Source: an uncultured Actinomycetes bacterium
GTDB lineage: Bacteria; Actinomycetota; Actinomycetes; Nanopelagicales; Nanopelagicaceae
Length of the DNA: 47,082 nt
Assembly (NCBI GenBank): GCA_903834145.1
Contig: CAILHY010000017.1
Coordinates: 1 to 47,082 of the forward strand
Direction of reading: 5' to 3'
The notes under the pieces were generated by a model. That model saw only the letters and a program-made list of their open reading frames with translations. It was not told where the DNA came from and ran no database searches. Both the position numbers and the translations under genes were made by a program. Below, piece by piece: positions 1 to 47,082 of this stretch (the first letter of the stretch is position 1; every line of letters starts with the position of its first letter).

Positions 1-806
1 CGTGAAGGCTCTTTTGCAAATACTGCGTGCACAGTGAGTGAGTGAGTTGTAATCACAGGAACGCGTACGCATGTGGCCGCAACTTTAAGATTAGGAAGTC
101 CAAGAATCTTGCGAGATTCATTACGAACCTTTAATTCCTCAGATGAATAACCATCTTCCTTCAATGAGCCAGCCCATGGAACAACGTTCATAGCAAGGGG
201 AGCAGGGAAGGGTCCGTTATCTGTAATGAATGTACGTACATCACTTGTATTGGTTCCGGCATCTGTGCCAGCAACGGCAGAGATTTGTGCACGTAGTGTG
301 TCGATACCCGCTTGACCAGCACCGGATGCCGCTTGGTAGGAAGAAACAACGAGTTCTTCTAATACGTATTCGCGGTGGAGCGCACCCATAGCAACAATCA
401 TAGAAAGCGTTGTGCAATTTGGATTAGAAATAATTCCACGCGGGCGATTCTTGGCATCCTGCGGATTAACCTCAGGTACAACTAGTGGAACATCTACATC
501 CATACGGAAAGCACCCGAGTTATCAACCACAACTGCCCCACGTGAAGCAGCAATCGGTGCCCACTCAGCAGAGATCTCATCGGGAACATCGAACATGGCA
601 ACATCGATGCCATCGAAAGCCTCGGGTGATAGAGCAATAACAGTGAGTTCTTCTCCGCGACATATCAACTTCTTGCCCGCGCTTCGTGCTGATGCGATCA
701 AGCGGATTTCGCCCCACACATCAGTGCGAGTGGAAAGTATGTCGAGCATGACGGTGCCGACGGCGCCCGTTGCGCCAACTACTGCAAGGGATGGCTTCTG
801 AGTCAT
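1..806 (-). CDS. asd: aspartate-semialdehyde dehydrogenase (3' end outside window)
   Basis: Reduces aspartyl-4-phosphate to aspartate semialdehyde with NADPH, the second step toward lysine, threonine and methionine. The minus frame starts at the ATG at 804-806 and stays open to base 1, so the C-terminus is cut by the window edge. The N-terminus has the Rossmann motif ([13 protein letters not shown]), and SNPNCTT around residue 131 holds the catalytic cysteine. The [11 protein letters not shown] stretch near the window edge matches the substrate-binding part of the family. The start overlaps the lysC stop by 4 bp (ATGA), the usual actinobacterial lysC-asd coupling. Confident. Confidence 0.95.
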
Positions 807-2074
807 CGACCAGAACCTCCGTAAACAACTGCTTCGATCTGATCTGCATCTAAATCAAAGGCAGTGTGTGCGGCTTTAACACCACGTTCTAAATCAGAGG
901 CACGGCAAACAATGGAGATGCGAATTTCAGATGTAGAAATCATTTCGATGTTGACGCCTGCTTCAGACATTGCGGCAAAGAATGTGGCAGTCACGCCAGG
1001 GTGAGAGCGCATGCCTGCGCCGACAAGTGAAAGTTTGCCGATTTGATCATCGTATTGAATGGATGCATATCCAACTTCGCCTTGGATACGTTGCAAGATT
1101 GCCGTTGCATTTGCGCCTTCGCTCTTAGGCAACGTGAAGGAAATATCTGTGAGGCCGGTTGCTGCTGCAGAAACATTCTGCACAATCATGTCAATGTTGA
1201 TGTCGGAGTCTGCGATGGATTGAAAGATGCGCGCGGCAACACCGGTGCGGTCAGGCACACCCACGATGGTGATCTTTGCTTCGCTCTTATCGTGTGCGAT
1301 TCCGGCGATGATTGCTTGCTCCATGGTTCCTCCTTCAGGATGGTTCTTGACCACCCAGGTTCCTTCGTTGGTAGAAAAAGATGATCGAACGTGTATTGGC
1401 ATTTCATAACGGCGTGCATATTCAACGCAACGCAAATGTAAAACTTTGGCGCCACTTGCTGCGAGTTCCAACATTTCATCGTAGGTAACAGATTTCAATT
1501 TCTTTGCTGCAGGAACAACTCGAGGATCCGCACTGAAGACGCCGTCAACATCTGTGTAAATTTCACAGACATCCGCATCTAGCGCTGCCGCTAAAGCAAC
1601 CGCAGTTGTGTCAGATCCGCCTCGACCAAGAGTTGTGATGTCCTTTGTGTCCTGACTAATTCCTTGGAATCCAGCGACAATGGCAATCGCGCCTTCTTTT
1701 AGAGCTTCTTGAATTCGGCCAGGAGTCACGTCAATAATGCGAGCGCGACCATGTGCCGAGTCGGTAATAACGCCGGCTTGGCTTCCCGTGAATGAGCGCG
1801 CTTCATGACCTAAATTCGAAATCGCCATTGCCAGCAGCGCCATAGAGATGCGCTCTCCAGCGGTGAGCAACATGTCGAGTTCGCGCCCCTTGGGCATTGG
1901 AGTGATCTGATTGGCCAGGTCAATGAGCTCATCGGTGGTATCGCCCATGGCGCTCACAACGACAACAACCTGATTTCCATCGCGCTTAGTGGCCACAATT
2001 CGGGCGGCAACACGCTTCATACCCTCGGCATCGGCTACGGAGGAGCCGCCGAATTTTTGAACAATTAATCCCAT
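803..2074 (-). CDS. lysC: aspartate kinase, alpha subunit (full length)
   Basis: Phosphorylates aspartate, the first committed step of the aspartate amino-acid family. The protein has 423 aa. It begins with the kinase motif KFGGSS at residues 8-13, followed by the amino-acid kinase domain to about residue 245 and two ACT domains (about 265-420) that bind lysine/threonine for feedback inhibition. The C-terminal half ([19 protein letters not shown]) closely resembles the Corynebacterium LysC regulatory part as I remember it. An internal in-frame ATG with a strong ribosome site at codon 251 should give a separate beta subunit (own entry). It is transcribed first and overlaps asd. recR-dnaX upstream are on the same strand but separated by about 80 bp. 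Confidence 0.95.
1322..1335 (-). promoter_or_regulatory. internal ribosome site and start for LysC beta subunit
   Basis: On the minus strand AAGGAGG stands 4 nt ahead of an in-frame ATG (1322-1324), which is codon 251 of lysC. Translation from here gives 173 aa (1324 to 803) consisting only of the ACT regulatory region. In Corynebacterium glutamicum the in-frame overlapping beta subunit starts at the equivalent methionine (MEEAVLTG there, MEQAIIAG here) and is of nearly equal length. The match in position, length and ribosome site makes an alpha2-beta2 aspartokinase very likely. Confidence 0.75.
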
Positions 2075-2156
2075 GACGCTATTTTGCGGGAGATTTAAAG
2101 GAAAAGGAAATTAATCTCAGAATACGAGACAGGGTTTAATCCACATAATGAGATAA

Positions 2157-2765
2157 CTACTGATCGACGGTGCGACGTCCTTCAAATGCGCGGCCAAGAG
2201 TCACTTCATCGGCATATTCGAGGTCTCCGCCAACTGGCAACCCACTGGCTAAACGAGAAACTTTAAGGCCAAGGGGTTTGAGCATTCGAGCCAAATAGGT
2301 AGCTGTGGCCTCTCCCTCAAGATTGGGATCGGTGGCCAAAATGATTTCAGTGACGTTGCTGTCGGCAAGGCGAGCCATGAGTTCGCGGATGCGTAATTGA
2401 TCCGGGCCGATGCCATCGATAGGACTGATTGCCCCACCAAGCACGTGATACTTCCCGCGAAATTCGCGAGTGCGCTCAATCGCAATCACATCTTTACTCT
2501 CTTCGACAACGCAGATGGCGGTGTTGTCGCGACGTGGGTCGCGACAGATACGACATTCGGTTTCTTCTGAAACGTTTCCACATTGCGTACAAAACTTCAC
2601 GCGCTCTTTCACTGTGCGAATGGCGTCAACTAAAGCAGCAGCTGTTTCAGTTTCGGATTGAAGGATATGGAAAGCAATTCGCTGGGCGCTCTTTGGGCCA
2701 ATACCGGGCAGACGACCTAACGCATCAATGAGATCTTGAATGGCTCCTTCATACATGCCGCTCAT
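2157..2765 (-). CDS. recR: recombination mediator protein RecR
   Basis: Works with RecF/RecO in loading RecA at single-strand gaps; binds DNA as a ring. The 202 aa have the normal family layout: N-terminal helix-hairpin-helix ([14 protein letters not shown]), a four-cysteine zinc finger ([16 protein letters not shown], about residues 58-73) and a Toprim domain ([26 protein letters not shown]). The start ATG overlaps the dnaX stop in an ATGA, so the two are translationally coupled, the common dnaX-recR arrangement. The YbaB gene often found between them is absent. Confidence 0.96.
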
Positions 2766-4492
2766 GGATTCTGAGTCTCGCTAATAAATTCTGCACCCAG
2801 TTCTTGCGCAAGTAACGCCTTACCCGAAAGGAGATTGGCATCTGTCGGTGCCTCATCAACGCGAACCGCGCGAGCTTGCGGTGTGTTCGGATTAATGGAG
2901 GGATCCACGACAACTTCGATCTTACGATCCAAGCCAACAATGTCTACGAATGCTTGGCGCAAAATTTCATCGCTACCAGAACGGATAAAGGAATCTCGCG
3001 CACCAGCATTAACAATGGCGATCGTGATGGCGCTGTCATCAAGTCCAAGAATTTGTGCGCTTGTGCTGAGCAGCGACCACGTCAATCGACGACGCTTCTT
3101 TACATCTTCAATAACATCTGGCCACAACCTGCGAAGCCCTGCAATATCCGTTGTCCCTGTTGGAGCTTTCTTAACTGGTGCGACAGGCTCATCAACAGGA
3201 CTTGTTGACTCGGCCTTCTCGTCAACATGGACGGGTTCATCAATACGATTCGTTGACTCGGGAATAACTTTTTTAGAGTTGACTCTGTCGTTTGATTTCA
3301 CCGCTACTGGCGCTGATGACATCGGAGCCAAACTTTCGGCGCGCTCTAAACGCTCTACTCGTACTAACAATCCGCGATCTGACGTATCGCCCAATGGCAA
3401 AAGCATGCGGCCGCAAATGAGTTCAAGCATCAATCGTGGGGCAGTGGCTCCACGCATCTGGGTCAAGCCTTCGGCAGCAATGTCGGCCGCACGAGAAAGC
3501 CCCGCTGAACCAATGTTTTGTGCTTGATTGCGCATACGCTGAAGTTGATCATCGGAGACTTCGCGCAGAATTGCACTTGCGCCACCCTCAGGCAGTGCAT
3601 CCACAATCATCAAGTCACGTAGGCGCTCAAGGAAATCCGCAGCAAAACGGCGTGGATCGTGTCCGGATTCGATAACGCGGTCAACTGTTTTAAAGAGCGT
3701 TGCACCATCGCGAGCAGCAAGTGCATCAACGGCATCATCAAGAAGTGCACCATCGGTAAAACCAAGTAGTTGAATGGCAATGTCATAGCTGACGCCTTGA
3801 TCACCAGCACCCGCAAGGAGTTGACCTAAAACAGAAAGGGCATCGCGCACAGACCCACCACTTGCACGTACAACTAATGGAATAACTCCCTTGGCAACTT
3901 TGACGCCTTCGGAGTTACAGACTTTCTCTAAGTGCGCAGCCAAGATTCCTGGTGGCACCAATCGGAATGGGTAATGGTGTGTACGAGAGCGAATAGTCGA
4001 AATCAATTTATCTGGTTCGGTCGTTGCAAAAATAAAGATCACGTGGGGAGGAGGCTCTTCAACAACTTTCAAGAGCGCATTCGCTGCGCCTGGCCCAAGT
4101 TGGTGTGCCTCATCAATAATGTAAATCTTGTAGCGACTATTTACTGGTGCAAAGAATGCTTTATCGCGAAGATCGCGCGCATCATCAACTAAGCCATGCG
4201 TTGCTGCATCGAGTTCAATTACATCTAAAGAACCTGGACCATTCGCTACAAGATCGGTACATGATTGGCATTTGCCACATGGATCAGGTGTAGGTCCTTT
4301 TTCGCAATTGAGACTTCGCGCCATGATGCGAGCGCTTGATGTCTTTCCGCAACCGCGTGGGCCAGAAAATAAATATGCGTGATGAATACGTCCAGATGCC
4401 AGGGCATTAGAAAGAGGAACAGTCACATGTTCTTGCCCAATAACGTCAGCAAAGAGGGAGGGACGATATTTGCGATAGAGCGCCAAACTCAT
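2762..4492 (-). CDS. dnaX: DNA polymerase III subunit gamma/tau
   Basis: Clamp-loader ATPase of the replicative polymerase. The protein has 576 aa: Walker [16 protein letters not shown] near residue 45, a zinc-binding cysteine cluster ([16 protein letters not shown]), Walker [11 protein letters not shown] and the sensor/arginine-finger segment [11 protein letters not shown]. The AAA+ lid and collar domains run to about residue 365. A low-complexity charged linker (about 385-440) leads into the tau-specific C-terminal domain. The start has a good ribosome site (GGGGAGG). The SRP RNA gene lies just upstream on the same strand. I saw no correctly phased frameshift heptamer for a gamma product. 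Confidence 0.95.
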
Positions 4493-4524
4493 GTGCCTCC
4501 CCTTTCTCTACGTTCTGGCTATAA

Positions 4525-4617
4525 AAGGACCCCTCGCGCACCCATTAGAGCGTGCCTACCCTTGCTGCCTTCCAGCCCTGGGGGAGTTTGGCACGATAAT
4601 GCCGCGCGAGGGATCTG
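4525..4617 (-). ncRNA. ffs: bacterial small signal recognition particle RNA (4.5S-like)
   Basis: Read on the minus strand, a closing stem of CCCUCGCGC (4612-4604) with GCGCGAGGG (4539-4531) encloses the conserved SRP domain IV: GGGCUGGAAGGCAGCAAGGG carries the GGAA tetraloop and the asymmetric internal loop contacted by Ffh. A U-rich stretch (around 4521-4527) follows the stem. Size and position directly ahead of dnaX agree with other actinobacteria. Exact ends are approximate. Confidence 0.9.
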
Positions 4618-4655
4618 GTCTAAGCATAGTTAAGAGCACCGATAGAGTTCTCCAC

Positions 4656-4743
4656 GGAGGATTCGCATAGCGGCCGAGTGCGCACGCTTGGAAAGCGTGT
4701 AAAGGGCAACCTTTCAGGGGTTCAAATCCCCTATCCTCCGCCA
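4656..4743 (+). tRNA. tRNA-Ser (anticodon GGA)
   Basis: Type II tRNA. The acceptor GGAGGAT (4656-4662) pairs with ATCCTCC (4733-4739), G is the discriminator, and CCA is encoded at 4741-4743. The anticodon loop reads CTTGGAAAG, giving GGA for UCC/UCU codons. A long variable arm and the GGTTCAAATCC T-loop are present. Its 3' end is copied at 4799, 5365 and 11920, marking it as a probable integration target. Confidence 0.95.
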
Positions 4744-4798
4744 TCTTTTTCTTAACGAGGAACCCCTGCCACATTGATCTCGTTCCGTGGCTCGGACA

Positions 4799-4812
4799 CC
4801 TCCGCCATCTTT
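4799..4812 (+). repeat. 14-bp exact copy of the tRNA-Ser(GGA) 3' end
   Basis: CCTCCGCCATCTTT occurs here and at 4735-4748, where it forms the last acceptor bases, CCA and the first downstream bases of the tRNA. The copy overlaps the stop end of the HEPN-like gene. It looks like a short attachment-site remnant, though 14 bp alone is modest evidence. Confidence 0.5.
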
Positions 4813-5257
4813 ACCTACTTGGCCGATATGTCCTAGAAATTTTTCCAAGTTTTTTTAAGATTTCTTTCCCCTCCACAGCAAGCTGCCTAGCAAACGTCAT
4901 TCGCTCTCTCCAGCTCCCCGAGTTTTCGCTCGACACTTTCACCATCTCATGAACAACTTTGGCACGGTTATCGCTCCAACTACGAATGTCTGCCGCTAAA
5001 TCTTCAGAGATTATTCCGAGTGAAATCGCGTTCTTTACCAGCGTGCGTAAATTTTGAACTTTCTGAACTTCCCCAGTTTTGTTTTCGATAACACTTTCAA
5101 TGCGATCAGCGATTAAAGACTCAAGTAAAGCTGTCGCCTCTATGTGGAAACCAGATTGGATTGCCCTATCTACTCTTTTTCGAGCACTTCTAATTAACTC
5201 ATACTTAAACTTTACGTTTTCAACCGACCATTTTAACCAAAAGTTCTGATCAGCCAA
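4811..5257 (-). CDS. HEPN-like small protein
   Basis: Predicted 148 aa, all helical and charged, from a TTG start; the first ATG codons come far too late to be sensible starts. Function not recognised with certainty. Residues about 85-110 hold SDNRAKVVHEMVK, which fits the R-x4-6-H motif of HEPN domains, preceded by a helix (ATALLESLIADRIESVI) like those of DUF4145/AbiV-type HEPN proteins. HEPN proteins are often RNases in toxin-antitoxin or abortive-infection systems; whether this one is, is inference. It lies between two copies of the tRNA-Ser 3' end, and an apparently truncated frame overlaps its start, so it may be the survivor of a two-gene module. Confidence 0.65.
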   Translation of the reverse strand: MADQNFWLKWSVENVKFKYELIRSARKRVDRAIQSGFHIEATALLESLIADRIESVIENKTGEVQKVQNLRTLVKNAISLGIISEDLAADIRSWSDNRAKVVHEMVKVSSENSGSWRERMTFARQLAVEGKEILKKLGKISRTYRPSR

Positions 5258-5406
5258 TTAACTACAATCTCATCTAGTGAATCGATTTCAAGAACTACCC
5301 CACCAAATTTCTCTGGCCAAATTTCAATCAATAAAATCGGGGAATTACCCAGGCTGAAGAGGATAAATCCCTCATCCTCCGCCGTGATTGTTTTTCGATT
5401 CTCAGA
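5233..5406 (-). pseudogene. open frame without start, probable 3' remnant upstream of the HEPN-like gene
   Basis: A 57-codon minus-strand frame (ending in SLDEIVVNWLIRTFG and a stop) has no ATG and runs through the 51-bp repeat at 5333-5383. Its stop lies 25 bp inside the HEPN-like gene, the spacing of coupled genes in one operon. The three differences between the two repeat copies change this frame only conservatively (F/L, F/L, S/N), hinting that the repeat may once have been coding. It could also be a chance frame. Not a recognised family. Confidence 0.3.
5333..5383 (+). repeat. 51-bp direct repeat, copy A (att-like, contains tRNA-Ser 3' end)
   Basis: Matches 11888-11938 at 48 of 51 positions in the same orientation. 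Its last 19 bases (AAATCCCTCATCCTCCGCC) match the T-arm/acceptor end of tRNA-Ser(GGA) at 17 of 19 positions. A truncated gene fragment starts at the very next base. These are the properties expected of an attachment-site or island junction. Confidence 0.75.
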
Positions 5407-5455
5407 TCAAAATTTCAAGGTAAGAATGAGAGTCGCATTTCTCCAAGACCATTAA
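5384..5455 (+). pseudogene. C-terminal fragment of a paralogue of the 9101-9703 membrane protein
   Basis: Twenty-three codons plus stop translate to VIVFRFSDQNFK...VAFLQDH, aligning with the last residues of the membrane protein at 9101-9703 (QIVFRFSDPNFK...LAFLEVH). By hand about 58 of 72 bases match, and both end at the same TAA. The match starts exactly where repeat copy A ends, so most of a second copy was lost by recombination at the repeat. No intact start. Confidence 0.7.
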
Positions 5456-5515
5456 GGTCGAAGTTGTGCCTCGAGACGTAATTAACCCAAGATTTTTTGC
5501 TCGTACGAGCTACCC

Positions 5516-6859
5516 CTAAGACAAACTCAGAGTGAATGTTGCTGATGATGCCGTCGTCGTTTCGACGGTGAGGAGAATTCGGGTATTAGGGATCACCACT
5601 GAATCTCCCGCAACGAAATGCGGGTCGTTAGGAAGTGAATTTAATGTCGTCCTCGTACGTTTCAACAAAGCAATCCCAAGCGAGTTAGTCCAACCTGGCT
5701 TGAGTGGCCAAGCGGCATCATTTCCTACCATCCGAATTTCAATAGAAGGTAGTGCGGGAGAATCTGATCGGAATGAAGTCCTGAAGCAATCGTTTGAGAA
5801 AGCAGATCGAAATTCGAGGTAAGCAACTCCTAAATCGGTGTTAATGGTAAAAAGAGTATTGGTTACGCCTGGCCCAAAATCTTGCAATGTAAAAGTACCT
5901 AATTCATTAATAGGTGTTGAATGCACAGTTCCTAAACCAATTGCTCTTTGAGTTACCGAAATGTTGTCAGCATTCAACAACCCATCAGGTGACTGGCATA
6001 TGTATCTCTCTCCCTGCCCCATAAAATCTTCGATGTCTCCATACGGTTCCACGTCGCAAGACTTATTAATCGTGAGGACCAGTGTGGATTCATTGAAATT
6101 GCAGTTATATGAAATGGAATGAAGTAGTCCAAAAGTGTGTCCGATTTCGTGAGTGATAACAGAAGCAAAATCATAAGGTCGGAAACCTTCGTGGGCGTCG
6201 GAGGCAAAATTCTGCATATCTTCAAACGGGTTTATAAGAATGTTTTTCCCTGGGAGTTCTGCAATTCCCCTTTCACCTTGACCGCATTTTGAATCCATTG
6301 AAAAGACAATAAATCTGTATTCTCCGGAAGGATTTTTAAATTTTAAGGCCTTTTTCGCCTCAGTCACTGCTTGTGTGGGATCACAAGAAGTTGGGTGGCC
6401 TACCACGACAGGCTTTGTAACAATCGGCGCGCTAAATTTGAATCGATTATTCGTGACCTTGCTCCACCAGCCTGTAGCCAAATTAACCGAATCAACCGCG
6501 TTGGCAGTCGTAGTTTCATTCCAACTGTATTTTGAGCGACTCCCGATCGTGTAGAGAATCACTGGTTGAATGTGTAGAGATTTCGCCGAAATTATAGGTG
6601 AGTGATTCTGGTTATCTGCCAGCACCCAAACCAATTTCCCATTTACTCGCGTGCAAATATAGACAACGCTATCTTTAACAACTTTCACACTTACTTTGGT
6701 GCATACACTGCCTTGGATAGGGTGCCCCATCGCTGACACATTTGGGGCCGTAACTACAGCGATAAGTAATGACAATAGCGCCGTCAAAGCCAAGACCACG
6801 CCACTCCGCCGTTGCTTAATTTGCGGCATCCTCCGACTTGGTGTTGATGACGAAGCCAC
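5516..6859 (-). CDS. secreted zinc metalloprotease, M11 (gametolysin)-like
   Basis: Predicted 447 aa. Residues 19-43 form a signal peptide ending near VSA-MG. Residues about 50-80 form a small two-cysteine domain (GSVCTK...YICTRVNGKLVW) also found in the 9802-11847 protein. The metzincin signature HEIGHTFGLLH (H237, E238, H241, H247) has all three histidines and the catalytic glutamate. It is followed by the downstream pattern YGDIEDFMG, which resembles the Met-turn of the M11 family. It should act outside the cell as an endopeptidase; the substrate is unknown. The listed start is GTG; an ATG ten codons in lies too close to its GGAGG. It follows the 6877-7662 gene by 17 bp and probably shares its promoter. 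Confidence 0.8.
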   Translation of the reverse strand: MASSSTPSRRMPQIKQRRSGVVLALTALLSLLIAVVTAPNVSAMGHPIQGSVCTKVSVKVVKDSVVYICTRVNGKLVWVLADNQNHSPIISAKSLHIQPVILYTIGSRSKYSWNETTTANAVDSVNLATGWWSKVTNNRFKFSAPIVTKPVVVGHPTSCDPTQAVTEAKKALKFKNPSGEYRFIVFSMDSKCGQGERGIAELPGKNILINPFEDMQNFASDAHEGFRPYDFASVITHEIGHTFGLLHSISYNCNFNESTLVLTINKSCDVEPYGDIEDFMGQGERYICQSPDGLLNADNISVTQRAIGLGTVHSTPINELGTFTLQDFGPGVTNTLFTINTDLGVAYLEFRSAFSNDCFRTSFRSDSPALPSIEIRMVGNDAAWPLKPGWTNSLGIALLKRTRTTLNSLPNDPHFVAGDSVVIPNTRILLTVETTTASSATFTLSLS

Positions 6860-6876
6860 AGTCAGGTAACCAAATG

Positions 6877-7662
6877 CTAGGCAAAGTAAATTTTAAATAT
6901 AGCGATTTCAGAGAGCTCTTTTGGAGGAAGGCGCAGAGAATCGATGTGTACGCTATTGCTGCCAGTATTAAATTTACTCTTTCCTGCAAGAATAGAAGTG
7001 GTACCGCCGATAGGCATCCCTTGTGAATCGAAATAAATTACAGTTCCTGTGGGCGTTCCTGCGCCGCCTCTCCAGGACATAATTCCATTTAATTTGAAGG
7101 AGCTGAACGGGGTGCAGTCTGAGAAGTCACAAAGAAGGCCAAGCGGCACGCCAAAGTCATGCCCATTCGGTTCTAGTTCAAGAATTACTGGCGCTTGAAT
7201 AATGGCTTTAGATGGGTTTACCCATGTGGCTGCAACGACTTTAGCTGTAATGCGAGCAACGCCCGTGATAGCTCCATTGCCGCCATCATCAATTGGCGCA
7301 GCCCAACCAATCTTGCCGGGTTTAATTTCTCCGGGAATCGTGGCTACGGTCTGGTAAATGGTGTTGCCCGAAGCATCTTCGAAAGTAAGTTGCGCCCTCA
7401 CATGCAAAGCCGATTTACGAGTATCAGAATTCGTGACACTAAAAGCCCAATTTGTGCGGAAGGAGAGTGAGCCATTAAAGGTCTTGTCACAAATGCCATT
7501 TATGTAACCAGAACAATAAGACACGTCTCTAAAACCAACAGGTGAGGCAACTAAGGATTTAACCGAGGGTTGCGAGGAAGAGGCAGCCTGCCCAGGAGTT
7601 GAAAGTAAGCCCCCGATAATTAACGATCCAACGGTAATTCCAGCCAAGACTTTGCTTCTCAT
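6877..7662 (-). CDS. secreted protein of unknown function, operon partner of the metalloprotease
   Basis: Predicted 261 aa with a clear signal peptide (MRSKVLAGITVGSLIIGG..., cleavage near GQAASS). The mature part is rich in beta-strand-type sequence and has two cysteine pairs (CSGYINGIC and CDFSDC), suggesting disulfides in an extracellular domain. I recognise no family. The ATG has a good ribosome site (TGGAGG). It is the first gene of a two-gene operon with the M11-like protease, so it may be its substrate, inhibitor or surface anchor (inference). Upstream at 7705-7732 lies the promoter motif shared with two other secreted-protein genes. Confidence 0.7.
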   Translation of the reverse strand: MRSKVLAGITVGSLIIGGLLSTPGQAASSSQPSVKSLVASPVGFRDVSYCSGYINGICDKTFNGSLSFRTNWAFSVTNSDTRKSALHVRAQLTFEDASGNTIYQTVATIPGEIKPGKIGWAAPIDDGGNGAITGVARITAKVVAATWVNPSKAIIQAPVILELEPNGHDFGVPLGLLCDFSDCTPFSSFKLNGIMSWRGGAGTPTGTVIYFDSQGMPIGGTTSILAGKSKFNTGSNSVHIDSLRLPPKELSEIAIFKIYFA

Positions 7663-7704
7663 GTAAATCCTCCATTAGGTCTCCGTGAAATCCATCTGTA
7701 TGAC

Positions 7705-7732
7705 TTACCGTGGATTTCCTCGGAATTTATGC
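7705..7732 (-). promoter_or_regulatory. candidate ECF-type promoter of the 6877/5516 operon
   Basis: On the minus strand GCATAAATTC, 12 bp, CGGTAA. The same two boxes with identical spacing precede 12000-12854, and a weaker version precedes 7820-8317. Counted from GCATAA to CGGTAA the spacer is 16 bp, normal for ECF sigma factors. The -10-like box ends 42 bp before the ATG. Confidence 0.55.
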
Positions 7733-7756
7733 ATCTTTGGGTTCTTTTTTTGTCGA

Positions 7757-7787
7757 GGTGGCCAAAGGATTGGATCCTTTGGCCACC
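7757..7787 (-). terminator. perfect 14-bp hairpin after the 7820-8317 gene
   Basis: GGTGGCCAAAGGAT, loop TGG, ATCCTTTGGCCACC: a perfect stem 33 bp past the stop of the minus-strand gene. There is no T-tract on the transcript side, so it would be a tail-less terminator of the kind proposed in actinobacteria, or a 3'-end stabiliser. Confidence 0.55.
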
Positions 7788-7819
7788 CAAGTGACGAATA
7801 GCAACCACTCTCTGATTAG

Positions 7820-8317
7820 CTAGCCGTTGAGGGCTTTCACTTCATCAGCGTAAGAACCTGCCCATGATTGATATGAGGAGCTCGCGGCAATAATTGCCTT
7901 GTTCGCTTTAGTCATTAATTTTGAATCATTTTTATTTATTGCAGTTTTAACCCTGCCAACGGCCGATTCATAAGCAGTTAATGACTTTTTCAGAAGTGCG
8001 TCAGACTTGGGAAATCCGACTGAAGGTGTGAGTGCCTTCATTTTTCCAATTGCGACAAGAAGTAAATCGCTTTTCGTTGAGGCATTCGCCTTGTAGGTAG
8101 AGAATTTTTTGCCAAATGAAAAGGTTGGTGGATTTGAAACGGCAGCAGCCCATTCAGTTGCTGCTTTCCCAAATTGGACGGAAAGTTTGGAAATAGCGGT
8201 CGAATAATCAACATCCGCCTGAGTCGCTGCTGCATGTGCCGGAATAAGGGCAACTGTTGAAAAGGAAAGGCCCATGGTGAGTGCCACGGCAACTAAATTA
8301 ATTCGAGAAATTTTCAT
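7820..8317 (-). CDS. small secreted helical protein, paralogue of 12000-12854
   Basis: Predicted 165 aa. The frame is open further upstream, but the start at 8317 fits: it gives a signal peptide (MKISRINLVAVALTMGLSFS..., cleavage near AHAAAT), has GAAGGG upstream, and keeps the gene clear of the promoter motif at 8375-8402 and of the divergent sigma gene. The mature protein is alanine/lysine-rich and helical. It shares SDALLKKSLTAY and SYQSWAGSYADEV with the 12000-12854 protein (SDVLLKKYLADY, EGNSWGTQYTIDM). Family unknown. Divergent from the ECF sigma gene, so plausibly regulated by it. Confidence 0.7.
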   Translation of the reverse strand: MKISRINLVAVALTMGLSFSTVALIPAHAAATQADVDYSTAISKLSVQFGKAATEWAAAVSNPPTFSFGKKFSTYKANASTKSDLLLVAIGKMKALTPSVGFPKSDALLKKSLTAYESAVGRVKTAINKNDSKLMTKANKAIIAASSSYQSWAGSYADEVKALNG

Positions 8318-8374
8318 ATACAAGACCCTTCGTTCGGCTGTTGTTCGTGGCTGGAAATCCCGTTCTCTAACTCC

Positions 8375-8402
8375 ACACCGCCGAGATTGAATATTTTTAT
8401 GC
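8375..8402 (-). promoter_or_regulatory. candidate ECF-type promoter of the 7820-8317 gene
   Basis: On the minus strand GCATAAAAAT, 12 bp, CGGTGT. It keeps the spacing of the other two copies, with a weaker downstream box. It lies between the divergent sigma gene and the secreted-protein gene. Confidence 0.4.
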
Positions 8403-8489
8403 ATCGTTGTGGACTTTTTTGCCCGTACTCGGTGGAAAATAGAACCTGCCCACTGTGCCCCGTATGGACGCCTCCTGTAGCCTTCGCTA

Positions 8490-9104
8490 ATGGCGGGCAC
8501 AAGTCGGAACTCACGCTCATACATCGAGGGCGAATTCACTGCCTGGCTCTCAACTCATCAAAGAACTCTTATAAAGAGTGCGCGGGCGATCTGCTTTGAT
8601 CGGCAAAATTCAGATGATGTCTTGCAAGAAGCGCTAGCTGATATTTACAAGCGTTGGGCAAAAATTCGCGACCATGAAAATTTAGAGGCTTACGCGGTCA
8701 GAGTAATGGTGAGTAAACACGCTGATTTAAGACGCAAATGGGCTAGGCGCCAAACCGAGTCAGAGACCACCTTAGAGATGGCTGATTTTTTATTGGACTC
8801 TGTCGATAACTCTGATGAAGTAGCGGAGAGACTCCTCGTACGGGCTGCCTTGAAATCTCTAACAGCTTCTCAAAGAGCAGTTCTGCTACTTGCTTATGAG
8901 TATGGATATCTATTACGAGAAATTGCTGAAATTTTGGATATGCAACAGGGCACAGTTGCATCACATTTAGCTCGCGGTAAAGCAGCAGTTGCTCAGTATG
9001 TTGAATCAGTGCCAGCGCTGGAAAGCAGAAGAAGAGGACAAATTCAAAACTCCTCAGATAGAGATGCACAAATAATCGAAGATGCGCAGGTGATAGAAGA
9101 ATGA
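8490..9104 (+). CDS. ECF RNA polymerase sigma factor, SigE-like actinobacterial family
   Basis: Predicted 204 aa. Region 2 spans about residues 12-75 (DDVLQEALADIYKRW, then LEAYAVRVMVSKHADLRRKWARR). Region 4 spans about 112-165, with the helix-turn-helix YLLREIAEILDMQQGTVASHLARGKAAV. Length and wording fit the SigE family of actinobacterial ECF factors. The C-terminus carries a polar tail of about 35 residues. The stop overlaps the ATG of the membrane protein at 9101, so the two are made together and are probably a sigma/regulator pair. No clear ribosome site precedes the ATG. Probable targets are the promoters at 7705, 8375 and 12886 (inference). Confidence 0.88.
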   Translation: MAGTSRNSRSYIEGEFTAWLSTHQRTLIKSARAICFDRQNSDDVLQEALADIYKRWAKIRDHENLEAYAVRVMVSKHADLRRKWARRQTESETTLEMADFLLDSVDNSDEVAERLLVRAALKSLTASQRAVLLLAYEYGYLLREIAEILDMQQGTVASHLARGKAAVAQYVESVPALESRRRGQIQNSSDRDAQIIEDAQVIEE

Positions 9105-9703
9105 TGCAAAACATAGATCCACTAATTCAACGAGAGTTTGATCGCCTCGGCATCAATATTTTGGAATCAGAGCACTTGGCTGACCTTGTCATTGCCAAAG
9201 TTCGTAATCGACGTACTCGTAAATTCACTCTTATTGCACTTTATGGCGCCCTCGCTATTGGCATTGGGCTCATTCTTTATCTAGCGGGGTCAGCCCTTAA
9301 TGGTTCGAGTGGAGACCAAATACAACAAATGCAATCCTCATCCCTCACCTCGCCAGCAGGAGCCAACGGGTCACTATCACTGCCTCAATTTGCGGTAATA
9401 AATGTAGATACAACTAAGGCTGAAGGTCGAAATCTTGGATTCAGCTTCGACCTGAAAGCAAGAAATATGTTTGAGATGATTTCTGAAATTCCACAGACAA
9501 TCCGGGGTTTAGCAGGTTCGATAGAGGTCTATCGTGTAAATCCTGATAAAAGTAAAACTTTTTTCACAAACTTTGAATTAGGGACAAGCACGCACATTAA
9601 TGACTTTTCAGTGCCTGCTGACGGGCAGTATCAGATTGTTTTTCGATTCTCTGATCCAAACTTCAAGGGAAGAATCCGGTTGGCATTCCTCGAAGTCCAT
9701 TAA
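9101..9703 (+). CDS. single-pass membrane protein coupled to the sigma factor (putative anti-sigma)
   Basis: Predicted 200 aa: about 38 cytoplasmic residues ending in a positive cluster (RNRRTRK), one membrane helix (FTLIALYGALAIGIGLILYLAG), then an outside domain of about 135 residues of beta type. Topology and overlap with the sigma gene suggest an anti-sigma role. The zinc anti-sigma motif HxxxCxxC is absent, so this would be an unusual or unrelated regulator. The last 24 codons are duplicated as a fragment at 5384-5455, showing that a second copy existed next to the tRNA. Confidence 0.65.
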   Translation: MMQNIDPLIQREFDRLGINILESEHLADLVIAKVRNRRTRKFTLIALYGALAIGIGLILYLAGSALNGSSGDQIQQMQSSSLTSPAGANGSLSLPQFAVINVDTTKAEGRNLGFSFDLKARNMFEMISEIPQTIRGLAGSIEVYRVNPDKSKTFFTNFELGTSTHINDFSVPADGQYQIVFRFSDPNFKGRIRLAFLEVH

Positions 9704-9801
9704 AGAACCTGCATAAGTGCATCCTCATACGGTGGTGATAGTTGGAAGAATCGCAGGGTGCTTCACGCATAAATATCAGCAATTATGACGGTATTGAGAA
9801 T

Positions 9802-11847
9802 ATGAGAAAAAAACTGCTACTAGCCAGTCTCCTTGGGCTTTGTCTAGCACAACTTTTAGCCATAAATGCCGCAGCTGCTGTTAAGGCTGGAACCACCTGC
9901 ACCAAACTTAACCAAAAAACTAATTCGGCCGGCTTCGCCTACACCTGTATCAAATCTGGAAAGAAGATGGTGTGGAGCAAGGGTGTGAAGGTGGTGCCTC
10001 CGACCCCAACCCCAACCCCAGAGCAAACTTCCTCACCGTCTACATCCACATCGGGGCAGCCGGTGCTTGATTCAGATGGAATTGCAAAAATTGCGGATAA
10101 TGATGTTCAACAGATCCTGAAAACTTCGCCGTCTCCAAAATCTTCCTACGTCGTTCACCAATCACCGAATGTAAGCCAAGCGCTCGTGGATATCGCCAAT
10201 AAGGTACTTCCAACTGCTGTGAAATTCTGGCAACCTGTATATGCCCCAACAAAGCCAGCGGATGTGATCATGGGTTATTGGTCCGATGGCGATTGGTTGC
10301 AAACGACAGATCAACAAGCAGGAGACACTCCCGGTGGATACAGCAGTCTTGGAAGTTGGATTAGTGGTCACCCGACATCTGATTGGCCAAGTGTTTCGGG
10401 TTCGGGTTCGCATGCAGGGATAACAGTTAGCGGCGTGACTCCAAAGATCATCATCATTGTCAGTGGACCTAATGTCATTTATCGGCCCGGGGCGTACACA
10501 ACGCCAACGCACGAATACACCATGAATGTGATGCAAGAGCTTGATCTCAATGTATTTGGGCAATCGCCATGCTGGTTCAATGAGGGAATGGCGCAGTTTT
10601 ATGGTGCCGCCCTCACATATTCGGATCCAACGACTTACTTGGCGAATCGACGCACCATGCTCCTTGATACTGAGTTTGGTAAATATCCGTTCTCCACTCA
10701 AAAGACCGACCCGCAATGGGTTGCGGATATGCAGAATAGTGAGACTGGAGACTGCGCCAATAACAGCAGTGCATGGTTCGGGCAACTTGCGATGGAGAAA
10801 ATGGTAGCTGTCCATGGCACTGCTGGAGTCATTGCATTTCTTAAGGATCTCAATCTCAGTAAGAATTTTGCGACTTCCTTCCAGAATATCTACAACATGA
10901 CACTGGTCGAGTTTTACGGCGCCCTCGCGCCACATATCTCAAGCACGGTGAATGATCTTCTTGGGCTTGGAAGTGGACAAGGCACGAACACACCAGCGCC
11001 GATAGCAGTCAGTCAAGGAAACGCTGCTGCAATGCAGGCCACTATTCTCAAACAGGTGGGTGATGCGATCACTGCTTCTCAAAGTGTTCCGACCTCCCCT
11101 CTGATCTCTTTGAATGTTCAAGATGGAGCGTTAACTTCAAGTCAGCGTCAATGGATCAACAGTGCCTTGCAATTCATTAGTTATCTATCGCCACCTACAA
11201 AGAATGCAAAGTGGAACCTGGTATTTCCATCAACGATGGATTGGTTCTTAAAAAATTGGGATATGAATCTCGAATCCCAGCACTATAAAGATATGTTCGC
11301 TAACAACACTGCCCAACAATTAATGGGAAGCGTTCATTCGCACGGCACATCTGATGGGGGATGGGATGCTTCCTTCTTTGTATCTCCCACGAATAATTGG
11401 TTCAACACTGACTGGCAACTTCGATTCATTACTCAGCTCTTAAAGCCAATTGGTTATGCCGATGGTAGCCTTGGCGTGAAGGTTCCTGATTGGTTTGCCC
11501 GTTCCTTTGCATATCCAATTTCAGCGGCGTACACCCAGATTACTTCGCAAGCTTCATATGCTCAAACCCATCAAATGTGGCTCAATAATCTTAAAGAGTT
11601 ACCAAAGCCATTCGATATGACAATTTACGAAGACCCGAACACTTACACAGCTGGATATGAGAGCTACAAGGCGCCGGGATCGCTTGCAGATGAAATCCTT
11701 CTGAGCCAAGCCGGGCTGTCGAAAGCATTGGGTTTCATTGGTGACATTGCCAAGGCAGGAACTGATTGGGCTACCCAGTTACCGAAGACCTTTGGAATCA
11801 CTAAGAGCGACTTGTACGCCTTGATTACAACATTGGTCGGTGGTTAA
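9802..11847 (+). CDS. large secreted protein with degenerate gluzincin-type peptidase domain
   Basis: Start chosen at the ATG at 9802 (681 aa), which begins a proper signal peptide (MRKKLLLASLLGLCLAQLL..., cleavage near NAAAAV); a TTG 60 bp upstream only adds polar residues. After cleavage comes the two-cysteine domain GTTCTK...YTCIKSGKKMVW shared with the M11-like protease, then a Pro/Thr/Ser linker (about 62-85). The central domain has THEYTMNVM (H237, E238, M241) followed by CWFNEGMAQFYG (E261). This resembles the HExxH...E layout of MA-clan peptidases, but the second histidine is methionine. The protein may bind rather than cut. The C-terminal half (about 400-680) is unrecognised. It follows the sigma/membrane-protein pair on the same strand. 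Confidence 0.75.
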   Translation: MRKKLLLASLLGLCLAQLLAINAAAAVKAGTTCTKLNQKTNSAGFAYTCIKSGKKMVWSKGVKVVPPTPTPTPEQTSSPSTSTSGQPVLDSDGIAKIADNDVQQILKTSPSPKSSYVVHQSPNVSQALVDIANKVLPTAVKFWQPVYAPTKPADVIMGYWSDGDWLQTTDQQAGDTPGGYSSLGSWISGHPTSDWPSVSGSGSHAGITVSGVTPKIIIIVSGPNVIYRPGAYTTPTHEYTMNVMQELDLNVFGQSPCWFNEGMAQFYGAALTYSDPTTYLANRRTMLLDTEFGKYPFSTQKTDPQWVADMQNSETGDCANNSSAWFGQLAMEKMVAVHGTAGVIAFLKDLNLSKNFATSFQNIYNMTLVEFYGALAPHISSTVNDLLGLGSGQGTNTPAPIAVSQGNAAAMQATILKQVGDAITASQSVPTSPLISLNVQDGALTSSQRQWINSALQFISYLSPPTKNAKWNLVFPSTMDWFLKNWDMNLESQHYKDMFANNTAQQLMGSVHSHGTSDGGWDASFFVSPTNNWFNTDWQLRFITQLLKPIGYADGSLGVKVPDWFARSFAYPISAAYTQITSQASYAQTHQMWLNNLKELPKPFDMTIYEDPNTYTAGYESYKAPGSLADEILLSQAGLSKALGFIGDIAKAGTDWATQLPKTFGITKSDLYALITTLVGG

Positions 11848-11887
11848 TTCCTCAAGTGATTTCGGGCAATAAATTCATGATTATCTA

Positions 11888-11938
11888 AAAATCGGGGAAT
11901 TACCCAGGTTGAGGAGGATAAGTCCCTCATCCTCCGCC
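11888..11938 (+). repeat. 51-bp direct repeat, copy B (att-like, contains tRNA-Ser 3' end)
   Basis: Second copy of the repeat at 5333-5383 (three mismatches), ending in ATCCTCCGCC followed by A, so it restores the tRNA end ATCCTCCGCCA. Together the copies bracket 5384-11887, which contains the protease, sigma factor and secreted-protein genes. Confidence 0.75.
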
Positions 11939-11948
11939 AGTAATTGAA

Positions 11949-11987
11949 ACCAAAAGCACACAACCGAGTTGATCGTGGGCCTTTGGT
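11949..11987 (-). terminator. imperfect hairpin after the 12000-12854 gene
   Basis: On the minus strand ACCAAAGGCCCAC and GTGTGCTTTTGGT pair with two mismatches around a 13-nt loop, starting 12 bp after the stop. The tail is only weakly T-rich. Confidence 0.4.
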
Positions 11988-11999
11988 GTTTATCAGGTT

Positions 12000-12854
12000 T
12001 TAAGGAATCTTGGTGAAGCTAAGGGAGGACCAAACTCCCTGCCCAGTTGGGTTCACAGCAGCAATTCTAAAGCCATAGGTACCGCCACTAACAATTCCGT
12101 TTAGGGCAAGCGAAAAAGGGAATGTGCTTATATCTTTTACTAAAATTGTTCCAGGAATTGGCGTACTCGTTAATGAACCTTCGTACCATTCATAAACATA
12201 GCCGGTGACCTGAAGCGCCTGTTGGTTAAAAGTTGAGTTATCAACAACGTTTGCAAATAGGGAAAACAGATTTGTATTTGTATCAGTCCCGGTTGTAAAG
12301 GTAAATGACGGTGCAGTGGCCGGAGCCGCAAGGTTTGAAATACTCATATCTATTGTGTACTGCGTGCCCCAGGAGTTACCCTCGTTTGTTACAGCGTTCG
12401 CCAATTTCACTTGGCTGGCAAGTCGTTGTGCTTCTGCTGTTTTTGTTGTTACTGCTGCGTTGTTAAAACTTTTCTTCATCACTGACATATAAGCGGCGTA
12501 ATCCGCAAGATACTTTTTCAACAACACGTCGGAACTTTGGTAGCTCGGGCTTGCAACCAACCCATTTACCGCGGCAATCGAACTAGTTACTTTAGTAATT
12601 GAGGCATTAATTAACTTCAGCCAGGCCTTGTACTTCGCACTCGTACGAACCAATTCTTGAGCCGGTGATTTAGTAAGTTTTTCATAAGCCGCAACGGCCG
12701 GCATGAATATTCCGCTATATAAGGTGTCCATGGCCCCGCTGTAAGTAGTATCTGCCGGCTGATTGTCTGCATAACTTATTGTTGGAATCGCAACCCCCAG
12801 CGTGAGGGCAAGCACTGCAACGGTCGTAATCCTCTTTAAACCTTGAATTTTCAT
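12000..12854 (-). CDS. secreted protein with helical N-terminal domain and Fn3/PKD-like C-terminal domain
   Basis: Predicted 284 aa. The signal peptide is MKIQGLKRITTVAVLALTLGV... (cleavage near SYADNQ). Residues about 30-180 form a helical domain related to the 7820-8317 protein. Residues about 190-284 (LFANVVDNSTFNQQALQVTGYVYEWYEG..., ending SGGTYGFRIAAVNPTGQGVWSSLSFTKIP) look like an immunoglobulin/fibronectin-III type extracellular domain. Function unknown; probably a surface or matrix protein. The upstream motif at 12886-12913 is nearly identical to that of the protease operon. It lies just outside repeat copy B, so the regulon appears to extend past the island border. Confidence 0.7.
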   Translation of the reverse strand: MKIQGLKRITTVAVLALTLGVAIPTISYADNQPADTTYSGAMDTLYSGIFMPAVAAYEKLTKSPAQELVRTSAKYKAWLKLINASITKVTSSIAAVNGLVASPSYQSSDVLLKKYLADYAAYMSVMKKSFNNAAVTTKTAEAQRLASQVKLANAVTNEGNSWGTQYTIDMSISNLAAPATAPSFTFTTGTDTNTNLFSLFANVVDNSTFNQQALQVTGYVYEWYEGSLTSTPIPGTILVKDISTFPFSLALNGIVSGGTYGFRIAAVNPTGQGVWSSLSFTKIP

Positions 12855-12885
12855 AAGAATCCCCTAAGCCTCGGTATTACTGCCT

Positions 12886-12913
12886 TTACCGCGATTTGCT
12901 TGCGAATTTATGC
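12886..12913 (-). promoter_or_regulatory. candidate ECF-type promoter of the 12000-12854 gene
   Basis: On the minus strand GCATAAATTC, 12 bp, CGGTAA: both boxes identical to the site at 7705-7732. It ends 31 bp before the ATG. Confidence 0.55.
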
Positions 12914-12950
12914 AGAATAAGCCGAGCGAAAATTACTTCTTTAGTTAACT

Positions 12951-13115
12951 GGTGGTGCCCCTAGCAGAATTCCAACGACGACTGAGTCTTCATAGAACCC
13001 ATCGGTAAAGTCATAGACAAATAGTCCGGAGTTTTGAATCGCTCCAAACTCATTATGGCCTGATACGAAGGCAGAACAAATTGAGACATTAATTGAACTT
13101 TTTGCTCAGAGTGAA
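12951..13115 (-). pseudogene. open frame without start, possible 3' remnant of a secreted-protein gene
   Basis: The 279-bp gap between the 12000-12854 and 13134-14552 genes holds a minus-strand frame of 54 codons ending VVVGILLGAPPVN and a stop. It is preceded by a stop and has no ATG/GTG/TTG near its beginning. Its composition (SGHNEFGAIQNSGLFVYDF) is protein-like. It may be the tail of a lost extracellular protein, or chance. Apart from the promoter motif nothing else is visible in this gap. Confidence 0.25.
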
Positions 13116-13133
13116 GCTGGGTTAATTTCCTAA

Positions 13134-14552
13134 CTAAATCTCTACCCCGATGTACTTGGTCTGTAGGAATTCGTGGATTCCATCGAAGCCGCCTTCGCGA
13201 CCTAAACCTGACTGCTTCACGCCACCAAATGGAGCTGCCGGATCTGAAATAACGCCTTTATTGATGGCGACCATTCCTGACTCCATTGCTTCGGCAGTGC
13301 GCAAAGCGCGAGTGAGATTGCTCGAGAATACATAACTGATCAAACCAAAATCAGTGTCGTTTGCCCATGCAATACCTTCTTCATCTGTATCAAAGATGAC
13401 AACGGGTGCGACGGGACCAAAGATTTCATGGTTGAGAATTGGGTTATCGCGCTCAACAGTCAAGACTGTTGCAGGGTAGAAAGCGCCATCTCCATCAGGC
13501 ATTTTTCCGCCAACTTGAACCTTCGCTCCAGCAGCTACAGATTCGTCAACAATCTCTGCGATCTTGTTGCGCTCTTTCATCGAAACACTTGCACCCAAAG
13601 TGGTAGCTGCATCGGTACCGCGACCAACGACGAAAGCGGCCATGGACTTTGTGAGTTCTGCGATGAACTTATCTGCAATGGGGCGCTGTACGAAAATGCG
13701 ATTAGCGGCAGTACATGCAGCGCCACCGTTGCGCATTTTGGCTAGAAGCAATTGTGGGATCGTTACTGCAAGATCAGCGTCATCATGAACAATCACTTGT
13801 GCGTTTCCGCCAAGTTCCATCGAACAACGAATCACCTTGTCAGCAGCTTCTTTCAAAAGAATGCGACCAACTTCAGTGGAACCAGTGAAAGAGAGATTCT
13901 TAACTCGATCATCATGCAACATCTTAGAAATCGCAGGACCAGAACGCTCTGGGAGAACAAGGTTTAGAACACCCTTAGGTAATCCTGCGCGCTCCATAAC
14001 ATCAACGATGTACATCGCTGTAAGTGGAGTCTCTGTTGCTGGTTTCAAAATCATTGTGCAACCAGCAGCAACTGCTGGACCAATCTTGCGAGTTGCCATA
14101 CCGGCTGGGAAATTCCAAGGTGTAATAAGAATGGATAAACCGATTGGTTGATGTGTTACGAGGATGCGCTTATCTCCTGACGGAGACTTACGGAAATCTC
14201 CTGGTGTGCGCACTGCTTCTTCCGCAAACCACCGGAAGAATTCGGCGGCGTATGCGGCTTCTCCGCGTGCATCCGGCATAGCTTTGCCGTTTTCGCGAGA
14301 AATTAACGTTGCAATCGCTTCATTTTCGGCGGTCATGATTTCAAATGCTTTACGCAAAATTTCTGATCTAAATCGTGGGGTGGTCTTCGCCCATGAAACT
14401 GCGGCTGCGTCGGCGGCTGCAAGAGCCGCTTCGCATTCCCCATCGCCTGCAATTGAGACCTCTGCGATTACTGAACCGTCGCTGGGATCGTGAACCGCAA
14501 CTGTGCCAATTCCATCGACCCATTCACCGTTTATATATAGTTTTGTGCGCAT
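13134..14552 (-). CDS. gabD: NAD(P)-dependent succinate-semialdehyde dehydrogenase
   Basis: Oxidises succinate semialdehyde to succinate (end of GABA breakdown or an alternative TCA route). Predicted 472 aa, normal for the ALDH superfamily. The cofactor-site motif TPWNFPAGMATRKIGPA leads to LKPATETPLTA. SFTGSTEVGR is followed by the catalytic glutamate in MELGGNAQVIV and the catalytic cysteine in GGAACTAANR. The C-terminal GGVKQSGLGREGG is typical of SSADH. No GABA transaminase is adjacent. It is divergent from the KimA-like gene with 67 bp between. A related aldehyde as substrate cannot be excluded. Confidence 0.85.
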   Translation of the reverse strand: MRTKLYINGEWVDGIGTVAVHDPSDGSVIAEVSIAGDGECEAALAAADAAAVSWAKTTPRFRSEILRKAFEIMTAENEAIATLISRENGKAMPDARGEAAYAAEFFRWFAEEAVRTPGDFRKSPSGDKRILVTHQPIGLSILITPWNFPAGMATRKIGPAVAAGCTMILKPATETPLTAMYIVDVMERAGLPKGVLNLVLPERSGPAISKMLHDDRVKNLSFTGSTEVGRILLKEAADKVIRCSMELGGNAQVIVHDDADLAVTIPQLLLAKMRNGGAACTAANRIFVQRPIADKFIAELTKSMAAFVVGRGTDAATTLGASVSMKERNKIAEIVDESVAAGAKVQVGGKMPDGDGAFYPATVLTVERDNPILNHEIFGPVAPVVIFDTDEEGIAWANDTDFGLISYVFSSNLTRALRTAEAMESGMVAINKGVISDPAAPFGGVKQSGLGREGGFDGIHEFLQTKYIGVEI

Positions 14553-14619
14553 AACCAGAGCATACGCTCTAGGATGGCCAGAGTGAAAAACGCATTTTTT
14601 TCGTTTTTAGGGAGAAACC

Positions 14620-16965
14620 GTGCCTAAGTCTTGGACCGATGGTGCACCAGCACCTGAGCCGCTTCGGGAACATGCCCATTTGCGTGACCCGCTTTCTTAC
14701 AAAGTTAAGCGCTCACTTTTGGGCAATCCACTCAATAGGCATTCCTTAGGACATCAACGCCTTGCAAAAAGATTTGCCCTCGGAATCCTTTCCAGTGACT
14801 GCATCTCTTCATCGGCTTATGGAAGTGAGCAAATTCTCATTGCGCTACTGCCGGCCTTTGGGCTAGCTTCCTTCGCTTTGATGATGCCGATGACATTAGT
14901 CATTCTCATCATTCTTTTGATTGTCACTTTAAGCTATCGCAACGTGATTGCGGTGTATACAAAAACCGGTGGCGCTTACATTGTTACCCGAGATAATTTT
15001 GGGCCGAAAATGTCCATCGTTGCTGCCGTTGCGCTCATGCTGGATTACATCGTGACGGTGGCAATTCAATCAGCCGCAGGTGTTGCTGCGATTATTTCAA
15101 CATTTCCTTCCTTTCATTCAGGCAAGGTGTACATGACTCTTGGGGTCATCATTCTTATTACGTATGGAAATCTCCGCGGCGTTAAAGAAGCAGGCAAATC
15201 TTTTGCAATGCCTACCTACCTATTTATTGGGGCCATGGCTGTTGTTTTCATTACCGGGCTCATTAAAACTTTCACGGGACATCTTCATGTACTAGCAACA
15301 GATCTTCCTGGAACCGTTGCTGTAGGTCAGGCGCACGGACTACTTACATTTAGCGCCATCTTCATTCTCTTGCGCGCTTTTGCCAATGGTGGCTCCTCTT
15401 TAACTGGTCTTGAAGCAATTTCTGATGGCGTGGCCCTCTTTAAAGTTCCTGAAGATGTTAACGCTCGGCGCACATTGGTCATCATGAGTTCGATTCTGGG
15501 AACCCTTGTTCTTGGTGTTTCCTGGTTTGCACAACGCATTCATGCAATGCCGTATGAAACAGGTACGCCAACCGTCATCTCGCAAATTGCAAAGGTGGCA
15601 CTAGGTGATGGCACGGGCGGAAAGATTTTCTTCATCTTCGTTCAAACCGCAACAATGCTTATTCTTTTTGCGGGCGCGAACACCACCTACAGCGCCTTTC
15701 CTATTCTGTGTAACTTCGTTGCAACAGATGGATATTTGCCCCATCAACTCACTAAGCGTGGACACCGCTTAGCTTTCTCCAATGGAATCATTTTCCTTGC
15801 CTCTGCCGCATCCGCCCTGGTAATAATTACTGGTGCATCCGTAGATCACCTCGTAGCGTTTTACGCCCTTGGCGTGTTTACGGGTTTCACATTGGCTGGC
15901 TTTGGCATGGCTAAACATGCTCATAAAAATCGTCAAGGTGCATGGAAAACGAAGATGTTTATAAACGGACTTTCTGGCTCTGTTTCCATCATTGTTGTTT
16001 TTGTATTCGCGATTGTTAAATTTACAGAGGGCGCTTGGCTAGTTATCACCATCGCGCCGATCGCAGTCTTTTCATTATTGCGGCTTAATCGTCAGTATCG
16101 CAGAGAGCAAGCGGCACTAAATTTTCGAGCCGATGACTCTCGTGCAACATCCATCAGCAAGCATGACGTGACCATTCTCGTCGACAGCGTGGATGTTGCA
16201 ACCGTTGGTGCAGTGCGGTACGCGCGAAGTCTTAATCCACACTCGCTCTCTGCAGTTCACTTTGTTATAGATGACCAACGCGCAGAAGAAATTCGCAAGG
16301 CTTGGGCATCGTCTCCAGCACTTGGGGATGTAACCCTTGAGCTCATCGACTGTCCAGATCGCCGCCTACCGAATGCAGCTATGGATTATGCGATTCGGGC
16401 AACTACGCATCCCGATGTGGAAGTAACTCTGCTTTTGCCTCGCCGTTCTTACGCACCAGTGCTTGGCAAGTTACTGCACGATCAGACTGCTGAAGAAATT
16501 GCACGACCTATTTCGCAGTTGCCACGGGTTGTTGCAACGATTGTTCCTTTTGACGTTGCAAAGATTATTTCTGGGAAAGCGGTAACGGTTCACGAAAAAC
16601 ATGAAGAACTTATCGTTCCAGAGCCTGTGGCACCGCGCATCGAAGCGGCCACTGCTGTTTCGTTCAAGAACAGCGAACCTATGAGTCACTATGCAGAGAA
16701 CTTGACGCCTATAGGCAAAATCACTTGGCGCGAGCGCGCACATGTTCAAGGCCGCGTTACATCCATTAAATCCGCACCTCGAGATTCAGCTCCCAATGTT
16801 GAAGTCGAAGTATGGGATGAAACAGGTGGTGTAACTCTGCAATTCTTAGGGCGTCGTGACATCGCGGGACTTGATGTGGGATCGCAAGTGAGGGCTGAAG
16901 GAATGGTTGGGGAAGCAAACGGCTCGTTAACGATTCTGAATCCGTCTTACGAAATTCTTATTTAA
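14620..16965 (+). CDS. KimA-like APC-family potassium permease fused to an OB-fold domain
   Basis: Predicted 781 aa from a GTG with GGGAG upstream. Residues about 25-500 resemble Bacillus KimA (YdaO), a K+/H+ symporter of the APC superfamily: LLGNPLNRHSLGHQRLAKRFALGILSSD differs little from LIGKPLKSQAAGEQKLTK...LSSDALSS, and both have YGSEQIL-like and GGAYIV segments. About 12 membrane helices are visible. The cytoplasmic part (about 505-690) looks like the KimA universal-stress-like domain. The last 75 residues (VQGRVTSIKSAPRDSAPNVEVEVWDE...) form an OB-fold of the type normally encoded by a separate gene near such permeases in actinobacteria. No c-di-AMP riboswitch fits the 67-bp leader. 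Confidence 0.8.
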   Translation: MPKSWTDGAPAPEPLREHAHLRDPLSYKVKRSLLGNPLNRHSLGHQRLAKRFALGILSSDCISSSAYGSEQILIALLPAFGLASFALMMPMTLVILIILLIVTLSYRNVIAVYTKTGGAYIVTRDNFGPKMSIVAAVALMLDYIVTVAIQSAAGVAAIISTFPSFHSGKVYMTLGVIILITYGNLRGVKEAGKSFAMPTYLFIGAMAVVFITGLIKTFTGHLHVLATDLPGTVAVGQAHGLLTFSAIFILLRAFANGGSSLTGLEAISDGVALFKVPEDVNARRTLVIMSSILGTLVLGVSWFAQRIHAMPYETGTPTVISQIAKVALGDGTGGKIFFIFVQTATMLILFAGANTTYSAFPILCNFVATDGYLPHQLTKRGHRLAFSNGIIFLASAASALVIITGASVDHLVAFYALGVFTGFTLAGFGMAKHAHKNRQGAWKTKMFINGLSGSVSIIVVFVFAIVKFTEGAWLVITIAPIAVFSLLRLNRQYRREQAALNFRADDSRATSISKHDVTILVDSVDVATVGAVRYARSLNPHSLSAVHFVIDDQRAEEIRKAWASSPALGDVTLELIDCPDRRLPNAAMDYAIRATTHPDVEVTLLLPRRSYAPVLGKLLHDQTAEEIARPISQLPRVVATIVPFDVAKIISGKAVTVHEKHEELIVPEPVAPRIEAATAVSFKNSEPMSHYAENLTPIGKITWRERAHVQGRVTSIKSAPRDSAPNVEVEVWDETGGVTLQFLGRRDIAGLDVGSQVRAEGMVGEANGSLTILNPSYEILI

Positions 16966-16968
16966 GAG

Positions 16969-17055
16969 CGGTGGCGGTGGGATTTGAACCCACGGTTGAG
17001 TTTCCCCAACACGCGCTTTCGAGGCGCGCTCCTTTGGCCGCTCGGACACGCCACC
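16969..17055 (-). tRNA. tRNA-Ser (anticodon CGA)
   Basis: Minus strand: the acceptor GGTGGCG (17055-17049) pairs with CGCCACC (16976-16970) and G is the discriminator. The anticodon loop CTCGAAA gives CGA, reading UCG. A long variable arm and GTGGGTTCAAATCCCAC T-arm are present. CCA is not encoded. It begins 4 bp after the permease stop on the opposite strand. Confidence 0.95.
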
Positions 17056-17079
17056 AGGAGTGAGGATACATCAAAACTA

Positions 17080-17538
17080 TTATCTTTCTCGATGCCCTTC
17101 AAAAAACTCTTTAAGCAGATCTGCACATTCTTTTTCGCGCACTCCCGCTGTAATTTCCATGGAATGAAGAGAACGTGGGTCTCGAAGGACATCCCAGACA
17201 GAACCAACAGCTCCTGCCTTTGCATCCCACGCTCCAAATACTAGGCGTGGCATTCTTGCTTGAGCGATTGCCCCAGCACACATCGCACATGGTTCTAGCG
17301 TGACAACAAGGGTGTGATCATCCAATCTCCATGAGCCCGTTTTTTCTGCGGCGATTCGTATAGCCACAATTTCAGCATGGGCAGTCGGATCATTGTGAAG
17401 TTCTCGTTTGTTGTTGCCGGTTGCAATCACTTCTCCTGCACTATTAAAAATAATTGCACCAACAGGAACATCTCCTGATGTCACTGATGCCTCGGCCGCA
17501 ATCTTTAGGGCAAGCAACATCGCTTCATCGTTATCCAT
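17080..17538 (-). CDS. tadA: tRNA(adenine34) deaminase TadA
   Basis: Makes inosine at the wobble position of tRNA-Arg(ACG), the tRNA present at 47008-47080 in this window. Predicted 152 aa with the zinc deaminase motifs: PTAHAEIVAIR (zinc histidine and catalytic glutamate) and EPCAMCAGAI (two zinc cysteines). FGAWDAKAGAVGSV and the C-terminal arginine-rich end are typical of TadA. It follows the TadA-associated protein by 11 bp in one operon. Confidence 0.95.
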   Translation of the reverse strand: MDNDEAMLLALKIAAEASVTSGDVPVGAIIFNSAGEVIATGNNKRELHNDPTAHAEIVAIRIAAEKTGSWRLDDHTLVVTLEPCAMCAGAIAQARMPRLVFGAWDAKAGAVGSVWDVLRDPRSLHSMEITAGVREKECADLLKEFFEGHRER

Positions 17539-17549
17539 AATGAGATATT

Positions 17550-18011
17550 TTACAGTTCTAGAAGTTCGCGAAATTGTTCGCCGAATCCGAGTCGCGTTGC
17601 TATCGCATCCAACTGCTCATCTGGAAATAATTCGGCGTCATCGCACAGTGCTGAAATTTCCATGTGAGCCATTCCTAGGTCAGCCAAAATATCAAGGTGA
17701 CCTACGGGAAGCGGTTCGTCATCTTCCTCAGGGAAGGGGAGATCAGATAATTCAATAAATTCGGCGGCCACTTCATAATCGAACGCGCAAGTAGCATCGC
17801 TAAGAAGCATTCGAATATGTGCTCCAAGAACACGAATCACCATAAAGAATTCTTCATCGATAGAGATAAGTGCTATCGCTCCGCCATTGGTTTGCTGCGC
17901 CTTAAGCCCTTCAATAATGTGTGCTAAATCATGCGCATCGGGCAATTCAGCAAGTGTCCAACGTCCATCTTCGTGCCACGCAGCAACTGCAATATCAACG
18001 TCGTTCGTCAT
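17550..18011 (-). CDS. tRNA adenosine deaminase-associated protein
   Basis: Actinobacterial protein (TIGR03941-type) nearly always found beside tadA; role unknown. Start set at the ATG at 18011 (153 aa) because AAAGGAGG lies 7 nt upstream; an earlier in-frame codon adds 17 unsupported residues. The protein is acidic, with no membrane helix and no catalytic motif; [18 protein letters not shown] is the characteristic opening. It is first in the two-gene operon with tadA and divergent from upp. Confidence 0.85.
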
Positions 18012-18100
18012 TACTGCCTCCTTTTGCGCGTTTTGCTCACTTCTTAGGTTGCATCCTGACACTCATTTCTTTAGAAAGAAAGACCTGTAAGGTAGGGAAC

Positions 18101-18739
18101 ATGAAAGTTCACGTCGCCAATCACCCCTTGATTTCTCACAAGCTGACGGTGCTACGAGATGAAACTACAGACTCTCCAACATTTCGTCGCCTCGTTGAAG
18201 AACTCGTGACCTTGTTGGCTTATGAAGCCACACGCGATGTTCGCACCAAAACTGTTTCGATAAAAACCCCCGTGACGCAGACGCAAGGTTTGAAAATGGC
18301 CGAACCACGCCCAGTGGTTGTGCCGATTTTGCGTGCCGGACTCGGGATGCTCGAAGGAATGGTTCGCTTAATACCTACCGCCGAAGTTGGTTTCCTTGGA
18401 ATGGTTCGCGATGAGAAGACATTAATGGCCAGCACTTATGCCAACCGTTTGCCAGAAGATCTTTCTGGACGCCAATGTTTCGTCCTGGATCCCATGTTGG
18501 CAACGGGTGGAACGTTGGTAGCGGCATTTAATTTCCTTATTGAACGCGGAGCAACCGATATCACCGCAATTTGCATACTCGCAGCTCCTGAAGGCATCGC
18601 TTTTGTCGAGGATGCATTTAAAGATTCGAACGTACCTATAACACTCGTAACGGGTGCGCTCGATGAAAAGCTCAATGAACATGGGTACATCGTTCCGGGT
18701 CTTGGTGACGCGGGCGACCGACTATATGGAGTGGTGTAA
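18101..18739 (+). CDS. upp: uracil phosphoribosyltransferase
   Basis: Pyrimidine salvage: uracil plus PRPP gives UMP. The start at 18101 (212 aa) gives the normal N-terminus ([21 protein letters not shown]); the frame is open upstream without support. The PRPP loop is [14 protein letters not shown] (about residues 127-140), and the C-terminal uracil-binding segment is [16 protein letters not shown]. The malic enzyme begins 2 bp after its stop, so they are co-transcribed. Confidence 0.95.
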
Positions 18740-18741
18740 AA

Positions 18742-20118
18742 ATGGCATCTACAAGTCCTGGTTATGGAATCACTATTCGCGTTGAAGGTGCACCTTCAGC
18801 ACAACCCGTTGCCCTCGTAACGGCGGCAATTACCGAAGCAGGGGCAACCATAACTGCGCTCGATGTAGTTGAATCACTACTTGAGAAAGTAGTCGTTGAC
18901 GTAACGTGCGATACGAGCAATGCTGAACATGCTGAAGAAATTTCCAAGGCGATTGCCGCCCATCCTGAATTAACAGTTCGCAAAGTAAGCGACCGTACAT
19001 TTCTATTACACCTCGGCGGAAAGATCGAAATCGCATCCAAGGTTCCGCTTAAGACTCGCGATGATCTTTCTCGTGCATACACACCAGGCGTTGCACGCAT
19101 CTGCCAAGCAATTGTTGATGACCCAGCAGATGCACGTCGTCTCACTATTAAGCGAAACACTGTCGCAGTTGTTACTGATGGATCAGCAGTGCTAGGCCTA
19201 GGAAATATTGGACCCGCCGCAGCTCTTCCCGTCATGGAAGGTAAGGCGGCTCTGTTCAAGCGCTTTGGAGATGTTGATGCATGGCCAGTATGCCTAGATA
19301 CTCAAGATGTTGATGAAATCGTTCGTACGGTTCAACTTATCGCCCCTGTCTATGGCGGGATTAACCTTGAGGACATTTCGGCTCCACGTTGCTTTGAAGT
19401 AGAGCGACGCCTTCGCGAATTACTCGATATCCCAGTTTTCCATGATGATCAGCATGGAACTGCGATCGTTGTACTAGCAGCGCTTCGCAATTCGCTCAAA
19501 CTCGTAAAGAAAGACATCGCTGATTGCCGAATAATCATGAGTGGCGCTGGCGCCGCCGGCACCGCAATTGCTCGATTGCTCATGCTGAGCGGTGCTACCA
19601 ATATCGTCGCATTTGATACAAAGGGTGCAATCAATAAGGCCACTGTCACCACTGATCCAATGCGCCAATGGTTTATTGATAATTGCAATCCAAATAACAT
19701 CACTGGCACCCTTGCCGAAAGCCTTGCAGGAGCAGATATCTTTATCGGTGTCAGCGCTGCTAACATTTTGAAGGAAGCTGACATTGCTTCAATGGGCAAG
19801 GATTCCATCGTCTTTGCGTTGGCCAACCCCGATCCAGAGATTGATCCCTACATTGCGCGCAAATACGCAACTGTTGTAGCAACAGGGCGCAGCGATCAAC
19901 CAAATCAGATCAATAACGTTTTGGCTTTCCCTGGAATCTTCCGTGGATTGCTAGATGCTCACGCACACAAGATAACGGATGAATTACTCGTTGCAGCAGC
20001 TGAGGCGATTGCAGATTGTGTATCGCCAGAGCAACTCAACGCATCCTTCATCGTGCCTAGCGTCTTCGATCCAAATGTTGTGGTTGCAGTCGCTGCCGCC
20101 GTTAAGAAATGCGTGTGA
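18742..20118 (+). CDS. malic enzyme with N-terminal ACT-like domain
   Basis: Oxidative decarboxylation of malate to pyruvate with NAD(P). Predicted 458 aa. Residues 1-82 form an ACT-type regulatory domain (ITIRVEGAPSAQPVALVTAAI...). The catalytic part starts at about 95: SRAYTPGVA with the catalytic tyrosine and GKAALFKRF with the lysine. The metal site is LEDISAPRCFEVE and HDDQHGTAIV, and the Rossmann motif is SGAGAAGTAIA. Fusion with an ACT domain is known in actinobacterial malic enzymes and suggests amino-acid control. The downstream dedA start overlaps its end by 10 bp. Confidence 0.9.
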   Translation: MASTSPGYGITIRVEGAPSAQPVALVTAAITEAGATITALDVVESLLEKVVVDVTCDTSNAEHAEEISKAIAAHPELTVRKVSDRTFLLHLGGKIEIASKVPLKTRDDLSRAYTPGVARICQAIVDDPADARRLTIKRNTVAVVTDGSAVLGLGNIGPAAALPVMEGKAALFKRFGDVDAWPVCLDTQDVDEIVRTVQLIAPVYGGINLEDISAPRCFEVERRLRELLDIPVFHDDQHGTAIVVLAALRNSLKLVKKDIADCRIIMSGAGAAGTAIARLLMLSGATNIVAFDTKGAINKATVTTDPMRQWFIDNCNPNNITGTLAESLAGADIFIGVSAANILKEADIASMGKDSIVFALANPDPEIDPYIARKYATVVATGRSDQPNQINNVLAFPGIFRGLLDAHAHKITDELLVAAAEAIADCVSPEQLNASFIVPSVFDPNVVVAVAAAVKKCV

Positions 20119-20723
20119 TCGAATTAGCGGCATCTTTTGATGCGCAGCTTTCCACACTTGCACCCTTTCTTTTCTATCTAATAGTTGCCGTTGTTCTCTT
20201 TTGTGAAACGGCAATACTCTTAGGCTTCTTTTTACCTGGGGACTCGGTCCTCTTTAGCGCTGGACTCGTTGTTGCCTCTCATCACAGCCTAAATATTTCC
20301 TTGCTTTGTCTGATTAACTTTATAGCTGCATTTTTTGGCGATCAAGTCGGATATGTTCTAGGGCGCACCATTGGGCGGCCATATCTTCAAAAGAATCCTT
20401 CCCCACGAATTGCACGGATGATGGGATCGGCTGAACGTTTTTATAACCACAGCGGCTGGTGGGCAGTTGTTGCCGCTCGTTTCTTCCCCTGGGTGCGAAG
20501 TTTTGTACCGCCGATAGCAGGCGTCGCAAAAATGAATTACTACCGTTTCTTATCAGCCAATGCGGTGGGCGCACTGTTGTGGGGAGTCGGAATCACTCTT
20601 GCTGGCTTCTACTCTGCCCGAGTTCCTTGGGTAAAGAGTTCTTCCTACGCGCTCGCGGCCTTCTTTATTGGAGCCTCTCTAATATCAGCTTCCTGGCATT
20701 ACTTGCGTGCAAAGCGGGATTGA
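20109..20723 (+). CDS. DedA/VTT-family membrane protein
   Basis: Predicted 204 aa, about five hydrophobic segments. The family signature is visible: FLPGDSVLFSAG near residue 40 and the amphipathic motif RFFPWVRSFVPPIAGVAKMNYYRFL near 125-150. Proteins of this family act in lipid (undecaprenyl phosphate or phospholipid) translocation and membrane homeostasis. Start ATG inside the end of the malic enzyme gene; the 3' end overlaps the convergent DMT transporter gene by 25 bp. A second DedA is at 31073. Confidence 0.88.
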   Translation: MRVIELAASFDAQLSTLAPFLFYLIVAVVLFCETAILLGFFLPGDSVLFSAGLVVASHHSLNISLLCLINFIAAFFGDQVGYVLGRTIGRPYLQKNPSPRIARMMGSAERFYNHSGWWAVVAARFFPWVRSFVPPIAGVAKMNYYRFLSANAVGALLWGVGITLAGFYSARVPWVKSSSYALAAFFIGASLISASWHYLRAKRD

Positions 20724-21631
20724 TTAGAACCGCCTACAACTACTCCGGCGTAAGTCATCACAATTCCAGTAACAAGAAAAAGGCTTACGTTCACACCATG
20801 AGTTGGAATAACTAAATCAATCAACAATGAACCCAATAACTGGCCACCTACGGTGAGAAATGTAGAAGTAAGTGCGCCCAAGTGTTGAACGACCGTCGCA
20901 GCGAAGGCGATATATAAACCACCAACGACGCCGCCGAAATAAATCCACCAAGGGCCGTGACCAAAAGCAGTTATATGCGTCCGATGTACAAGTAGGCCAA
21001 CAATAAAAATTACTGCAAGAAATGTGGTCCCGGTGATGAAGTTAAGAAGTGAAGTAGTGAAGCTCTGCCGTGAGTATTCATTAATCTTTCCATTGAGAGC
21101 GCGTTGTATCCCGACCAGCATTCCCGCAAGTCCTGAAATTGTGACAGGAAGCCAAGAAATTTTGTTGCTATCAATGCGATCCCAAACGGAAATGAGTACT
21201 GCGGCAATAGTTAGAACCGATGCAACGACTCGTGGAAGTGTGACTGCTCGCTTTCCTCCACTTGATAAACCAAGACGATCAACAGCAAGAGAGGCTACGG
21301 TTTGCCCAGCAATAGTTGCCACTGAAAAAATCGCCACGCCAAGGATTGGAACGACCTGCGATTGAACAGCCACGAGCGTAGCGCCCAAAGTTCCAGCAAA
21401 GAGTTTCCACTTGTGAATGTGGCCCTCTCGTACAGCCACTCGAATCTTTACCGCGCCTGCTCTTACCCCTGGAATAAAGAGTGATACCAATCCCAGGGCA
21501 AGCAAACCCGAGCTAAAAGAATAGAGGGCAGCTTGGAGCGGATTGCCTAATTGATGAGAAAGTTCGCCGTTGATACGCGATTGAAGAGCAATAAGAAATC
21601 CAACTAATGCCGCCAAGAACCCTAAACGCAT
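20699..21631 (-). CDS. DMT-superfamily transporter, YdcZ (DUF606) type
   Basis: Predicted 310 aa with about ten membrane helices in two homologous halves. The first half starts MRLGFLAALVGFLIALQSRINGELS and the second near GLAGMLVGIQRALNGKINEYS. The repeated Q-(S/R)-x-(I/L)-NG motif marks the YdcZ/DUF606 group. Substrate unknown. Convergent with dedA; 12 bp downstream of the ABC-F gene on the same strand, so probably co-transcribed. Confidence 0.85.
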   Translation of the reverse strand: MRLGFLAALVGFLIALQSRINGELSHQLGNPLQAALYSFSSGLLALGLVSLFIPGVRAGAVKIRVAVREGHIHKWKLFAGTLGATLVAVQSQVVPILGVAIFSVATIAGQTVASLAVDRLGLSSGGKRAVTLPRVVASVLTIAAVLISVWDRIDSNKISWLPVTISGLAGMLVGIQRALNGKINEYSRQSFTTSLLNFITGTTFLAVIFIVGLLVHRTHITAFGHGPWWIYFGGVVGGLYIAFAATVVQHLGALTSTFLTVGGQLLGSLLIDLVIPTHGVNVSLFLVTGIVMTYAGVVVGGSNQSRFARK

Positions 21632-21643
21632 TTGGGTAGCCTA

Positions 21644-23416
21644 CTAATTTCCCAAAGCAAGGGTTGTTGCAAGCCACTCTTCATCTAATGTGGCTTGGTT
21701 TGCCTGTAATAACGCTAATTCTGATGCAATTTCAAGAAGTCGTGGTGCATCAAAAGATGATGCTTCTTGTTCCCTCAGAAGGTCTGCATGCTTCTCGGCA
21801 GCTTTTTCTATCTGCCTTTCAACGCGCGCTAAGTCTTTCTTGAGTTGACGCTCTTGCGCCGCGTTTGAGATCCTTTTCGTTGGCGCTTGAGTGTTATTGA
21901 CATCGGTAATCATTGCCTCGCGTTGTTCAAGATATTGATTTACGCCACGAGGAAGATCGCGAAGTTGGCCATCACCCAATAATCCAACAAAGCGATCACA
22001 CACTCGTTCTAGGAAATAGCGATCGTGGGAGATAACTAAGATCGTTCCGCCGTAACTATCAAGAAGATCTTCGAGCTCTGTCAGAGTTTCAATATCGAAA
22101 TCATTTGTTGGTTCATCAAGAAGTAAAACGTTAGGGCTGTCCATAAGTAATCGAGTCAATTGAAGACGTCGTTTTTCTCCACCGGATAGATCGCCCACCG
22201 GGGTCCATTGAGATTCACGATCAAAACCTAAGCGCTCACACAATTGAGAAGCAGAAAGAGTTTTTCCGTTGCCGAGTTCCACGTGATTGGCGATGTTTTC
22301 AACGGCTTCTAAAACTCGCCATGCAGGATTGAGTTCATCCAAGTGTTGTGTAAGAAAAGCAGGCTTAACGGTGATGCCTGTGATCAGTTTTCCCGAAGTT
22401 GGCTTTATCTGCCCAATGAGCATACGCATGAGCGTTGTTTTGCCCGCCCCGTTTATTCCGACGATTCCGATGCGATCGCCAGGTCCAATGTTCCAATACA
22501 CATCATCAAGAATTTCTTTTTCGCCCGCGTGAATCTTTGCGTGGTGAATCTCGTAAACAGTGTTACCTAAGCGATTGCGTGCGAAACGAAGTAATTCATT
22601 CCCATCGCGCGGTGGTGGTTCAGTGGAAATCAATTCATTTGCAGCATCAACGCGAAACTTAGGCTTCACAGTTTGTGCAGGGGCACCGCGGCGAAGCCAA
22701 GCCAGTTCTTTGCGGATTAATTGGTTGCGTCGCCCTTCCATGGCAGACGCCTGACGAGCTCGTTCTGCTTTCGCCAAAACGAAAGCAGAATAGCCACCGT
22801 CGTATTCTTCAACACTTCCATTGACTACTTCCCATGTGCGATCAGTAACCGCGTCCAAGAACCAACGATCGTGAGTGATGACAGCAACTGCCAAACCTTT
22901 TCGCTCATTTAGATGGCGAGAAAGCCAAGCAACACCTTCTACGTCGAGGTGGTTTGTTGGTTCATCGAGCAAAATCAGATCCAGATCATCGATCAGAAGC
23001 TTCGCCAAACCTACTCGACGTCTTTCCCCTCCAGAGAGTGCAATGAATTTCCTATCGAAGAGTTCATCCGAATGACCACCGAAGAGGCCGTCAAAGATTT
23101 CTCGGATTCCCGAATCTCTAGCCCATTCGTGCTTAGCTTTATCTCCCAGCACGACATCGCGCACCGTGGCCGCCGGGTCGGCAACATCCACTTGGGATAG
23201 CAACCCAACTCGTGTCGCATTTGAGCGAGTTACTCGGCCTTGGTCTGGCAGTTCGATTCCTGCCATGACCTTTAAAAGGGTGCTTTTGCCTGAGCCGTTT
23301 CTTCCAACAATTCCAATGCGATCTCCTTCTGAAATACCGAGGGAGACTTGATCGAGAAGTTGCTTAATATCAAAGGCTTTAGAAACGCTCTCGAGGTTTA
23401 CTAAATTGCGAGCCAT
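21644..23416 (-). CDS. ABC-F family ATPase (Uup-like)
   Basis: Soluble tandem ABC ATPase acting on the ribosome rather than in transport. Predicted 590 aa. ABC1 has Walker A GRNGSGKSTLLK (about 38-49), signature LSGGERRRVGLAK and Walker B LILLDEPTNHLD. ABC2 has GINGAGKTTLMR, LSGGEKRRLQLTR and VLLLDEPTNDFD. A linker of about 80 residues lies between them. The C-terminal coiled coil (about 500-580, rich in K/E/R) is the mark of the Uup branch. No membrane domain. A role in ribosome rescue or antibiotic protection cannot be told apart from sequence alone. Confidence 0.88.
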   Translation of the reverse strand: MARNLVNLESVSKAFDIKQLLDQVSLGISEGDRIGIVGRNGSGKSTLLKVMAGIELPDQGRVTRSNATRVGLLSQVDVADPAATVRDVVLGDKAKHEWARDSGIREIFDGLFGGHSDELFDRKFIALSGGERRRVGLAKLLIDDLDLILLDEPTNHLDVEGVAWLSRHLNERKGLAVAVITHDRWFLDAVTDRTWEVVNGSVEEYDGGYSAFVLAKAERARQASAMEGRRNQLIRKELAWLRRGAPAQTVKPKFRVDAANELISTEPPPRDGNELLRFARNRLGNTVYEIHHAKIHAGEKEILDDVYWNIGPGDRIGIVGINGAGKTTLMRMLIGQIKPTSGKLITGITVKPAFLTQHLDELNPAWRVLEAVENIANHVELGNGKTLSASQLCERLGFDRESQWTPVGDLSGGEKRRLQLTRLLMDSPNVLLLDEPTNDFDIETLTELEDLLDSYGGTILVISHDRYFLERVCDRFVGLLGDGQLRDLPRGVNQYLEQREAMITDVNNTQAPTKRISNAAQERQLKKDLARVERQIEKAAEKHADLLREQEASSFDAPRLLEIASELALLQANQATLDEEWLATTLALGN

Positions 23417-23436
23417 AGGGCGCCTAGTCTACTGAT

Positions 23437-24729
23437 TTACAGAGCGCGGCCCACCACGTGATAGCGAACCCCGCTCCATTTGCTTTCATCTGTTACGCCG
23501 CGGCCATCCAAAATTGTGCGCACGCCAGGAAACTTCGAACTATCGAGTTGACGATATTCCGAATGATCAGCTTGCACAATGACAGCGTCAGTTTCTTGTC
23601 CGTAGTGATAGGCATCAAATCCGTAATGATTGAGTTCTGCATCGGTGTACATCGGATCTTGCACAGCGACGATGGCTCCGGCATCTTTCAATGCGCTTAC
23701 TGTTGGAAATACTCCCGAAAATGCTGTCTCTTTTACTCCTCCGCGATAGGCGGCTCCAAGTACAACCACTCTTTGACCCTTAAGGTCTCCGTGGATCTTT
23801 GCAAGAGTATTTACGACGTGCGCTGGCATCGCGGCATTTGCACTTCTCGCAGCGCTCACTACTGTGGCTGAAGGATCATTCCAGAGATACATACGCGGAT
23901 AAATTGGAATGCAATGCCCGCCCACCGCAATGCCTGGGCGATGTATATGTGAGAACGGTTGAGAGTTTGATGCATCAATAACTTTTTGAACATCGATGCC
24001 ATGGGTCTCAGAAAAAAGAGCAAATTGATTGGCTAGCGCAATATTTACGTCGCGATAAGTAGTCTCTGCCAGTTTTGCAAGTTCGGACGCTTCCGAGCTA
24101 CCTAAATCCCATACGCCATTTGCTTGAGCCAAATCAGGACGATCATCAAAATCCAGGACGTCTTCATAAAACTTCACTCCACGAGCACCGCTCGCTTGAT
24201 CAATTCCGCCCACTAATTTTGGATACTTTCGCAAATCGGCAAAGACACGTCCAGTAAATACTCGTTCTGGTGAAAAGACCAAATGGAAATCGACTCCGGC
24301 TTTGAGCCCTGAGATCTCTTCAAGCATTGGTGCAAAGCGAGTGCGCGTTGTGCCCACAGGAAGTGTTGTTTCATAGGAAACTAACGTGCCCGCTTTGAGT
24401 CCTTGACCGATTGCCTTCGTTGCTGCATCCATCCATCCAAAATCCGGAACACCTTCTGCATCAACAAAGAGTGGAACAACAACTACCACTGCTTCACTTT
24501 GAGCCACGGCTGAAGTTGTATCTGTCGTGGCAGTAAGTGATCCGGCTTGAACAACTTCTGCTAAATATTGACTTAGGTGGGCTTCGCCTGGGAAAGGTTC
24601 GATTCCATCATTCACCTGGGCGACAGTTGTCTCGTTAACGTCCGCGCCAATTACCGTGTGGCCTTTACGTGCAAATTGCACTGCAAGAGGCAGGCCAATC
24701 TTTCCCATTGCCACGACGGTGATTTTCAT
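23437..24729 (-). CDS. nucleotide-sugar dehydrogenase (UDP-GlcNAc 6-dehydrogenase, WbpA-like)
   Basis: Oxidises C6 of a UDP-sugar to the uronate in two NAD-dependent steps. Predicted 430 aa. The N-terminal Rossmann motif is VVAMGKIGLPLA, with alanine at the first glycine position of GxGxxG. The catalytic cysteine lies in VGGHCIPIYP (about residue 265), and the C-terminal UDP-binding domain starts near RVVVLGAAYRGGVKE. With the WbpB/E/D-like genes upstream, UDP-GlcNAc is the likely substrate, but UDP-Glc or UDP-ManNAc cannot be excluded. It is last in the polysaccharide operon, 2 bp after the GT4 gene. Confidence 0.85.
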   Translation of the reverse strand: MKITVVAMGKIGLPLAVQFARKGHTVIGADVNETTVAQVNDGIEPFPGEAHLSQYLAEVVQAGSLTATTDTTSAVAQSEAVVVVVPLFVDAEGVPDFGWMDAATKAIGQGLKAGTLVSYETTLPVGTTRTRFAPMLEEISGLKAGVDFHLVFSPERVFTGRVFADLRKYPKLVGGIDQASGARGVKFYEDVLDFDDRPDLAQANGVWDLGSSEASELAKLAETTYRDVNIALANQFALFSETHGIDVQKVIDASNSQPFSHIHRPGIAVGGHCIPIYPRMYLWNDPSATVVSAARSANAAMPAHVVNTLAKIHGDLKGQRVVVLGAAYRGGVKETAFSGVFPTVSALKDAGAIVAVQDPMYTDAELNHYGFDAYHYGQETDAVIVQADHSEYRQLDSSKFPGVRTILDGRGVTDESKWSGVRYHVVGRAL

Positions 24730-24731
24730 AT

Positions 24732-26078
24732 TTATTTCCTTAACCTAGAACTTATTACTGCATCGGCCAATACCTGATGTGCATTGGTTAGTTTAACGCC
24801 TTGGTGTTCCCAAGAATATTCATCCAACATTTCAGGCGTGATTGCGGCTGCAAAGCGGGCTCGGTCCGCGGTAACTTCCTTCAAGCGAATTGCTAATTCG
24901 TTCGCATTTCCAGCGGTGAAAACGAGACCATTCCCATGCAGACGAACTTCCGCTGCCATCGCGCGGACATCACTCACGATGATCGGAAGACGTGCGTGAA
25001 GGTACTCGAAATATTTCGTAACCAAGGAAATTTCATGATTGAGGTGATGCAGGATTGGAATCACTCCACTGGTAGCGTCACTCACAAATGTTGATACATA
25101 CCATTCAGGAACATAAGGATGAAGGTGCAAGCGATCTTCCACGCCCAACGCTTTGGCGCGCTCGACAAGACTTAAAACATAGGGAGCGGAAGGATTAACA
25201 ACAAGCCCCACATGATGGCCTGGCGCAAACGACAGAGCTTCAACCATCGCATCTAAGCCGCGTTGAGGCGCAGCTGCTCCTACATAAACATGGAGTGGAA
25301 TCTCAGCGGGAAGCCCGATTTTCGACCTTATTGTCTTCATCTTTGGATCAATTTCTGGCTGTCGCAAACGTGGAGCATTAAGAACCACAGTAGGTCGCAC
25401 GGGAAGGCGATAATCATCTTCAAGCATTTCCGCGATCTTTTCAGAAACCGTCATAACGGAATTCACTTTTAGTATCGAATTAGTTTCAAGCATCGTCATA
25501 GCCTTTTGCCAAACTGGATGTTTTCGATGGACTCCTTGCACATATTCATGTGCGTCGTAGAGAACTTCAATTGTTCTTCCTTGGGCGGCGGCGCGCTTTT
25601 TTGCCCGAAGTGCCAGACCCAAGGTGTCGCAATCATTCGCATGAATAATGTCTGGGGCTAATTCATCAATAGTTGGTCCGTAAGAATCTTCGCCATCTCT
25701 AAGTAATGGCCATGCCGCGTATAAGAATCGTGGTGAGATCTTGAGTAACCATGGACTGGCCCATCTCCAAAAGAGGAAATCTGGTGCAATCATGCGCGAC
25801 CCGTAGCGAATGTATTTGTGTTTAATTTTGCGCGTGTAATTAAAAGGAAAGAAGGGAGTTTGACGCCTTTGCGCATATGTTTTCGATATTGGCGTACGTA
25901 CAATCGTAAAGCCCGAAGCGCTTTCACTTGCCGGAACATTTCCAATCAAACCCGCAAGCAATGTGACTTTGAAACCAGCAGCAGCAAGGCTTTCTGCAGA
26001 TTTAAGTACGCGCGAATCCCCGACAGCATTGTTTGTGACAAGAGAAAGTATATGAATGGACGCGCGTTCCGTGCTCAT
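24732..26078 (-). CDS. glycosyltransferase, GT4-like
   Basis: Predicted 448 aa. The GT-B start (IHILSLVTNNAVGDSRVLKSAESLAAAGFKV) carries the D-x-R-V-L-x-x-A pattern seen in GT4 proteins of capsule loci. The C-terminal donor half shows PLHVYVGAAAPQRGLDAMVEAL and the nucleotide-sugar region PILHHLNHEISLVTKYFEYLHARLPIIVSD. No membrane helix. Sugar and acceptor unknown. It lies inside the operon for the diacetamido-uronate sugar, so it may transfer it. Confidence 0.85.
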   Translation of the reverse strand: MSTERASIHILSLVTNNAVGDSRVLKSAESLAAAGFKVTLLAGLIGNVPASESASGFTIVRTPISKTYAQRRQTPFFPFNYTRKIKHKYIRYGSRMIAPDFLFWRWASPWLLKISPRFLYAAWPLLRDGEDSYGPTIDELAPDIIHANDCDTLGLALRAKKRAAAQGRTIEVLYDAHEYVQGVHRKHPVWQKAMTMLETNSILKVNSVMTVSEKIAEMLEDDYRLPVRPTVVLNAPRLRQPEIDPKMKTIRSKIGLPAEIPLHVYVGAAAPQRGLDAMVEALSFAPGHHVGLVVNPSAPYVLSLVERAKALGVEDRLHLHPYVPEWYVSTFVSDATSGVIPILHHLNHEISLVTKYFEYLHARLPIIVSDVRAMAAEVRLHGNGLVFTAGNANELAIRLKEVTADRARFAAAITPEMLDEYSWEHQGVKLTNAHQVLADAVISSRLRK

Positions 26079-26087
26079 CTCTACCTA

Positions 26088-27074
26088 TTAGTTGATAAGC
26101 GAGATAGTTGAGTTGGTTTGTGAACTCTTTATGATTGCTTCTGCAACGAGTACAGTTGCTAAGCCTTGTTGCATCGTGACGATGTCTGATGGTTTTCCAA
26201 GAATTGCATCACGGAAATTCTCATGCTCCATTTTGAGTGGCTCATGCTTAGAAATCGCATAACGAATAACATCGCCCTCGCTAACACCCCTAAATTGAGC
26301 GATTTCATCCCATTGAGATGCAACCGTGCCATTTGCATAGAAGGTGAGGTCTGCGGTCAAGGTGTCGGCAACAAATGCACCTTTTTCGCCAGTCAAAATC
26401 GTTACTCTTTCTTTGAGCGGACTAAGCCAATTAACTAAGTGACTAGTAATTGTTCCATCAGCCAAGGTTCCTACAACAGCAACAAGATCTTCATGTTCGC
26501 GACCAGTGCGCAAAGCTGTTCGCGCAGAAACACTTGCATAAGCTTGACCGGTAATCCAAGCGGTGAGGTCGATATCGTGCGTGGCTAAATCTTTAACAAC
26601 TCCTACATCGGCAATACGTGCAGGAAACGGACCTTGTCTGCGTGTAACAACTTGATAGAGCGAACCTAGTTGGTCAAGACGGCGGCGCGCCTCTTGTAGC
26701 GAAGGGTTGTAGCGCTCGATATGTCCAACTGCGCCCACTAACCCTGCCGAAGCAAATGCTTGAGTAAGTTCGACCGAAGATTTTGCATCGTGTGACAATG
26801 GTTTTTCCACCATTGCATGAATACCAGCGGCGGCTAACTCTTTGCCGATTTCTAAGTGATAGATAGTGGGTACTGCAACCATCGCATAATCAATTCCCAT
26901 GGCAATGAGTTCTGCAACGGAGGAAACAACGGGGCGTCCTTGGGCTACTCCGTTGGTATCACCTGCAGGATCAGAGACTCCAATGAAATCCACCCCTTGC
27001 AACGATGAAAGTACTCGAGCATGGTGGCGCCCCATCATTCCTAGGCCAATTAGGCCGGCTCGCAAATTCGCCAT
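26088..27074 (-). CDS. Gfo/Idh/MocA oxidoreductase (WbpB/WlbA-like)
   Basis: Predicted 328 aa. NAD-binding motif GLIGLGMMGRHHARVL at the N-terminus, and EKPLSHD, the family's catalytic-lysine motif, near residue 92. The likely reaction is oxidation at C3 of UDP-GlcNAcA to the 3-keto sugar, providing the substrate for the aminotransferase encoded 3 bp upstream. Assignment to WbpB rests on the surrounding genes (acetyltransferase, DegT aminotransferase, UDP-sugar 6-dehydrogenase). Confidence 0.85.
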   Translation of the reverse strand: MANLRAGLIGLGMMGRHHARVLSSLQGVDFIGVSDPAGDTNGVAQGRPVVSSVAELIAMGIDYAMVAVPTIYHLEIGKELAAAGIHAMVEKPLSHDAKSSVELTQAFASAGLVGAVGHIERYNPSLQEARRRLDQLGSLYQVVTRRQGPFPARIADVGVVKDLATHDIDLTAWITGQAYASVSARTALRTGREHEDLVAVVGTLADGTITSHLVNWLSPLKERVTILTGEKGAFVADTLTADLTFYANGTVASQWDEIAQFRGVSEGDVIRYAISKHEPLKMEHENFRDAILGKPSDIVTMQQGLATVLVAEAIIKSSQTNSTISLIN

Positions 27075-27077
27075 GAA

Positions 27078-28163
27078 CTACGCTCCTGCTGCAGCGATGG
27101 AATTAATTACCGAAACAACAGTCTCTAAATCGTTCTGCGAAAGTGCTGGGTGTACTGGAATAGAAAGTACTTGCGCAGCTGCGCTTGTAGTTTCTGGTAA
27201 ATCAAATGTATGTCCGAATGATGGAAGTTGATGAACTGGAATTGGGTAGTACACACCATTGCCTACGCCACGTTTGGTCATTTCTGCCGAAAATGCATCG
27301 CGATCATGTCCAACAATTCGGATTGTGTACTGGTGATACACGTGGAAAGCACCTGGCGCGACGAACGGCACTACTACGCCTTTGAGGTTCTCATCTAAGA
27401 ACTTCGCATTGGCGCGACGTTGATCGGTCCAAGCCGTAAGTTTCGTCAATTGCACTCGGCCGATGGCGGCATGAATATCAGTCATTCGCGTATTGAACCC
27501 AACAACTTCGTTTTCATAACGCTTTTCCATGCCTTGATTGCGAAGCAATCGACACATTCGGGCGGTCTCGTCGGAGGCGGTAGAAATCATTCCGCCTTCA
27601 CCGGAAGTCATGTTCTTTGTTGGATAAAAAGAGAAGACGCCGGCATCACCGAATGCACCGACAGGAGTTCCATCTAAAGAAGCCATGTGTGCTTGAGCAG
27701 CATCTTCGATTACAAGTAAATTGTGTTTTGCTGCGAGCGCCATAATCTCTTTCATGGCTGCTGGTTGACCATAGAGGTGCACCGGTTGAATCGCGCGCGT
27801 GCGAGGGGAAATTGCCGCCTCAATGGCAGCTGGATCAACATTGAATGTTCGTGGATCAATATCTACAAACACAGGTGTTGCACCTGTGAGCGCGACGGAG
27901 TTGGCAGTAGCCGCGAAGGTAAAGGAAGGAACGATGACCTCATCGCCGGCCTTAAGTCCAAGCGCGACGAGGGCCATGTGTAAGCCAGATGTTCCAGAGT
28001 TGACGGCGATGCAATGACGACCACCCACGAAGGCGGAAAACTCGTTTTCAAAAGCAGCAACCTCTGGGCCTTGCGCCATCATTCCTGAAAGAAGAACGCG
28101 ATCAACTGCTGCGCGCTCATCGGCTCCGACTATTGGCTTGGCTGCTGGAATCATTGTTGTCAT
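27078..28163 (-). CDS. DegT/DnrJ/EryC1/StrS sugar aminotransferase (WbpE/WlbC-like)
   Basis: PLP enzyme transferring an amino group to a keto-sugar nucleotide. Predicted 361 aa. The sequence opens with IPAAKPIVGADERAAVDRVLLSG. The PLP lysine lies in FSFYPTKNMTSGEGGM (about residue 182), DAAQAH is the cofactor aspartate region, and GFNTRMTDIHAAIG is the typical substrate loop. In context it should make UDP-GlcNAc(3N)A. It overlaps the upstream acetyltransferase by 4 bp. Confidence 0.9.
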   Translation of the reverse strand: MTTMIPAAKPIVGADERAAVDRVLLSGMMAQGPEVAAFENEFSAFVGGRHCIAVNSGTSGLHMALVALGLKAGDEVIVPSFTFAATANSVALTGATPVFVDIDPRTFNVDPAAIEAAISPRTRAIQPVHLYGQPAAMKEIMALAAKHNLLVIEDAAQAHMASLDGTPVGAFGDAGVFSFYPTKNMTSGEGGMISTASDETARMCRLLRNQGMEKRYENEVVGFNTRMTDIHAAIGRVQLTKLTAWTDQRRANAKFLDENLKGVVVPFVAPGAFHVYHQYTIRIVGHDRDAFSAEMTKRGVGNGVYYPIPVHQLPSFGHTFDLPETTSAAAQVLSIPVHPALSQNDLETVVSVINSIAAAGA

Positions 28164-28762
28164 TGCTCTACTTCCACGAGGGTGTTGGTGTCTTTTTGAA
28201 AATATTCTGCGCCGGTTTTAGGACAAAGAAACTTTCCAGCGCCTTCATCGGTTAATGGTACGCCAGCCTTTCCAACCCAACGAATTCGCTTGGCAGGCAC
28301 TCCAGCAACGAGCGCGAAGGCAGGAACTTTCCTTGTAACGGTGGAGCCCGCGGCAACTAATGCCCATGCGCCAATCTCTACAGGTGCAACACAAATGCTT
28401 CCAGCGCCGATAGATGCACCTTCACGAATCGTCACGCCAGTAGCATCCCAATCGCTTCCACTCTTTTGAGAGCCATCAGGATTTACCGCGCGAGGGAATT
28501 CATCATTTGTGAGAATGACACCGGGTCCAATGAAAACACCAGCTTCGATGAAAGCAGGTTCATATACGAGGGCATAATTTTGGATCTTGCTATTGGCTCC
28601 AACGTGCACACCATTTCCAATATATGCACCTCGGCCAACAATGACGTTCTCTCCAAGTTCGCAATCTTCGCGAACCTGCGCGTAATGCCAAATGGATGCA
28701 CCCGCTCCGATTTTTGCATTTGCCGCGACATCAGCAGTGGCATGAATTCTGGGCGCGGACAT
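28160..28762 (-). CDS. left-handed beta-helix N-acetyltransferase (WbpD/WlbB-like)
   Basis: Predicted 200 aa. Hexapeptide repeats fill residues 8-150 (VAANAKIGAGASIWHYAQV, VHVGANSKIQNYALVYEPAFIEAGVFIGPGVILTND), ending with the acetyl-CoA region LVAAGSTVTRKVPAFALVAGVPAKRIRWVG. N34-P-R-like segments agree with WbpD as I remember it. It acetylates the 3-amino group to give UDP-2,3-diacetamido-glucuronate. The C-terminus FLCPKTGAEYF keeps only one cysteine of the zinc-ribbon-like tail seen in relatives. It is first of the sugar-nucleotide genes. Confidence 0.88.
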   Translation of the reverse strand: MSAPRIHATADVAANAKIGAGASIWHYAQVREDCELGENVIVGRGAYIGNGVHVGANSKIQNYALVYEPAFIEAGVFIGPGVILTNDEFPRAVNPDGSQKSGSDWDATGVTIREGASIGAGSICVAPVEIGAWALVAAGSTVTRKVPAFALVAGVPAKRIRWVGKAGVPLTDEGAGKFLCPKTGAEYFQKDTNTLVEVEQ

Positions 28763-28783
28763 GGGTAAACCTTACCTTTTCAC

Positions 28784-29875
28784 TTACTTTAAGCCCGCTA
28801 TTGCATCTGCGATGAGGTCGTAACGTGCGCCACTGCGCCAATTTACAGATTCAATCTCGGCGCGAACCCTCACCTCTGAGTATTTGCCGCGATTTTCGGC
28901 CCATGAATTCATAATCCCAGCGCTCTGACCTGCAGTCAGTTCATTGGTGTCAAGGTCAACGGTGGCCCCGGCTCGAGAGGCAATGATGACTTCACGGGGT
29001 CTAGGTAAATCCGTAGTTATCACGGGAATTCCGCATGCTAAGTATTCACCGATCTTTGTTGGCCACGCTCTTTGAAATGCAGGAGTTTTTTCCAATAGAG
29101 AAAGGCCAACCCATGCGCCTCGTGCCAGACTCCACGAGTCCTGAGGTTTAAGGGCGCCGTGAAACTTCACACGATCTGCAGCGGAAGAATTCTCTTTCCA
29201 TTCCAATACGCGAGGCATGTCTTCGCTCGCTATTATTCCGACAATATCTAGATGCCAATCTGGGGCTAACTCCAGAGTACGAAGCATCGACCACAATCCG
29301 CGCGAACCCCGCACATCCCCTACATAGAGGGCGCGCGGCATTTCATCGGCTGCGTGAATGTCCGGTAGAAAACGAACATCGGGTGCATTGCGAACAACGA
29401 TTCGATTCTTGGCTTCGTGCGGTGGAACCCAATCATCAACAACAATCGTTGCATCGGCCTTTCCACTGGCAAAAATGGCAGCTTTGGCAATTGCCGTTGC
29501 AATAACTTTTTGAATTCCTTTAGCCCACGCACGATCCTCAATAAGTAATAGATAGTCCTCGCGAACATCAGCTACCCATGGTCTCCTGCGAATCAGAGAA
29601 TCCATCCATATTGCGATGGCTCCTTCAGGATCCGGAGTGAAAAGTACTCGTCCCCGTGCTTTCCAAGGAATTAGCATTGAATTAGTAAAGCGAAGGACGC
29701 GAGACCCCTTTGGTACAGAGTGAAATATTACGCTCTCCGGTAGATCAGATTTATTTCCCGTGCTGAAAAGTTCAATTGTTAAACCCTTGCTAATACACGA
29801 AGCCATGACTCTTTGCAGACGGGCATTGGACACATCGCGACCAGCAGCGATTATGGTCACGTCATATCGCGCCAT
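28784..29875 (-). CDS. glycosyltransferase (GT-B fold)
   Basis: Start set at the ATG at 29875 (363 aa; MARYDVTIIAAGRDVSNARLQR), which overlaps the upstream glycosyltransferase stop by 14 bp; the frame is open further but would run deep into that gene. The GT4-type donor domain has ALYVGDVRGSRGLWSMLRTL followed by FQRAWPTKIGEYLACGIPVITTD with the E-x7-E-like region. No membrane helix. Sugar unknown. Part of the surface-polysaccharide operon. Confidence 0.8.
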   Translation of the reverse strand: MARYDVTIIAAGRDVSNARLQRVMASCISKGLTIELFSTGNKSDLPESVIFHSVPKGSRVLRFTNSMLIPWKARGRVLFTPDPEGAIAIWMDSLIRRRPWVADVREDYLLLIEDRAWAKGIQKVIATAIAKAAIFASGKADATIVVDDWVPPHEAKNRIVVRNAPDVRFLPDIHAADEMPRALYVGDVRGSRGLWSMLRTLELAPDWHLDIVGIIASEDMPRVLEWKENSSAADRVKFHGALKPQDSWSLARGAWVGLSLLEKTPAFQRAWPTKIGEYLACGIPVITTDLPRPREVIIASRAGATVDLDTNELTAGQSAGIMNSWAENRGKYSEVRVRAEIESVNWRSGARYDLIADAIAGLK

Positions 29876-31037
29876 AAATCCCTCGCAATACTTCGGCGTC
29901 ACTTTCCCATGAAAGTTCACGTTGTGCGGCTCGAACATTTGCAATCAATTGTGAGTGGCGTGCAATTGCTCGGGTTATTGCTGCCACCATCGATTGTGAA
30001 TCACCTGCATCATAAAGTTCGCCAAGGTCATACTTGCGAACGATGATTGCAAGTTCAGTGACATCTGTTGCAATCACGGGAACTCCTGCATGCACGGCGT
30101 GAAAGAGCTTATTTGGAAGTGCCAGGCGGTGTGATTCAAATTGGTCTGAATGTGTAACAAAAACCAAACCAGCGTGTTGCATGGCTTTTGTAACAGCCTC
30201 AATCGACTGCGATGTTAGGACTTCAATCCCGGCCGCTCGCGCCTTTGGCACATAATTCGTCGCCCATTGATTTTCGTGATCGCCCATCCATGATATTCCC
30301 AAAGTTATTTTCTGTGCGACATCGATGATCACTTCAAGTTCTCGGAATGCATCAATTCTTCCAGCATAAATAATCCCGTTTGGAGGCGAAACAACGTTGG
30401 AATTATTTTTGGGACTTGGGAAAGAATTTCGTACTACATGAACATTTCGCAGTCCACGTTGGGTTCGCATCAGGTCAGCAATAGATTCGCCAACAGTAAT
30501 CACCGCAACGGCATGTGCTGCCAACTTCTTTTCAAGAGCGGCTTCACGGCGATCGATGAAAGGAGTCGCTCGATATTGACGTTGACGTCCAAGCCACCAC
30601 TCGTGACTGTCGTAAACGAACGGCACGTGATGTTCACGGCTCAATCGCTCTCCAACTTCCAGCGCAGTGAAATCGTGTGCATGGACCACATCAAATTTCA
30701 TGGATGTTGCAATCACGTAGGCGGCTTCTGCCCATACCGCGAATGAACGATTTCTATGTTGAGGTAAGAGAAACCATCGGATTGCGCGCAAATGTGGCGG
30801 CAACCTCTTTGTGGTCAAAGATCCCATTGCAGCAGGGCGAAGGCCTTGCCCACTCGATGCTGAATAGATATGCATTCCATCAGGTGCTACAAAATCATTC
30901 GGGACGTTTCGGCCGATGATCGAGACCTCAAATCCTTCAGAAACCAAACATTGTGCCTCGCGAAGAACACGAGTATCTGTGGCCACCGTGGTGGCAACCA
31001 GCATGAGCACGGACTTTGGTTTCTTTTTATGGCTCAC
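29862..31037 (-). CDS. glycosyltransferase, GT4-like
   Basis: Predicted 391 aa. The N-terminal acceptor domain (SVLMLVATTVATDTRVLREAQCLVSEGFEV) is related in wording to the 24732-26078 enzyme. The C-terminal donor domain has GIIYAGRIDAFRELEVIIDVA and HRLALPNKLFHAVHAGVPVIATDV. It is first of the minus-strand polysaccharide operon, whose promoter must sit in the 35-bp gap before the divergent DedA gene or inside neighbouring coding sequence. Confidence 0.85.
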   Translation of the reverse strand: MSHKKKPKSVLMLVATTVATDTRVLREAQCLVSEGFEVSIIGRNVPNDFVAPDGMHIYSASSGQGLRPAAMGSLTTKRLPPHLRAIRWFLLPQHRNRSFAVWAEAAYVIATSMKFDVVHAHDFTALEVGERLSREHHVPFVYDSHEWWLGRQRQYRATPFIDRREAALEKKLAAHAVAVITVGESIADLMRTQRGLRNVHVVRNSFPSPKNNSNVVSPPNGIIYAGRIDAFRELEVIIDVAQKITLGISWMGDHENQWATNYVPKARAAGIEVLTSQSIEAVTKAMQHAGLVFVTHSDQFESHRLALPNKLFHAVHAGVPVIATDVTELAIIVRKYDLGELYDAGDSQSMVAAITRAIARHSQLIANVRAAQRELSWESDAEVLRGIYGAI

Positions 31038-31072
31038 AAGGCAAAGATACTGCCTACCAATAGGCTTACCCC

Positions 31073-31699
31073 ATGTCTCAATGGATTGAAACGAGTTCGC
31101 ACTGGCTTATCGGTCATCATTTTCAAATTCCCCTCTTCATTTTGCTCATTACCTTTGCTTTCGTTGAAGATGCTGCCTTCGTTGGCTTTGTTTTGCCTGG
31201 GGAAACATCCCTTTTAATTGGTGGCGTTCTCGCCCACCAGGGCGTATGGCCGTTGTGGCTTTTCCTTTCTTGCGCCATCGTTGCGGCAATTGTCGGAGAT
31301 TCCGTAGGATATGAAATCGGAAAACACTTCGGCCCTCGAATACAAGTCTCCGGACTTGGAAGATTCGTTGGTGAAAAACGATGGCAACTTGCTCAACGTA
31401 TCTTTGATAAGTATCACGCAGGTGCGATTTTCTTTGGACGGGCCCAGGCGCTATTGCGTGCTCTTGTTCCAGCACTCGCCGGTATGAACCGCGTGCCATA
31501 TCGAACATTCCTCAAATGGAACGCTGCGGGAGGAATCGTTTTCTCAACCATTATTGTGATGTTGGGATATGAGTTCTCAACACAATTAAGCAAAGTTGAG
31601 CATGCATTGAAATATTGGGCGATTGGATTCTTAACGATTGCTGTGATTGTTATTTTGTATCTCAAGCGCAAGCTTGAAAAGATAATTGAATCAGAATAG
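31073..31699 (+). CDS. DedA/VTT-family membrane protein
   Basis: Predicted 208 aa. Signature FVLPGETSLLIGGVLAHQG (about residues 40-58), GDSVGYEIGKHFG, and FFGRAQALLRALVPALAGMNRVPYRTFLKWNAAGG (about 120-155), with four to five membrane helices. A likely lipid-carrier flippase-type protein. Its position against the polysaccharide operon suggests, but does not show, a role with undecaprenyl phosphate. Divergent from the glycosyltransferase gene with 35 bp between. Second DedA in the window. Confidence 0.88.
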   Translation: MSQWIETSSHWLIGHHFQIPLFILLITFAFVEDAAFVGFVLPGETSLLIGGVLAHQGVWPLWLFLSCAIVAAIVGDSVGYEIGKHFGPRIQVSGLGRFVGEKRWQLAQRIFDKYHAGAIFFGRAQALLRALVPALAGMNRVPYRTFLKWNAAGGIVFSTIIVMLGYEFSTQLSKVEHALKYWAIGFLTIAVIVILYLKRKLEKIIESE

Positions 31700-31720
31700 G
31701 TATTCCAGTAACCTTCGCCA

Positions 31721-32164
31721 ATGTTAAATATCTCGCGTCGGCGCATTTTGCAAAGCGCTATTGCAATTACCCCCGGCTTTCTCTTGGCCAAAATGAATAC
31801 CGCTCAAGCGTTTTCCTTGAAAGATGCAGCGACCGCCTCTCTTGGATCGCTCGTTGATAAGTCATCAGCGATCAAAGTTGGAAAAACATTAATTTATTCA
31901 GGACAAAGCGCCTCTGGTCAACAAATTGAAGTTGTCATCACTCGAACAAAAAAAGGGCTCTTTGCTCTCAATGGGGCTTGTACTCATCAAGGATGTGGAG
32001 TGGCCCTTCAAGGCACTCAATTGGTCTGCCCATGTCATCGTTCTGTATTTAAGGCCGATACCGGCGCAGTAGTAAATGGACCTAATGGAGCGCCAGCAAA
32101 TTCGATTGCTCCGCTTGTGAAGTTCAAGGTCACCGAAAGCAAGGGCAATATCTATATTAAGTAA
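31721..32164 (+). CDS. Rieske [2Fe-2S] protein with Tat-type leader
   Basis: Predicted 147 aa. The N-terminus MLNISRRRILQSAIAITPGF carries a twin-arginine motif and hydrophobic stretch. The Rieske ligands are in CTHQGCG (about residue 86) and CPCHRSVF (about 106), the usual C-x-H...C-x2-H pattern with extra disulfide cysteines. It is a small stand-alone electron carrier, exported folded. The partner oxidase is not next to it; the molybdopterin enzyme at 42486 is a possible but remote partner. It lies 21 bp after the DedA gene. Confidence 0.88.
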   Translation: MLNISRRRILQSAIAITPGFLLAKMNTAQAFSLKDAATASLGSLVDKSSAIKVGKTLIYSGQSASGQQIEVVITRTKKGLFALNGACTHQGCGVALQGTQLVCPCHRSVFKADTGAVVNGPNGAPANSIAPLVKFKVTESKGNIYIK

Positions 32165-32167
32165 GTT

Positions 32168-33559
32168 TCACAGCACGTCGAAAACTTGCATACGTTTTGG
32201 TGCGATCGCATTCCAACCTAATTCGCTATGTAACCGGCCAGCCAATACGGCCTGAGAATCAGGTTCGCCATGAACAACAAAAGCCTGCTGTGGTCTATTC
32301 GTTTTTTTGAGCCACGCGACCATCTCGTCACCGTCCGCGTGCACTGAAAAATTCTCTACCTTCATAATTGTTGCTCTTACCGAAACCCACTTACCGTGAA
32401 TCTTTACCTCCTTCTTTCCTTCCTCAAGTGAACGACCACGGCTACCGGCGGCTTGAAATCCGACGAGGATTACAGTGTTCTTCTCATCCGGCAACATGTT
32501 GGCTAAATGATGAACGACGCGTCCGCCCGTACCCATACCGGAGGCCGAAATGATGATGCTCGAAGTCGTGAGGTCGTTCAGTTTCTTTGACTCATCCACG
32601 GTTCGCATTTCACTGAGGTTGCCTGGATCAAATGGATCTGCAGACTTCCATTTCTTTGCAATACCTGGAAGCAGTTCCGGCGCGTTGGTTCGGATTGCAT
32701 CGCGGTAGTAATCCAATGCTGTAAGCGCCATAGGCGAATCTACGTAGATGGGGATATTAGGAATGGCACTTGTTTCGATTAAGTCATGCAGTGCTATCAA
32801 AATGACTTCTGTCCGGTCTACTGCAAATGCTGGAATGAGGATAGATCCACCACGTTTAATCGCGGCATTGATAATTTCCGCAAAAGAGTGAATAGGCGTC
32901 TCATGAACGCGATCTCCATATGTTGATTCTGTGATCACGACATCCACTCCGGATGTCGGTGGATTATCAGGCGCGGACAGAAGTGGATGATTTCCGCGAC
33001 CCATATCGCTGGTGAAAAGAAATACTTTCCCATCGACTTCGAGGACGACAAAAGCTGAGCCCAAAATATGTCCAGATGGATAAAACGTTACAGAGGCGTC
33101 TTCCGTGAGTTGAATCTTCTCTCGGAAAGCAACGGGATCAAAGAAAAGTAGCGTCTTCTCTGCATCTTGCGAGTCATACAGCGGCAGAGGTACTTCGTGT
33201 TTTGAAAATCCTTTCTCGGCCGCAAAACGCGCATCCTCTACTTGTAGGCGCGCGGAATCGCGTAAAACAACGGCCGCAAGCTTTGCTGTGTAATTTGTCG
33301 TGACGATCTTCTTGTTGAAACCGTTGCGCACTAATAAAGGTAAGTATCCTGAGTGGTCCAAATGCGCGTGCGTTAGGACTATTGCGCTAATGGTGGATGG
33401 CTCAACGGGAAATGGGTCCCAATTCTTTCTGCGGTCTTCCCGCAAACCTTGAAACATTCCTGCGTCAATGAGGATTTTCGATTTGCTGCTCGTTACGAGA
33501 AAACGGCTACCAGTGACTGTTTCTGTAGCGCCTAGGAATGCAATTGTTACCTTGCCCAT
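32168..33559 (-). CDS. metallo-beta-lactamase/beta-CASP nuclease
   Basis: Predicted 463 aa. The metal site LTHAHLDHSGYLPLL is near residue 60; further motifs are PSGHILGSAFVV, FTSDMGRG, the beta-CASP region (IPIYVDSPMA, SASGMGTGGRVVHHL) and C-terminal FSVHADGDEMVAWL with VVHGEP. It matches CPSF73/Ysh1-like bacterial RNases (MBL-fold RNA hydrolases). Substrate RNA unknown; not RNase J, whose layout differs. Convergent with the Rieske gene with 3 bp between. Confidence 0.88.
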   Translation of the reverse strand: MGKVTIAFLGATETVTGSRFLVTSSKSKILIDAGMFQGLREDRRKNWDPFPVEPSTISAIVLTHAHLDHSGYLPLLVRNGFNKKIVTTNYTAKLAAVVLRDSARLQVEDARFAAEKGFSKHEVPLPLYDSQDAEKTLLFFDPVAFREKIQLTEDASVTFYPSGHILGSAFVVLEVDGKVFLFTSDMGRGNHPLLSAPDNPPTSGVDVVITESTYGDRVHETPIHSFAEIINAAIKRGGSILIPAFAVDRTEVILIALHDLIETSAIPNIPIYVDSPMALTALDYYRDAIRTNAPELLPGIAKKWKSADPFDPGNLSEMRTVDESKKLNDLTTSSIIISASGMGTGGRVVHHLANMLPDEKNTVILVGFQAAGSRGRSLEEGKKEVKIHGKWVSVRATIMKVENFSVHADGDEMVAWLKKTNRPQQAFVVHGEPDSQAVLAGRLHSELGWNAIAPKRMQVFDVL

Positions 33560-33634
33560 ACCGGTGAGCCTATGCCTTAAGTAACTCTAAGAGTAGATTT
33601 ATTTCGTCACATCAATCGGGGACAGGGGAATTTC

Positions 33635-35449
33635 TTGAAGAGCAAATCTCCTGATTACTTGCTTTTCTACGCCTCCGCACTGATGCTCTTTATTGGAATA
33701 TGTGCAAACCTCAGCCATCATCATTCTTTAGCGCAGATTGTTTGGGCGCTTGGAGGAATCGCTGGGCTTATCCCCGCGATGAAATGGATCATCGATGAAT
33801 TGCAGACACAGCAGATGGGTTCGGACATTCTTGCCGTTTTGGCACTACTGGGAACGTTACTCACCTCTGAAATGTTTGCCTCATCGGTTATTTCACTCAT
33901 GCTTGCAACGGGTCGCGTGCTCGAGCGCTGGGCCGAAGGTCAAGCAGAACGCCAACTGAAATCATTACTTCAACGGCTTCCTAGACGCGCACACATTGTT
34001 AATCCTGATGGTTCACTCACTGAAATTGATGCTGAAAATATCAAGATTGGCGATGAATTACTTGTTCGATCCGGCGAAGTGGTCCCTGCAGATGGCGTAT
34101 TGGTTACCTCCGCAGTTCTCGATGAATCTGCGCTCACTGGTGAACCACTGCCGCAGAATCGCAATGTTGACGAGCAAGTTCTGAGTGGGGTTCTCAATGC
34201 TGGAACTCAATTTAAGTTTGTCGCTTCAAACACCTCGCAAGAAAGTACTTACGCAGGAATTATCCGATTAGTGCAATCAGCGCAGGCGCGTTCTGCCCCT
34301 GGTGTCCGTCTTGCAAATCAGTGGGCCTTGCGTTTTGTTCCCATTGCACTCATTATTGCTGGAGGTGCCTGGTTGCTCACAGGCGAGATCGCTAGAGCTG
34401 TTGCAGTTCTTGTCGCCGCAACACCATGTCCGCTAATTCTTGCTGTACCTATTGCTGTAGTTGCTGGCATGTCTCAAGCAGCCAAACATGGTGCGGTCAT
34501 AAAAGGTGGGGCAATACTTGAGTTACTCGCTCGCACCGAAATCGTATTGCTGGATAAGACCGGCACTCTGACACATGGTGGCCCTGCAATATCTGCCATT
34601 CAAACACGCGAGGGAATTCACGAGGATGAGGTACTCCAGTTAGCGGCCTCCCTTGATCAATACAGCCCGCACATCGTCGCAAAGGCTCTCGTTACAGCGG
34701 CACGAAATAAAGGCATGGAATTAGATTCTGCAACCGATATTCACGAAGATCACGGACACGCAATCACGGGAACGATTAGTCATCACACTATTACTGTTGG
34801 ACAAATCGAAAGCGAGCGCCCAACGTGGTTCACGATCACGCATCCACTTCTTGTTGCTGTAACGATTGATGGGACCCTCAGTGGCGTCATCGGCCTTAGT
34901 GATCCTCTGCGTGCAGAGTCACGAGAAATGGTGAGCGCCCTTCGCCAAGCGGGAGTGAAAGACGTCTTGCTTGTCACCGGCGACCGCATGGAAACCGCTC
35001 GCGAAGTTGCCGATGCAGTGGGCATAACAAATATCCATGCATTCGTCACTGCGCAAGGAAAAATGGATTTAGTTCGAAGTGAAATGGAAAAATCTAAAGG
35101 TGTCGTTGTCGTAGTGGGCGATGGCATTAACGATGCTCCCGCTCTTGCCGCCGCTCATGTTGGTGTTGCCATGGGCGCCCGCGGCGCGACCGCCGCAAGC
35201 GAGGCAGCCGATGTTGTGATCGTCGAAGATTCCATAGACCGACTGACCCACGCAATCTCCATCGCCAAGAATGCGCGCAAGAAAGCTTTAGAGGCAGCGG
35301 GCATCGGAATGTCGCTCTCCTTAATCGCAATGTTCGGCGGAGGTTTCGGTTTTCTCAGTGCGAGCACGGGAGCGATTGCGCAAGAATTCATTGACATCAT
35401 CGCCATTCTTTGGGCCCTGACCACGCTCATGGAGGAAAAACAGAGCTAA
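33635..35449 (+). CDS. heavy-metal P-type ATPase (P1B) without metal-binding N-terminal domain
   Basis: Predicted 604 aa from TTG with AGGGG upstream. ATPase motifs: LDESALTGEPLP (A-domain TGE), DKTGTLT (phosphorylation aspartate, about residue 307), HGHAITG (nucleotide-binding HP-like region), GDGINDAPALAAAHVGVAMG. The membrane CPx motif is ATPCPLILAVPIA. The N-terminus lacks the HMA GMxCxxC domain and shows fewer helices than usual. Metal (Zn/Cd/Co or Cu) not decided. Neighbours give no metal regulator. Confidence 0.9.
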   Translation: MKSKSPDYLLFYASALMLFIGICANLSHHHSLAQIVWALGGIAGLIPAMKWIIDELQTQQMGSDILAVLALLGTLLTSEMFASSVISLMLATGRVLERWAEGQAERQLKSLLQRLPRRAHIVNPDGSLTEIDAENIKIGDELLVRSGEVVPADGVLVTSAVLDESALTGEPLPQNRNVDEQVLSGVLNAGTQFKFVASNTSQESTYAGIIRLVQSAQARSAPGVRLANQWALRFVPIALIIAGGAWLLTGEIARAVAVLVAATPCPLILAVPIAVVAGMSQAAKHGAVIKGGAILELLARTEIVLLDKTGTLTHGGPAISAIQTREGIHEDEVLQLAASLDQYSPHIVAKALVTAARNKGMELDSATDIHEDHGHAITGTISHHTITVGQIESERPTWFTITHPLLVAVTIDGTLSGVIGLSDPLRAESREMVSALRQAGVKDVLLVTGDRMETAREVADAVGITNIHAFVTAQGKMDLVRSEMEKSKGVVVVVGDGINDAPALAAAHVGVAMGARGATAASEAADVVIVEDSIDRLTHAISIAKNARKKALEAAGIGMSLSLIAMFGGGFGFLSASTGAIAQEFIDIIAILWALTTLMEEKQS

Positions 35450-35462
35450 TTCAGGGGTCTAG

Positions 35463-35478
35463 CACCCCCGTTGGGGTG
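35463..35478 (+). terminator. short GC hairpin after the P-type ATPase
   Basis: CACCCC CGTT GGGGTG, 14 bp after the ATPase stop, within a G/C-rich stretch (35453-35495). No T-run, so only a weak terminator call. Confidence 0.4.
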
Positions 35479-35559
35479 ATCTCAGGGGTGGTAACCCTCG
35501 TGTTTCTCCAATAAACTCGAAGTTCAGCCCCATGAATAACTGACTTCTGGAGAGAACTC

Positions 35560-37623
35560 GTGAAGAGATTTAAGTCTGCCTCCCTAACGTTCGCCTTACT
35601 TACCTCTTTATTGCTCGTGCCTATGGCAAGTTCTCGCGCTGCAGATTCTTCTTCTAATGGGCAAAACGGAAACGGCAATACCCAGCAACAAGAAGATGCC
35701 CCGTGGACATTCGGTGGCGTAACTGGCGGAAGCCCGTTTTCTCAAGGCGCTCACCACGGTATTGAATTTCCGACGCGAGAGCGTTTCGCTGGTGCCGCAG
35801 GAGCGCTCGCGGCAGGAGGTGGAAATATCTTCTATCACGCAAGTGGCAGTGTGATTACAAATCCCAAAATTTACGTCATTTGGTACGGCTCGTGGGCGGC
35901 AAGTTCGTGTACTGAAACTTCAACTGCATCTACCCCAGGAATTATTAACTATTTCCTTCAAAATGTTGGGCCAAGTACGTGGAATGCAATCAATACCACG
36001 TACTACCAAACCATTAATGGCGTGCCAACTTATGTTCCACCAACAGCCCAATGGAGTGGATGCTTCGTTGATTCAGGATCACAGGGGTTGACCCTTGATG
36101 GATATTCCACAGCAACACCGGGCCTTAAGAAAATCAACGATGTAGTCTCCAATGCACTGAACTCAAATGCTCTCGGTGCCGCAGATCCCAACGGAATCTA
36201 TTTTGTCCTCACCAGCGCGAATGTCGTTGTTAATGGTTTCGTGAATTCAAGCCTTCCCAATTTCTGCGGATACCACGACAGTTTGGTGAACGCTGCGACT
36301 ACCGTTAAATTTGCGTTTATCGGTGATGCCGTCACACATATTGCTTCATGTGCTGGCCAAACGGTTGCATCACCCAATGGAAATGTCAGCGCCGATGCAA
36401 TGGCCTCTGTAATTGGACATGAACTAGTTGAAACCGTATCTGACCCACTAGGAAACACATGGTTTGACAGCGCCCGATATGAAAACGGCGATAAATGCGC
36501 GTGGACATTCGGTACTACTACAACACTGGGTACTGCGCAGCAAAACACTACTGTCGGTACTCGTCCCTACCTTATTCAGCAAAATCTCGCTGCCAACACC
36601 AATACTTGCTTGATGAGCGCGCCTCCTGCCGCGGTTGCCCCTACGCTAAAGAGTTTTTCGCCAACTTCTGGAAAAGTCGGAACAAGTATTACTTTGACGG
36701 GCAGCAGCTTTACAACAGCTACAAATGTTAGTTTCAATGGAATTATTGCTCCATCCTTTTCAATCAACAGTGATACTTCAATCACTGTCGCGGTTCCCGT
36801 GGGTGCCACTACAGGACTGGTATCTGTGACGAATCGAAACAGCACCGTTAATTCATCAAGCTCATTCACGGTACCTGTTTCGGCTCCCACTATTTCCAGC
36901 TTCACTCCTGCATTTGGACCATCTATTACGATCACCGGAACAAACTTGCTAGGCGCAACGAGCGTTTCATTCAATGGAACAGTGGGCACAAACGTCACTG
37001 TTGTTTCTGCAACTTCTGTAACGGTAACGCCACCAGCATCCGGAACTTCCGGCAAGATCACGATTACGACGCCCGGTGGAACAAGCGCAGCAAGTAGCGC
37101 CACCTACTACTTCCCGGCCGGAGCAATATCCGCACCTTCAAGCGCCGCGGTCGGAGCAACAATCACCATCACTGGAACGAATTTACTTGGTGCAACTGCC
37201 GTGAACTTCGTGGGCACAACCACTGTCAGCGCAGCCCCGGCTTCAACTGCGACGCTAACTTCGTTGACTGTGAAGGTTCCAACGGGCGCAACTTCAGGAT
37301 CTATCACGATTACGACTCCTGCTGGTGTATCTGCAGGCGCTCCAATTTCGATTGCTCCAACAATCGCGAGCTTCACGCCAAACTCTGGAACCAGAAGTGC
37401 AACGATTGTTAACACGGTAACCATCACCGGCACTAACTTCCTGGGAGCTACGGCAGTGGCGTTAACGGGAGTCAGCAATGTCACCATAAAGACGATTACC
37501 GCCACCACAATTGCCGTGACGTTCTCTCTTCCAATGACTTTGGCCACTTCAACAGCTGCGAAATTTACTGTGACAACCCCAGCAGGAAGTGTGACTAGTA
37601 CGGGAAGTTACTCCATCACGTAA
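35560..37623 (+). CDS. secreted EXORDIUM-like protein with IPT/TIG repeats
   Basis: Predicted 687 aa from GTG with GGAGAG upstream. Signal peptide residues 1-28 (cleavage near SRAADS). Residues about 85-345 resemble the plant EXORDIUM/PHI-1 family: NPKIYVIWYGSW at the start and VIGHELVETVSDPLGNTWFD (H287, E288), then ENGDKCAW. The rest is four IPT/TIG immunoglobulin-like domains of about 75-85 residues; domains 2-4 share ITGTN(L/F)LGAT. Probably a large surface or matrix protein. Whether the HE motif is a working zinc site is uncertain. The antisense open frames over the repeats are shadows. Convergent with, and abutting, the 37624 gene. Confidence 0.75.
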   Translation: MKRFKSASLTFALLTSLLLVPMASSRAADSSSNGQNGNGNTQQQEDAPWTFGGVTGGSPFSQGAHHGIEFPTRERFAGAAGALAAGGGNIFYHASGSVITNPKIYVIWYGSWAASSCTETSTASTPGIINYFLQNVGPSTWNAINTTYYQTINGVPTYVPPTAQWSGCFVDSGSQGLTLDGYSTATPGLKKINDVVSNALNSNALGAADPNGIYFVLTSANVVVNGFVNSSLPNFCGYHDSLVNAATTVKFAFIGDAVTHIASCAGQTVASPNGNVSADAMASVIGHELVETVSDPLGNTWFDSARYENGDKCAWTFGTTTTLGTAQQNTTVGTRPYLIQQNLAANTNTCLMSAPPAAVAPTLKSFSPTSGKVGTSITLTGSSFTTATNVSFNGIIAPSFSINSDTSITVAVPVGATTGLVSVTNRNSTVNSSSSFTVPVSAPTISSFTPAFGPSITITGTNLLGATSVSFNGTVGTNVTVVSATSVTVTPPASGTSGKITITTPGGTSAASSATYYFPAGAISAPSSAAVGATITITGTNLLGATAVNFVGTTTVSAAPASTATLTSLTVKVPTGATSGSITITTPAGVSAGAPISIAPTIASFTPNSGTRSATIVNTVTITGTNFLGATAVALTGVSNVTIKTITATTIAVTFSLPMTLATSTAAKFTVTTPAGSVTSTGSYSIT

Positions 37624-38463
37624 TTAACTAATTGCTACTTCTTGTTTCTTGCCTTTACCGGCAAACTTTGCAATGAGAATTAGCGTTATACCCAGAACGC
37701 TAAAGGTAATTCCTGTCGTAAGTATTGGCTTCAAGAGCACTCCTGCAACGCTTCCAATCTGTGAATAGGCAAATTGGGAAAATGTACTGCTAGCGATTCG
37801 TTGTGAAATAACAAATGGAACAACAAATCTAATGATGATGCTCATTAAGCCAACCGAAAGCAGTTGCTTGCCACTCTTAGATACCACACTCTTGGCTTTT
37901 AGTGCCCAGCAAGCGAGAAGAAGAAGTAACCACAGTCCCCACATGTAACTACCTAGGTGGGCGTAGTGCTTTATTTTATTAACTATGTCTGATTGTTTAT
38001 GAATATCAATCGTCTGCCTCTTCATTGAAGCAAGGTCGGCTTCGGTGACAATTTGAGTTTTTGCTGCCTTATTTACTTGCGAGGCTACTAAATTAGCTAG
38101 GTCTTTGAAATTTACTGACACGCTTGAGGCTCCAGAGGAAATACCTGCGGTGACAACATCCAACTCTTTTTTGAGGGCAGCTTGAAATTCTGCTGAGCCG
38201 GAAACTGATGCAATTGTGGCGTTAAGAGCTGCGCGGTTCTGATCAAGTGACTTAATCATCTTCGGATCAGCATTCAATTTAAGTTGATCAATGAATGCGT
38301 TAATTGTGCTGGGGCTAGATGAGAAATCTTTCAGTGAATTTGTAGCAATAGTTCCTACGTTATTTATCCCGCTCATCGTAAAAAGGACTGTCGTCGAAAG
38401 AATCGCGATAAACAGAGAAAGCCATGCAAAGATTGATAAAACCCCGATGCCGAAACGTTTCAT
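37624..38463 (-). CDS. membrane protein of unknown function, four predicted helices
   Basis: Predicted 279 aa. One N-terminal membrane helix (ISIFAWLSLFIAIL region), then an extracytoplasmic helical domain of about 130 residues (serine/asparagine-rich), then three C-terminal helices (LWLLLLLACWAL, GLMSIIIRFVVPFVI, ITFSVLGITLILIA). The layout resembles small integral proteins with a periplasmic sensor-like loop. No family recognised. Stop directly abuts that of the convergent EXORDIUM-like gene. Confidence 0.65.
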   Translation of the reverse strand: MKRFGIGVLSIFAWLSLFIAILSTTVLFTMSGINNVGTIATNSLKDFSSSPSTINAFIDQLKLNADPKMIKSLDQNRAALNATIASVSGSAEFQAALKKELDVVTAGISSGASSVSVNFKDLANLVASQVNKAAKTQIVTEADLASMKRQTIDIHKQSDIVNKIKHYAHLGSYMWGLWLLLLLACWALKAKSVVSKSGKQLLSVGLMSIIIRFVVPFVISQRIASSTFSQFAYSQIGSVAGVLLKPILTTGITFSVLGITLILIAKFAGKGKKQEVAIS

Positions 38464-38531
38464 GCGTGAAATGCTAACCCCAATATGTCAAAAACTGGCC
38501 AGTAATACTGCTTTTTCCCAATTTTCAGTAC

Positions 38532-38559
38532 TTGCTGTTAATTTATAGTCAGGTAGAAT
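38532..38559 (+). promoter_or_regulatory. sigma70-type promoter of the aminotransferase gene
   Basis: TTGCTG, 16 bp, TAGAAT, in an AT-rich stretch of the 170-bp divergent gap. The -10 lies 74 bp before the ATG, leaving a leader of roughly 65-70 nt. Confidence 0.5.
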
Positions 38560-38633
38560 ACGACTACAAATAGGCTCGGTAAGGAGCGTATTTCTTACTT
38601 TCTGGCAGATCCGGAACGTAGGACGTACAAAAA

Positions 38634-40028
38634 ATGCTAACCACTGTCAACCACGCTCATACTTTTCGTTCAATTCCTACACATTCAAAACCAATTTCAG
38701 AGGACAGGGTCAACGCTCTCTTAGTTCAAGAGTGGGCTCGCTTCAAAGAAGGAACCACCGCCTCTGCTGCTGAAAACGCATTAGCTAACGAATCACTCCC
38801 TCTTGGTGTTCCCTCTAGTTTCCAACATTGGGACCCATATCCAATTTCAATCGTCTCGGCACAAGGTGCATGGATGACAGATGTGGATGGGCGTCGCCTC
38901 CTTGATCTTTCCATGGGATTTGGTGCGATGTTAGTTGGCCACCTCAACCCAGCAGTTGTCGAAGAAGTGAAAGGTGCACTTGGCGTAGGAATGCTTTTCG
39001 TAACTCCTTCGCCAATATCACGTGATGCTGCGCAACGCGTATGTCGACGATTTGCGCTGGATCAAGTTCGTTTTACGAACTCTGGTACTGAAGCAACAAT
39101 GTACGCCGTTCGTTTAGCGCGTGCTGTTTCTGGCAAGAATGACGTTCTCAAAATTGAGGGCGGCTATCACGGTAGCTATGACCCTCTAATGACATCCGCC
39201 AAACCCTCTCTCGATAAGGCGGGTCCCGCTGAAGAGCCAACACCTGTTTATCAAAGCGGTTCGGTTTCGGGAGATGTTTTTGTCGTTCCTTATAACAACT
39301 TGCCTGCCGTCGAAAAGATCTTCAAGGATCACGCTTCAACAATTGCTTGCTTCATTCTTGAACCCGTACTTGAAAACCTTGGCATTGTTCTGCCAGATGC
39401 TGGATACCTAGAAGGTATCCGCGCATTATGCGATCAATATAAAGTCGTTCTTATCTTTGATGAGGTAAAGACTGGTCTCACAGCGGGACCTCAAGGAGCG
39501 GCACAGCGTCTTGGTGTTCGCCCAGATTTGATCTGCCTTGCTAAATCTATTGGCGGCGGAGTTCCCCTTGCTGCTTTCGGTGGCAAGAAGGAATACATGG
39601 ACGCAGTAACTGACGGACGCCTCGCGCACTTTGGTACCTTCAACGGTAACCCACTTGCCATGGCGGGTGTTCGTGCAGTGGACACAATCTGTACCGATGA
39701 AGCACTTGCTAGCGCTGAGGAATTCAACCTTCAGGCACTCAATCGCATTAGCGACATTATTGAAGAATTCGAACTCCCTGCGCACACCGTTGGTTTTGGT
39801 GTGAAGGGTTGTATTACTTGGTCGACAACGCCAGTGCGCAATTATCGTGATTACAAAGCGACAGATTTTAAAGTTGCCGAGCTGTCATGGTTATGGTCCC
39901 TCAACCGCGGAATCATTACGCCTCCGGGACTTGATGAGCAGTGGTTAATCAGTTTGGCTCACGGGCAAACTGAGATCGACCTTTTGGTGGAGGATTTCAG
40001 AGAGTTGGCACAAGCACTTCGTAGTTAA
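38634..40028 (+). CDS. class III aminotransferase, glutamate-1-semialdehyde aminomutase-like
   Basis: Predicted 464 aa, longer than usual HemL by about 30 residues, mostly at the N-terminus. Motifs: TNSGTEATMYAVRLAR (PLP phosphate), GGYHGSYDPLM, FDEVKTGL, and the PLP lysine in LAKSIGGGVPLAAFGG (about residue 302). Similarity to HemL is clear, but the enzyme stands alone, next to no haem gene, and many such homologues act on other amino ketones. I would not call it hemL. It is followed by a very long hairpin (40042-40091) and the cellulose-synthase-like gene. Confidence 0.82.
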   Translation: MLTTVNHAHTFRSIPTHSKPISEDRVNALLVQEWARFKEGTTASAAENALANESLPLGVPSSFQHWDPYPISIVSAQGAWMTDVDGRRLLDLSMGFGAMLVGHLNPAVVEEVKGALGVGMLFVTPSPISRDAAQRVCRRFALDQVRFTNSGTEATMYAVRLARAVSGKNDVLKIEGGYHGSYDPLMTSAKPSLDKAGPAEEPTPVYQSGSVSGDVFVVPYNNLPAVEKIFKDHASTIACFILEPVLENLGIVLPDAGYLEGIRALCDQYKVVLIFDEVKTGLTAGPQGAAQRLGVRPDLICLAKSIGGGVPLAAFGGKKEYMDAVTDGRLAHFGTFNGNPLAMAGVRAVDTICTDEALASAEEFNLQALNRISDIIEEFELPAHTVGFGVKGCITWSTTPVRNYRDYKATDFKVAELSWLWSLNRGIITPPGLDEQWLISLAHGQTEIDLLVEDFRELAQALRS

Positions 40029-40035
40029 GCTCTTT

Positions 40036-42393
40036 ATGGGTGACAACAAGGGGGATTTCCTGCGTTCGCGCATAAAATCCCCTTTGTTGTCTATAACGAC
40101 ACAGGCTTTGTGTTCTTATTCCTTCAATAACTTCTTACACTTAAAGCATGTCTCTCTCTCTGGTTCAGGTAGGGCTCCATACGCACCAATACCTGCATCA
40201 CTTTCACCATCACGGGTCTCATTGGGGGCGTGGTTTCAAAAACGTGAAGGTTGGGCACAAATACTTGCTGTAATAGGAATTATTTGTGGCGGAAGTTATC
40301 TGATCTGGCGAGTTCTTGTTACTTCACATAACGTCCCATTGTGGGCATTTGCACCGCTTTTTATTGCAGAAGTCTATGGATATGCAAGTTTTCTCATTTT
40401 TGTTTTAGATTCATGGAGGTTGCCTGCATCTCCACGTTTACCAATTTATGACACAACCTGCGATGTAATTATTCCTACATACAACGAAGACACAGATATT
40501 TTGGAGCCAACGATTATCGGTGCCACACAAATTCGAGGCACGATAACGGTCTGGTTGCTCGATGATGGTAATCGTAAAGAGATGAAAGCCCTTGCCGAGA
40601 GATACGGGATTAAATATTTAACGCGCGTCGGTAATGAACACGCTAAGGCAGGAAACATAAATGCCGCGCTTCCGAATCTAAAAGGAGAACTGCTACTTGT
40701 CCTCGATGCGGACCATGTTGCCGCCCCCGATTTTCTTGAAGCAACGAGTGGGTATTTTGTAAATCCCAAAGTCGCCCTTGTTCAAACTGCTCACTCTTTT
40801 CGAAATCACAATTCCATCATGCATGAAGAAGAGGGAAGAAATGAGCAATCACTCTTCTTCGATGTGCTACTGCCGGGAAGAAATCGCCTGAAATCGGTGT
40901 TTTGGTGCGGTTCGGCTGCTCTTCTTCGCAGGAGTGCGCTGATGGAAATCGGCGGCCTAGCCACAGTCACGGTGACGGAGGATTATGAAACCTCTCTACA
41001 TTTGCGCCTCAAAGGTTATTTGGGGATCTACCACAACGAACATCTCATCCAAGGGCTGGCGCCCGATAATTTAACGTCATATGTAATCCAGCGCTTTCGT
41101 TGGGCCCAGGGAAATCTCCAATTATTTCGTCCCAGTATGCGCCTTCCGTGGCGCAAGGAACTTGGAGTGCTCGAGAGAATCTCGAACACCGGGGGACTGC
41201 TTTATTACCTATCGCCATTTCAAAAACTCATTTACTCAGCAAACTTGGTTGCAGTTGTTTTCTTTGGAGTTCTCCCCGTTGGATATGTCGGAGGTTGGTT
41301 TATCGTCTTCTGGGGAATTGCTTCAGTCACAAATATCGTGGCAGTAACAGCCCTGGAACGCGGAACGACCTCGCCCGTTGAAGGTGTGCGCAACCTTTTT
41401 CTATCTTTTGAGGCCTATTTCAGAGCGACTTCGGTCTTATGGACTAAGGCTAAGGTCCCTTTTTTAGTGACACCCAAGAACGAAGTGGACCTAGGAGGAT
41501 GGGCTTCTGTCCGACAAATGCGATTCGCAATCGCGATCGGCTCTGTCTCTTTCCTAGCAGTCATCAATATATGGATTAGTTATATCTCCTACCACTTTCT
41601 CACATGGCACTATCTGGGACGCCATTCCATTTCGACCGTTCTAATAATCTCCTTTTTTGGATTGATGGAAGTCACCATTATTACCAGGGCAGCATGGTCG
41701 ATGTATCACCGCAGCCAAGAAAGGACTTTATGGAGATTTCCCGTAAGTCTTGAAGCTTATGTGAATGGGGTCTTGAGTAAATGCGTTGACTTACATCAAA
41801 ATGGCGCTGGCATAATTACGACGGAATTAGCCATGGAAAAGTCTTTACACACACGCGTTGAGATTGCTTGCCATGATCTGTCAGGAAATATCATTTGGGC
41901 CAAAGGTGATTTTCGACTTCGTTCAAAGAAACGTGTCGATGGAACTGATGAAAGTATTCGTATAGGTGGGCGCATTACTTGGGATACAGCCGAAGCTAAA
42001 ACTGCAGTAATCATGCAATGTTACGTTGTAGAACAGTATGTGGTCCGACAACATTTTTGGTTGCGTCATGAAAAACGACGTGTTGTTCTTCTCCCCGCCA
42101 ATATTGACAATAACCGCGGTGAATGCGTTGATGTGAGCACGTCGGGTGCTTCGTTCATTGTTGACGCAAAAAGCTGGGGGGATAGAACAGTAGGAAGTCG
42201 TATTCCAGTATCGGTAGATGATCGATTCCTAGGAATTGCTGAAATTAGAAATGTCACGCCTACTGCTGACGGAAAACTGAGATTAGGCGCCTCTGTTGCA
42301 TGGCAAAATCCCTACCTACTGAAAATATTCTCTGAATCAGAGAAGGTTGAAGCACGAGAGCGCCGCAGTATTAGTGTAGGAATGACCCCCTGA
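40036..42393 (+). CDS. BcsA-like processive glycosyltransferase (GT2) with PilZ domain
   Basis: Membrane enzyme making a beta-linked polysaccharide (cellulose synthase type). Motifs: DDGNRKE, DADHVAAPDF (DxD), TVTEDYETSL (TED), QRFRWAQGNLQLF (QxxRW). About seven membrane helices. C-terminal PilZ signature RHEKR and DVSTSGASF for c-di-GMP. BcsB, BcsZ and cyclases are not nearby. The start is uncertain: the ATG at 40036 lies before the large hairpin at 40042-40091 and adds about 60 untypical residues; in-frame TTG codons after the hairpin (for example near 40100 or 40223) may be real. The first sure domain starts at GWAQILAVIGIICGG. Confidence 0.85.
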   Translation: MGDNKGDFLRSRIKSPLLSITTQALCSYSFNNFLHLKHVSLSGSGRAPYAPIPASLSPSRVSLGAWFQKREGWAQILAVIGIICGGSYLIWRVLVTSHNVPLWAFAPLFIAEVYGYASFLIFVLDSWRLPASPRLPIYDTTCDVIIPTYNEDTDILEPTIIGATQIRGTITVWLLDDGNRKEMKALAERYGIKYLTRVGNEHAKAGNINAALPNLKGELLLVLDADHVAAPDFLEATSGYFVNPKVALVQTAHSFRNHNSIMHEEEGRNEQSLFFDVLLPGRNRLKSVFWCGSAALLRRSALMEIGGLATVTVTEDYETSLHLRLKGYLGIYHNEHLIQGLAPDNLTSYVIQRFRWAQGNLQLFRPSMRLPWRKELGVLERISNTGGLLYYLSPFQKLIYSANLVAVVFFGVLPVGYVGGWFIVFWGIASVTNIVAVTALERGTTSPVEGVRNLFLSFEAYFRATSVLWTKAKVPFLVTPKNEVDLGGWASVRQMRFAIAIGSVSFLAVINIWISYISYHFLTWHYLGRHSISTVLIISFFGLMEVTIITRAAWSMYHRSQERTLWRFPVSLEAYVNGVLSKCVDLHQNGAGIITTELAMEKSLHTRVEIACHDLSGNIIWAKGDFRLRSKKRVDGTDESIRIGGRITWDTAEAKTAVIMQCYVVEQYVVRQHFWLRHEKRRVVLLPANIDNNRGECVDVSTSGASFIVDAKSWGDRTVGSRIPVSVDDRFLGIAEIRNVTPTADGKLRLGASVAWQNPYLLKIFSESEKVEARERRSISVGMTP
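40042..40091 (+). terminator. 50-nt nested hairpin with UUCG loop, terminator or attenuator
   Basis: The arm starting GACAACAAGGGGGATTT pairs with AAATCCCCTTTGTTGTC over 17 bp with one G-U pair. Inside, TGCG-TTCG-CGCA forms a second stem with a UUCG tetraloop. It starts 14 bp after the aminotransferase stop and has no T-run after it. It may end that transcript, or gate the downstream GT2 gene whose nominal ATG lies just before it. Confidence 0.65.
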
Positions 42394-42485
42394 ATTACTT
42401 ATGAACTATCCGGAAAGGATTTTTCCCAAGGCGATAAGTGCGCCCCAAGGCTATAGTTAAGAAACGCCAGGGAGGAGAGCCCACA

Positions 42486-43574
42486 ATGGTGATTCAAGTA
42501 AATCGTCGCGATATTTTCAAGATCGCGGGTGTTGCAACGCTCGTTGGCGCAATTGGCTTTACGGCAAAGAATATTTTGAACTCACCGGTTGGCACACCCA
42601 TCAAGAAGTTAAACTCTTCTCTGCCCAAGGCGCTAAAATTTTTACCTACTCCTCCTATTGATCCCGCACTAAAAACTCCGGGATTGACGCCGCTTTTTAC
42701 ACCCAATAAAGAGTTCTTCCGTATAGACATTGGAAATGGAATTCCGAATATTTCACTAGATACATGGAAATTGAAAATTGGTGGCATGGTGGATCATCCA
42801 TCCGAGTTCACCTATAAAGAGCTGACAAGTAGACCGATTTACGAACTTGATGCCACCATCTCATGTGTCTCCAATGAAGTGGGTGGAAAGTTAGCAGGAA
42901 ATGCACGGTGGACTGGTATTAGTTTGGATGATTTGATTCGCGAAGCAGGGCCCTCAAAGAACGCAGATCAAGTAATGAGTTTCTCTGACGATGGATTCTC
43001 CGCGGGATTTCCTATTGCGGCGCTGGATGGCCACGGCGCAATGATCGCATTCGGTATGAATGGTGATCCCCTTCCTTTAGAAAATGGCTATCCCGCAAGA
43101 GTTATTGTTCCTGGGCTATATGGATATGTATCGGCGACTAAATGGGTGAATCGCATAGACATCACACGTTTTGACCAGGAGCAGGGGTTTTGGATTCCAC
43201 GCGGATGGTCGGCAAAAGGTCCCGTTAAATTACAATCGAGAATTGACACGCCACAAGCGTCAGGATTTTTTACCTCCAAACCTGTCACTGCGGGAAAGAA
43301 TGTGATTGCTGGCGTGGCATGGTCTTCTTTGAAAAGTATTGCGCGCGTTGAAGTACGAATCAATAACGATCCGTGGGTGAGCGCAACTCTTGGACCAGAA
43401 TTGGCTGCAACAACATGGCGTCAATGGTGGGTGGATTGGAACGCCATTAAGGGATCTTCATCAATAACTGTCAGAGCAATTGATTCATCCGGAGAAATCC
43501 AAACAAGCAACATAACCCCAACTGTGCCTAACGGTGCCGAAGGTTGGCACACTATTAATGTGAAAGTGTCTTGA
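42486..43574 (+). CDS. Tat-exported molybdopterin-dependent oxidoreductase (sulfite oxidase/MsrP-like)
   Basis: Start set at the ATG at 42486 (362 aa) because GGAGGAG precedes it; a GTG 48 bp upstream adds unsupported residues. The N-terminus has NRRDIFKIAG plus a hydrophobic stretch, a Tat leader. The Mo-cofactor domain includes WKLKIGGMVDHPSEFTYKEL and the molybdenum-ligand cysteine in ATISCVSNEVGG. The C-terminal dimerisation domain of the SUOX family (GVAWSSLKSIARVEVRINNDPW) is present. The membrane partner MsrQ is not seen. Substrate not determined. Confidence 0.88.
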   Translation: MVIQVNRRDIFKIAGVATLVGAIGFTAKNILNSPVGTPIKKLNSSLPKALKFLPTPPIDPALKTPGLTPLFTPNKEFFRIDIGNGIPNISLDTWKLKIGGMVDHPSEFTYKELTSRPIYELDATISCVSNEVGGKLAGNARWTGISLDDLIREAGPSKNADQVMSFSDDGFSAGFPIAALDGHGAMIAFGMNGDPLPLENGYPARVIVPGLYGYVSATKWVNRIDITRFDQEQGFWIPRGWSAKGPVKLQSRIDTPQASGFFTSKPVTAGKNVIAGVAWSSLKSIARVEVRINNDPWVSATLGPELAATTWRQWWVDWNAIKGSSSITVRAIDSSGEIQTSNITPTVPNGAEGWHTINVKVS

Positions 43575-43601
43575 TTTCACTTAAATAGGTAGGCTGGCGC
43601 A

Positions 43602-44384
43602 ATGACATCAAAGACGCACGAATTAAGAACTGCACTTGTCACCGGTGCCGGAAACCCTGCGGGAATTGGTTTTGCTAGCGCTAAAGCGCTCGGTGCGCTG
43701 GGATATCGAGTCGGCATCACCTCAACGACCGATCGCATTTGGGATCGCGTAAAAGAGTTAGAAGCGCTAGGTGTTGATGCATTTGGCTATATTGCTGACC
43801 TCACCGTTGAATCCCAAGCCGATGGTTTGCTCTCCGCATTCATCGGGAAATTTTCAACTTTGGATGTATTGGTCAATAACGCAGGTATGACAAGCGTTTC
43901 TGCTCCATCAGAATCCAATGAAGGCCCTCTTGAAGATTACTCATTGGCCAGTTGGCATAAGGCTATTGCTCGAAATATTGATACAACTATGTTGGTCACA
44001 AAAGCTGCGATGCCTCTCATTAAGGCCAGTTCTGCAGGGCGCGTGATAAACGTCGCCAGCGCCACCGGCCCCGTATTGGTGATGCGTGAAACCGTTGCCT
44101 ACGCAACTGCAAAAACCGCACTCATCGGTTTCACACGCGCAGTTGCGTTGGATTACGCACACTTGCCCATAACGGTTAACGCGGTTGCTCCAGGGTGGAT
44201 TGCTAGCTCAACCGAGTCAGAACATGAAATTCGCCAAGGCGCAGCAGTGCCTATGAAGCGCCGGGGAACCTCAGATGAAGTTGCCTCCGCAATTGTTTGG
44301 CTTGCAAGTCCAGGTGCTTCATACATCACTGGTCAATGCATTGTTATTGATGGTGGCAATGCTCTTCCCGAAGAGCGCGGATAA
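43602..44384 (+). CDS. short-chain dehydrogenase/reductase (FabG-like)
   Basis: Predicted 260 aa, classical SDR. NAD(P) motif VTGAGNPAGIGFASAKAL at the N-terminus (a longer loop than usual TGxxxGxG), NNAG at about residue 90, catalytic serine in INVASATGP, YATAK with the catalytic Tyr/Lys, and C-terminal GQCIVIDGG. Substrate unknown; single gene 27 bp after the Mo-enzyme. Its stop directly abuts that of the convergent exonuclease gene. Confidence 0.88.
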   Translation: MTSKTHELRTALVTGAGNPAGIGFASAKALGALGYRVGITSTTDRIWDRVKELEALGVDAFGYIADLTVESQADGLLSAFIGKFSTLDVLVNNAGMTSVSAPSESNEGPLEDYSLASWHKAIARNIDTTMLVTKAAMPLIKASSAGRVINVASATGPVLVMRETVAYATAKTALIGFTRAVALDYAHLPITVNAVAPGWIASSTESEHEIRQGAAVPMKRRGTSDEVASAIVWLASPGASYITGQCIVIDGGNALPEERG

Positions 44385-44993
44385 TTACTGAGATAGTTCT
44401 AACAGGCGCTTCACGGTAAGTAATTCGCCGGTTCTTTCGATCTCTCCAGCAAGGGCTAAAAAGACGACAGCAGTAGTCATGGCATCTCCCAATGCATGGT
44501 GGGGTGCATAGACGGGCAAATTAAGTTTGCGAGCCAAAAACTCTAAAGATGGTTCATGGCCACTTGTCTCATCGGCATACCCACAAAAGCGCGCCAAGGC
44601 TGCTGTATCGATAATATGTTTCGGAAATTTGTATCCTTGGCCGCGAAGTGGCGCAGTGAGAAAGGCTCGCTCTACCCAACCGGCATGTGTGATCAGATAC
44701 TTCGTGGATATTTTGGAAATGAATGCTGGAATCACTTGATCCACAGGAAGTGCACTTTCTAAATCGACTCCTCGTAAGCCATGTACTTGAATAGATGAAA
44801 CTGATGGCTTGATCACTGGCGAAATTTCTTCATAAAAATTACCTACGCTAGCGAACCGACCATCAATGATGCTGACGGCTCCTATGGAAATTACTTCATC
44901 TTTTTGAAAATTAAGACCAGTGGTTTCGATATCTATCGAGCAATATTCATACGAACGCCAATGCTTGTTTTGATCGGCCTTTAAGAATTTCAT
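44385..44993 (-). CDS. DnaQ-like DEDDh 3'-5' exonuclease
   Basis: Start set at the ATG at 44993 (202 aa), which overlaps the upstream stop as ATGA; an upstream in-frame start is possible. Exo I YCSIDIETTGL (D, E), Exo II region LITHAGWVERAFL (D replaced in wording: H-A-G-W-V-E, where families usually have H-N-x-x-F-D), Exo III YAPHHALGDAMTT (H, D). The pair DUF294 regulator plus DnaQ-like exonuclease recurs in other bacteria, often near acetate/solute transporters. Role not established. Confidence 0.85.
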   Translation of the reverse strand: MKFLKADQNKHWRSYEYCSIDIETTGLNFQKDEVISIGAVSIIDGRFASVGNFYEEISPVIKPSVSSIQVHGLRGVDLESALPVDQVIPAFISKISTKYLITHAGWVERAFLTAPLRGQGYKFPKHIIDTAALARFCGYADETSGHEPSLEFLARKLNLPVYAPHHALGDAMTTAVVFLALAGEIERTGELLTVKRLLELSQ

Positions 44994-46804
44994 GGCAAAC
45001 GTGCCGACCAATCACTTTCCATAGTTGCCTGGATGCTTGAGATAGCACGAAAGATTTCGCGCAAATGCCTTCGGGTTAATGAGTCCAAAGATTCTGGTGA
45101 AATCCACGTCGTTGCTGGACGGCCCGCGCGGATTGCGGCGATTTCTTCATCGAAAACTAGTTGGTGGATATCGGTGAAAGCTGACGATAGAACCTCTGGC
45201 TCTTCCCCTTGTAACATCCCAGCTTCACTCGCCCGAGCAATGCGTTCAATAGTTCCGCCTCGCACATCACCTAATGCAATGGAAAGCCATCTAGCCAGAG
45301 ATGCAATCGGTGCAAGCCCGCCTTCTTTGAGGTTTAAACCACCGCGATTTTCACCAGATTGATCCACCACAAAATCCTTTACAAAACCAATAGGAGGTTT
45401 TTTTGCTACAGCAAATCGCAGTGCATCCGCTAAATACTCACGGCTTCTTGTTGTTTCACGAATATTTTCCATGATTGCGCGGCCTAAAACCGGTTGAGTC
45501 AGTGGTTGGTTATCGGCGGCAATTGATGACAACAGGAGGGCGCCAGCACGAGTGGGATCGGTTAACCATCCGCTTGATACTTCAATCCACGCTGCCCTCG
45601 ATCGACTAAATAGGCCGTTGTCTGCATTGGCGCCGTTAGAGCAACGCTCAAGTCCACATTTTTCCATCAGATCAAGAATATGTTTTGCATTATTCCTGAT
45701 CTCCTCTGATGGATCGCCGTCACCTAGTTGATCTGCCCAAACAATTGCCGTATCTACATCAGATGCGGGTAACGGTTCGCCTCTTGCAATGGATCCTAAG
45801 AGCAACCATGAGTGTGGAACAGGTTTATCTACCGAACTTGAAAGTGTTAAGACGCGAGTTAATATGGCTCCTACGATGGCGGACATGAGCCCTGCGACAT
45901 GCAGTGAGGGGATTCCATTGTCATGAAGTTCAACGAGTGAAGGTTTGAGTAAAAGAGAAGCCGACGACAATTCCTCAATACTTTGGGCAGACTCAATCGC
46001 TGCCCTTATGAGCAGCGGGTTTCGAAGTTGTACTGAAGATAAATCCATGGCCCGAACAACGCCTAAGGGTTTATCGAATTCGTCGACTACAACTAAATGG
46101 TGAACTCCGCGTTCGACCATCTGCAAAAATGCCGAAGCCAATGTGGCGTTTTTGGAGACCGTGATCAAAGGAGAGCTCATCATGGCTCCGACGGGAGAGT
46201 CAATGGAAATCTCTCCGCGCCCAACCTTGCTTCGAAAATCGCGATCCGTTACTAAGCCCACTCCATCTCTGGATTCAATAAGTGCAAAGGATTGCTCAGT
46301 CAGGGTCATTTGCTTGGCTGTATCGCGAATTGAATCCTCAGCCTTAACCCACAAAATGTTGCGCATATATCGCGTGACATTGGATTGTGCATCCGACATC
46401 AACGCACTTGCTGTTAAGCGGTGACGAGTGATCAATGTTCCAAAGTGGCTAAATTTGAGCGCTGCTGGATCTTCAACTAACTCTCTTGGGTCGGGAAGGC
46501 GATAACACAACGTATCTTCAGATGCGCGAACTGAGTATTGAGGCGGCAGCCCTGTTAGTACGGAGATGTGACCAAAAGCGTCTCCTGCGCCAAGTTGATC
46601 GACAACGTTTCCTTTATCGAGGACTTCAACAGCGCCTGTGCGGACAATATATAGATGCTCCAGTGGCTCTGACCCCGCAGAGACAATCACAGCATCACGC
46701 GAGAAATATTCAACATCAATCTTTGAAGAAATACGTTCAAGATCTTGCGTGGAAAGAGCGTTGAACGGCGGTTGTTTGGCTAAGAAATCAGTGAACTCTT
46801 GCAC
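44990..46804 (-). CDS. cNMP-binding/CBS/DUF294 nucleotidyltransferase-like regulator
   Basis: About 604 aa. GTG at 46804 is preferred: GGAGG stands 6 nt before it, whereas TTG at 46810 touches the same GGAGG. Domain order: cyclic-nucleotide-binding domain (about 8-120, LGAGDAFGHISVLTGLPP), CBS pair (about 150-270, LVTDRDFRSKVG and VVDEFDKPLGVVRAMDL), DUF294 putative nucleotidyltransferase with GSIARGEPLPASDVDTAIVW (GS-x9-D-x-D, about 337-356), and a C-terminal DUF294_C helical domain. Similar to GlnD-type regulators. Overlaps the exonuclease gene by 4 bp; they are one unit. Confidence 0.88.
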   Translation of the reverse strand: MQEFTDFLAKQPPFNALSTQDLERISSKIDVEYFSRDAVIVSAGSEPLEHLYIVRTGAVEVLDKGNVVDQLGAGDAFGHISVLTGLPPQYSVRASEDTLCYRLPDPRELVEDPAALKFSHFGTLITRHRLTASALMSDAQSNVTRYMRNILWVKAEDSIRDTAKQMTLTEQSFALIESRDGVGLVTDRDFRSKVGRGEISIDSPVGAMMSSPLITVSKNATLASAFLQMVERGVHHLVVVDEFDKPLGVVRAMDLSSVQLRNPLLIRAAIESAQSIEELSSASLLLKPSLVELHDNGIPSLHVAGLMSAIVGAILTRVLTLSSSVDKPVPHSWLLLGSIARGEPLPASDVDTAIVWADQLGDGDPSEEIRNNAKHILDLMEKCGLERCSNGANADNGLFSRSRAAWIEVSSGWLTDPTRAGALLLSSIAADNQPLTQPVLGRAIMENIRETTRSREYLADALRFAVAKKPPIGFVKDFVVDQSGENRGGLNLKEGGLAPIASLARWLSIALGDVRGGTIERIARASEAGMLQGEEPEVLSSAFTDIHQLVFDEEIAAIRAGRPATTWISPESLDSLTRRHLREIFRAISSIQATMESDWSARLP

Positions 46805-46972
46805 GTTCAACCTCCGCCATTGATTTCTGAAGAGAACCCATGCTCAGCGTAATGCTTGTCTATTCATTCCTCTATTGAAAGTCGGCGACGGAGCGTGCGG
46901 AGTAGCCAATCTCGAGCCGAGTGATTGGGGAGATTCGAACCTGCTCTGCATCTTTTCTCAAAAATGAAGAAA

Positions 46973-47001
46973 GACCCCTCTAGTGAAAGGCTAGAGAGGT
47001 C
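46973..47001 (-). terminator. Rho-independent terminator of tRNA-Arg
   Basis: Minus strand: GACCTCTCTAG and CTAGAGGGGTC pair over 11 bp (one G-U) around a 7-nt loop, followed by TTTCTTCATTTTT. It begins 7 bp after the tRNA 3' end. Confidence 0.85.
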
Positions 47002-47007
47002 AATCAG

Positions 47008-47080
47008 TGCGCCCGAAGGGATTCGAACCCCTAACCTTCTGATCCGTAGTCAGATGCTCTATCCGTTGAGCTACGGGCGC
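47008..47080 (-). tRNA. tRNA-Arg (anticodon ACG)
   Basis: Acceptor GCGCCCG (47080-47074) pairs with CGGGCGC and A is the discriminator. The anticodon loop CTACGGA gives ACG, the substrate for TadA (17080-17538), which turns it into ICG. GGGGTTCGAATCCC T-arm. CCA not encoded. The 46811-46957 gap beside it shows no gene. Confidence 0.95.
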
Positions 47081-47082
47081 AA

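Follow-up and report, generated by a model that had tools for sequence, protein, structure and literature searches.

Genes around the sigma factor

The window, meaning the whole 47,082-nucleotide stretch analysed here, belongs to the genome of a freshwater acI bacterium (Nanopelagicaceae), of which 1.75 Mb were scanned. It carries the gene for an ECF sigma factor, the gene for a membrane protein that overlaps its end, and five genes whose products are predicted to be exported, with signal peptides called throughout by a hydropathy heuristic (Table 1). As expected of an ECF sigma factor, the product has sigma-70 regions 2 and 4 only, both with Pfam scores above the cut-offs. The closest curated family is the actinobacterial TIGR02983 (SigE-fam_strep; 106.9 bits, 9e-31), although the score misses the membership cut-off of 141.55 bits.

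Table 1. Genes and putative promoter sites around the sigma factor gene (positions in the window)
Feature	Position	Strand	Remarks
Exported metzincin-type metalloprotease (HEIGHTFGLLH)	5516..6859	-	Reprolysin_4 2.6e-6; motif read from sequence
Exported protein, 261 aa, no known family	6877..7662	-	signal peptide by heuristic; no Pfam match
GCATAAA-N15-CGGT site	7707..7732	-	predicted to serve the 6877 gene, probably 5516 also; predicted +1 7697
Exported protein, 165 aa, weak DUF7018 match	7820..8317	-	paralogue of the 12000 protein
GCATAAA-N15-CGGT site	8377..8402	-	predicted to serve the 7820 gene (start ATG 8317); predicted +1 8367
ECF sigma factor, 204 aa, regions 2 and 4 only	8490..9104	+	Pfam Sigma70_r2 1.8e-7, Sigma70_r4_2 2.8e-11
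Probable anti-sigma: ~40-residue cytosolic segment, one TM helix, outer beta-sandwich	9101..9703	+	overlaps the sigma stop codon
GCATAAA-N15-CGGT site	9767..9792	+	predicted to serve the 9802 gene; predicted +1 = A of ATG 9802, leaderless
Exported protein, 681 aa, relative of Peptidase MA-like proteins	9802..11847	+	
Exported protein, 284 aa	12000..12854	-	conserved beside sigma in genome G044, retained in G018
GCATAAA-N15-CGGT site	12888..12913	-	predicted to serve the 12000 gene; predicted +1 12878

The metalloprotease gene lies 17 bp beyond the 6877 gene and the two probably form one operon. The 9802 protein is 51% identical to the product of L099:9100-11322, which has a weak match to Peptidase_MA_2 (0.002, below the cut-off); near residues 237-241 the window protein reads HEYTM and its relative HEYTH, and the replacement of the second histidine by methionine means that metalloprotease activity of the 9802 copy may be lost. 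In several unrelated exported proteins the signal peptide is followed by an N-terminal module of about 50 residues, whose pattern is C-x-K...Y-x-C...W; among them are those encoded at 5516-6859 and 9802-11847 and others at loci L140 and L073.

A bipartite motif 5' of the exported-protein genes

The sequence GCATAAA-N15-CGGT is present exactly four times in the whole 1.75 Mb genome, and all four sites fall within 5.2 kb around the sigma gene, each of them 5' of an exported-protein gene. Three are on the minus strand, with precisely the coordinates and boxes that the preliminary description gave them, reading GCATAAATTC-N12-CGGTAA at 7732-7705 and again at 12913-12886, and GCATAAAAAT-N12-CGGTGT at 8402-8375. 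Its distances to the start codons at 7662, 12854 and 8317 agree with ours within one base, the three spacers are unlike one another, and the sigma gene lies among the sites, both as it had claimed. It had also placed all sites on the minus strand, which is incorrect, as a fourth exact site, again with N15, is on the plus strand (9767-9792, GCATAAATATCAGCAATTATGACGGT), and the ATG of the 9802 gene begins at the 10th base beyond it. This site had been overlooked in favour of a looser match at 9709-9734, described as preceding the 9802 gene; the looser match has the wrong spacing, and because that spacing is not used above background near sigma orthologues we treat it as probably due to chance.

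Relaxing the pattern to GCATAA-N12..18-CGGT gives six matches in the window against 0.68 expected, a number reached in none of 100 shuffles. With a six-base box (GCATAA-N16-CGGT) the genome gains two further matches, both within coding sequence. Allowing one mismatch yields 36 matches in the genome and 36 in the reversed control, which is background only; of the genomic sites 21 were examined, and not one stands before a signal-peptide gene. A literature search for the GCATAAA-N15-CGGT motif found no paper.

Distribution of the sigma factor and the motif

When the sigma factor was searched for in 151 genomes of the order, the matches separated clearly into two classes. Orthologues (E 2e-47 or better) are present in 29, those of the 28 other genomes being 55-61% identical to the window sigma. 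The remaining 122 have no match or distant paralogues only, with E no better than 5e-12; almost every genome of the order has other ECF-like paralogues, of about 21-33% identity. Cultured strains with the cassette include Ca. Planktophila lacus MMS-21-148, IMCC26103 and IMCC19121. A wider scan, of 84,980 species genomes, gave 49 orthologue loci, mostly labelled actinobacterium, Ca. Planktophila or Ca. Nanopelagicaceae together with a few metagenome bins labelled otherwise, and the next matches beyond these are sigmas no more than 34% identical, from Nocardioides and others. Among 396 genomes of the phylum there is one further weak match, with no motif nearby, and the motif is near none of 31 distant sigma homologues.

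Each of the 29 genomes with the sigma factor has at least one exact motif, and the density in these is 2.35 per Mb (95 sites in 40.4 Mb), with 26 sites or 0.64 per Mb for the reversed control. The 122 genomes lacking it have 82 sites in 169.6 Mb, or 0.48 per Mb (reversed control 103, 0.61 per Mb). The two groups differ strongly in motif density (Mann-Whitney p=7e-15), a value that is nominal, given the non-independence of related genomes. At distances of up to 9 kb from the sigma gene the N15 spacing is used 38 times, and every other spacing from 8 to 24 at most twice. The preliminary description had suggested checking in relatives whether the motif accompanies the sigma factor and clusters before genes for exported proteins, and had taken absence upstream of orthologues as a sign against a regulon; in the 151 genomes the motif does follow the sigma factor and does cluster before such genes, and it is present at 46 of 53 distinct sigma loci, or 46 of the 47 that are assessable.

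Five of the seven loci with no motif are on contigs that end about 1 kb or less past the start of the sigma match, and in a sixth (L110) the contig enters a collapsed repeat. At L152, a divergent sigma locus, the exact motif is absent and there is a one-mismatch variant only. The repeat at the end of the L110 contig, after the anti-sigma gene (9200-9324), is a tandem array of about 35 bp units with CTCAACTCCGATAGGAGTCTGAGCCTA and is probably an assembly artefact. At L152, which has the most divergent sigma of all, positions 2385-2446 contain GCACAAAT variants in both orientations, possibly reflecting a co-evolved change of promoter.

Genes that follow the motif

Near sigma genes, 51 of 64 motifs stand before a signal-peptide gene and five before the sigma gene itself, with three having no gene after them and five in other positions. 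Distal motifs in genomes with the sigma factor stand before signal-peptide genes in 28 of 52 cases and within reading frames in 14, as against 2 of 38 and 28 of 38, respectively, in genomes without it (Fisher p=8e-7 for the signal-peptide placement). Exact matches in antisense orientation within five anti-sigma genes (L092, L097, L098, L103 and L148) coincide with codons of the transmembrane stretch and were set aside as likely coding coincidences.

A LuxR-type (GerE) regulator gene, encoding about 240 aa, follows the motif in six genomes (L080, L192, L196, L198, L223 and L261) and may thus add a second-tier regulator to the regulon. Outside the window genome, the predicted regulon includes both distal loci and this LuxR-type regulator. 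Three genomes (G018, G042 and G057) have no detected sigma factor, yet keep a target with the motif. The G042 contig starts inside the anti-sigma gene, and its target is orthologous to one in the window; in G018 the cassette is absent at that place and an orthologue of the 12000 gene is retained. G018 and G057 represent losses, gaps or unexplained cases.

Predicted position of the transcription start

The distance between motif and start codon was analysed in 78 distinct sites before signal-peptide genes. In 11 of these an ATG begins at exactly the 10th base past CGGT (p=4e-8 for one fixed position), and no other start-codon distance below 18 was seen among the 78. When the leadered sites were thinned to 48, the 10th base was a purine in 96% (p=2e-12) and was immediately preceded by a pyrimidine in 69%. 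The ATG at this base in 11 sites and the purine elsewhere together point to the 10th base past CGGT as +1, and with +1 so placed GCATAAA would span -35 to -29 and CGGT -13 to -10, which is the usual geometry of a sigma promoter. A bipartite -35/-10 promoter of its own with fixed spacing, as expected of an ECF sigma factor, is found here by comparison of genomes. The predicted start also implies that the 9802 mRNA would be leaderless; such mRNAs are common in mycobacteria, which are likewise actinobacteria (PMC4633059, PMC3898074).

Autoregulation and a probable anti-sigma factor

Positive autoregulation is common, though not universal, among ECF sigma factors. In this family an exact motif is found upstream of the sigma gene at five loci only. 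None is present upstream of the window sigma gene, indicating that the usual autoregulation is absent there. A search for a degenerate autoregulatory site before most sigma genes gave background levels once the five exact sites and one further site of one mismatch were set aside.

At almost all loci whose contigs extend far enough, a single-pass membrane protein gene overlaps or abuts the sigma stop codon; in L073 (genome G104) this gene looks interrupted. A profile of this protein matches in 27 of the 29 genomes with the sigma factor and in none of the 122 others; in the two that it misses (G064 and G107) the contigs end in or right after the sigma gene. The outer domain is of two unlike types, and the cytosolic end is conserved across both with the pattern D-x-x-I-x-x-E ... 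L ... R. An AF2 model of the 9101-9703 protein has helices at 6-15 and 23-67, the latter including the membrane span, and strands at 95-198 that form a beta-sandwich, for which a structure search returned generic beta-sandwich matches only. The reading of the cytosolic segment as two helices has block pLDDT values of 70-73 in residues 1-30, and searches of this segment against Pfam and the PDB gave no match to CnrY, any solved anti-sigma factor or any known anti-sigma family. The membrane protein is a probable class-II-like anti-sigma factor.

Evolution of the cassette

In a tree the sigma sequences divide into a large set A and a smaller set B (support 88/96, long branches), and the same motif is used in both. 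Set A comprises 37 loci with a WQWNW-type outer domain, for which autoregulation was not seen; the window locus belongs to set B, in which targets are varied and several loci are autoregulated. The main target of set A is an exported protein of about 630 aa with no Pfam family. A PDB search with its structure model (pTM 0.53) gave no match at E<=0.001, and many exported proteins of a single genome share its C-terminal domain. The target family is present in 25 of the 29 genomes with the sigma factor and 11 of the 122 without it.

The A4 family, a large exported family with many copies per genome (for example L089:6029-7912 and G000:C27:63108-65039), shares a C-terminal domain that ends in TCVKGK..KK.TAVKP.CP.GYKKK; the family matches neither a Pfam entry nor a solved fold. 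The window genome has its own full-length A4 copy, upstream of which the exact motif is absent (two mismatches).

Window positions 9535-11918 are 99.2% identical in DNA to L075:1-2376 of G042, a genome of another genus. In the gene that follows, identity is down to 71%, a pattern that points to recent transfer or recombination, or else to an artefact of assembly. We lean towards, and do not press further, the view that this is a lineage-specific sigma/anti-sigma module of freshwater actinobacteria. In it the GCATAAA / CGGT promoter alphabet and a minimal anti-sigma segment of about 40 residues would stay fixed, with exchange of the outer sensor domain and the exported targets and movement of the cassette from one genus to another.

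Discussion

The explanation that best accounts for the whole, and in which we place high confidence, is that the adjacent ECF sigma factor uses the motif as its promoter, with four exported-protein promoters in the window and a probable membrane-protein inhibitor. Comparison between genomes provides the motif, its spacing, its linkage to and co-occurrence with the sigma gene, its placement before exported-protein genes and the predicted position of +1. The preliminary description had envisaged a local regulon of exported proteins under the ECF sigma factor, and the co-occurrence, fixed spacing, linkage and predicted start all argue for one. We infer that recognition is direct, such that region 4 of the sigma factor would read GCATAAA at -35 to -29 and region 2 would read CGGT at -13 to -10, with transcription beginning 10 bases beyond the T of CGGT.

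We give little credence to the proposition that the motif is instead an operator for a transcription factor, for example of LuxR type, located on ordinary sigma-A promoters and merely travelling with the sigma cassette. Such a reading could draw on the LuxR-type gene that follows the motif in six genomes, but the motif is directional, non-palindromic and of a single spacing, and the window genome has it without a LuxR target gene, the motif following the sigma factor. Moreover, because the motif is positioned exactly at -35/-10 of a start that two independent signs predict, it appears to replace the sigma-A boxes, occupying the place where these would lie. Slightly less credible still is that the motif is read by another of the sigma factors in these bacteria, the linked ECF sigma being a bystander; candidates exist in the ECF-like paralogues (about 21-33%) of nearly all genomes of the order, but genomes that bear paralogues without the linked sigma show a background level of the motif, mostly inside coding sequence. 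That the similarity is a duplicated upstream remnant or chance, without regulatory meaning, is scarcely tenable, for although the 7820 and 12000 products are paralogous and their two promoters could share ancestry, the spacers and flanks are unrelated, the targets come from several unrelated families, conservation is limited to the two boxes and the start region, and the co-occurrence, spacing and linkage statistics already refute it unless they are wrong.

With the linked ECF sigma factor as the reader of the motif, the window sigma would drive four promoters, serving the 6877 gene with the 5516 metalloprotease, the 7820 gene, the 12000 gene and, leaderless, the 9802 gene. The membrane protein encoded after it would most likely keep the sigma factor inactive by means of the short two-helix cytosolic segment, and presumably frees it when the outer domain meets a cell-surface signal.

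The arrangement resembles E. coli RpoE/RseA, an ECF (group IV) sigma factor with a membrane anti-sigma factor, in having regions 2 and 4 only, an overlapping gene whose product spans the membrane once, a local set of exported proteins as predicted targets, and a -35 box that starts at -35 with a -10 box that ends at -10. Unlike ECF sigma factors of that type, the sigma factor described here is mostly not autoregulated and is confined to one freshwater actinobacterial family, its -35 box GCATAAA lacks AAC, and its -10 box is CGGT and not CGT. AAC in the -35 and CGT in the -10 element are the classical hallmarks of ECF promoters and are no longer a required feature of the group (PMC8103513); neither classical box was found, and GCATAA(A) and CGGT are present in 78 of 78 sites. 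It is also set apart from the SigE-like family, with the nearest homologues outside the orthologue family being no more than 34% identical. CnrY, the class II anti-sigma factor of CnrH in Cupriavidus metallidurans, has a cytosolic part of fewer than 50 residues, of which helix 1 binds region 4 of the sigma factor and helix 2 binds region 2 (PMC7406223). The candidate would resemble it in a very short cytosolic part, with two modelled helices before the TM helix, although there is no sequence match, the outer domain is a beta-sandwich of about 100 residues, and sigma binding is putative. Both the promoter and the putative anti-sigma factor are atypical for ECF systems, and the anti-sigma segment would rank among the short, class-II-like ones.

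Promoter prediction is limited for ECF sigma factors that are not autoregulated (PMC8103513), and the sigma factor here, mostly not autoregulated, is such a case; sigma, promoter and targets can be read from sequence alone, and the start is predicted to the base. The pairing suggests a usable orthogonal sigma/promoter pair, and offers function by association for a large family of exported proteins without a known domain.
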